This document shows, one piece after another, positions 1 to 41,091 of a stretch of DNA of 41,091 nucleotides. The stretch comes from Acidilobaceae archaeon (GTDB lineage: Archaea; Thermoproteota; Thermoprotei_A; Sulfolobales; Acidilobaceae), in the NCBI GenBank assembly GCA_026985385.1, contig JALSQM010000062.1, positions 1 to 41,091 of the forward strand. The letters run 5' to 3'. Each line of letters begins with the position of its first letter. The stretch's first letter is position 1. Position numbers and translations under genes: made by a program. The notes beneath the pieces were generated by a model, which saw only the letters and a program-made list of their open reading frames with translations, was not told where the DNA came from and did not search any database.

Positions 1-290
1 AGAAGCTGGTGGAGCAGGACAGGAAGTTCGAGGCTCTAGCAAGGAAACTGCTGGAACACGATAAGAGGTTTGAAGCTATAGAGAGGAAACTATTAGAGCA
101 CGACCGGAGACTCGAGGCGATAGAGAGAAAGCTATTAGAGCACGATAAGAGGTTCGAGGTTATAGAGAAGAAGCTGCTGGAACACGACCGGAGGTTCGAG
201 GCCCTCGAGAGGAAGTTATTGGAGCATGATAGGAGGTTTGAGTCTATAGAGAGGAAGCTGCTGGAACACGATGAGAAGTTTAGGGTGGTC
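1..290 (+). repeat. In-frame tandem 42-bp (14-aa) coding repeats
   Basis: About six degenerate copies of a unit like 'aggttcgaggctatagagaggaagctgctggaacacgat'. Confidence 0.85.
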
Positions 291-722
291 GTTGAGGAGC
301 TCAGGGATATTAGGGAGGAGGTTAGGAGGATCTGGGAGACCCTATCGGAGCATAATAGGAGGATGAGCGTCGCCGAGCTGGAGCTGGGAGCGTTGGCTGA
401 GAGCTTCTACTCTAGGAGTGTATACGAGGATCTGAGGGAGGAGATACGCGGTAGGGGTGAGAGGATCCTGGCCCGGCATAGGAATTACCGCGTGGACGAC
501 AGCGAGATCGACCTCCTCATCGAGACTGATAGGACTGTCTACGTGGTAGAGGTTAAAGTGAAGCCCAAGCATGAGGATGTCGGCGCTCTACTTGCTAAGG
601 CGGATCTGGTGAGGGCTAAGCGCCCCGGTAAGAGCGTCGTGGCGGTACTCGCAGGGGCTCTGATAGGGGGTGAGGTGGAGGAGTACGCTAGGAGCAAGGG
701 GGTCAGGGTCTACGCCTACTAG
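9..722 (+). CDS. Coiled-coil repeat protein with C-terminal PD-(D/E)XK nuclease-like domain (DUF3782-like); probably 5'-truncated by window edge
   Basis: Tandem 14-aa repeats of (R/K)RFEAIERKLLEHD followed by a C-terminal core YRVDDSEIDLLI...VYVVEVKVK with D...ExK spacing. The repeat is already running at base 1, so the true start is probably upstream. Confidence 0.7.
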   Translation: MEQDRKFEALARKLLEHDKRFEAIERKLLEHDRRLEAIERKLLEHDKRFEVIEKKLLEHDRRFEALERKLLEHDRRFESIERKLLEHDEKFRVVVEELRDIREEVRRIWETLSEHNRRMSVAELELGALAESFYSRSVYEDLREEIRGRGERILARHRNYRVDDSEIDLLIETDRTVYVVEVKVKPKHEDVGALLAKADLVRAKRPGKSVVAVLAGALIGGEVEEYARSKGVRVYAY

Positions 723-1237
723 CCCAGCTCGAAGACGAGGCTCTCATAGCCGGGTATCCTCGAGCCCCTCTCCACGCGGACCTCGAGGATCCTGGAGTCG
801 CTGGATAGCCTCACCCTACCCGGCATCTCGTAGTCTAGGATCCTCGAGCCGGGTGGGAGTATCCACGTGACCGTGTAGGGGTATTCGGCCACCTCGGGCT
901 CGTAGTAGTCCTCGTATACGTTCCTCCCCCTCCTAGGCTTGTAGGGGATCCTCACCTCGAAGACAGCGGTCGACCTAGACTTCTCCCCCCTCACGTCGAT
1001 GTATACACCATCAACGACCGCCCTCACCTCCTCCCCGTTGATAAGCATCCTCTCCTCGTCGAGGAAGCCCTGCATGTTAGCCCGGAGGGTCTCCACCTCC
1101 CCCCCGTAATCACCGCTCCTGAGGAGCCTCCAGTAGAGGGCCTCCCTATCCTCGTAGTCGAACACTATAGTGTACCATATCACGCCCCTGCAGACGTGGA
1201 AGAACCCCTGACCATAGAGGGGCCTCAACGCCGACAC
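719..1237 (-). CDS. Hypothetical protein
   Basis: 172-aa ORF, convergent with the preceding gene and sharing the CTAG stop overlap; no family recognised. Confidence 0.55.
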   Translation of the reverse strand: MSALRPLYGQGFFHVCRGVIWYTIVFDYEDREALYWRLLRSGDYGGEVETLRANMQGFLDEERMLINGEEVRAVVDGVYIDVRGEKSRSTAVFEVRIPYKPRRGRNVYEDYYEPEVAEYPYTVTWILPPGSRILDYEMPGRVRLSSDSRILEVRVERGSRIPGYESLVFELG

Positions 1238-1504
1238 CCACGCCTAGGTGGCTCGGCACGCTCGTGTGACTCCATCCCCCCACGGGGGGTCGAGGGGTCC
1301 GGGGTCCTCATGGCCTCGCAGCTCCCAGTGGGGCCTCGGCTGTCCTGGCCCGCATCACCGCCTCCCGGGGGCTCAGCGCTTTTAACCATCCTCACAGGCT
1401 CCTCCCGTCAATCCCGCGGTGTGCTCTGGGTGTGCGCGCACTAAAATGAATCCCCGGGGAGGGGCTTAGCGTGGCGGAGCCTCTTCCCGAGGCGTGGGTG
1501 GTGT

Positions 1505-2431
1505 GTGGTGTTCGAGGTCCCCGTCTGGGCTAGCGTGGGGCTCGGCCGCGCGGTGCTGCCCGGGGGATCCCTCGAGGCCGTTGCCTTCCTGGGGGGCCGC
1601 GTGTACCCTCTGAGCCTGGCCGGGTATGATAGGGTTGTTGACGTGCTGAGGGAGGTTGACCCCGGGGAGTTCGAGGCCCTCGCTGTGAGGGCTTCGAGGC
1701 TCCATAGGGGGTACCCGGTCGGCTCCGTTTACCTGGCGGCGCCCCTAGAGGGTGGGGGGAAGCTGCTGGGCCTAGGCCTGAACTATGCTGGCCACGCGAG
1801 GGAGACGGGCAGAGGCCCCCCGCCTAGGCCCGAGGTCTTCGCCCTCACGTGGAACAGCGTTGTAGGCCCCCTGGACCCGATAATAGTTGCCTCGGAGGAC
1901 CTGAGGGTCGACGTCGAGGTCGAGCTGGCCGTGATCGTAGGGCCCGGGGGCAGGGGCCTCACGCCCGGGGAGGCATTAGAGGCCGTGTGGGGCTACACAG
2001 TGGCCGACGACGTTAGCGCGCGGTACGAGCAGTTCGAGATCGGGGTTAGCCAGTTCTGGAGGGCCAAGTCGTGGGACACCTTCACCCCCCTGGGCCCCCT
2101 CATAGTCCCCCGACCCAGGCTGGATCCCTCCCGGGGCCTGAGGCTTAGGAGTAGCATCAACGGCAACACGCTCCAGGACTCCACGACCGCCGACATGATA
2201 CACGGGGTGGCCGAGGTGGTCTCCTACATATCCGAGGCGGCGACCCTAAGGGCGGGCGACGCCATACTAACAGGCACCCCGGAGGGCGTGGGCCACGCTA
2301 GGAGGCCGCCGGTGTACCTGAAGCCCGGTGACACAGTTGAAGCCTGCATAGAGTCGATAGGGTGCCTACGCAACACAGTCGTGCTCGACCCCGCAATCAA
2401 GCCATCCACACTCACAACCCCCAGCCCCTAG
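1505..2431 (+). CDS. Fumarylacetoacetate hydrolase family protein
   Basis: GLGLNYAGHARETG, DVEVELAVIVG, WGYTVADDVSAR, FWRAKSWDTFTPLGP, ILTGTPEGVGHARRPPVYLKPGDTVE are FAH-fold motifs. GTG start. Confidence 0.9.
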   Translation: MVFEVPVWASVGLGRAVLPGGSLEAVAFLGGRVYPLSLAGYDRVVDVLREVDPGEFEALAVRASRLHRGYPVGSVYLAAPLEGGGKLLGLGLNYAGHARETGRGPPPRPEVFALTWNSVVGPLDPIIVASEDLRVDVEVELAVIVGPGGRGLTPGEALEAVWGYTVADDVSARYEQFEIGVSQFWRAKSWDTFTPLGPLIVPRPRLDPSRGLRLRSSINGNTLQDSTTADMIHGVAEVVSYISEAATLRAGDAILTGTPEGVGHARRPPVYLKPGDTVEACIESIGCLRNTVVLDPAIKPSTLTTPSP

Positions 2432-2536
2432 GGGGCCTCGTCACGCGGCAGCGCCCGCCGGTGTGACCCCGAGAGTACCCGGCCGCGCAGGGCTAGGCTG
2501 CAGCGCCACCAATAGCCCCCAGGGGGTGATGGGGGG

Positions 2537-2788
2537 TTGGCCGTCTCAGATCTCAGCATGGCCCTCCACCAGCTCTCGAGGGCGCTTAGCATACACCCGC
2601 ACGTCGACGTGGGCTACGTGGCCGCTATGGCTGGGCTTGTGCTGCTGCTAACATTCGCGGGCATTGGAACGGCTCTAGCGCTGGTCAGGCTCGCTAGGAG
2701 GGTTTGGAACGCCACCCCGCGTGGGCTGCTGACCGCGCTGCTCGTGGGCGCCTGGGTGCTTATACTGATAGGAATCCTGGTGCCCTAG
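2537..2788 (+). CDS. Small membrane protein, two predicted TM segments
   Basis: Hydrophobic stretches VGYVAAMAGLVLLLTFAGIGTALALV and LLTALLVGAWVLILIGILV; TTG start, with ATG at 2558 as alternative. Confidence 0.5.
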   Translation: MAVSDLSMALHQLSRALSIHPHVDVGYVAAMAGLVLLLTFAGIGTALALVRLARRVWNATPRGLLTALLVGAWVLILIGILVP

Positions 2789-3447
2789 CGCTGAGCGGCC
2801 TCAGCCTCGGCCCTCCGCTCGAAGAGTCTCTTGAGCATCTTCAGCCTTATGAAGTCCTCCCTCATCCTCTCCTCCAGGACTCCCCTGATGAACTTTATGG
2901 CGGCGTCGTAGCTTGGCAGTATCACGTAGTCTAGGGCGTTTATCAGCCTCTGCGTCTCCCTCAGCTCGTCGAGGAGGAGCCTTATCATCTCATCATACTC
3001 TAACAGCTTGAGGAGCTTGGGAAGAAGGTCACGGGCCCTCCGGTAGGCCCTCGCCAGCCTGGGGTGAACATCGCCTGGCAGCGCGGGGCTGGCGATGCTG
3101 GACTCGTCCAGGTTGAAGGTGGGGGTCTTCACGGCGAAGAGGATCCTCCTACCCACGCTTACATCCAGGCTCTCGGGGGCCGCCTCGGCGTAGGACTTAA
3201 CCCTCTCCAACCCCTCAGCGGAGGCCCCCACGTAGTAGTCGGTGAAGACGTCCCCGATGGTCTTGAAGACCTCCTCCTGGTACCTGTTATACTCCTCGGC
3301 AGCACTCTTAATGTAGTGGAGGAGGACCTCCCTCTTCTCCTCCATCACAGTCCTAATCCTCTTAATCATAGCGTACTCGCGGCGCAGCCTGATCAAGTTA
3401 ATCTTAGTCGGCAGAACCTTCCTGGGGTCTACAGCCAATAACGCCAC
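2785..3447 (-). CDS. atpD: A/V-type ATP synthase subunit D
   Basis: VLPTKINLIRLRREYAMIKRIRTVMEEKREVL at the N-terminus and TQRLINALDYVILPSYDAAIKFI near the C-terminus are characteristic of subunit D. Confidence 0.93.
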   Translation of the reverse strand: MALLAVDPRKVLPTKINLIRLRREYAMIKRIRTVMEEKREVLLHYIKSAAEEYNRYQEEVFKTIGDVFTDYYVGASAEGLERVKSYAEAAPESLDVSVGRRILFAVKTPTFNLDESSIASPALPGDVHPRLARAYRRARDLLPKLLKLLEYDEMIRLLLDELRETQRLINALDYVILPSYDAAIKFIRGVLEERMREDFIRLKMLKRLFERRAEAEAAQR

Positions 3448-3598
3448 CCGGCCTCGCTGAGAGCAGCACAGCTATTTTAAGCCGAGCCCACGGGAAGGGG
3501 GTCTTAAAGAGGCTTTAACTGATTACTGAGAGGCGCTGGCTGTGAAGGGCTAAATATCCCGCTATCCTTGGGGGGCCGAGAAGAGGGGTGGTAAGTAG

Positions 3599-4696
3599 GT
3601 GGGAGAGTGGAGGTTAAAGCCTGAAGATGTCGATGACATCGCAGTTGGAGCAGCGGTACTCGGCGCTGGCGGGGGTGGGGATCCATATCTAGGCAAGTTA
3701 ATGGCTCGGAGAGTTTTGGAGAGGGGAGCCGAGATCGTGCTCGTTGACCCGGATGATGTAGATGACGAGTCCTTTATCGTGGCCCCAGCCTTCATGGGAG
3801 CCCCGGTTACTATGTTTGAGAAATTGCCGAGTGGAGCAGAGTCCGTTAAGGTCATCAAAATACTGGAAGGCTTCATGAACAAGAGCTTCGATTATCTGAC
3901 ACCCATAGAGGCTGGAGGGCTAAACTCTACTATCCCTCTCTATGTAGGCGGGGTTACAGGTAGAACCCTCATAGACGGTGATGGCATGGGCAGGGCATTC
4001 CCGGAGCTTCAAATGGTCACTTTTCACCTCTATGGAGTTAAGGCTACCCCCATGGCTCTAGCAGATGAGAAGGGTAATGGAGTCATACTGGATACCATCG
4101 ACAACTATTGGGCCGAGAGGATAGCCCGAATGGTCACGGTTAGGATGGGCGGCTGGGCCTCTATAGCGATCTACCCTATGGAGGGGCGCATATACAAGAA
4201 GGCAGTCATACCTAAAACTATATCGAAGGCAGCTGAAATAGGCAGGGAGCTAAGAGACGCCAAGAATAGTGGCCGTGACCCCGTAGATGCTCTGCTCGAG
4301 GCTGCCGGGGGCTTCAAGCTCTTCGAGGGGAAGATAGTCGATGTAAGTAGATGGACCGAGGCAGGCTTCGCTAAAGGCCGGGTCGAGATAGAGGGGCTAG
4401 GTGACTATAAAGGTCGGAGAATGATTGTTGACTTCCAGAACGAGAACCTAGTCGCCAGAATCGACGGTGAGGTAGTAGCGTCGGTTCCAGATATAATATC
4501 CATTCTCGACATGGAAACTGGCGAACCCATAACCACGGAGAGGCTCAGGTATGGCTTTAGGGTAGTCGTAGCGGGCATACCGTGCGACCCAAAGTGGAGA
4601 ACCCCCCACGCCTTAGAGGTGGTTGGCCCCCGCTACTTCGGCTATAACGTCAATTATGTGCCGATAGAGGAGAGGATCAAAGTCTTAGCATATTAG
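3599..4696 (+). CDS. DUF917 (S-methyl-thiohydantoin desulfurase-like) family protein
   Basis: DVDDIAVGAAVLGAGGGGDPYLGKLMA...VAPAFMGAPVTMFEKLPSG...GGLNSTIPLYVG matches the DUF917 N-terminal pattern; 2 bp before the HyuA-like gene. Confidence 0.85.
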   Translation: MGEWRLKPEDVDDIAVGAAVLGAGGGGDPYLGKLMARRVLERGAEIVLVDPDDVDDESFIVAPAFMGAPVTMFEKLPSGAESVKVIKILEGFMNKSFDYLTPIEAGGLNSTIPLYVGGVTGRTLIDGDGMGRAFPELQMVTFHLYGVKATPMALADEKGNGVILDTIDNYWAERIARMVTVRMGGWASIAIYPMEGRIYKKAVIPKTISKAAEIGRELRDAKNSGRDPVDALLEAAGGFKLFEGKIVDVSRWTEAGFAKGRVEIEGLGDYKGRRMIVDFQNENLVARIDGEVVASVPDIISILDMETGEPITTERLRYGFRVVVAGIPCDPKWRTPHALEVVGPRYFGYNVNYVPIEERIKVLAY

Positions 4697-4698
4697 AG

Positions 4699-6282
4699 GT
4701 GGTATTAATGGCGGGTTACAGGGTAGGAATAGACGTCGGAAGCACGAATACTGACGCCGTAATCGTTGACAGGAAGGGGGGACTAGTCTACGCAGTGAAA
4801 ACCCCTACAACAAGTGATGTGACAAGCGGGCTCCTAAAGGCGCTAAAGCAGGTGGTTGAGGGCTCTGGCGTTCCGCCCGAAGAGATAGTTTCGGTGAACT
4901 TCGGTACGACACATGGGCTCAACGCTATAGTCCAAAGGCAGGGGCTCCTCAGGGTAGGCGTGATACGGATAGGCCTCCCAGCGACACGCATAGTCGAACC
5001 CATGGCCGACTGGCCAGCCGATCTGCGCGAGGCCGTTGGGGGCCTAGTAGCGATGGTTAGAGGAGGCTTCGAGTATAACGGTGAGGAGATAGCCCCCCTT
5101 GACGAGGATGCCGTGAGAAGGGCTGCAGAGCAGTTTAAAACCATGGGGGCAGAAGCCGTCGCTATAACCTCGGTCTTCTCACCTGTGAGGCCCGACCACG
5201 AACTCCGGGCCGCCGAGATAGTATCCGATGTAATGGGCGAGGTACCCATATCACTCTCTCACACGATAGGCAGTATAGGCCTCCTCGAGAGGGAGAACGC
5301 CACAATACTTAACGCAGCTATCATAGGGGTTATGAGGAGGGTTATTGAGGCCGTCCGCGGCACCATGGAGGAGTTGGGGTTAGAGCACGCAAAACTCTAT
5401 GTCGCCCAAAACGATGGGACAGTAATAGCCGCCGAGTATGCTGAAAAGTACCCCATACTAACGGTCGTCGCAGCGGTGTCAAACAGCATCAGAGGGGCCT
5501 ACGTGCTGACGGGGTTAAAGGATGCAATTGTAGTCGACATGGGTGGCACTACGACAAACGTGGGGGTTTTAGAGCACGGCTTTCCTAGGGAGTCTTCCTT
5601 AGCAGCAGAAATAGGTGGAGTACGCACCAGCTTCATGATGCCCGACTTCGTAGCCATAGGAGTTGCTGGAGGTAGCGTAGTTAAGGTACGCGGTGAAGAG
5701 GTAATAGTAGGTCCCGAGAGCGTTGGCTACGAGTTAGTTACAAAGGGGATCGCATGGGGCGGTAACGTAATGACGGCCACAGACATAGCATTAGCCCTCG
5801 ATAGGATGAGCATTGACGACCCCAGATGCGACCCTGAGAGGCCTAAAAGACTAATCCCTAGAGATATAGCGGAAAAGGCGTACAGTTACATCGTATCACG
5901 AGTCGAGGAGGCAATCGATAAAATCAAAACGAAGCCTGACCCCATGCCCGTCGTGCTTGTGGGTGGCGGAAGCGATATGCTACCGAGGAAGCTAGCGGGC
6001 GCCTCCGAAGTCATAAGACCGGAGGGCGCCCAGTCGGCTAATGCGATAGGAGCCGCAACAGCAATGATAGGTGCTACGATAGAGAAGACCTTCAACTATG
6101 AATACACCCCCCGCCCAAGGGCCCTCGAAGAAGCGAAGAGGGAGGCTATGAATAGGGCTATAGAGGCTGGCGCCGATCCCTCTACACTCGAGGTAGCCCT
6201 AGTAGAGGAGATAGCCATACCCTACCTACCCGGTAATATAGTCAAGGTAAGAGTGAAGGTCGCCGGCCAAGCACGCCTATGA
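4699..6282 (+). CDS. Hydantoinase/oxoprolinase (HyuA-like) family protein
   Basis: YRVGIDVGSTNTDAVIVD, SVNFGTTHGLNAIVQR, AIVVDMGGTTTNVGVLEHG, VVLVGGGSDMLPRKL are actin-like ATPase motifs of the HyuA family; short (527 aa) form. Confidence 0.88.
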   Translation: MVLMAGYRVGIDVGSTNTDAVIVDRKGGLVYAVKTPTTSDVTSGLLKALKQVVEGSGVPPEEIVSVNFGTTHGLNAIVQRQGLLRVGVIRIGLPATRIVEPMADWPADLREAVGGLVAMVRGGFEYNGEEIAPLDEDAVRRAAEQFKTMGAEAVAITSVFSPVRPDHELRAAEIVSDVMGEVPISLSHTIGSIGLLERENATILNAAIIGVMRRVIEAVRGTMEELGLEHAKLYVAQNDGTVIAAEYAEKYPILTVVAAVSNSIRGAYVLTGLKDAIVVDMGGTTTNVGVLEHGFPRESSLAAEIGGVRTSFMMPDFVAIGVAGGSVVKVRGEEVIVGPESVGYELVTKGIAWGGNVMTATDIALALDRMSIDDPRCDPERPKRLIPRDIAEKAYSYIVSRVEEAIDKIKTKPDPMPVVLVGGGSDMLPRKLAGASEVIRPEGAQSANAIGAATAMIGATIEKTFNYEYTPRPRALEEAKREAMNRAIEAGADPSTLEVALVEEIAIPYLPGNIVKVRVKVAGQARL

Positions 6283-6464
6283 AAGGCGCCTCTCCATCCT
6301 TCATTAGGCGGGTTAGAGAATTATCTCCAAGTTATCCTCAGTACTCCCTACCTCTCCCACTGTTGTCAAGGTAACACCATCGCCATAGCTCTGAAGCTGT
6401 TCTCGCAGTCCTCTAGAGGTTAGAGCCTACGGCTAGATTTACATAGATTGATATGCACGAATAA

Positions 6465-6485
6465 ATCGCTTCTATAAAAAGATTC
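6465..6485 (+). promoter_or_regulatory. Candidate archaeal TATA box for the NCS1 gene
   Basis: 'cgcttctataaaaagattcg', about 40-50 bp upstream of the TTG at 6522. Confidence 0.5.
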
Positions 6486-6521
6486 GATAATTAGGGGTAC
6501 TGGCATTCTAGGGGTTAATAA

Positions 6522-7931
6522 TTGAAGCCGCCTATCCTGGGGGCAGCCCCCCAGGCGATTAGCGTGAGCAGGCAGGAGGCCTCCGCTGGAGTAGACGTCT
6601 ACGGCGACTATGCGACTCTACCTGTGCCGAAGAGCGAACTTAGATCAACGCTTAACATCTTCATGGTATACATGGGAGTACTAGCGGTCATAGCTGCAAT
6701 CTTCGCTGGCTCCGGTTTAGCGCAAATGTATGATCCGCTCACAACAATAAAGGTTAGCCTCGCCGGTAACGCTCTATTAGCCCTCTTCGGGGGGTTGATA
6801 GCCTACATAGGAGGCTCTACAAGGGCTAATACTTACATGCTACTCAGATACCCCCTAGGAAGACTCGGCGCCGCTATAGGTAGTTTGATAGTTTCAGGCA
6901 TACCCCTCATAATATGGTTCGCCGTTGAGACATGGCTCTTTGGTATGACCGTAAATGTGATATATCCACACCACGCTCTAACGAGCATTGCAGCGGCTTC
7001 CCTTTGGGGAGGCCTATTAATGATGTTAACCGCCTATTATGGCTTTAGAGCCATAGCTGTTCTGAGTTATATAACCGTTCCCTTCTGGTACGTACTTGTA
7101 ACGATAGGATTCTTCGCGGCGATAGACCTCCACGGAGGATTCAACGCCCTTTGGAAAGCGAAGCCCCCTCATCCGGCGGCGCTAAGCCTCGGAATAACCT
7201 ACGTCTTCGGAGTTTATGCGGCGGGATCGGTCATAACCTCCGATGTGGCAAGGTACGGAGAGAGGAAGTGGTCAGGAGCCGCGGCCTGGTCGGCACACGT
7301 CCTAATCTTCATGACTCTATTACTCTTCGCCGGAGCGGCCATGACTATACTCACCAAGAGTCCAAACGTGATAGTAGCTATAGCTCAGATAGGGATGGGC
7401 GTCGGAGCCCTACTACTAGCGATCTTAGGTCAGTGGACTACTAACGATAACAACCTCTGGAGCGCCTCTCTCGCGTGGATAAACGTTACGGGTAGACTAA
7501 CAAAGAGGCAGTGGGTTCTCATAACAGGCGTGATTGGGACGCTAATAGCAGCACTCTGGGGAGGCTACTATGGGATGAGCATGGAGCCCTTCATAAAGTT
7601 TGGCGTAGAACTCGGGAACTTCATACCACCCGTAGGCGCGGTACTCATAGCTGATTACTATATAGTAAGTCGAATACTTGGCAGGAGATACACCTTCGGC
7701 CCTGGAACCCGCTACAGCATTGCAAATGTGCCCGGATTACTCGCAGTATTCCTAGGCGGCGCGGCTGGCTGGCTCGCAACTCATAAGGGACTCCATCTAC
7801 CGACGGGGGTAGGGACCATCGACTCCATAATAGTTGCGTTCCTACTCTACCTAGCCTTGGCCCTCACATTGGGTAGAGCCGGCGTGCGCTTCGAAATAGG
7901 CGAGTGGGTAGAGAGGCCCACAGGCTTCTAG
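6522..7931 (+). CDS. NCS1-family (cytosine/purine/hydantoin) permease
   Basis: Polytopic protein with SLAGNALLALFGGLIAYIGGSTRANTYMLLRYPLGRLGA, YAAGSVITSDVARYG, QWTTNDNNLWSASLAW, PPVGAVLIADYYIVSR, typical of NCS1/CodB-like permeases. Confidence 0.88.
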   Translation: MKPPILGAAPQAISVSRQEASAGVDVYGDYATLPVPKSELRSTLNIFMVYMGVLAVIAAIFAGSGLAQMYDPLTTIKVSLAGNALLALFGGLIAYIGGSTRANTYMLLRYPLGRLGAAIGSLIVSGIPLIIWFAVETWLFGMTVNVIYPHHALTSIAAASLWGGLLMMLTAYYGFRAIAVLSYITVPFWYVLVTIGFFAAIDLHGGFNALWKAKPPHPAALSLGITYVFGVYAAGSVITSDVARYGERKWSGAAAWSAHVLIFMTLLLFAGAAMTILTKSPNVIVAIAQIGMGVGALLLAILGQWTTNDNNLWSASLAWINVTGRLTKRQWVLITGVIGTLIAALWGGYYGMSMEPFIKFGVELGNFIPPVGAVLIADYYIVSRILGRRYTFGPGTRYSIANVPGLLAVFLGGAAGWLATHKGLHLPTGVGTIDSIIVAFLLYLALALTLGRAGVRFEIGEWVERPTGF

Positions 7932-7934
7932 GAG

Positions 7935-8348
7935 GTGCGAGAGATGTCTGAGCAGGAGTCTCTAAAGAGGCTCGCTCTCATCTCGATAGCGGTCATGTTA
8001 ATACTGGGAGTAGCCTCAATGGCTGTCGGAGCCACGCTAGAGAACTACAGAGCGCGCTACCTCCTCATGCTACTAGGCGGCATAGTAGTCGTAGACTCTG
8101 CAGTATATCTCCCCATAGTATATGCAAGGAGAGAAGATCCTAGAAGAATAGCCGTACCCGCTCTTCAGAGCTTATGGATATCGACGTCGATGGGCTTAGG
8201 CTACCTTGTTACAGCTCCAGCACCCTACTTCCAACTCTCAAAAGCCCTGGAGGCGTTCATGGCGGTAGTAGGAGCCATAATGCTAGTATACGGCCTCTAC
8301 TCCCTACTGGTCATAAGTAGGAGAAGCGGGGTACCCCTAGCAGTTTAA
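7935..8348 (+). CDS. Small four-TM membrane protein, translationally adjacent to the permease
   Basis: Four hydrophobic segments; starts 3 bp after the permease stop. Confidence 0.6.
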   Translation: MREMSEQESLKRLALISIAVMLILGVASMAVGATLENYRARYLLMLLGGIVVVDSAVYLPIVYARREDPRRIAVPALQSLWISTSMGLGYLVTAPAPYFQLSKALEAFMAVVGAIMLVYGLYSLLVISRRSGVPLAV

Positions 8349-8360
8349 GCCCTCTGCCCT

Positions 8361-8392
8361 ATAAATTTATTTCTTTAATTTTTCTTTTTTAA
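8361..8392 (+). terminator. T-rich archaeal-type terminator
   Basis: 'ataaatttatttctttaatttttcttttttaatg' directly after the last ORF of the cluster. Confidence 0.5.
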
Positions 8393-8604
8393 TGCCGCCC
8401 TCAATACTCTCCACTCAAGCTTGAACCTTAAGATGATACACTTAGATTCCTCTAAGGCTTGCTCTCTACCTCACATAGGCAATGCTCCTCGAGTCCCCGT
8501 CCACGCCGTAGAACACTATCAATCACAATCAACTCTATAAGGGCCCCTCGACCCCTTGTCTGAGAGGCCCCGCTTTAGGAGCCCGCCCGACCCCCTGGAG
8601 CCCG

Positions 8605-9099
8605 GTGTCAGCCGGGGCTGGATGGGGGTGGGTGTCAGGGGCGGGGCACACCGCCTTGGGTGAGCGCCTGGTTGAGGGTACCATCATAGTTATTGACCTC
8701 GACAGGTTCGAGGAGGAGGTTAGGAGGAGGGGCTGGAGCGAGTGGAGGCCCAACGAGGCCACGGGCCTCCTAAGCAGCCTCGTCGAGTGGCTGGCCCGCA
8801 AGTGGATGGGTGTTGTGGTGTATGGGCTCGACTGGGATAGGGGCACTGAGGAGGCCGTCATAGAGATACCCCTAGTCGAGCCCTGGGAGGTTGAGGGGGA
8901 CCTCAGGAGGATCCTGGAGGCCCTGAGGAGGGAGGCCGGCGTCACGGCGACGGCCGTGGCGCTCAGGGGCCCCGTGCTGGCTAGGCCTGCTAGGAGTAGG
9001 AGGGAGGCCTACCAGGGGACACCCGCGAGGAGGGAGGCCTGGAGGATCCTGAGGGAGGCTAAGAGGAGGGGTGGGGGGCGCCTCATAGTTGTGGGCTAG
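8605..9099 (+). CDS. Hypothetical protein, possibly a degenerate nucleotidyl-cyclase-like fold
   Basis: GTIIVIDLDRFEEEVRRRGW...LVEWLARKWMGVVVYGLDW has a GGDEF-like first strand/helix pattern; fold is inference only. Start may be the GTG near 8659-8664. Confidence 0.5.
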   Translation: MSAGAGWGWVSGAGHTALGERLVEGTIIVIDLDRFEEEVRRRGWSEWRPNEATGLLSSLVEWLARKWMGVVVYGLDWDRGTEEAVIEIPLVEPWEVEGDLRRILEALRREAGVTATAVALRGPVLARPARSRREAYQGTPARREAWRILREAKRRGGGRLIVVG

Positions 9100-9386
9100 A
9101 GCTCTATGGCGGGCTTCGGCTTCCTCTCCTCCCTGCTCCTGATCTTGATTATACCGTAGTGTATGGCGCAGTTGATGCAGTAGCACTTCGTGACCGGGTA
9201 CCTCATTATTATGGCCCCCTTCTTCTCGAGCTCCCTAGCCAGCTGCGGGTCAACGGGGCTATACATCCTCGTGACACATATGGCCTTATCCTCCGGGACT
9301 AGCTTGCCGCAGTTGTCGCATTGGATGAGGCGAGTCCTACCCTTGGCGCCCTTGTGCCTACCCCTATTCTGCCTCTTCTTCGGCAT
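9096..9386 (-). CDS. rps26e: Ribosomal protein S26e
   Basis: MPKKRQNRGRHKGAKGRTRLIQCDNCGKLVPEDKAICVTRM...CINCAIHYGIIKIRSREERK is characteristic of eS26. Confidence 0.95.
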   Translation of the reverse strand: MPKKRQNRGRHKGAKGRTRLIQCDNCGKLVPEDKAICVTRMYSPVDPQLARELEKKGAIIMRYPVTKCYCINCAIHYGIIKIRSREERKPKPAIEL

Positions 9387-9497
9387 ACCCTATTCACACC
9401 CTCTAAGACTAGCTGGGCCCGTGAGGGTATAAATCCTTGGGAGGAGGCGGGCCCGCGGAGTACGTGGCTGAGGGCCGCTAGTGGAGGTGCACGCTAA

Positions 9498-10097
9498 ATG
9501 CCCGGGGAGGAGGGCGAGGCGAGGGTCTGCGCCAGGCTCGAGGAGGGGGACATCAAGGCCCTCGAGGAGCTCGCCGAGAGGCTGGGCGTCAGCGTTGAGG
9601 AGCTCGCATCCATAATACTAGACGTAGTAGCGGACTACCGGGGCCTCATAGCTGAGTGGGCTGATAAGCTGAGGGTTAAGAAGCACAACAAGCCGGTTAG
9701 CATATTCGAGGAGCTAGTCTACTACGGAGTCGAGGCCTGGAGGGGCCTAGTGGAGCCAGTGCTCAGGAGGCTCCACGCGAGCGGGCGCTTCGAGCTCGAG
9801 ATGATAGAATTCGACCCCGACACCCCAGCGATAGAGATGGAGTTCTACGCCCTAGAGGGGAGCGATCTAATGGCTGACAGGCTCAGGATATACTGGACCC
9901 CGCAGGGTGTGACAATGGAGGTCTACTACTACCTCGAGGAGGGGATCGAGCCCCCAATAGCCCCTAAGAGGGAGGTCGAGTGGGACTACCTACCGGACGA
10001 GCACGCCATAGTACTGACGTTCACGGCCCCAAGCATAGACAAGCTACCCCCGGTACACGCGGTAGACAGGAGGGCCGAGGCAATCCTCTACAAGTAA
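9498..10097 (+). CDS. Hypothetical protein with ribbon-helix-helix-like N-terminus
   Basis: VCARLEEGDIKALEELAERLGVSVEELASIILDVVADY resembles an RHH segment; the rest is unassigned. Confidence 0.5.
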   Translation: MPGEEGEARVCARLEEGDIKALEELAERLGVSVEELASIILDVVADYRGLIAEWADKLRVKKHNKPVSIFEELVYYGVEAWRGLVEPVLRRLHASGRFELEMIEFDPDTPAIEMEFYALEGSDLMADRLRIYWTPQGVTMEVYYYLEEGIEPPIAPKREVEWDYLPDEHAIVLTFTAPSIDKLPPVHAVDRRAEAILYK

Positions 10098-10204
10098 ACC
10101 CGCGGGGCCCACGTCGGCCACACTAGGGCTCCACACACGGGCCCCAGGGGGCCCTTCGGTGTTGCCACCCGTCCCCATTCCCTTCGAGTGGAAGCGGCTA
10201 TGGC

Positions 10205-11008
10205 TCAGCTGGTGCTCAGGGGTAAGTTGGCGAGCAGCGCTATATAATACTTGCCCGTGAAGGGGAATAGCATGGCCAGCGAGAGGCTCTGGGGTGTCTG
10301 GGGTAGCTCTACGTATATGAATAGGGTAGCCGTGCCCCCGGTTGGCAGCTCCACCCTCCATAGGGGTATGTAGGCCAGGTTCACGCCCAGGTTACTCGCG
10401 AGCTTCGAGAGGCTTAGGCCTGAGAGGCCAGCCTCCACCTTGGAGGCGTCAACGTCCTCGTAGGGCAGGGTTATGTTGAGCTTCGTGGTGTAGGGGTAGG
10501 AGTATATCTCGTCGCAGGTCGGGAGCCAGGGGTTTCCGGGTACAACGTAGGAGTTCCTGCCGACAACGTCCACCACCCCGTCACCGTTGACGTCCTTAGC
10601 GTAGAAGAGGAGAACCCTCAGCCTCGGGGGGGTGTAGGAGTAGTCGTAGGGCACATACCTAACCTCGGGCTCCAGGATAACCGGCAGGTTCAACCCCCGC
10701 CGGGCGGGTAGCACCGTCAGGTAGACAATCCTAGGCCCCCCAGCCCTATTCGTGAGTGTAACCATGTAACAGGCTGTCTCCACGGGCGTGGAGGTGTTGA
10801 TGTAGGATGCGTCAACGTGGACTGAGATGCTGGTGGCGTAGTCGCCGTATATGCTGGTCAGCGCCTCGGCCTCGTAGGCCCTACTCGCATGCCCCGTGAA
10901 GTAGGCGTAGAGGGCCAGGCCTAGGGCGAGCACGGCGGAGGTGAGTATAGCAACCGTTATAGCCGACGCCTGAGCCCTCCTGAGGCGCCGGCCTCTCGGG
11001 GAGCCCAC
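10205..11008 (-). CDS. Secreted/surface protein with type IV pilin-like N-terminus
   Basis: RGRRLRRAQASAITVAILTSAVLALGLALYAYF: basic leader followed by one hydrophobic helix; the remainder looks extracellular. Confidence 0.55.
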   Translation of the reverse strand: MGSPRGRRLRRAQASAITVAILTSAVLALGLALYAYFTGHASRAYEAEALTSIYGDYATSISVHVDASYINTSTPVETACYMVTLTNRAGGPRIVYLTVLPARRGLNLPVILEPEVRYVPYDYSYTPPRLRVLLFYAKDVNGDGVVDVVGRNSYVVPGNPWLPTCDEIYSYPYTTKLNITLPYEDVDASKVEAGLSGLSLSKLASNLGVNLAYIPLWRVELPTGGTATLFIYVELPQTPQSLSLAMLFPFTGKYYIALLANLPLSTS

Positions 11009-11044
11009 GGCGGAGCACCACCCCTAATGTTGCCCCTGTATTTA

Positions 11045-11075
11045 GCCGCGTATAACATATATTAATATAAGCGTT
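11045..11075. promoter_or_regulatory. AT-rich promoter in the divergent intergenic region, with palindrome TATATTAATATA (11058-11069)
   Basis: Perfect 12-bp palindrome between start sites at 11008(-) and 11115(+). Confidence 0.5.
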
Positions 11076-11114
11076 TGCGGCCCTCTTCTACCTGGAAGCG
11101 AGGTGGAGTAAGAA

Positions 11115-11576
11115 TTGGAGTCTAAATACGAAAACCCGGGCTTGGAGAATGGCTGGAGCCTGAGGGCGGCCGAAAAGCTTAGGGAGTCGGGGTACAAGCT
11201 GACGCCCCAGAGGCTTAAGATACTCGAGATACTAGAGCGTGACTATAAGAGGCACCCCTCCTTCAAGGAGCTACTGGAGGCTGTCAAGGCTGAGATGCCC
11301 ACGGTGAGCGCCTCCACGCTCTACTCGTTCCTCCTGACACTAGAGAAGCTCGGCTTGATAAGGCTCTTCTCCTGGGAGGGGGAGACTAGGGTTGAGGTAG
11401 ACACCAAGCCCCACATTAACGTGCTTAAGGTCCACTCCAACGAGATAGTAGACGTCTACGACCCCGAGCTCGCGGGGGTAATAGAGGAGAGGCTCAGGGC
11501 CCACGGCATCAAGGGCAGGCTCGCCCTGATAAATGTAGTAGTCTACGAGTCCAACGGCGAGGGAGGGGCCAGCTAG
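11115..11576 (+). CDS. Fur-family transcriptional regulator
   Basis: LRESGYKLTPQRLKILEILERDYKRHPSFKELLEAVKAEMPTVSASTLYSFLLTLEKLGLIRLF is a Fur/PerR winged-helix N-domain. Confidence 0.87.
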   Translation: MESKYENPGLENGWSLRAAEKLRESGYKLTPQRLKILEILERDYKRHPSFKELLEAVKAEMPTVSASTLYSFLLTLEKLGLIRLFSWEGETRVEVDTKPHINVLKVHSNEIVDVYDPELAGVIEERLRAHGIKGRLALINVVVYESNGEGGAS

Positions 11577-11713
11577 CCGAGCCTTATTATCCCGAGGCGG
11601 GAGAGTGCAAACTGTGGGGAAGCGCCACGCCTAAAGTAGGGAGGCGCAGCACACAACACAGGCGGGGTCAAGCCGAGGTAATAGGTGGCCTCATAGTACT
11701 CACACTCATATTC

Positions 11714-14065
11714 ATGTTCGCGGTACCCATACTCCTAACCTCCTACTACAACGCGGAGAAGAGCATCGCGACGCAGAGGATAGCATCACAGGAGAGGCTC
11801 TCAAGCTACAACGAGAGGCTCAGCATAGGCCCCGTCAACCCCTACAACCCACTCTACCAGCGGGCCGGCTGGGTGCCGGGTGTCTGGATAAATAATACCG
11901 GCACCGTACCCGTTACCCTGGCGAAGCTCTACCTGATCAACATAGCCAACAACACGATATACGCCGTCTTGAACCTCACCGACGCGAGGCCGGGCACCAC
12001 TCCCCTCATCTCAGACATGCTGCTAGACGTTAACCCAGTTACACTACTCCCCGAGAAGCAGCTCCCACCCCCCGGAACCCCGATAACACTCCAGCCAGGC
12101 GACACACTACTCGTGGCGTTCAACTCCACACTCATAGCGCCGATAGCCGGCTCGCTCGTGGTGAGGGTCGAATCCGCAAACGGGATCATGCACCCCGTAG
12201 CCGGGGGCGGGGCGGGCCAGACCCTCCTAAGCCCTCCACAGGGCGCCGGCGGCGCCGGGCAGGCCGGGGCGTCTTGGAGGGGCATCTACGCCCCCCAGAG
12301 CGGCTTCAAGCTCATCGGCTATGACGAGCTGGTTAAGGAGGGGAGCATAGAGGCTTGGAGGCCGCCTATACACGTGTACACAGCCGAGTATAGCTGGTGG
12401 TATGGCCTCTCACCCTCTTCCATAGACTTCTTAGAGTCATTCATATACGATGACACGGAGTATCCCGGCCTCTACTACCTCTACGTGGTCGTCAACGATG
12501 AGGGTAAGTACCTAGTTCTGGAATATAATGGTGGGAGGAACATTATCCCCCTAGAGAGCGGCTATCAAATAGTTGTTAGGGGCTTCGTGGGCACATACGA
12601 CACCGGCCCCGAGGATCAGCCGGCTACCTACATTAACGGCTACGCCTTCGAGGTGGAGGTCCTAGACTCCTATGGAAACACGATTATCGATGTCGGCCCC
12701 TACTCTAAGGTAGTGTTGCCAACATCCACCAGCGTCTCCGAGACGGACTTCGACGAGAACGGGGTGAAGGAGCTTACAGTCTACAGCTACCTCAACGGCC
12801 CAGCCTTCGCCGGTAGCAGTATTGATGTAGACGCAGACAACGACGGCAGCGACTTGACCGATGCCTTGGTGTGGACCTACATGGTGGCCAGAGACATTAG
12901 TGGGGTGGACTTCATCAGTATCACGGCTAAGATAAACTACTACTGGACAGACACGTTCTATGGCAGCTGCCCCACCTGGAACTTCCGCCACCTAAAGATA
13001 TTCTCCCTAGCCGTGTGGAGGTACAACCCCTCCACGGGTAGCTGGGTGCTCTACCAGAGGAAGGACTTCACGTACACGAACAACAAGCCGCTCCAGTTCC
13101 AGGTGACGGCCTTCTTCCCCGTGGATAGGAATGGAACCTATCGTGTAGGTGTGATCTTCTATGACAACTACCGCGACTGGGAGGGCTACGGCTACGAGTG
13201 CTATAAGGACTTCACGTACAGCCTTGAGTACCTGCTGGTGGAGTACGGCGTCGTTAACCCCTACTTCAAGGAGAGCCCTCCAGTATACATAGTGGCTATA
13301 CCCGACTCGAGCATCATAAGCGGCATCGGCGAGGAGGAGTACGCGGCCCTCCACAACGTGAGCATCGATGACGCCAAGGTGGATGCTATGAATGAGATAC
13401 TCAACCTCCTCAAGGGCGAGCTGGGCTATGCTGGCGTCACTGGGTACACTGTCATAACGTCGGCCGACGAGTTGTATAAGCTCCTCTTCGTTAACCCGCC
13501 CAAGTACGCTATCATCTACTGGCTCCAGGGTAATGTCTCGATAGACTCGGTTCTAGGAGCCTACGGCGTCGATACCAGCACGCTGAGGGACTACATTTAC
13601 ACCTACCACTGGGTCTGGGTCTGGCCCTACGGCAACCTCTCAGGCATAGGCATAGACACCCTGGAGGGCGGTTACGCCCTGCTCTCGAGCGGCCCCTACA
13701 TGCTCAACATAACCCCCGCGGGCCTAGCGGCTAGGTCGGAGGCGTACGCCTTCTACCTCTACCCGCAGGTCAACTTTACTCAAGCAGTGGAGGTGGGCAG
13801 GGGAGTGAACTGGAGCACGGTGGTCGTGTGGAACGCCACATTCTACGCTGACAACGCCAGCAGCCCCACCCTCTTCGGAACCGCCGCCCTCTGGGTGTAC
13901 AACCCGGCGTCACTCGAGTTCGGCGGGGGCATGGTGATATACAACCCGGTACACGTCGACTGGAACCACAGCGGGGACGGCGCCGTTCCCGAGACTGTGG
14001 TCCAGCAGATAGTCTACTCGTCACTGAGGGCCTGGAGCATACTCAGGTTCGGCTCCACCAGCTAG
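11714..14065 (+). CDS. Large secreted/surface protein; true start probably upstream with a pilin-like signal
   Basis: The frame stays open upstream of 11714 and encodes ...RRGQAEVIGGLIVLTLIFMFAVPILL, an archaeal class III-like leader. The body is rich in Tyr/Ser/Val. Confidence 0.65.
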   Translation: MFAVPILLTSYYNAEKSIATQRIASQERLSSYNERLSIGPVNPYNPLYQRAGWVPGVWINNTGTVPVTLAKLYLINIANNTIYAVLNLTDARPGTTPLISDMLLDVNPVTLLPEKQLPPPGTPITLQPGDTLLVAFNSTLIAPIAGSLVVRVESANGIMHPVAGGGAGQTLLSPPQGAGGAGQAGASWRGIYAPQSGFKLIGYDELVKEGSIEAWRPPIHVYTAEYSWWYGLSPSSIDFLESFIYDDTEYPGLYYLYVVVNDEGKYLVLEYNGGRNIIPLESGYQIVVRGFVGTYDTGPEDQPATYINGYAFEVEVLDSYGNTIIDVGPYSKVVLPTSTSVSETDFDENGVKELTVYSYLNGPAFAGSSIDVDADNDGSDLTDALVWTYMVARDISGVDFISITAKINYYWTDTFYGSCPTWNFRHLKIFSLAVWRYNPSTGSWVLYQRKDFTYTNNKPLQFQVTAFFPVDRNGTYRVGVIFYDNYRDWEGYGYECYKDFTYSLEYLLVEYGVVNPYFKESPPVYIVAIPDSSIISGIGEEEYAALHNVSIDDAKVDAMNEILNLLKGELGYAGVTGYTVITSADELYKLLFVNPPKYAIIYWLQGNVSIDSVLGAYGVDTSTLRDYIYTYHWVWVWPYGNLSGIGIDTLEGGYALLSSGPYMLNITPAGLAARSEAYAFYLYPQVNFTQAVEVGRGVNWSTVVVWNATFYADNASSPTLFGTAALWVYNPASLEFGGGMVIYNPVHVDWNHSGDGAVPETVVQQIVYSSLRAWSILRFGSTS

Positions 14066-14133
14066 AATAAGCACTAAGCGGAGCCGTCGCGCCCCCACTA
14101 TTCTATTACACCCCCCGCAGCCCTCCTGCGGCG

Positions 14134-15810
14134 GTGCACAGCGCATTGCATAGGCTCCATTGCAGGGGAGACATACTGGGCGTGATAAGCCGAATCGACG
14201 GTAGGGGCTACAAGGCCTACCGAGACCTCCTAGGGGCCTGCGGGGAGGCCGGCGGGCTGCTAGTCAGGGTCGCCAGGGTTCAGGGGGACCCCTTCGCTCC
14301 CCCCAGCGTCGTCGCCGTGGAGGCCCCCACCGACAGGGTTCCCCGCGAGGCCTTGAAGTGGCCCGTGCCCCTGGCTGACTGGCTCCATAGGAGGCTCTAT
14401 TCAGCGCTCAGGAGGCGCTCTAGGAGGGTTGGGGAGGGGCATAGCGGGCTCCTAGCAGTCCCCAGGCCCGGCCCCGTGATCCTTAGGAGGAGCAGCGTCG
14501 AGGTCCGCGGTGGGAGGATCACATTCAGGGTCTGGGCCGGGCTACCCAGTAGGGGCCGGAGGATCCTGGGCGGCGAGGCGCGCCGCATGCTCCTCGAGGC
14601 GATCCCAGCCGCCGTCTCGGAGGTGCTCGGGGAGGCCTCCCGGGGCCCCCGGGGGCTCTGGGAGCACATCCACGCATGGAGGCTGCAGGAGACTCTGAGG
14701 GCCCAGCTCAGGCCTCGGGGGCTCGTGGCGTTTGTGGGGGACGGCTCCATACTGCCTAGGCGCTGTGGGGGCTGCGAGGACCCCCTGCCGGGTGCTGTGC
14801 CCTTCGAGTCTCCCCCGAGCCTCAGGGTGGAGCTCGAGGGGCCGGGTGGCGAGTCCGTCACGGGCATGGGTGTTAGGCGTGGCGTAACTGTGATTGCCGG
14901 GAGCGCCTTCCACGGGAAGACCACGCTCCTCGAGGCGATAGCGGCCGGGGTCTGGGACCACGTCCCAGGCGATGGGAGGGAGAGGGTTGTAACCGTTAGA
15001 AACGCCATGTACGTCCAGGCGGAGGATGGGAGGTTCATAAGCTGCGTCGACGTCTCACCCATGATACACGACCTACCCGGAGGAGAGGACACGAGGTGCT
15101 TCTCAACGGAGAACGCGAGCGGGGCGACAAGCACCGCCGCTGCTATACAGGAGGCCGTCGAGGCCGGGGCGGAGCTCGTGCTACTAGACGAGGACACGGC
15201 CGCCAGCAACATACTCTACAGCGACGAGCGCGCCCGGGGGCTGACGAGGTGGCACACCGTGACCCCGCTGGCGAGCCTGGCTAGGAGCATGGCTGAGAGG
15301 GGGGTCTCCCTGGTTATAGTGTCGAGTGGGAGCCTCCCCCTACTAGCCGTGGCTGACACCGTCATAGTTATGGAGGCCTACAAGCCCAGGGATGCCACTA
15401 GCCATGCAAGGGAGCTAGCGGCCAGGTACGGCGTCGAGGTCCCCCAGGCGGGGTATAGGCCCCCGAGGCCCAGGCTCGTGGGGTCGACGCCCCGCCTGGT
15501 GAAGCCCAAGATAAGGGCTTGGAGGCTCGAGGACAAGGCCCTACCCGCCAGCGTCGACCTGAGGAGGGACCTCCACCTAGTGGAGGAGGGGCAGCTTAAC
15601 ACGGTGCTCCTAATCGTTAGAGACCACCTACCCAGGGCCCGGGGGAGGATCCTCTCCGAGTGGCTCAGGGAGATAGAGGGGATCATAGCCGAGGGGGGCC
15701 CCCAGGCCCTAGCCTCGGGGGAGCCGGGGCCCTCCCTGAGCGAGGTTAGAGGCCTCGACGTGGCGTTCGCCGTCAACAGGCTCCCCGGGCTCTCGGCGAG
15801 GCAGCCCTAG
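14134..15810 (+). CDS. Predicted ATPase of the ABC class (COG3044-like)
   Basis: RRGVTVIAGSAFHGKTTLLEAIAAGVW (Walker A), ELVLLDEDTAASNILYSDERA, SCVDVSPMIHDLPGGEDTRCFSTENASGATSTAAAIQEAVEAGA. Confidence 0.85.
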   Translation: MHSALHRLHCRGDILGVISRIDGRGYKAYRDLLGACGEAGGLLVRVARVQGDPFAPPSVVAVEAPTDRVPREALKWPVPLADWLHRRLYSALRRRSRRVGEGHSGLLAVPRPGPVILRRSSVEVRGGRITFRVWAGLPSRGRRILGGEARRMLLEAIPAAVSEVLGEASRGPRGLWEHIHAWRLQETLRAQLRPRGLVAFVGDGSILPRRCGGCEDPLPGAVPFESPPSLRVELEGPGGESVTGMGVRRGVTVIAGSAFHGKTTLLEAIAAGVWDHVPGDGRERVVTVRNAMYVQAEDGRFISCVDVSPMIHDLPGGEDTRCFSTENASGATSTAAAIQEAVEAGAELVLLDEDTAASNILYSDERARGLTRWHTVTPLASLARSMAERGVSLVIVSSGSLPLLAVADTVIVMEAYKPRDATSHARELAARYGVEVPQAGYRPPRPRLVGSTPRLVKPKIRAWRLEDKALPASVDLRRDLHLVEEGQLNTVLLIVRDHLPRARGRILSEWLREIEGIIAEGGPQALASGEPGPSLSEVRGLDVAFAVNRLPGLSARQP

Positions 15811-15860
15811 GCCACCATATTAAGCCTACCGATAGTTACCCCCGGCGTAGGCGTGGGGGC

Positions 15861-17126
15861 TTGGAGGGGGGCAGTAATAGGAACGTGGCTGCGCTACTAG
15901 TCTTCAACGCCCTCCGAGGAGCCGCTGTAGGGGGGTTCATGGCCCTCCTACCCATGTACATGGCCAGCATAGGCTATAGCATGTCAATGATCGGGGGCGC
16001 CGCGGCTGCCGCCAGCCTGGCGATAAGCCTGCTACTACCCGGGGCGGGCTACCTCATAGACAGCCTGGGCAGCAGGGAAGTGACGGCGCTCTCCGGGGCG
16101 CTGATAGGCCTGGCCCCCCTGATACCCGCGCTCACCGGGCGCCTCTCACTACTAGCGGTCTCCTACGCCCTCTTCCTAGCCGCCTTCCTCGTCGGCCAGC
16201 CCTCCCGCATGGCCTTCCTGGCTAGGAGCGTTAGCAGGGCCAGGTTCGGCTACTACGTGGGCGTGACCTCCACCGCCTTCAGCGCCTCAGCCCTTGCGGG
16301 GCCCGCCATGTCGGGTATAGCAGCCGAGAGGATAGGGTACCAGTACTCATTCATAGCCCTGGCAGCCCTCGCAACAGCGGGCCTCGGAGCCTTCGTTGCC
16401 CTATCCGTGAAGCCCCCCGGGGAGAGGGTGGAGAGGAGGGTGGGGGGCCTACTCGAGGCGTACAAGAGGGCCCTGAGGCCCAGCCCGAGCCTGGCCGCGG
16501 TCCTGGGCTTCGTCGCCCTCGACAGGTTCTCCTGGAGCCTCTGGGCACCAACGCTCACGGCCTACCTGTACAAGAAGGGCTTCACACCCGGCGTCGTCGG
16601 GGGCCTAGCGAGCCTGATGAGGGCCACCAACATGGCCCTCCTAACCCCCGCTGGGAGGGCCGTCGACAGGCACGGGGCCTGGGTCTGGATAGCGGCGAGC
16701 GAGGCCCTCGGGGCGCTGGGGGCGCTCCTCGTAGGCCTCAGCGGGGGCCTACCCGGCGTAGCCACTGGGATGGCGCTGATAGGGTCTAGTATAGCGTTCT
16801 GGATACCCTCCTACAACGCCGTGATCGAGAGGATCACCCCCAGGGAGAGGCTGGGGGAGGCATACTCCGTCGCCAACAGCGTCAGGGGCCTCAGCGGGGC
16901 CCCGGGCCCCTACGTGGGGGGGCTACTATACGACCGCGTAGCGGAGGCCGCCCCATTCGAGGCCTCGGCAGCCATGCTCGTTACCGCGTCACTCGTGGCC
17001 GCCACCATCGTTAGGAGAGCCGAGGCCCGGGGATCCCAGGAGCTTGGAGAGGAGCCCAGCCGCTCTAGGGGCGCCGAGGCAGAGGCCCCGGGGAGGGTTG
17101 GGGCGCCTCTCGAGGGCGGCTCTTGA
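15861..17126 (+). CDS. Major facilitator superfamily transporter
   Basis: Polytopic; GFMALLPMYMASIGYS..., LPGAGYLIDSLGSREV and PAGRAVDRHGAWVWI loops typical of MFS. Confidence 0.85.
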   Translation: MEGGSNRNVAALLVFNALRGAAVGGFMALLPMYMASIGYSMSMIGGAAAAASLAISLLLPGAGYLIDSLGSREVTALSGALIGLAPLIPALTGRLSLLAVSYALFLAAFLVGQPSRMAFLARSVSRARFGYYVGVTSTAFSASALAGPAMSGIAAERIGYQYSFIALAALATAGLGAFVALSVKPPGERVERRVGGLLEAYKRALRPSPSLAAVLGFVALDRFSWSLWAPTLTAYLYKKGFTPGVVGGLASLMRATNMALLTPAGRAVDRHGAWVWIAASEALGALGALLVGLSGGLPGVATGMALIGSSIAFWIPSYNAVIERITPRERLGEAYSVANSVRGLSGAPGPYVGGLLYDRVAEAAPFEASAAMLVTASLVAATIVRRAEARGSQELGEEPSRSRGAEAEAPGRVGAPLEGGS

Positions 17127-18293
17127 AGCCGACGCGAGCCTCCCGGGCGTGCACTCCCCCTCCCTGAGGTGGGGGTAGCCGTAGGCTCTCGACATGTGGC
17201 GGGCTATCTCCTCCTGCTCGAAGTGGCCGGGTATGGGTATGAGGACCGCTGGGATCCCCGCGCATAGGAGGTCGGCGGTCGTCGTCCTCCCGGACCTCGA
17301 TATGAAGAGGTCGGCCGCCGCGTAGTAGTCTAGCAGCCCCGCCGGGGCCGGGTCGCGGGGCACCTCCACCAAGCCCCTCCTAGGCTCCCAGCGGGTCCGG
17401 GGGCCGGGTAGGGCTAGGATCCTCACCCTGCCGCCGAGCGCCTCCCCTACAGCCCTCTCCAGGGCGGGGGCCGCCTCCTCGATGCAGTCTAGGAGTGACG
17501 CGCTGGCAGCTGAGGTGCCCCCAACAGTGGCGACGACTAGGTGCTCGCCCTCGCCTAGGCCGAGCCTCTCCCTGGCCTCGCTCCTAGGCGGCAGGCCCCC
17601 TGGGGGGTAGCTGGTTGCCAGGCCCGCTATGTAGGCGTGCCTCTCGAGCCACTCTGAGACCCTCCCACCGAGGAGGGGGTACCACCTAGCGGAGCCCAGG
17701 ATGCCGGGGTCGTTGAGGTAGATGAGCGCCCGGTAGCGTGGCAGAACCCTCTTGAAGTACCTGTTGAGGGCGAAGCTTACCACGAGCTCCCTAGGGTTTA
17801 GGCTGTATGGCTTGTAGAGTATGTCCGTCGCGAACACTATCCCCGACCTGACGCTGTCGGGGGTGGAGTAGACTAGCTCCCAGAACTCATCCGCGAACAC
17901 GAGGTCGTAGCCCTCTATCACCCCCTCTACTATCTCCCTGTTACGCTTGAGTATCGAGAGCCTAGAGGCGAGGTCCCTCAACCCCCTAACCCTGCCGTTG
18001 TAGAGGTCCTCTATAGCCGTCGAGAAGCTCTCGAGGCCCCGGCAGCCAGGCGCTATCGGCTCCCCGAGCCTCTCGAGGAACCCCAGGGCCGGCTCGGCCG
18101 TGCACCACTCAACCCTAACACCAGCCCGGCCACGGAGGAGCCCCGCTATCACAACGTCCCTAGCCACATGGCCTAGCCCGACGTGGCTCGGGAGAAAAAT
18201 AGCCCTAGCCACCCAGCACCGCCCGCGAGGCCGTAAGAGCCCGGGATACGTATACACTAGTTCGACTGCAACCAATAAATTAAGTGGGCACAC
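16989..18293 (-). CDS. MurG/GT28-like glycosyltransferase
   Basis: ARAIFLPSHVGLGHVARDVVIAGLL...LVVATVGGTSAAS...YYAAADLFISRSGRTTTADLLCAGIPAVLIPIPGHFEQEEIARHM. The GTG at 18212 is a more likely start than 18293. Confidence 0.82.
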   Translation of the reverse strand: MCPLNLLVAVELVYTYPGLLRPRGRCWVARAIFLPSHVGLGHVARDVVIAGLLRGRAGVRVEWCTAEPALGFLERLGEPIAPGCRGLESFSTAIEDLYNGRVRGLRDLASRLSILKRNREIVEGVIEGYDLVFADEFWELVYSTPDSVRSGIVFATDILYKPYSLNPRELVVSFALNRYFKRVLPRYRALIYLNDPGILGSARWYPLLGGRVSEWLERHAYIAGLATSYPPGGLPPRSEARERLGLGEGEHLVVATVGGTSAASASLLDCIEEAAPALERAVGEALGGRVRILALPGPRTRWEPRRGLVEVPRDPAPAGLLDYYAAADLFISRSGRTTTADLLCAGIPAVLIPIPGHFEQEEIARHMSRAYGYPHLREGECTPGRLASASRAALERRPNPPRGLCLGAPRAAGLLSKLLGSPGLGSPNDGGGHE

Positions 18294-18426
18294 ATTTTTG
18301 ACTATTAGAGTGCTAGCACGGCTTCGAGCACTTGGAGTAGAAGTCCCCGACTATCTATGCTGCCAGTGTCATAGCGTGGCTAAGGTTAAAAGGGGTTCGT
18401 AGCAAATACTTTCGCGGGTAGCTGGC

Positions 18427-18672
18427 ATGGTCGTCCTGCCTGGGTACAAGTGGCTTGAGGCGGTTCCCGGCCGCCGCGGCGGCAGGCCCACGGTTAGGGG
18501 GACGAGGGTAACAGTTGATGATATCCTGGAAGCACTCTCAAACGGGTGGAGTGTTGAGGAGGTCGCCGAGAACTATAGGATACCCGTGGAAGCTGTATAC
18601 GAGGCGCTGAGATACGCGTTAGAAGTCCTGAAGAAGGTCGAGGTGATTGCCGTCGAAGCTACTAGCCGATGA
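18427..18672 (+). CDS. DUF433-family antitoxin-like protein
   Basis: GRRGGRPTVRGTRVTVDDILEALSNGWSVEEVAENYRIPVEAVYEALRYA is a DUF433 core. Confidence 0.85.
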   Translation: MVVLPGYKWLEAVPGRRGGRPTVRGTRVTVDDILEALSNGWSVEEVAENYRIPVEAVYEALRYALEVLKKVEVIAVEATSR

Positions 18673-19009
18673 GAACGTGCCTTGGCCCCTTGTAAAGTCC
18701 CTCAGAGGTATGGGACTAGACGTAGTGTGGATCCCTGAGACCGGTTACCGGGGCATAAGCGATAACGAGTTAGTAGATATCGCTAATAGAGATGGTAGGA
18801 TAGTGCTGACGAGAGATAGTGATTTCCTAGAGCCTAGCTTGAGAAGGAGAGTAGTGTACGGTATAGTCTACATAGGCGAGCCTGTGAGGAGGGATAACGT
18901 TGAGAGGCTCGCCGAGAACATAGCAAAGACTCTAGAAGTAATGAAGGAGAAGCCCTTCTTAGCAATAGTCACTCGGAGCACCATAGAACTATATCCACTA
19001 GCGCGATGA
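18647..19009 (+). CDS. DUF5615 PIN-like toxin protein
   Basis: KLLADENVPWPLVKSLRGMGLDVVWIPE...RDGRIVLTRDSDF; overlaps the DUF433 ORF. Confidence 0.85.
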   Translation: MPSKLLADENVPWPLVKSLRGMGLDVVWIPETGYRGISDNELVDIANRDGRIVLTRDSDFLEPSLRRRVVYGIVYIGEPVRRDNVERLAENIAKTLEVMKEKPFLAIVTRSTIELYPLAR

Positions 19010-19261
19010 TACCTATTCTGGTAGTCATTTTTGGAAACGTGTTAGAAGCCCGTCGAGGCCGTAAGCTTCTTACCCTGGCATAGGCGCGCCTATGATCTGC
19101 GGGCAGTATGGAGGTTGCCGCGTCCAAAACGCCACTAACGCCTCAAGTAACATCGCGTACACAAGAGTAGGCTGAAGACTCCTCTCAGCCATACCGGGGA
19201 GCTCTATGATCCCGCTTGGAGCGCTATTGACGAGATGAATAGCCTCAAGGCCACAGGTAAC

Positions 19262-19279
19262 CCCCGCGACCGCGCGGGG
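19262..19279. other. Perfect GC hairpin CCCCGCG-ACCG-CGCGGGG
   Basis: 7-bp inverted repeat with 4-nt loop in a 328-bp gap between genes. Confidence 0.5.
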
Positions 19280-19337
19280 ACACCGGTTCAGCTGCCATTG
19301 TGCTTAACATTCTAAGCGCCTTAGGCTGCATTGGGTA

Positions 19338-20000
19338 TTGCTGGGGGAGGCTGCTGGTTTGAGGCTATACCTGGACGTTGAGACCTATAGGCCCCTCGAC
19401 GCGGCCCCCCTCACCGGGGAGAGGCTGATAGCAGTCGGGGTCCTCGAGGATTGGACTGCGTATAAGCCCGAGTCCTCGAGCGTCTGGGATGGCGATAGGG
19501 TTAGGCTGAGACTCTTCACTGAGTGGGGCCTCGGCGGTGAGGCCCGCCTGGTCAGGGCCTTCTACCGGTACCTATACAACATAGTCTCGGGGGGCTCGAG
19601 TGGCTCGATAGACTTCGTCTGCATTGTTGGGTTCAACATACTCAGATACGACATCCCCCTCCTCACACTCAAGGCTGTCGAGTACGGTGTCGGGGACCTC
19701 GCCTGGGCGAGTGGGGTCTGGAGTAGGGCCTTCATAGTCGACCTATTCCAAGTCTACCTGCCGGGTAACTGCATGAGGTTCAAGGGCCACACCCTCCAGT
19801 CCCTGGCGAGGGCAGCCAGGGAGGCCGGCGTCAGCGTAGAGGAGCCCCACGGCAGCGGGGCCGATGTGAGGGCCTGGTACGAGTCTCGGAGGTACTGGGA
19901 TATAGAGGAGCACCTCAAGTGGGATCTGAGGGCGTCCAGGATCCTGGACCTCAACTACCGGAGGATCCTAGGCCACATGACGTCGAGGGGCTGCCCCTAA
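19338..20000 (+). CDS. Predicted DnaQ-like (RNase H-fold) 3'-5' exonuclease
   Basis: LRLYLDVETYRPL (ExoI), IVGFNILRYDIPLL (ExoII), HTLQSLARAA...HGSGADVRAWYESRRYWDIEEHLKWDL (ExoIII-like). Confidence 0.7.
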   Translation: MLGEAAGLRLYLDVETYRPLDAAPLTGERLIAVGVLEDWTAYKPESSSVWDGDRVRLRLFTEWGLGGEARLVRAFYRYLYNIVSGGSSGSIDFVCIVGFNILRYDIPLLTLKAVEYGVGDLAWASGVWSRAFIVDLFQVYLPGNCMRFKGHTLQSLARAAREAGVSVEEPHGSGADVRAWYESRRYWDIEEHLKWDLRASRILDLNYRRILGHMTSRGCP

Positions 20001-20722
20001 CGCTCCATGGAGCCGCCCCTCAGGAGTGAGAGCTCCTCTAGGTATGGCTCCGCGTAGGGGGACTCGAGGAAGCCCCGGGGGCTGCAGGTGCACGCGAGCC
20101 TCCCAGACTCGAGGTATGCTACCCTATCAGCCAGCGCCAGGGCCTCGGGTAAGCTGTGGGTCACGTGGACCGCCGTGAAGCGGAGCCTCTCGTGGAGCTG
20201 GGCTAGGAGCCTCCTACCCTCAATCCTGGCCCTGGGGTCGAGGCTGCTGAGGGGCTCGTCTAGCAGGAGGACCCTGGGCTCCACGACGAGGGCCCTGGCC
20301 AGGGCGACCCTCTGCCTCTCACCCCCGCTGAGGGTTCCGGGCTTCCTCCCGAGGAGGTGTGCTATGCCGAGCCTCTCAGCTATAGCGCGGGCCCTCTCGA
20401 GGGCCTCCCCCCTCGGGATCCCGCGGAGGCGGAGGCCATAGGCTATGTTCTCAGCCACCGTCATGTGGGGGAACAAGGCGTAGTCCTGGGGCACCAGGGC
20501 GACGCCGCGGGCCTCGGGTGGTAGGTATGTGGCGTCCCTGCCCCCTATGAGTATCCTGCCCCTCCTAGGCATCACAAGGCCCGCTATAGCATGTAGGAGG
20601 AGTGTCTTGCCGACGCCGCTGGGCCCCAGGACGACCAGGTACTCCCCCTCGCCCACCTCGAGCCTCTCAACCTCGAGCCTGAAGTCGCCCGCCTCGACTA
20701 GTAGGTCCTCTACCACTATCAA
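19997..20722 (-). CDS. ABC transporter ATP-binding protein, tungstate/molybdate type
   Basis: GPSGVGKTLLLHAIAG, LSGGERQRVALARALVVEPRVLLLDEPLSSLD; operon with permease and periplasmic-type binding protein. Confidence 0.88.
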   Translation of the reverse strand: MIVVEDLLVEAGDFRLEVERLEVGEGEYLVVLGPSGVGKTLLLHAIAGLVMPRRGRILIGGRDATYLPPEARGVALVPQDYALFPHMTVAENIAYGLRLRGIPRGEALERARAIAERLGIAHLLGRKPGTLSGGERQRVALARALVVEPRVLLLDEPLSSLDPRARIEGRRLLAQLHERLRFTAVHVTHSLPEALALADRVAYLESGRLACTCSPRGFLESPYAEPYLEELSLLRGGSMER

Positions 20723-21507
20723 GACACGAGCACCCTCAGGGCCGTGAATACGCCCAGGGCGAGGGCCGCGTATATCGCCGCGAGGGCCGCCGCGTAGGGG
20801 AGGCCGTATATGCTCAGATACTCTAGTATGAGTATGTTGACGGTCTTGGGGTAGTAGGCCACAACGAGTAGGGCGCCCACCTCGCTGAGGCCCCGCGCCC
20901 AGGCGAGGAGGGATCCCGCTGCGATGCTCCTCAGGGCTAGGGGTAGGCTTATGTCTAGGAACGCCCTCAGCCTGGAGGCACCGAGGGTTCTAGCTACTGC
21001 CTCGAGGCTCTCAGGGATCGATTGGAAGCCCACCTTAACGGTATCCACTAGGAGGGGGGCCGAGACGAACGCCATCACCGCCACCACCCCGAGGAAGTGA
21101 TCCTCCAGGACTAGGCCTAGCCTAGAGAGGCCTCCCCCGAGGAGGCCCCTGGAGCCGTAGGCCTCGAGGATCATTATGCCAGCCACGGTGTGGGGGAGGG
21201 CTAGGGGTATATCCACTAGGGCCTCGACGAGCCTCTTACCCGGGAAGTCGAGCCTAGCCAGGGTGTAGGCCAGCGGGATCCCGAGTACTAGGAGGCCCGA
21301 GAGGGCCGCCGCCGAGGCTAGGAGGGACACCTTGAACGCGGAGACCACCTCACCCCTCAAAGGGCCCCCGAGGAGCCGGGAGGCTACGTGGGGGTCCACC
21401 TTGAGGTAGAGGGCGGCTATTGGCAGGGCTAGGAATAAGACTAGGAGGCTGGAGAGGGCCGCCAGCACCAGTAGGGCGGCCTCAAGCCTATGGGCTCCCC
21501 TCCTCAA
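20719..21507 (-). CDS. ABC transporter permease, tungstate/molybdate type
   Basis: EALVDIPLALPHTVAGIMIL...SIPESLEAVARTLGASRLRAFLDISLPLALRSIAAGSLLAWARGLSEVGAL. Confidence 0.88.
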   Translation of the reverse strand: MRRGAHRLEAALLVLAALSSLLVLFLALPIAALYLKVDPHVASRLLGGPLRGEVVSAFKVSLLASAAALSGLLVLGIPLAYTLARLDFPGKRLVEALVDIPLALPHTVAGIMILEAYGSRGLLGGGLSRLGLVLEDHFLGVVAVMAFVSAPLLVDTVKVGFQSIPESLEAVARTLGASRLRAFLDISLPLALRSIAAGSLLAWARGLSEVGALLVVAYYPKTVNILILEYLSIYGLPYAAALAAIYAALALGVFTALRVLVS

Positions 21508-22534
21508 CGGCCAGGCCCCCGAGCTGCCCGGGGAGTCTGCCGTAGCCTCTCGGGTGGGTGTAGAATATGAATCCGTGGCTCTCGAAGACCTCCCTGCCGT
21601 GGGTGAGCACGTACCTGACGAACTCTACTGCGTCCCCGGGATCCCTCGCGTTGGAGGGGACCGTTAAGCCGTAGGCTATGGGGGCCATGGCTATAGCCTT
21701 CTCCTGGGGGGTACCGGCTAGTATGTGGACCACGACCCTCCCATATGCGTCTGCCAGGCCCGGATCCCCCAGGTTGGCCCTGGGGGGTAGGGGGGCGTAG
21801 GTGAGGTTGTGCTCTACGGCCTCGCTCTTGTAGAGTATTGCGTAGTCTATCTCCCCCGACTCGAGGAGGGAGAGCAGCTCGACACTCTTAGGCCTCACGA
21901 CTAGTCCTCCCCGGGGCGTGAAGGAGGCCGGTATGTAGATGTGGAGGATCCCGCCCCTCACCTCGTAGCGGGCTCCGGGTATCGAGGCGATAAGTGACTC
22001 CAGGAGCCTCGTGTCGTTGTAGTAGAGGGAGTAGAGCGCTAGGGCCCCCACGGCCCTGTAGCCGCAGGGATCCCTGTTGGGATCCGATGTCCCATAGGAG
22101 GCCCTCCCGGACTCTATGGCCTTGAGGGCCTCCGCCAGGCTACCCCCATGCCCCCTCCAAGCTATGACCATCTCATTGCCGGCGAATACTATGTACCACG
22201 ATGTGAGGTTCGGGTACAGGAATAGGGGTATAAGCCTGTAGTCGGCTACCGCTACAACGTCGCATCTAAGGCCCAGCTGGGATACCTGCCTCACTATATC
22301 GACGCTCCCAGAGAGCTTCAGGAGCACCTTAACCCCCGTCTCACGCTCGTAGCTCTGGGCTAGGCTCTTGAGGGGGAGCCCCAGGCTGCCGGCACTGCAG
22401 ACCACTATCTCCCGGGCGCTGGCCCCCTCGCCCCCAAGCCTGTGCTTGTATGCAGCGAAGCCTCCTAGGAGCGCTGCAGCCACCAGTGCTAGGATCACTA
22501 CTACAGCGATCCTCCTATTCAAGTGGTGAGGCAC
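21488..22534 (-). CDS. wtpA: Tungstate/molybdate ABC substrate-binding protein (WtpA-like)
   Basis: EIVVCSAGSLGLPLKSLAQSYERETGVKVLLKLSGSVDIVRQVSQLGLRCDVVAVADYRLIP...SYGTSDPNRDPCGYRAVGAL. Confidence 0.85.
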   Translation of the reverse strand: MPHHLNRRIAVVVILALVAAALLGGFAAYKHRLGGEGASAREIVVCSAGSLGLPLKSLAQSYERETGVKVLLKLSGSVDIVRQVSQLGLRCDVVAVADYRLIPLFLYPNLTSWYIVFAGNEMVIAWRGHGGSLAEALKAIESGRASYGTSDPNRDPCGYRAVGALALYSLYYNDTRLLESLIASIPGARYEVRGGILHIYIPASFTPRGGLVVRPKSVELLSLLESGEIDYAILYKSEAVEHNLTYAPLPPRANLGDPGLADAYGRVVVHILAGTPQEKAIAMAPIAYGLTVPSNARDPGDAVEFVRYVLTHGREVFESHGFIFYTHPRGYGRLPGQLGGLAVEEGSP

Positions 22535-22557
22535 CCATCGTGGATCCCGGGCTCGGG

Positions 22558-22590
22558 TACATTATAAGCGTTATCCGATAACCGATAACG
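22558..22590 (-). promoter_or_regulatory. TATA-like element with adjacent GATAAC inverted/direct repeats upstream of the wtpA-like gene
   Basis: 'tacattataagCGTTATCCGATAACCGATAACG': GTTATC-C-GATAAC (22570-22582), CGTTATC...GATAACG (22569-22590), direct repeat CCGATAAC x2. Confidence 0.6.
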
Positions 22591-22618
22591 AGGGGGAGGA
22601 GCGCTGGGTTTAGAGGGT

Positions 22619-23692
22619 TTAGAGGATCCTCCTACACCTATCCGGGGGTAGCTGGTATCCTGGAAGCTCCCGGGCTAGGCGCTCCAGCCTCCCCGAGCAT
22701 AGGAGCCCGTGGAACTCGGCTAGAGGACCTCGGGGGGGCCACGTGGGGTATAGGAAGTCGAACCACTCCCATGTGACGGGCTGGAAGTGGAGGGCGAGGA
22801 TCCTCGCTGCGGGTTCGATGACTAGGGCTACGTCTGCGTCGCCCCTCGCCACTGCTTCAGCTGCCTCCAAGTGCGTCTTCACCTCGAAGCCCCAACCCCT
22901 CACCCTCCCAGCTAGGCCCCCCGGCTCTGGGGGTAGACCCCGAGACTTCAGGGCGTCCCCGAGCAGCTTCTCGAGTAGAACCCTAGTGCCCGCGCCCCGG
23001 GGCCGGTTGGCGAGCCTTAACCTGCCCGATATGAGGCCCTCCACGGCCTCCTTGACCGTGATGGGATCCCTGGAGGCGAAGCCGACCCTCCTCCTATAGC
23101 CTCGGACGAGCGCGAGGTGCGCGGCCCCGCTGGAGGCTTTAACGTAGGGCCAGTTGTACTCCCCCGTATCGGGGTCTAGGAGGTGTAGCCCCGCCACGTC
23201 CGCGTCGCCGAGTATCACGCTGGCCACGCCGCCCAGGGAGCCCAGCCAGTAGGCCTCCACTGCAACGCCCGAGGAGTGGAGCTCCCCGAGGATCCTCTGG
23301 AGTAGTATGTCGTTGCTCCCCGCATATACGAGCCCCTCCCTCCCCTCGATCCCCCGGGCACGGGGCGCCTGGAATGGGATCCCTGTGAGGGCCTCGTAGG
23401 CCCTCCTGAAGCGTGCTAGTACCTCCCTGCCTAGGGGTGTGAGTCTGGCGCCCCCGCCGCGGGGCCCTCCCCTCCTAGCCTCGACGAGCGGGCCCCCTAG
23501 GAGCCTCGCTGCCCTCGCGAGCCTCTCCCAGAGCCTGGAGTAGGGTATGCCGAGGATCCTCGCAGCCGCGAGGATGGAGCCCCTCTCCTCTATTAGCTGG
23601 AGGGCCGCCGCTAGATCCTCGTCAACGGCTACCTCGCCCGAGCCTGTCACCAGCTCGAGGCGGATCCTCGCTTTGAGGTCGGGCCCCGGCAC
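22619..23692 (-). CDS. ModE-like HTH fused to a molybdate/tungstate-binding PBP-like domain
   Basis: GSILAAARILGIPYSRLWERLARAARLLGGPLVEARRGGPRGGGARLTPLGREVL (ModE/LysR-type HTH) then YAGSNDILLQRILGELHSSG...NRPRGAGTRVLLEKLL (PBP-like). Confidence 0.85.
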   Translation of the reverse strand: MPGPDLKARIRLELVTGSGEVAVDEDLAAALQLIEERGSILAAARILGIPYSRLWERLARAARLLGGPLVEARRGGPRGGGARLTPLGREVLARFRRAYEALTGIPFQAPRARGIEGREGLVYAGSNDILLQRILGELHSSGVAVEAYWLGSLGGVASVILGDADVAGLHLLDPDTGEYNWPYVKASSGAAHLALVRGYRRRVGFASRDPITVKEAVEGLISGRLRLANRPRGAGTRVLLEKLLGDALKSRGLPPEPGGLAGRVRGWGFEVKTHLEAAEAVARGDADVALVIEPAARILALHFQPVTWEWFDFLYPTWPPRGPLAEFHGLLCSGRLERLARELPGYQLPPDRCRRIL

Positions 23693-23718
23693 CCTCGGAT
23701 GTCCCGCTGGTGGTCTAG

Positions 23719-26400
23719 ATGCCTAGGGTTAATACCGGGCCTCCCCAGGGGACTGGGAGGCCGGTAGCCTTGGGGCGTGGGGGGCGCAGGCGTCTGGCGG
23801 TGCTCTCGGCTGTGGCTGCGTGTCTCGTGGTGGTGTCTGCTCTGGGGGTAACCGCGGGTTCCAACGTTATGCCCGCTGTGGCCCCCCCGCCCAGGCTCGT
23901 GTCTGTGAGGGTCTCGCACTACTACGGTGGAGCCATGGCAGCCTTCATATTCAGGGTGGACGACTTCACAGTGGATCCCGCCTACTCGAGGATGCTGCCC
24001 GATAACACGGTCTACCCGACTGAGTGGTTCTACAACTACGAGGACGAGCTGATATCCCATATCACCAGCCGCTACCCATGGTTGAGGGTGACCGCCGGGA
24101 TAATAACAGTGTGCCACTCGGGCGGCTGCGGGGAGAGGTGGAGGCTCTACGCGAGTCTAGCAAGGCTCTACGGCTGGGAGTTGGCCTCCCACTCGAGGTA
24201 CCACGTGAGGCCGCCCAGGAGCCCCAGCGACTACCTGGGCAGCCTCTCCGATATCGAGGGTAATGTGACCGGCTACCGTGTGCTCACCTACATAGAGCCC
24301 TTCGGCCAGGCGACCAGAGGCGAGGTTTCGAACCTATACAGGCACGGTGTTAGAGTGGTCGCCACAACGACCCCCGAGCCGCCTATGCCCCCGGATCTTG
24401 ATGATGGCGCACCCTGGCTGCTGGGCTTCACCGTAAAGGCCTCCGACAGCCTACCCTGGAGGTCGCTCCTCGCAACCGAGCTTGGAGTGGCTATACTCGA
24501 TGGCGGCGTCGTCGTTGTCTACACTCACGCCACCTCCTATGATTGGAGGAGTCCCCAGCACCTGCTGGGCGCCATCGACTACATAGCCTCGACGCTCGAG
24601 CACTACCGCGGGCTTGTCTGGGTAACGACGCCCGGCGAGCTATACTCCTACATCGAGACAGCGTCCAGGGTCACATTGAACTCGAGCATTGAGGGGAACA
24701 CGTTGGTCGTCGACGTTAGTGGAAGCACCCCTAAGGGCCTCTGGAGGATCCCAGTCACAATAGAGGTTGATGGCCTCAAGGAGTCCTGGGTCAGGGGCGT
24801 GTACGTAGATGGCTCGAGGCTTGAGCCCCTAGGGCCGGGGATCCCGTCCATACCTAGAGCAGGCTACTCGTGGGCCTCGGGCAGACTCCTAGTTAGCGTT
24901 TATCCCCCATCGAGGATCCTGATCAAGCTATCACCCGAGGCCCGGGTGGCACTCGCCCCTCAGACGATAACCGCTACTGCTAGGGAGATCGGGAGAGCCA
25001 GGCTGGCGGCCTACACGATCTGGCTGCCCTTCGCGGCCGTGCTCTACACCGCCTACAGGACCGGCGGCGCCACGCTCTTCCGAGACCCGGCCTCCTGGGT
25101 TGAGAGGCGCCGGGGGAGCGCCTCGGGCGCCAGGTACATAGTGCTAATACCCGCTAGGAACGCTGCGTCCACCATAGCGTACTCCCTCCGCTCCGCCATC
25201 TCCCAGACAGTTAAACCCGTCGCTGTAGCCGTGCTGGATGACGCATCCCCCGACGACACTTTGGGGGAGGCCTTAGCGGCGATCGAGGCCTATAACCCGG
25301 TCCTCGCGGGGAAGGGGGTGGGCGAGGGCTTCGAGTATAGGGTTTACAGGCTATCCAGCGGCGTCTCCGTGCTACTGGTAAGGTTCCATAGGCACACCGG
25401 TAAGCCTGGCATGGTGAACGCAGTCCTCAACGGCCCCATGAGGGGCCTCGGCTACGATTACGTCCTAATACTGGACTCCGACACCGTGATAGAGGGGAGG
25501 TACGCGGAGAAGATCCTAGCCGCCATGAGGGGGGAGCCAGGGTACTCGGCCGCCAACGGTGTAGTCCTCCTCTGGAGGCCGGATCGCGGGGGGCGCCTGG
25601 CATGGCTCATAGCGAGGGCGTTTAGGATGGTTGGAACCTTCATACTCACACTCACCATCAGGGTCTTCGAGACCGCCGCCGGGAGCCTCGGGGGACTCAA
25701 CGGGGCCGCCCTCATGGTTGAGAAGAGGCTGCTCGAGAGGCTCGGAGGGCTCCCCAGCTCTACCACGGCTGAGGACGCCGAGTTAACGTGGAGGGCGCAC
25801 TTGGAGGGCTACAGGGTCGGCGTCGTGCCAGACGCTTTCGCCTACACAGTCGACCCCGGAAGCCTAGCGGGTCTCTGGAGGAAGTTCCTGAGAGTCTCTA
25901 CGGGCAGTATCGCCAGCGCCCTCAGGCTGGTGCCACGCCTCCTAGCCAGGGGCAGGCTCCTCCCCCTCGCCTCGATGCTCTACAACAGCTTCGGGGGGAT
26001 CCCGGTCACACTCTCACTCCTACACCTCTCACTCCTAGGCATCGCAGCGGCTCTGGGCCTCCATGTATCAGGGCTTGCGGCGAGGATAGTGCTGGCGCTA
26101 CCCTACACGCCCGCCGCCATAGTGTTGGCCCCCCTCCTCTCCAACCCCCTAGTCTACCTGGGCCTCGTCTACGCCATGGGCGTGGCGGAGTCCGCCCTCC
26201 TCCTGGCGGTGGTGGCCTCCATGTATAGGGGGAACCCCAGGATCAAGAGGTACGCCCTCGGATCCCTGCCATACACCACGCTCCTACCGGTGGTATTCTG
26301 GCTCAGCGCCCTCGCAAGCCTCGCGGCGCTGCCTATAGCGCTCTACAGGCTCGCACGCGGGGGCCTCGAGGCTAGGTGGGAGGTCCCACTATCCTCCTGA
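23719..26400 (+). CDS. Fused NodB/DUF2334-like polysaccharide deacetylase and membrane GT2 glycosyltransferase
   Basis: N-terminal signal/TM, FIFRVDDF and WELASHSRYH deacetylase-like motifs; then YIVLIPARNAASTIAYSLRSAISQTVKPVAVAVLDDASPD, YDYVLILDSDTVIEG, TTAEDAELTWRAHLEGYRVG and C-terminal TM helices. Confidence 0.82.
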   Translation: MPRVNTGPPQGTGRPVALGRGGRRRLAVLSAVAACLVVVSALGVTAGSNVMPAVAPPPRLVSVRVSHYYGGAMAAFIFRVDDFTVDPAYSRMLPDNTVYPTEWFYNYEDELISHITSRYPWLRVTAGIITVCHSGGCGERWRLYASLARLYGWELASHSRYHVRPPRSPSDYLGSLSDIEGNVTGYRVLTYIEPFGQATRGEVSNLYRHGVRVVATTTPEPPMPPDLDDGAPWLLGFTVKASDSLPWRSLLATELGVAILDGGVVVVYTHATSYDWRSPQHLLGAIDYIASTLEHYRGLVWVTTPGELYSYIETASRVTLNSSIEGNTLVVDVSGSTPKGLWRIPVTIEVDGLKESWVRGVYVDGSRLEPLGPGIPSIPRAGYSWASGRLLVSVYPPSRILIKLSPEARVALAPQTITATAREIGRARLAAYTIWLPFAAVLYTAYRTGGATLFRDPASWVERRRGSASGARYIVLIPARNAASTIAYSLRSAISQTVKPVAVAVLDDASPDDTLGEALAAIEAYNPVLAGKGVGEGFEYRVYRLSSGVSVLLVRFHRHTGKPGMVNAVLNGPMRGLGYDYVLILDSDTVIEGRYAEKILAAMRGEPGYSAANGVVLLWRPDRGGRLAWLIARAFRMVGTFILTLTIRVFETAAGSLGGLNGAALMVEKRLLERLGGLPSSTTAEDAELTWRAHLEGYRVGVVPDAFAYTVDPGSLAGLWRKFLRVSTGSIASALRLVPRLLARGRLLPLASMLYNSFGGIPVTLSLLHLSLLGIAAALGLHVSGLAARIVLALPYTPAAIVLAPLLSNPLVYLGLVYAMGVAESALLLAVVASMYRGNPRIKRYALGSLPYTTLLPVVFWLSALASLAALPIALYRLARGGLEARWEVPLSS

Positions 26401-27031
26401 GGAGGTTGTAGGCCTTAGTGGATTCCCTCGAGTCAACTACTAGTATCGTGTCTAGGTAGCAGGATATGATCTGGGTAACGTTAACCCCATTCGACGCTAG
26501 GTAGCCTGTAACGTAGGCTATGACTCCGGGAGTCTCTATTATGTCGTGGGGGCTCACAATCACTATAGCGGTCTGACCCCCGATTACCTCCAGGGGCTCC
26601 CCCACATTGGAGATTATGGCCTCGGCGTCCTCGGAAGACACTACTACGGTAGCCGTCTTGAAGCCCTGCGTCACCTGGATGAACCTTACTCTCCCAGCAA
26701 GCTCCCCCGCGACCCTGAGCACCCTCGGCAGGGACTCGCCGGGGAAGGTGGCTACCGTTACCGAGTCGTGGACCACGAGGGCTGAGCGCCTGAGGATGGA
26801 TCTAACCCTCTCCACGCCCCCCTCCCTGATACTCTTTGAGAGCCTGTAGAGGGCCATCTTGGCGGCCGCAAAGCTCAGCCTCCTACCCGTGGAAGCCTCT
26901 ACCTCGGCGACCACCTGCCTCGCGAGCTCGCTTAGATTAACGATCCCACGCCGGAGGCACTCGATGAGGCAGGGATCCCTCAGAACCCTCTCTCGAACAG
27001 CCTCTGAGACCACTTCAGCCACTGCAGACAC
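26372..27031 (-). CDS. ACT-domain regulator with HTH-like N-terminus
   Basis: IVNLSELARQVVAEVEASTGRRLSFAAAKMALYRLSKSI, then ACT-like HDIIETPGVIAYVTGYLASNGVNVTQIISCYLDTILVVDS. Confidence 0.7.
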   Translation of the reverse strand: MSAVAEVVSEAVRERVLRDPCLIECLRRGIVNLSELARQVVAEVEASTGRRLSFAAAKMALYRLSKSIREGGVERVRSILRRSALVVHDSVTVATFPGESLPRVLRVAGELAGRVRFIQVTQGFKTATVVVSSEDAEAIISNVGEPLEVIGGQTAIVIVSPHDIIETPGVIAYVTGYLASNGVNVTQIISCYLDTILVVDSRESTKAYNLLRRIVGPPT

Positions 27032-27033
27032 CT

Positions 27034-27049
27034 AGTTACATATGTAACT
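27034..27049. promoter_or_regulatory. Perfect 16-bp palindrome AGTTACATATGTAACT
   Basis: Lies 2 bp upstream of the 27031 start and in the divergent gap before 27129. Confidence 0.65.
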
Positions 27050-27128
27050 CTCAAGTATAATAGTGTTACTATCGATTCAGTAAGAATCATAAACCCCCTC
27101 CAGCCGCTGGGGGTGGAGGTGATGTAGA

Positions 27129-27986
27129 GTGCCTGTGTCATCTAAGGTCTTGGGAGTTATAGGTGTTATAATAGCCTTCCTCGTAGGCGTCTTCGCGGGC
27201 GCTCAAGTCATCGGGGCCCACGGGTCGACCGGCCAGGTCCCCCAGGACTGCAAGTTACACTATAACCAGCTCGAGAAGATAAAGGAGAGGGGCGTGCTCA
27301 TAGTTGGCACTAGCGCTGACTGGCCCCCCTACGAGTATGTGACGCCCGACGGGAAATATGCAGGCATAGACATGGAACTAGCCAAGAGGATAGCTGACGC
27401 CCTAGGAGTCAAGCTCGAGGTCAAGGATATGAAGTTCGCCGCGCTCTTCGAGGCCGTCCAGAGGGGTGATGTGGACATTGTGATCGCGGACGTCGCAATG
27501 AAGCCTGGCAGGCTGGCGGCCGTAGACTTCACGATACCCTACAGGTGCGAGTCGGGTAAAGCCATAGTGGTCAGGGCCAGCGACGCCGGCTCCTACAACG
27601 GCTATGAGTGGCTCTACGGCAAGAAGATAGGGGTCCAGCTGGGGACCACCGAGGAGGATCTAGCCAAGAAATACTTCGGGGCCCACTCCACTATAGTCAC
27701 CTTCGACAGGGTATACCCCGAGATGACCATGGCACTCAAGCACGGCCAGATAGACGCCATGATAGTGGCGCCCGACGTGGCTAAGATCATAGTCTCCAAG
27801 GAGAAGGATCTAAAGATAGTCGACCACATACCCTTCTTCAGCTGCAGCGCAGTGGTAGTCCCGAAGTGCGCCTTCAAGCTCAAACAGGAGGTCTCACAGG
27901 TGATCTGGAACCTCAAGCAGAGCGGCGAACTCGACAAGATAGTGGAGGAAGAGGTGTCTAAGTGGCTGGGATCCCAGGCGCCCTAG
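27129..27986 (+). CDS. Polar amino-acid ABC transporter substrate-binding protein
   Basis: LEKIKERGVLIVGTSADWPPYEYVTPDGKYAGIDMELAKRIADALGVKLEVKDMKFAALFEAVQRGDVDIVIADVAMKPGRLAAVDFTIPY. Confidence 0.92.
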   Translation: MPVSSKVLGVIGVIIAFLVGVFAGAQVIGAHGSTGQVPQDCKLHYNQLEKIKERGVLIVGTSADWPPYEYVTPDGKYAGIDMELAKRIADALGVKLEVKDMKFAALFEAVQRGDVDIVIADVAMKPGRLAAVDFTIPYRCESGKAIVVRASDAGSYNGYEWLYGKKIGVQLGTTEEDLAKKYFGAHSTIVTFDRVYPEMTMALKHGQIDAMIVAPDVAKIIVSKEKDLKIVDHIPFFSCSAVVVPKCAFKLKQEVSQVIWNLKQSGELDKIVEEEVSKWLGSQAP

Positions 27987-28060
27987 GGCGGGGGCTCCTA
28001 GCTAGCCGCGGCTAGCGCCCCCTCTGAGGCCTCCGATAGGCGCATGGGGGTGCCTGGGAG

Positions 28061-28726
28061 TTGATCGACTTGGCCATAGAGTACTCACACCTCCTAGCCG
28101 AGGGACTTGAGAGGACACTCGTAATCGGGGTTGCAAGCTTCACCCTGGGCTTCGCGGTATCGATGGCACTCAGCTTCGCGCGCTTCATGGGCCCCCAGCC
28201 CCTTAGAGCTTTCGCAGAGGCGTACATTGCCTTCATTAGGGGGACCCCCCTGCTGGTGCAGCTTCTCATGCTCTACTTTGGACTGCCCAGTGTAGGGGTG
28301 AGGCTCGACGCCCTCACTGCAGCGATACTAGCGATAGGCCTGAACAGCGGGGCCTACCAGGCCGAGATCATAAGGTCTACAGTGAAGGCTGTGCCCGAGG
28401 AGGAGGTTCTCGTGGGCAAGTCCCTCGGCCTCAGTGATGGCCAGGTGCTGAGGTACGTCATACTACCCCAGGCCGTCAGGAACGCCATACCAGCGCTGAC
28501 AAACGAGTTCGTCACACTACTCAAGGAGAGCGCCCTCGCAAGCGTGATAGGCGTGATGGAGCTGACCAGGGTGGGCGAGTTCATGACCTCCGCCACATTC
28601 AGGGCGCTCGAGTCCTACGTGCTCGTAGCGCTCATCTACCTAGCGGTCTCATACGCCTTCATGGGGGCCTCCAGGGGGGCTGAGAGGATGCTCGCTATAC
28701 CCGGCTTCGAGAGGTGGTCGAGGTGA
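28061..28726 (+). CDS. Polar amino-acid ABC transporter permease
   Basis: AYIAFIRGTPLLVQLLMLYFGLPSVG...SGAYQAEIIRSTVKAVPEEEVLVGKSLGLSDGQVLRYVILPQAVRNAIPALTNEFVTLLKESALAS. Confidence 0.92.
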   Translation: MIDLAIEYSHLLAEGLERTLVIGVASFTLGFAVSMALSFARFMGPQPLRAFAEAYIAFIRGTPLLVQLLMLYFGLPSVGVRLDALTAAILAIGLNSGAYQAEIIRSTVKAVPEEEVLVGKSLGLSDGQVLRYVILPQAVRNAIPALTNEFVTLLKESALASVIGVMELTRVGEFMTSATFRALESYVLVALIYLAVSYAFMGASRGAERMLAIPGFERWSR

Positions 28727-29478
28727 CCGAGGCCCTCCTAAGGCTTGACGGGGTCAGGGCCGCCTACAACGGTGTCGAGGTCCTACACGGCGTGAGCCTA
28801 GAGCTAGCCCCCTCAGAGAAGCTGGTGATCATGGGGCCAAGCGGCTCCGGTAAGACGACCCTACTAAGGGTCATACCGAGACTCGTAGAGCCCACCGCTG
28901 GCAGGGTGATATTCAGGGGCGTCGACATCACCTCCCTAAGCGAGCCAGAGCTTAGGAGGGTGAGATCCAGGATAGGCTACCTACCCCAGCACTACGGCCT
29001 CTTCCCCCACATGACCGTGCTGGAGAACATAACCCTCCCCCTAAGGGTGGTGAAGGGGATCCCAAGGGGTGAGGCCGAGAGGATAGCGGTGGAGCAGCTC
29101 AAGAGGCTGGGCATAGAAGACCTAGCCGACAGATACCCAGCACAGCTAAGCGGGGGCCAGCAGCAGAGGGCGGCACTCGCCAGGTCACTCGCCATGGATC
29201 CAGACATTCTCCTCCTAGACGAGCCCACAAGCGCCCTAGACCCCGAGTCGAGGCTCGACGTACTAGAAGCACTATACAGCGTTGCAAGGCTGGGGAAGTC
29301 CATGATAATAGTCACACACGAGATAGACTTCGCCCTCCACACAGCCGATAGGCTGGCCTACATGGAGAAGGGAGAGATAATAGCCGAGGGAGAACCACGC
29401 GAGATCGTAACAAGGAGTTCTAGGGTAAGGGAATTCCTATACAGAGTAACAGCCCGCTTGGGAGCACCCAGGCATTAG
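28714..29478 (+). CDS. Polar amino-acid ABC transporter ATP-binding protein
   Basis: MGPSGSGKTTLLRVIPRL, LSGGQQQRAALARSLAMDPDILLLDEPTSALDPE. Confidence 0.92.
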   Translation: MVEVTEALLRLDGVRAAYNGVEVLHGVSLELAPSEKLVIMGPSGSGKTTLLRVIPRLVEPTAGRVIFRGVDITSLSEPELRRVRSRIGYLPQHYGLFPHMTVLENITLPLRVVKGIPRGEAERIAVEQLKRLGIEDLADRYPAQLSGGQQQRAALARSLAMDPDILLLDEPTSALDPESRLDVLEALYSVARLGKSMIIVTHEIDFALHTADRLAYMEKGEIIAEGEPREIVTRSSRVREFLYRVTARLGAPRH

Positions 29479-29504
29479 ACGATGCACTGAATAGCTGTTA
29501 ACTA

Positions 29505-30233
29505 TTATTTGTACCTCTGCTTAGCGCCGAGGTAGACCTCTCTTATCACGGGGTGATTCTTAGCCTCCTCTACCGGTAGCTCAATAACTATCTTACCTGT
29601 TTCAAGTAAGTAGACCCTATCCGCCACTTCTAGCGCCTTCTTAACATTCTGTTCAACGAGCAGTATGGAATGACCCTCCCTTTTTAGCTCCATTATCTTA
29701 TTAAATATTTCGTCTACAACTATCGGCGCGAGCCCCTGCGAGGGCTCATCCATCAGTATTAACTTAGGCCTTGCCATGAGGCTCCTAGCGATGGCTAGCA
29801 TTTGGGCCTCGCCCCCGCTCAGGGTTCGAGCTAGTTGTCCCCTTCTCTCACGCAATCGGGGGAACAGACTGTAAACCTCCTCCAGCCTCTTTTTGATCTC
29901 CTCCCGGCTCCTAGCATTATGCGCTCCCACTATGAGGTTTTCCTCTACTGTGAGGTATGGGAATAGCCTCCTACCCTCAGGCACGTAGCCTAACCCCAGC
30001 TTAGCCCTCTCCCATGGAGGAAGCCCTGTTATGTCCTCGCCATCGAAGACTACTGATCCTTTAACAACGTTGACAAGCCCCATTATTGCCTTAATGAGCG
30101 TGGTCTTACCAGCACCATTACGCCCTATGACAGCGACTACTTCTCCCTCGTCTACTTTAACGGTTACACCCCTGAGAGCAGCTATGGTACCGTAATATAC
30201 ATGTACATCATTAACCGCTAGCATAGCCAGCAC
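29505..30233 (-). CDS. livF: Branched-chain-type ABC transporter ATP-binding protein LivF
   Basis: IGRNGAGKTTLIKAIMGLV, LGYVPEGRRLFPYLTVEENL, LSGGEAQMLAIARSLMARPKLILMDEPSQGLAPI. Confidence 0.92.
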   Translation of the reverse strand: MLAMLAVNDVHVYYGTIAALRGVTVKVDEGEVVAVIGRNGAGKTTLIKAIMGLVNVVKGSVVFDGEDITGLPPWERAKLGLGYVPEGRRLFPYLTVEENLIVGAHNARSREEIKKRLEEVYSLFPRLRERRGQLARTLSGGEAQMLAIARSLMARPKLILMDEPSQGLAPIVVDEIFNKIMELKREGHSILLVEQNVKKALEVADRVYLLETGKIVIELPVEEAKNHPVIREVYLGAKQRYK

Positions 30234-30972
30234 CCAGATAAGCCTCTATGACCCTCCTATCCGATGTTACCTCCTCGGGCTTCCCCTCTGCTAGCACCTC
30301 TCCATAATGGAGCACATACATATAATCGGATAACTCCACAGCTATGGGGACGTTATGTTCTATCAACATCACCGTTAAACCCCCGCGGTTCAACTCCCTA
30401 ACTAAGCCCGCTAGCTCCATGGCCTCCTCAGCGCTCATACCTGCAACCGGCTCATCGAGCATGAGTATTTTAGGGTCGAGAGCTAGGGCCCGAGCGATCT
30501 CGAGCCTCTTCTGGAGACCCAAAGGTAGCTCGCCCGCCTTTCTCTCCACGTAATCTTCCAGACCCACCTTCTTTATTATCTTGTATGCCTCGCCTATTAT
30601 ATCGCTTTTCGTCCTCCTCTTAATGAAACCCATGCCCCTATAGAATCTCCAACCTATCGCCGCTATCACGTTATCTAACACGCTAAGGCTTGGGAATCCC
30701 TGGGGAACCTGGAATGTGAAGCCCACACCCATAGATGCAACAATGTGAGGGGGCTTACCGTCGATTCTCTTACTCTCAAGCAGTACTTCACCCTTAGTGG
30801 GTTTGAGGAAGCCTGCTATGACCCGGAACAATGTAGTCTTGCCAGCGCCGTTAGGACCTATGATACCTGTTATAGAGCCTTTCCTAATTTTTATGGATAC
30901 ATTATTTAACGCTCTGATGCCGCCGAAGTATTTTGTAATATTTCTCGTCTCTAATATTATGTTATTAATCAC
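30211..30972 (-). CDS. livG: Branched-chain-type ABC transporter ATP-binding protein LivG
   Basis: IGPNGAGKTTLFRVIAGFL, LPLGLQKRLEIARALALDPKILMLDEPVAGMSAEE. Confidence 0.92.
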   Translation of the reverse strand: MINNIILETRNITKYFGGIRALNNVSIKIRKGSITGIIGPNGAGKTTLFRVIAGFLKPTKGEVLLESKRIDGKPPHIVASMGVGFTFQVPQGFPSLSVLDNVIAAIGWRFYRGMGFIKRRTKSDIIGEAYKIIKKVGLEDYVERKAGELPLGLQKRLEIARALALDPKILMLDEPVAGMSAEEAMELAGLVRELNRGGLTVMLIEHNVPIAVELSDYMYVLHYGEVLAEGKPEEVTSDRRVIEAYLGAGYASG

Positions 30973-31873
30973 CCCTTATACCCCCCGACCAGGCTCTTAG
31001 GATTCTCCGGAGGCTTATCAACCACTTACTCTCTCTGCCTAGTAAGCCCTCGGGTTTGAAGTAGAGCATTAGAACTATTATAGCCGTGTACATGATCATC
31101 CTATACTCCATTAAAGGCCTGAAGATCTCGGGTAGAAGAATTATCATTGCCGAGCCCACTATGGCCCCGACGATTGTGTCCATTCCACCTACGATGCTCA
31201 TCGATAGTATCATAATGGAGTAGGGAAAGGCGAAATCACTGTAAACGATGTAGCCCTTGAAATGCGCTAGTATGCTCCCCGCGACGCCACCATACATAGC
31301 TCCTATAGCGAATGCTAGGATCTTGTATTTCCGCACATCTATTCCGACGCTCTCCGCTACCTCTTCGTTATCCCTTAACGCCTCGAAGGCTAGGCCGAGC
31401 CAGGTTTTGTCTATGTATAGGGCCAAAGCTGCTAGTAGCAGTAATATCGTCCAGGACATAATTGTGTATGCAAAGCCTGTTATCCTCATGCCGAGGAGCG
31501 TGGGTTTAGGTATTCCTATTATGCCGTAGGATCCTCCGAAGAATTTATAGTAGAGGAACACGTAGACCACTATGAAGTTGAAACCTATCGTGGTTATGGC
31601 TAAGAAGTCCTCCCTGAGCCTTATACTTACCACTCCCAGAGCTGCTCCAGCTAGGAATGACGCCAATGCCGCTATAATTATCGCCTCCCAGAAGCTGAGT
31701 GAGTATCTGACCGTGGCTATGGCCGACGCCATAGCCCCCACGCCAACGAAGGCTGCCTGGCCTAGGTTGACCTGACCTGCCCTACCCATCGTTATGTTTA
31801 AGCCGAGGGCTGCTATACCGTAAGCTGCTATTACCGTGAGAAGTGTTGCCGCGTAGCCTGTTGAGATAGGCAC
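30965..31873 (-). CDS. livM: Branched-chain-type ABC transporter permease LivM
   Basis: ALGLNITMGRAGQVNLGQAAFVGVGA, FEALRDNEEVAESVGIDVRKYKILAFAIGAMYGGVAG. Confidence 0.92.
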   Translation of the reverse strand: MPISTGYAATLLTVIAAYGIAALGLNITMGRAGQVNLGQAAFVGVGAMASAIATVRYSLSFWEAIIIAALASFLAGAALGVVSIRLREDFLAITTIGFNFIVVYVFLYYKFFGGSYGIIGIPKPTLLGMRITGFAYTIMSWTILLLLAALALYIDKTWLGLAFEALRDNEEVAESVGIDVRKYKILAFAIGAMYGGVAGSILAHFKGYIVYSDFAFPYSIMILSMSIVGGMDTIVGAIVGSAMIILLPEIFRPLMEYRMIMYTAIIVLMLYFKPEGLLGRESKWLISLRRILRAWSGGIRGD

Positions 31874-31883
31874 TTTATCACCC

Positions 31884-32777
31884 CTAGACGCGCCTTCCCA
31901 GAAGACCCTGAGGTCTTAGGATTAGGAGTACTATGAGGACGATGAATGCATACGCTTCCCGCGGTAGTATGTAGCTGAAATACGCTGTTAGCAGCTCTTC
32001 GGCCACACCGAGTATTAAGCCTCCTAGGAGTGCTCCCATTACACTGCCAAAGCCTCCGAGGACTATCACAACTAAGGCTTTGTAGGCGACTACATCGCCC
32101 ATGTAGGGCGATATCGATCCATAGTATAGACCATACATTATGGCTGCGATGCCTGCGAAAGCGGAGCCTAGCGCGAAGTTGATGTAGACCACCCGCGGCA
32201 CATTGACGCCTAAGGCCTTCGCTGTTTCCATGTCCTGTGAGAGGGCTTGTGAGGAGATCCCTATCCTCGTCCTCTTTAGCAGTAGCCAGAGGGCTAGGGT
32301 CGATGCTAGAGTAACTAGTATCGCCGTCAGGCCTGTAACATCTATGCGTAACACTCCCCAGTTGAGTGAGCCGCCGAAGCCGTGGAACCTGAACCCCTTA
32401 GGATAATGGCCGAAGACGTTCGCGACTACCTCCTCGGTCAGGAGGTAGATGGCTATGCTGAGCATCAAAGGTATGTGGCGGGGTTTATCCATTAACGGCA
32501 GATATATGGACTTCGCCAGTATCACGCCGTATACTGATGTTGCAGCTATCGACGCTAGAACGGCTATGGCAATGTTGCCTGTAGCGGAGTAGGCTATGTA
32601 CGCAGCATACGCCCCCACAACGAAGACTCCCGCGTGGGCTATGTGGAGTATCTTTAGCAGCCCATAAACCAGCGTCAAGCCTAGAGCCATAGCAGCGTAT
32701 ATCGACCCCACTGCCAGCCCGCTTATTATATGCGCTAACCCTTCTACTAGCGCGCCCATATACCGATCACCCTTCAA
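31884..32777 (-). CDS. livH: Branched-chain-type ABC transporter permease LivH
   Basis: GSIYAAMALGLTLVYGLLKILHIAHAG, AYKALVVIVLGGFGSVMGALLGGLILGVAEEL. Confidence 0.92.
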   Translation of the reverse strand: MKGDRYMGALVEGLAHIISGLAVGSIYAAMALGLTLVYGLLKILHIAHAGVFVVGAYAAYIAYSATGNIAIAVLASIAATSVYGVILAKSIYLPLMDKPRHIPLMLSIAIYLLTEEVVANVFGHYPKGFRFHGFGGSLNWGVLRIDVTGLTAILVTLASTLALWLLLKRTRIGISSQALSQDMETAKALGVNVPRVVYINFALGSAFAGIAAIMYGLYYGSISPYMGDVVAYKALVVIVLGGFGSVMGALLGGLILGVAEELLTAYFSYILPREAYAFIVLIVLLILRPQGLLGRRV

Positions 32778-32892
32778 GCTAGCATTAAAAATAGACTTCT
32801 GGAAGAAACATGGGAAGCCTCTACTAGACGTGAGGGTTGGTGGCCTACCACACCACCCTTATCCCTTTAGGTTATCTGGGTTACCCGCTAGC

Positions 32893-34086
32893 TCAGGTGC
32901 TAGGCGTTATTAGGTCTTTCTGAGTTATGACAGCGAATCTATGGAACTCCCCGTTCTTCACTATCTGCAGTGTTAGCGTCTTAATAGCGTTACCTCCCTG
33001 CGTGAAGCCGTATATGTGGCCTGCTACCCCGTCGAAGTCATGCAGGTTTCTGAGCGTGCTCATTATCTTGGCTTTATCGAGGCTTCCAGTCATGTTTATA
33101 GCCTTCGCTAAGACCATTACCGCGTCGAAGGCTGAGGCGCCCACCATATCTGGGGGTATCCCCCTAGCCTTCTCGTACTCTTGGATAAACTCCTTGACTA
33201 CGGGATTACTGCTGTCCCTATCGAAGTCGGTGACTATTATCACTCCTTCCGCGTACTTACCTGCTATCTCGATGAACTTGGGTGAGTCGAAGCCCTCTGC
33301 CCCCATTATCTTAGCTTTTATGCCCATCTCTCGAGCCTGCTTGACCGCTATAGCGTGTTCATAGTAGCCGAATATCATGAGTACGTCTAGGCCCTGCGAA
33401 TCCTCTATCGCCTTGATCCTGTTGAGCCACGGCGAGAAGTCCTTCGTCTCGAAGGGGAACTTATCCATGAAAACAACCTTGCCGCCTAGCTTCTCCACAG
33501 TCGCTTTAGCGTTGTCAGCTAGCGCCTTACCGTAGGGATTATCTATATAGAGTATGGCTACCTTTTTCGCTCCAAGCAGTTTAACCGCGGCGTACCCTGC
33601 CACGCGGCCCTCTACCTCAGCCACCATTCCCACCCTTATGACGTAATGTTTACCCTTAGTTATGAGTGGGTTAACGGCGTAGGCTACCACTAGTGGAACG
33701 CCCGAGTTTTCGAAGACATCTGACGCAGCGAGTGTGGTGCTGCTATAGGAGCCGCTTACAGCTGCGACTACACCGTCCTGCTCGATCATCTTATGGGCAA
33801 CAGCTATTGCCTGGTCAGGGTTTAAGGCGTCATCGTAGAGTACTAACTCTACTTTCTTACCTAAGACGCCTCCATGGCTATTTATGTACTTAACCGCGAG
33901 CTCGGCACCCGTTCTTGCCGCTATTCCATCTGCCGACGCAGGCCCCGTTAGTGGAGCGAAGAACCCTATCTTTATCACCTGAGGCCCGCTGGCCTTCCTT
34001 GAATGCCATGCATAGAAGGCTACACCCGCTATGATCACTATTATCACTACGATGGCCGCGGCCAACTTAGCACTTCCAGAGGCCAT
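32893..34086 (-). CDS. livK: Branched-chain-type ABC transporter substrate-binding protein LivK
   Basis: IKIGFFAPLTGPASADGIAARTGAELAVKYINSHGGVLGKKVELVLYDDALNPDQAIAVAHKMI. Confidence 0.92.
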   Translation of the reverse strand: MASGSAKLAAAIVVIIVIIAGVAFYAWHSRKASGPQVIKIGFFAPLTGPASADGIAARTGAELAVKYINSHGGVLGKKVELVLYDDALNPDQAIAVAHKMIEQDGVVAAVSGSYSSTTLAASDVFENSGVPLVVAYAVNPLITKGKHYVIRVGMVAEVEGRVAGYAAVKLLGAKKVAILYIDNPYGKALADNAKATVEKLGGKVVFMDKFPFETKDFSPWLNRIKAIEDSQGLDVLMIFGYYEHAIAVKQAREMGIKAKIMGAEGFDSPKFIEIAGKYAEGVIIVTDFDRDSSNPVVKEFIQEYEKARGIPPDMVGASAFDAVMVLAKAINMTGSLDKAKIMSTLRNLHDFDGVAGHIYGFTQGGNAIKTLTLQIVKNGEFHRFAVITQKDLITPST

Positions 34087-34151
34087 ATCAGACCCCCCTT
34101 TCTCGCGTTACTAAACCCTATTTTCAGGGGCTCCATTACTAAGGTCACCCC

Positions 34152-34170
34152 CAAAGGGATAAAGCCTTTG
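34152..34170 (-). promoter_or_regulatory. Inverted repeat CAAAGG-N7-CCTTTG around a TATA-like core upstream of livK
   Basis: 'caaagggataaagcctttg', about 66 bp upstream of the livK start on the minus strand. Confidence 0.4.
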
Positions 34171-34234
34171 CACTTTAGCCAAACAAGATACAAGTTAGTA
34201 AAGTATAGTAAGAATATTATTTAATAAAGAAGCG

Positions 34235-35497
34235 CTACATTAAAACGGGTTTCACTATAAGGCGCGACTCGGATACCACTACCCTGCCGGCTGCGATTAC
34301 GTAGAGTGCTTTATTCCAGCCCCACTCGTAGGTGAGCCACCTATAGTCCTCGGCGTCCCACACAACGAGGTCCCCCCGAAAGCCTGGGGCAACCCTCCCG
34401 GACACCCCCTCTAAGCCTAGGCTGGCCGCCGCGTTGACTGTGACTGCTGCGAGGGCCTCCATCGGGGTCAGCTTGAGGATGTAGGGTGCTACCTGCATGG
34501 CGGTCTGGGCTAGGGGCGTCATATTATTCGGGTTATAGTCGCTCCCAACGGCTATGGGGACACCCGCCCTCCTAAGGGAGTCTACGGGGGGCCTCTCAGC
34601 CTGCATCATCGCTAGTATACTGGTTGGTAGTAGCCCCGCGACGACGCGGGCCTTGGCTAGTGCTGTAGCGTTCTCGGGTGGCATGACCTCCAGGTGATCA
34701 ACGCTGTCGACCCCCGCCTCAGCTGCTACCAGGGAACAGCCCATGTACTCGAGCTGGTCGGCGTGCATCCTAAGTCTTAGGCCGGCCCTGTGGGCCTCGA
34801 GTAGTAGTGCCTTAGACTCCTCGGGCGTGAAGGCCCCGCGGTCGCAGAATACGTCGAAGTATACGGCGAGCCTCCTCCGGGCCGCCTCCCTTATAGCGGC
34901 CTTGAAGGATTCGATGTACGCCCCCCTATCACCCTCCCTCGGGGGTACGTGGGCTAGGAGCGTCGGTACGACGAGCTGGGGTGTGAGACCCCCAGCCTCC
35001 CTTATGATTGAGAGGTGCTCAACCTCCAGCCGGGGCTCTAGCGCGTAGCCGGTCTTAACCTCGACGACGGTCGTGCCGCCCTCGAGCATCCTGTAGAGCC
35101 TCTCGAGTAGGAGGCGTAGGAGCTCCCTCCTACTGGAGCGCCTGGTCGCCTCTATAGTCCTATAGATCCCCCCGCCCCTTGCTAGTATCTCAGAATAGCT
35201 CGCCCCCATGAGTTTAGCCTCGAACTCGTCCTCCCTACTCCCCGCGAAGAGGGCGTGGGTATGCATATCCACGAGGCCGGGTGTGGCGAGCCTGGAACCG
35301 GCGTCCACCCACTCGGGGGCACTATAGCGGGCCCTTATCCAGCCCGTGGGGCCGACCTCGATGATCCTCCCGCCCCTGAAGGCTACGGCGGCGTTCCTGA
35401 GTATCCCGGCCGTCTCCGGCGACGGCCTGGGGGTGGGTCCCCCCCTGAATGTGACGAGCTCGCCTATATTATACACTACCAAGTCGGCCCTGGGCAA
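34235..35497 (-). CDS. hutI: Imidazolonepropionase
   Basis: LATPGLVDMHTHALFAGSREDEFEAKLMGASYSEILARGGGIYRTIEATR, LRMHADQLEYMG, AVGSDYNPNN. Confidence 0.93.
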   Translation of the reverse strand: MPRADLVVYNIGELVTFRGGPTPRPSPETAGILRNAAVAFRGGRIIEVGPTGWIRARYSAPEWVDAGSRLATPGLVDMHTHALFAGSREDEFEAKLMGASYSEILARGGGIYRTIEATRRSSRRELLRLLLERLYRMLEGGTTVVEVKTGYALEPRLEVEHLSIIREAGGLTPQLVVPTLLAHVPPREGDRGAYIESFKAAIREAARRRLAVYFDVFCDRGAFTPEESKALLLEAHRAGLRLRMHADQLEYMGCSLVAAEAGVDSVDHLEVMPPENATALAKARVVAGLLPTSILAMMQAERPPVDSLRRAGVPIAVGSDYNPNNMTPLAQTAMQVAPYILKLTPMEALAAVTVNAAASLGLEGVSGRVAPGFRGDLVVWDAEDYRWLTYEWGWNKALYVIAAGRVVVSESRLIVKPVLM

Positions 35498-35499
35498 GT

Positions 35500-36423
35500 C
35501 TAGCCACCCAGCCTTGCCTCGCAGGCCTTGTGGAGTGTGTAGGCTACAAGTCTGGCGGCTAGCCTGCTCGTTGAGTCCCCCACGTCAACTGTTGGGGTAA
35601 CCTCCACAACGTCTAGGCCCCGGGGCTTGAGCTTCTCGGCGGCATAGAGGAGTACTTGGAGAGACTCGACGGGGCTCATGCCTAGGGGGGTCGGCGAGTT
35701 AACCCCGGGGGCGTAGGCCTGGTCTAGGTGGTCCATGTCTATGCTGATGTACGCCTCGCCACCCTGCTCGGCGAGCTTATCCACCGCTTCGAGGGCAGGC
35801 TCCAGGCCTCCGAGGAGCTGGATCCTTGGAACTATCAGGGCCCCAAGATCCCTGGCCCTCCCGGCTAGGTAGGGGGGGTTAGAGTAGTCTGCGACCCCGA
35901 CAACGGCTATCCTAAGCCTGCCCCCGTGGGCCTGGGCTAGGTCCCAGAGCCAGGAGCCGCTTGTGAGTCCCTCCGAGACGCTCCTCATATCGTAGTGGGC
36001 GTCCAACACTAGGATGCTGGCCTCACCACCCCCCTCGAGGAGGGGCTCGAGGGTCCACCTGGTTATAGAGTGGTCGCCCCCCAGGAAAACGGCTACCACT
36101 CCTGAGGCGTATGCCCTGCGCGCCGCCTCCACTATCCTCCTCGACGTCAACACTAAATCGCCGGGGGCCACCCTGACATCGCCTAGGTCTAGGATGCCGC
36201 AGGGGAACCCAGAGCCCAGCCCGGGCGCGTGGGGCCTGAGGCTCCTCAGGTACCCACGTATCCTCTGGGGCGCCAGCCTAGCACCGGGGACGCCTGCAGC
36301 GCTCCAGTCCCATGGAACGCCTACTAGGGCGGCCGCAGGGCCCCCGCTGGGGTTCCAGGGCATCCTCTCGTCTCGGGGGTCCCGGAGCAGGGATCCCCCG
36401 GGCTCCTGGAGTGGCTCCTCCAA
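35500..36423 (-). CDS. hutG: Arginase/agmatinase-family hydrolase, probable formimidoylglutamase
   Basis: VFLGGDHSITRW, ILVLDAHYDMR, AYISIDMDHLDQAYAPGVNSPTPLG (metal-binding motifs); position between hutU and hutI. Confidence 0.85.
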   Translation of the reverse strand: MEEPLQEPGGSLLRDPRDERMPWNPSGGPAAALVGVPWDWSAAGVPGARLAPQRIRGYLRSLRPHAPGLGSGFPCGILDLGDVRVAPGDLVLTSRRIVEAARRAYASGVVAVFLGGDHSITRWTLEPLLEGGGEASILVLDAHYDMRSVSEGLTSGSWLWDLAQAHGGRLRIAVVGVADYSNPPYLAGRARDLGALIVPRIQLLGGLEPALEAVDKLAEQGGEAYISIDMDHLDQAYAPGVNSPTPLGMSPVESLQVLLYAAEKLKPRGLDVVEVTPTVDVGDSTSRLAARLVAYTLHKACEARLGG

Positions 36424-36462
36424 GGCAATGCTGCCTCCCGGGGCTCCCGGGCCTCTCGGCGG

Positions 36463-38205
36463 CTAGCACTTTATCATTGGGGCCTTGATTCCCTTCTCGC
36501 ATACCACCCTCCTAGCCCTCTCGTAGCCCGCGTCGGCGTGCCTCACCACTCCTATGCCGGGATCCGCTGTCAGCACCCTCTCGGCCCTCAGCTCGCTCTC
36601 AGGGCTCCCGTCAAGCACTAGGCCCAGGCCAGCGTGGAGGGAGTAGCCTATACCCACGCCGCCGCCGTGGTGGAAGCACACCCATGTAGCCCCGGCTGCG
36701 GCGTTGAGGAGGGCGTTTAGCACCGGCCAGTCTCCGACGGCGTCGCTCCCATCCTTCATGCCCTCCGTCTCCCTGTAGGGGCTCGCGACGCTCCCCGAGT
36801 CTAGGTGATCCCTACCTATCCACATGGGGCCTATCTCGCCGAGCCTGATGAGGCTGTTCATGAGCTTTCCGAACCTCGCCCTCTCACCGTAGCCCAGCCA
36901 CACGACCCTAGCTGGGAGGCCCTGGAACTTGACGTATTTCCTAGCCTTCTCCACCCAGCGGACGAGCCTCTTATTGTCCTTGAAGGTAGCTATTAGCTCG
37001 TCGTCGAGCCTCTCTATGTCCTTGGGGTTGCCCGTGAGGCTAGTGTACCTGAAGGGCCCTCTACCCTCCTCGAACATGGGCCTAATGTAGGCCTGGACGA
37101 ATCCCGGGAACTCGAATGCGTCCTTGTAGCCCGCCTCATACGCCATCTTCCTAATGTTGTTCCCGTACTCGAATACGACTGCGCCCCTCCTCTTGAACTC
37201 CACCATCGCCTTTACGTGCTCCTTCATGCTCTCTAGGGCCCTCCTCTTATACTCCTCGGGGTTCTCGTCCCTGAGCCTGTCGGCCTCCTCGAGGCTCATG
37301 CCTGCGGGCACGTAGCTCAGGGGGTCGTGGGCTGGTGTCTGGTCTGTCACCACATCCGGTATTATGCCCCTCCTCAGTATCTCGGGGAACACCTCCGCGG
37401 CGTTGCCCAGTAACCCTATGCTTAGGGGCTCCCTCTTCTCCTTAGCCTTCAACGCCATGTCGAGGGCCTTGTCGAGGCTGTCGGTCCACGTGTCGAGGTA
37501 GCCGTGGCGGATCCTCCTCTCAATCATCCTCTTGTCTACCTCTACGACTATGGCTACTCCGCCGTTCATCTTAACGGCTAGGGGCTGGGCCCCGCCCATC
37601 TCCCCGAGGCCCGCCGTTAGAACCAGGCGGCCCTCGAGGGTTCCCTCGGGGAAGTGCTTCTCGGCTGCGAATGCGAAGGTCTCGTATGTGCCTTGTAGTA
37701 TACCCTGGGTCCCTATGTAGGCCCAGCACCCAGCCGTCATCTGGCCGTACATTATCAGCCCCTTCCTCTCCAGCTCCCTGAAGTAGTCCCAGTCAGCCCA
37801 CTTCGGTACGAGTACGGCGTTGCTTATCACCACCCTGGGGGCTAGCTTGTGGGTCTTGAACACCGCGACGGGCTTCCCGCTCTGGACTACTAGGGTCTCG
37901 TCCTCATCCATCTCCATGAGCGTGTCTACTATGGCCTCGAACGCCTCCCAGCTCCTCGCGGCCCTGCCGGTGCCGCCGTAGACTATCAAGTGCTCTGGAT
38001 CCTTAGCCACCTCAGGGTCGAGGACGTGGAAGAGCATGCGGAGGGGCCCCTCCAGCTGCCACGAGCCGCTCCTAACATGAAGCTCCTCCCCGGTGATGTG
38101 GGTGACCCTCAGCCTCTCCCAGGGCTTATAGTATCCCTCCTCTATGAGCCTCCAGATAGGCCTATCCCTATACTTCTCCGCAACCCACTCAGGTATCCCG
38201 GACAT
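36463..38205 (-). CDS. hutU: Urocanate hydratase
   Basis: [140 protein letters not shown]. Confidence 0.97.
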
Positions 38206-38222
38206 CTCAATCCACCATCCGC

Positions 38223-38239
38223 AGTATTACATGTATACT
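38223..38239 (-). promoter_or_regulatory. Inverted repeat AGTAT-TACATGT-ATACT upstream of hutU
   Basis: 'agtattacatgtatact', 17 bp upstream of the 38205 start; inner TACATGTA palindrome. Confidence 0.4.
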
Positions 38240-38438
38240 CAGGGGGTCTATCGAGATTCAGAGTTGGCTTGTATAGATTCGACCTCCTCGATCGCCTCCT
38301 CGCTCCAGCGCTAACCATAGCAGCCGGGCTCTACCCTTTCTCTTAATCCGCCAGTCCTGTCGATGGAGAGCGTGGAGTAGCCGTGGCCTAGCTCTCGGGG
38401 CTAGGCTCTTATCCTGGTTCCACTGCTCCGAGGTCTCG

Positions 38439-40217
38439 GTGTGGCGCTTGGAGGACCTGCCCAGGGTCATAGAGGAGGTGTTTTCACTCGTAAACCTCGA
38501 CCTCTACGGGGTAGCTGGGGTACTGGAGGGTGATAGGCTCCTAGTCACAGCCTTTAGGGAGGGGGCCTCGAACGTCTACGCATACACGCCTGAGGAGGGC
38601 CTCGTCAAGCTGAACAGGGAGCCGGTCTCCATGGTGGCCGAGCCGCCCAGGGGTGCTGGGAGGGTCGTCATAGCGAGGGACGTGGCCCGCGGCAGGGAGC
38701 TGCATAGGGCCTTCATAGCCTCCCTCGAGAGCCCCGGGGAGGAGAGGCCCTTAGTGGAGGGTCTCGAGCCCATGAGGCTCCTATCCCTGGTGGATAAGGG
38801 CGACAAGGTGTACCTCACGGGCGTCACCCCCGATGGCGTGGGGGTCTTCGAGGCTAGGCCTGGGAGTGATGCGAGGCGCGTCGGCCTAATACCGGGCCTC
38901 GGGGCCCTAGAGGATGTCGCCGGCAGGGTGGGTGTCGGCATAATATTCCAGCAGACGGGGAGGATCCCACTCTTCACCATAGACCTAGACTCCGGCGAGG
39001 CTAGGATCGTTGAGACGCCGGGTAGCGTCACGGCTGTGAGGGCGAGCCCCGAGGGCTGGGTTGCACTCGGCGTCGAGGGGGCTAGGGAGGCCGGGCTCTA
39101 CCGCTTCGACCCCGAGACCGGTAGAGTCGAGCCTCTAGAGCTAGCTGGGAGGGGCCTCAGGGAGTACAGGCCTACGATGATATCGTACATAGGATTCACG
39201 GGCAGGGGAGAGGCGGTCGTCGTAGCCTGGAGGGGTGTTAGGAGTAGGGTTTTCCTAGATGGGGACCCAGTCGAGGGCCCCGAGGGGGGCTATGGCCGTG
39301 CATACGACTGGAGGGGAGGCCTGGTAGCCACCTACACCAGCCTGAGGAGGCCCCACAGCGTGGTACACCTCAAGGATGGGAGGGCCGTGACCCTCCTCTC
39401 AGACCGCCTCCCCGACTGGCTCGAGGAGGCCCTCGGCGATGTTAGGGTCCACGACGTGGAGGCCCCGGATGGTGAGAGGGTTCCAGTAATAACGCTGGAG
39501 TCGAGGAGAGCCGGGAGACCAGGACCTACTGTTGTACACGTCCATGGCGGGCCCTTCGCGGCGGACGTAGACGCCTGGGGCATCTTCGCGGCGGCACTGG
39601 CCCTCGCCGGGTTCAACGTTGTAATGGTAAACTACAGGGGCTCAATGGGCTTCGGGGAGGAGTGGAGGAGCAAGATCATAGGGGATCCATGCGGGGCCGA
39701 GCTAGACGACATAGTAGCAGCCGCCCGCTGGGCCCGGGAGAGCGGCCTAGCATCCTATACCGCCATCATGGGCTACAGCTACGGCGGCTACATGACCATG
39801 TGCGCCCTAACCAGGAGGCCGGGCGAGTTCGCCGCCGGGGTAGCCGGTGCGAGCGTCGTCGACTGGGAGGAGATGTACGAGCTAAGCGACCCCGCCTTCA
39901 AGGCCTTCATAGAGCTGCTATTCGCCGGCGACAAGTCGAGGTGGCGGGAGAGGAGCCCCATAACACACCTAGACAACCTACGAGACCCGCTCTGCATCAT
40001 ACACCCCCAGAACGACTCGAGGACCCCCCTAAAACCCGTGCTACACTTCATGGAGAAGGCACTCGAGAAAGGGAAGAGGTTCGAGGCCCACATAGCGCCC
40101 GACATGGGCCACGCGGTAAACACAGCCGACGACGTAGTAAAAATACTACTACCAGCAATAATATTCCTATATAGGATCAAGACCGAGAGAGCCGCCGGAA
40201 CCCAGGAAACCAAATAA
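38439..40217 (+). CDS. Prolyl oligopeptidase-family (acylaminoacyl-peptidase-like) serine peptidase
   Basis: PTVVHVHGGPFAADVDAWG, NVVMVNYRGSMGFGEEW, AIMGYSYGGYMTMCALTRRPGEFAAGVAGASVVDW, HPQNDSRTPLKP, APDMGHAVNTADD. Confidence 0.93.
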   Translation: MWRLEDLPRVIEEVFSLVNLDLYGVAGVLEGDRLLVTAFREGASNVYAYTPEEGLVKLNREPVSMVAEPPRGAGRVVIARDVARGRELHRAFIASLESPGEERPLVEGLEPMRLLSLVDKGDKVYLTGVTPDGVGVFEARPGSDARRVGLIPGLGALEDVAGRVGVGIIFQQTGRIPLFTIDLDSGEARIVETPGSVTAVRASPEGWVALGVEGAREAGLYRFDPETGRVEPLELAGRGLREYRPTMISYIGFTGRGEAVVVAWRGVRSRVFLDGDPVEGPEGGYGRAYDWRGGLVATYTSLRRPHSVVHLKDGRAVTLLSDRLPDWLEEALGDVRVHDVEAPDGERVPVITLESRRAGRPGPTVVHVHGGPFAADVDAWGIFAAALALAGFNVVMVNYRGSMGFGEEWRSKIIGDPCGAELDDIVAAARWARESGLASYTAIMGYSYGGYMTMCALTRRPGEFAAGVAGASVVDWEEMYELSDPAFKAFIELLFAGDKSRWRERSPITHLDNLRDPLCIIHPQNDSRTPLKPVLHFMEKALEKGKRFEAHIAPDMGHAVNTADDVVKILLPAIIFLYRIKTERAAGTQETK

Positions 40218-40255
40218 ACCCTAACAACTCGTCAAGCATCAAACGGAGGAGGCCG

Positions 40256-40333
40256 GGGCCCGTCGTCTAGCCTGGTTAGGACGCCGCCCTCACACGGCGG
40301 AGGTCCGGGGTTCAAATCCCCGCGGGCCCACCA
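40256..40333 (+). tRNA. tRNA-Val (anticodon CAC), CCA encoded
   Basis: GGGCCCG...CGGGCCC-A-CCA acceptor, D arm GTCT/GGAC, anticodon arm CCGCC-CTCACAC-GGCGG, T arm CGGGG-TTCAAAT-CCCCG. Confidence 0.97.
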
Positions 40334-40431
40334 ATAGACACCAGCTCTGCTATCTCTTCGACGGTTATCTAAGACGATAAAGGGTTAAGAGCCTCGAGTA
40401 CCGTTTAAACCTATGAGGAGGGAGACCGCAA

Positions 40432-40644
40432 TTGACCGTAGACAAAGCGGAGCTTTTATACAGGGAGCTACGTGAGTTAAGGACTATACTAGAACGTATC
40501 GAGGCCCTATTAGAAGAGCGACTTATCGGCATCGAAGAACCCTTGCCAGACGAGGCTGAAGCAATAAGAGAGTACGAAGATGAGAAAACGAAGGGAAAAG
40601 TAGAGCTTGTTGATTTAGAGGACGTCCTTAGGGAGCTAAAATGA
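40432..40644 (+). CDS. RelB-like antitoxin
   Basis: Small acidic protein overlapping (ATGA) the downstream RelE-like ORF; TTG start with TTTAAACC promoter-like box upstream. Confidence 0.75.
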   Translation: MTVDKAELLYRELRELRTILERIEALLEERLIGIEEPLPDEAEAIREYEDEKTKGKVELVDLEDVLRELK

Positions 40645-40907
40645 CGAGATATAACATCAATCTTACTAAAAAGGCTTTAAAGCAACTCAGCGAGCTTGAC
40701 GAGCCACTTAAAGGTAGGATTCTTGAAGCCCTAGTTATTCTGCGAGACTATGGCTTTTCCGGAAGACTTGACATTAAGAAACTACGTGGTTACAGGAATC
40801 ACTACAGGATTCGTATAGGCGAGTATAGAGTTCTGTTTGAACTAGAAAAACCTAACAAAATAATAGTATATGCAATACTTCCTAGAAAGAAGGCTTATAA
40901 GAGATAA
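40641..40907 (+). CDS. RelE/ParE-superfamily toxin
   Basis: YNINLTKKALKQLSELDEPLKGRILEAL...IKKLRGYRNHYRIRIGEYRVLFELEKPNKIIVYAILPRKKAYKR is a RelE core. Confidence 0.92.
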   Translation: MTRYNINLTKKALKQLSELDEPLKGRILEALVILRDYGFSGRLDIKKLRGYRNHYRIRIGEYRVLFELEKPNKIIVYAILPRKKAYKR

Positions 40908-40955
40908 GATATGGTTCTCGTTGTGAAACCGTCGCTTCATGCATATCTGATGGTA

Positions 40956-40979
40956 AATGATATCACTTTAGATATCATT
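40956..40979. repeat. Inverted repeat AATGATATC-ACTTTA-GATATCATT
   Basis: Perfect 9-bp arms, 6-nt spacer. Confidence 0.75.
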
Positions 40980-41041
40980 GTTGCTATTACTTTTAGAGTA
41001 CATGCATATAGCTAGTATGAACTCTTGTATATCTTTGCGTT

Positions 41042-41083
41042 CTCACACGGCGGAGGTCCGGGGTTCAAATCCCCGCGGGCCCA
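41042..41083 (+). repeat. Duplicate of tRNA-Val(CAC) 3' half (putative attR)
   Basis: Identical to 40289-40330; diverges on both sides (41041 T vs C; 41084 T vs the C of CCA). Confidence 0.9.
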
Positions 41084-41091
41084 TCACCTAA

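Follow-up and report, generated by a model that had tools for sequence, protein, structure and literature searches.

How did a second 3' half of a tRNA gene come to lie 753 nt behind an intact copy, with a toxin-antitoxin (TA) pair in between? This question is raised by the right-hand end of the window analysed here, a stretch of 41,091 nucleotides which constitutes the whole of contig C62 of an Acidilobaceae metagenome-assembled genome (MAG; G000, 64% complete). Positions 40289-40330, within the gene for tRNA-Val(CAC), are identical to positions 41042-41083 over 42 nt (spacing 753), and the bases immediately outside the repeat differ on both sides (left GCCGCC / TGCGTT, right CCAATAGAC / TCACCTAA). 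When one mismatch is allowed, the repeat grows to 45 nt and runs through the CCA end (40289-40333 / 41042-41086); the contig stops 5 nt further on. As ARAGORN places the anticodon at 40291-40293, the repeat covers the tRNA from the first of the 7 nt in the anticodon loop through to the discriminator A40330. The interior (40334-41041) has a GC content of 40%, compared to 63% in 38439-40255. An earlier note on this DNA had described precisely such a duplication around an AT-rich interior, and both observations, including the limits of the repeat and its differing neighbours, were recovered upon recomputation. Elsewhere in the same genome, a tRNA-Pro(CGG) gene with a 32-nt intron (G000:C53 12120-12229; L013 2121-2230) has a 3' end that matches tRNA-Val exactly over 32 nt.

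Table. Features at the right-hand end of the window (coordinates are those of the whole stretch; RE, right-end segment).
Feature	Coordinates	Strand	Basis and remarks
tRNA-Val(CAC), intact, CCA encoded	40256..40333	+	ARAGORN; integration target, attB side / attL of array
attL core, tRNA-Val 3' half from first anticodon-loop base to discriminator base	40289..40330	+	42-nt exact repeat
Cassette left end with its own leader	40334..40431	+	direct sequence reading; TATA-like TTTAAA 40404-40409, GGAGG 40417-40421
RelB-like antitoxin, 70 aa, TTG start	40432..40644	+	cargo family F4, 16 cassette units
RelE/ParE-family toxin, 88 aa	40641..40907	+	PF05016 E=8.2e-9; overlaps antitoxin gene by 4 bp
RE, putative arm-type attachment sequence	40936..41041	+	26-sequence alignment; R1 model E=5e-28 here
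TGCATAT, first direct copy in RE	40940..40946	+	conserved in alignment
GATATC pair in RE	40959-40964, 40971-40976	+	near-invariant alignment columns
TGCATAT, second direct copy in RE	41003..41009	+	sequence reading, alignment
Diverged third motif copy TGTATATC in RE	ends 41033	+	sequence reading, alignment
Distal tRNA-Val 3' half (attR or inter-cassette att)	41042..41086	+	42 nt exact, 45 nt with one mismatch
Contig tail TCACCTAA, probably left end of next cassette	41084..41091	+	short match, inference

The two interior genes resemble a RelBE type II TA pair. Judged by sequence, the toxin has a RelE/ParE fold (best PDB matches MjRelE3, 3BPQ, E=6e-7, and aRelE, 1WMI, E=5e-5), and its homologues in other genera of the same family are 82-95% identical in amino acids, with adjoining DNA that aligns as well. 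In the case of the 70-aa reading frame, no Pfam or other family match was found above cut-off, so its antitoxin role rests on its position and on its co-occurrence with RelE. Toxicity and neutralisation are likewise inferences. The leader, for which a promoter function is inferred, is also found in the RelBE cassettes of G028 and G017. The earlier note had named this pair as the only plausible genes of the interior, which holds; it had overlooked a conserved non-coding segment of about 105 bp next to the 3' repeat, which is the key to the locus.

This right-end segment (RE) lies just before the tRNA half and carries repeated TGCATATC/GATATC motifs, namely three copies of TGCATATC and two of GATATC. 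Its approximate consensus is CATGCATATC-TGATGGT-nnTTGATATC-n-TTGATATC-CTTGnTGnTATT-TTTTTGGATTACATGCATATC-nTnATATGAATTnTTGCATATCTnTGTGTT / CTCACACGGCGG. The arrangement of the motifs resembles that of arm-type integrase sites, which is an inference by analogy. With 40932-41086 as the query, the non-coding segment and the tRNA-Val half were found to recur together elsewhere, often several in a row. A model of the RE built from sequence only (R1) matched 55 of the 216 genomes of the order, from no fewer than nine families, as well as a single genome elsewhere in the class. In 50 regions read in their entirety there are 78 RE copies, of which 63 lead directly into a recognisable tRNA-Val 3' half and another two are truncated by contig ends. 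An exact match of 42 nt at a tRNA 3' half, within a composite that recurs in dozens of genomes, cannot be due to chance.

Two loci with unusual RE copies may be mentioned here. In the array of G003, copies lie head to head (L083 8631-8744 on the plus and 8766-8886 on the minus strand), corresponding to one inverted unit. In the complete genome G050 (L051 7719-8617), decayed copies are accompanied by remnants of DUF433/DUF5615 and RelBE genes; an intact tRNA-Val is absent from the stretch read, so that this is possibly a relic array parted from its tRNA.

The units stand in tandem. Arrays of one to four or more cassettes were found behind tRNA-Val(CAC) genes and also behind GAC and TAC genes, with three or more units in G010, G016 and G023 and at least two in G003 and G014. 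They adjoin tRNA-Val in the complete single-contig genomes G015 and G023, and thus are not an assembly artefact, as well as in G010, G016, G003, G030 and G014. Short intervals were collected, each beginning at the end of a tRNA or at a tRNA half and reaching to the RE that follows; a few of them overlap where an intermediate half is too degenerate to be recognised. All 60 of the 60 short intervals contain a TA family from one of five recurrent type II classes: RelBE, an AF2212-like antitoxin with a PemK/MazF-like toxin, DUF433 with DUF5615, a VapB-like protein with a PIN protein, and a further pair with a PIN_2 protein (PF05016, PF02452, PF01954, PF04255/PF18480, PF01850 and PF10130). The cargo has a median length of 653 bp and varies little within a class (AF2212/MazF 643-666, VapBC 745-757, RelBE 570-604 bp). 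The DUF433/DUF5615 operon runs antisense to the array, which indicates that the common factor is the site and not the direction of transcription. Distal tRNA halves are often degenerate and individual units in other arrays do decay; first cassettes beside the tRNA often have near-perfect halves. Several MAG contigs break off at these repeats. A second cassette (DUF433/DUF5615) is present in the genome of the window itself (G000:C49 1-864; L090), on a contig that begins inside a tRNA-Val half; the gene after its distal half is one that we take to be PaREP1-like.

Whether the contents of the site change between relatives could be followed at orthologous loci. The tRNA-Val of the window is orthologous to those of G002:C46 and G003:C11 from the same genus (urocanase upstream, 95% identical in amino acids). 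At this locus, G002 carries an AF2212/MazF cassette and G003 an AF2212/MazF together with a DUF433/DUF5615 cassette. Similarly, G033 and G067 are 92.5% identical over the 3.4 kb up to the tRNA, followed by a MazF-type cassette in one and a RelBE cassette in the other. G015 and G023 have both flanks in common (84% upstream, 91-94% downstream) and different arrays between them. In the case of genus g4, where the upstream DNA of G006 and G018 is 81% identical over 6.3 kb and that of G025 70% over 1.1 kb, the occupant of the orthologous locus is a pNOB8-type integrase element (G006), a RelBE cassette (G018) or a MazF cassette (G025). The earlier note would have been refuted had all relatives carried the same cassette; sister species differ at the orthologous tRNA. 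The comparison for an empty site that it had proposed led instead to occupied loci with exchanged contents. No fully clean empty site was found among RE-free congeners, as their loci without an RE lack a comparable flank or keep a trace of a cassette (G005).

Two observations concern the surroundings of these loci. In the window, a prolyl-oligopeptidase-like gene (38439-40217) lies between urocanase and tRNA-Val, while in G002 and G003 urocanase immediately precedes the tRNA and the peptidase homologue lies at another place. In addition, no RE is present within 3.2 kb downstream of the tRNA-Val(GAC) gene of the window's genome (G000:C7 3177-3254; L012), which could thus be a vacant site.

Cassettes are also found to be closely similar across distant hosts. 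That of the window is 90.6% identical to its counterpart in G028, where EF-2 is 77.2% identical, and 87.0% to that in G017, where EF-2 is 73.0% identical; for the congener G003, EF-2 is only 83.7% identical to that of the window genome. Unit 1 of G010 equals unit 2 of G030 with 92.7% identity. Furthermore, the distal halves at the tRNA-Val(GAC) genes of G032, G018 and G014 have a CAC-type loop, a sequence feature that suggests movement from CAC to GAC isoacceptor genes.

The cassettes themselves code for no integrase; the likely helper is an integrase of larger elements. Matches to PF00589 belong mostly to a XerA-like chromosomal recombinase, and a second tier of matches adjoins tRNA genes. 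Among these is a 467-aa integrase (here type I) located directly behind tRNA-Val(CAC) in G017:C28, G006:C56, L146 and L148. It matches PF00589 and PF16795, has an R...YxxR...Y signature and is 32-37% identical to integrases of Sulfolobus and Acidianus plasmids, pNOB8 included. This signature is assigned to pNOB8-type integrases (PMC8371274), and an intact integrase gene directly behind the tRNA is the pNOB8 pattern (PMC3293823, PMC8371274). Of the two types of archaeal tyrosine integrase named in the earlier note, the likely helper belongs to the pNOB8 type and not to the SSV type.

The link between integrase and cassettes lies in the RE, which is common to all cassettes and to two integrase elements of 6.7 and 5.7 kb (G017:C28 and L148). 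In G017:C28, tRNA-Val(CAC) and the integrase are followed after about 6.7 kb by an RE, located at the contig end, which matches that of the G017 RelBE cassette over about 115 bp; the DNA upstream of the two differs. In L148, the element ends in a divergent RE (nhmmer E = 8e-8) and a tRNA half. This contig (QMQO01000041.1) comes from a MAG labelled Woesearchaeota; its integrase element is 85% identical to the Acidilobaceae type I integrase, and the contig is likely misbinned. Acidilobaceae MAGs and Candidatus Tiamatella make up most of the named relatives from the scan for this integrase.

An intact type I integrase was detected in about three of the 216 genomes, with one further fragment, which is far fewer than the cassette carriers. 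None was detected in the genome of the window, which is 64% complete and whose sole PF00589 match is XerA-like, or in its genus. Since integrase-bearing genomes are so few, supply in trans from a transient element has to be assumed and is not demonstrated. The related type II integrases (about 400-450 aa; L102 7774-9132, L104 1517-2872, L105 6015-7238, L097 13495-14286, also G018:C21) sit directly behind tRNA-Val(TAC), tRNA-Thr(GGT) and tRNA-Gly(CCC). They were considered as helpers and set aside in favour of type I, as no RE lies downstream of them in the loci read. An N-terminal type II fragment is located after the RelBE cassette in G017:C1. A search for an origin of the cassettes in viruses or plasmids also gave nothing: neither RelE nor the integrase had a match among viral contigs, nor the integrase among phages, nor the cassette DNA among plasmids, and the full RE was absent from 44 viral contigs containing a 15-nt word of it.

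Altogether, we consider it probable that 40289-41083 belongs to a family of non-autonomous TA cassettes that are mobilised in trans, insert site-specifically at the tRNA-Val anticodon loop and accrete there in tandem. Each cassette is made up of a left end with its leader, one type II TA operon, the RE of about 105 bp and the tRNA 3' half, anticodon loop through CCA. An integrase supplied by a larger element would bind the RE motifs and the tRNA stem-loop, and a circle of the cassette (about 753 bp here) would recombine with tRNA-Val by exchange at the anticodon loop. In the case of the SSV1 integrase, cleavage at the borders of this loop is reported (PMC8371274). The tRNA would be regenerated from the 3' half of the incoming cassette, the older half being displaced outward, so that by repeated insertion the array would grow from the tRNA side. 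The TA pair is presumed to stabilise the cassette against loss after excision and may also serve in anti-virus defence. Sequence comparison establishes how the site is composed, that units stand in tandem, that orthologous loci differ by exchanged cargo, that cassettes have passed between genera and that their right end is common to integrase elements. Excision and integration by the helper are inferred and have not been shown experimentally, as there is no circle, extrachromosomal copy or recombination data.

The alternative to which we give some, if limited, weight is that host homologous recombination between the RE/tRNA-half repeats does most of the shuffling and the cassettes have ceased to be integrase substrates, the arrays being fossils of old integrations that are kept by TA addiction. 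The rarity of the integrase and the many degenerate distal halves would fit with this, and archaeal homologous recombination between tandemly integrated elements is described (PMC8371274). The RE of the G017 integrase element and that of its RelBE cassette are identical, which gene conversion would also produce. However, to cross between genera and families and to reach GAC and TAC genes, a cassette would have to enter with only about 45 bp of homology. In addition, the RE motifs are conserved while cargo and left ends vary, and near-perfect halves are frequent in first cassettes beside the tRNA. Repeat-driven recombination could nevertheless explain part of the shuffling. It seems considerably more doubtful that each cassette arose by an independent internal deletion of an autonomous element, as a CIME-like remnant. 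Although both ends are common to the larger integrase elements, the same five classes of cargo, each of set length and sequence, reappear in different families, and hence the short form propagates as such.

In short units the RE always comes after the TA pair, and so it might, rather than being an attachment arm, regulate TA operons or act in them as an RNA element, and lie beside tRNA genes by chance. This is hard to credit, since the RE also ends two integrase elements without those TA pairs, its spacing to the tRNA half is fixed, and the orientation of the TA operon relative to it varies (DUF433/DUF5615 being antisense). That the tRNA was simply duplicated in tandem and one copy then lost its 5' half by decay, the TA pair close by being unrelated, finds its only support in the general presence of a tRNA fragment. 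The same 105-bp RE precedes the tRNA half in more than 60 places, the half starts at the anticodon loop and the cargo differs between orthologous loci; we regard this duplication as refuted by the recurrence of RE and half with different cargos and leave it practically no room.

The preferred reading, a trans-mobilised TA cassette, thus agrees with two of the three options that the earlier note had left side by side. A very small integrant mobilised in trans is supported by the RE and half common with integrase elements, the arrays and the exchanged cargo. The first segment of a tandem array whose integrase lies beyond the window is supported by arrays of the same units elsewhere, although continuation of the window's own array is inferred. 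The evidence supports taking these as two faces of one system. The third option, a decayed remnant, is disfavoured, because the length of the cargo, its open reading frames and the RE have all been kept in different genera. As for the continuation, the contig tail matches the sequence after the tRNA half in G014:C36 (CATCACCTAACTGG) and also cassettes in G016:C5, G035:C211, G083:C96 and G014:C42. The last bases of the window, CATCACCTAA, equal a cassette start in G014 and resemble others, which makes a further unit likely. On the basis of only 8-10 bases, the cassette in the window is probably unit one of an array that the contig end truncates. If the array continues past 41091, the next cassette would begin CACCTAACTG.

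Patchy spread of TA genes in thermophilic archaea is usually reported without a mechanism. The cassettes would provide a concrete vehicle, for which transfer unit, boundaries, target and candidate enzyme can be named. They also imply that tRNA genes can anchor growing arrays without an integrase in the cassettes, which bears on the build-up of tandem tRNA-linked islands and on the persistence of integrase-less remnants. The same holds for the role of TA pairs, which might be addiction modules, rivals for a single att site or a stock of anti-virus functions. With moderate confidence, we extend this to a broader picture in which pNOB8-type integrase and tRNA-Val anticodon loops form a distinct, archaea-specific platform for cassette capture, with a dedicated TA pool exchanged between genera and families; in archaea of the order Sulfolobales they would play the part that IntI, attI and attC have in bacteria.

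Compared to known systems, the cassettes share features with several. TA genes are known integron cargo. Integrons and CALINs, including archaeal integrons (PMC9668308), likewise consist of small exchangeable cassettes in tandem, each ending in a recombination site, with insertion apparently beside one anchor point. In the present system, however, a tRNA gene serves as the anchor, and a tRNA half is part of the site. The helper integrase scores 16.6 bits against IntI, with a cut-off of 265 (TIGR02249), the GTTRRRY core is absent at cassette ends (RE/core junction GTTCTCA), and no strong attC-like hairpin was found upon folding the DNA of both strands (z about -1.4). Membership of the integrons is rejected on these three tests. 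Integrative plasmids of the pNOB8 type (archaeal type II) in Sulfolobales share the tRNA 3'-half target (PMC8371274, PMC3293823). In the larger elements G017:C28, G006:C56 and L148, the integrase is also intact, on the same strand and directly behind the regenerated tRNA, and the window has the tRNA 3'-half direct repeat at both ends together with an intact tRNA-Val. In contrast to these plasmids, the cassettes have no integrase, replication or conjugation genes, are smaller than 1.2 kb and form arrays of interchangeable units; carrying RelBE only, that of the window is not itself a pNOB8 element.

The ssrA islands of Dehalococcoides (PMC3146451) similarly stand in tandem behind one RNA gene with 3'-end repeats and an integration module in some. 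They differ in their serine recombinase, 20-bp repeat, bacterial hosts, diverse cargo and much larger size (vcr about 12 kb). Horizontally transferred vapBC pairs are also described (PMC3718332). No description of tRNA-anchored TA cassette arrays was found in the literature searched, as far as its text was available, and an earlier one is not excluded. Most similar are CIMEs, IMEs and 'hitcher' elements, in which integrase-less DNA lies between att sites, a helper is presumed and accretion is in tandem; here too, the att sites of the window are common with integrase-bearing relatives (G017:C28, L148). What sets the cassettes apart is that the short form itself propagates widely, as a family with dedicated cargo, and is not an occasional deletion derivative. 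Overall, trans-mobilised non-autonomous elements are the closest kind.
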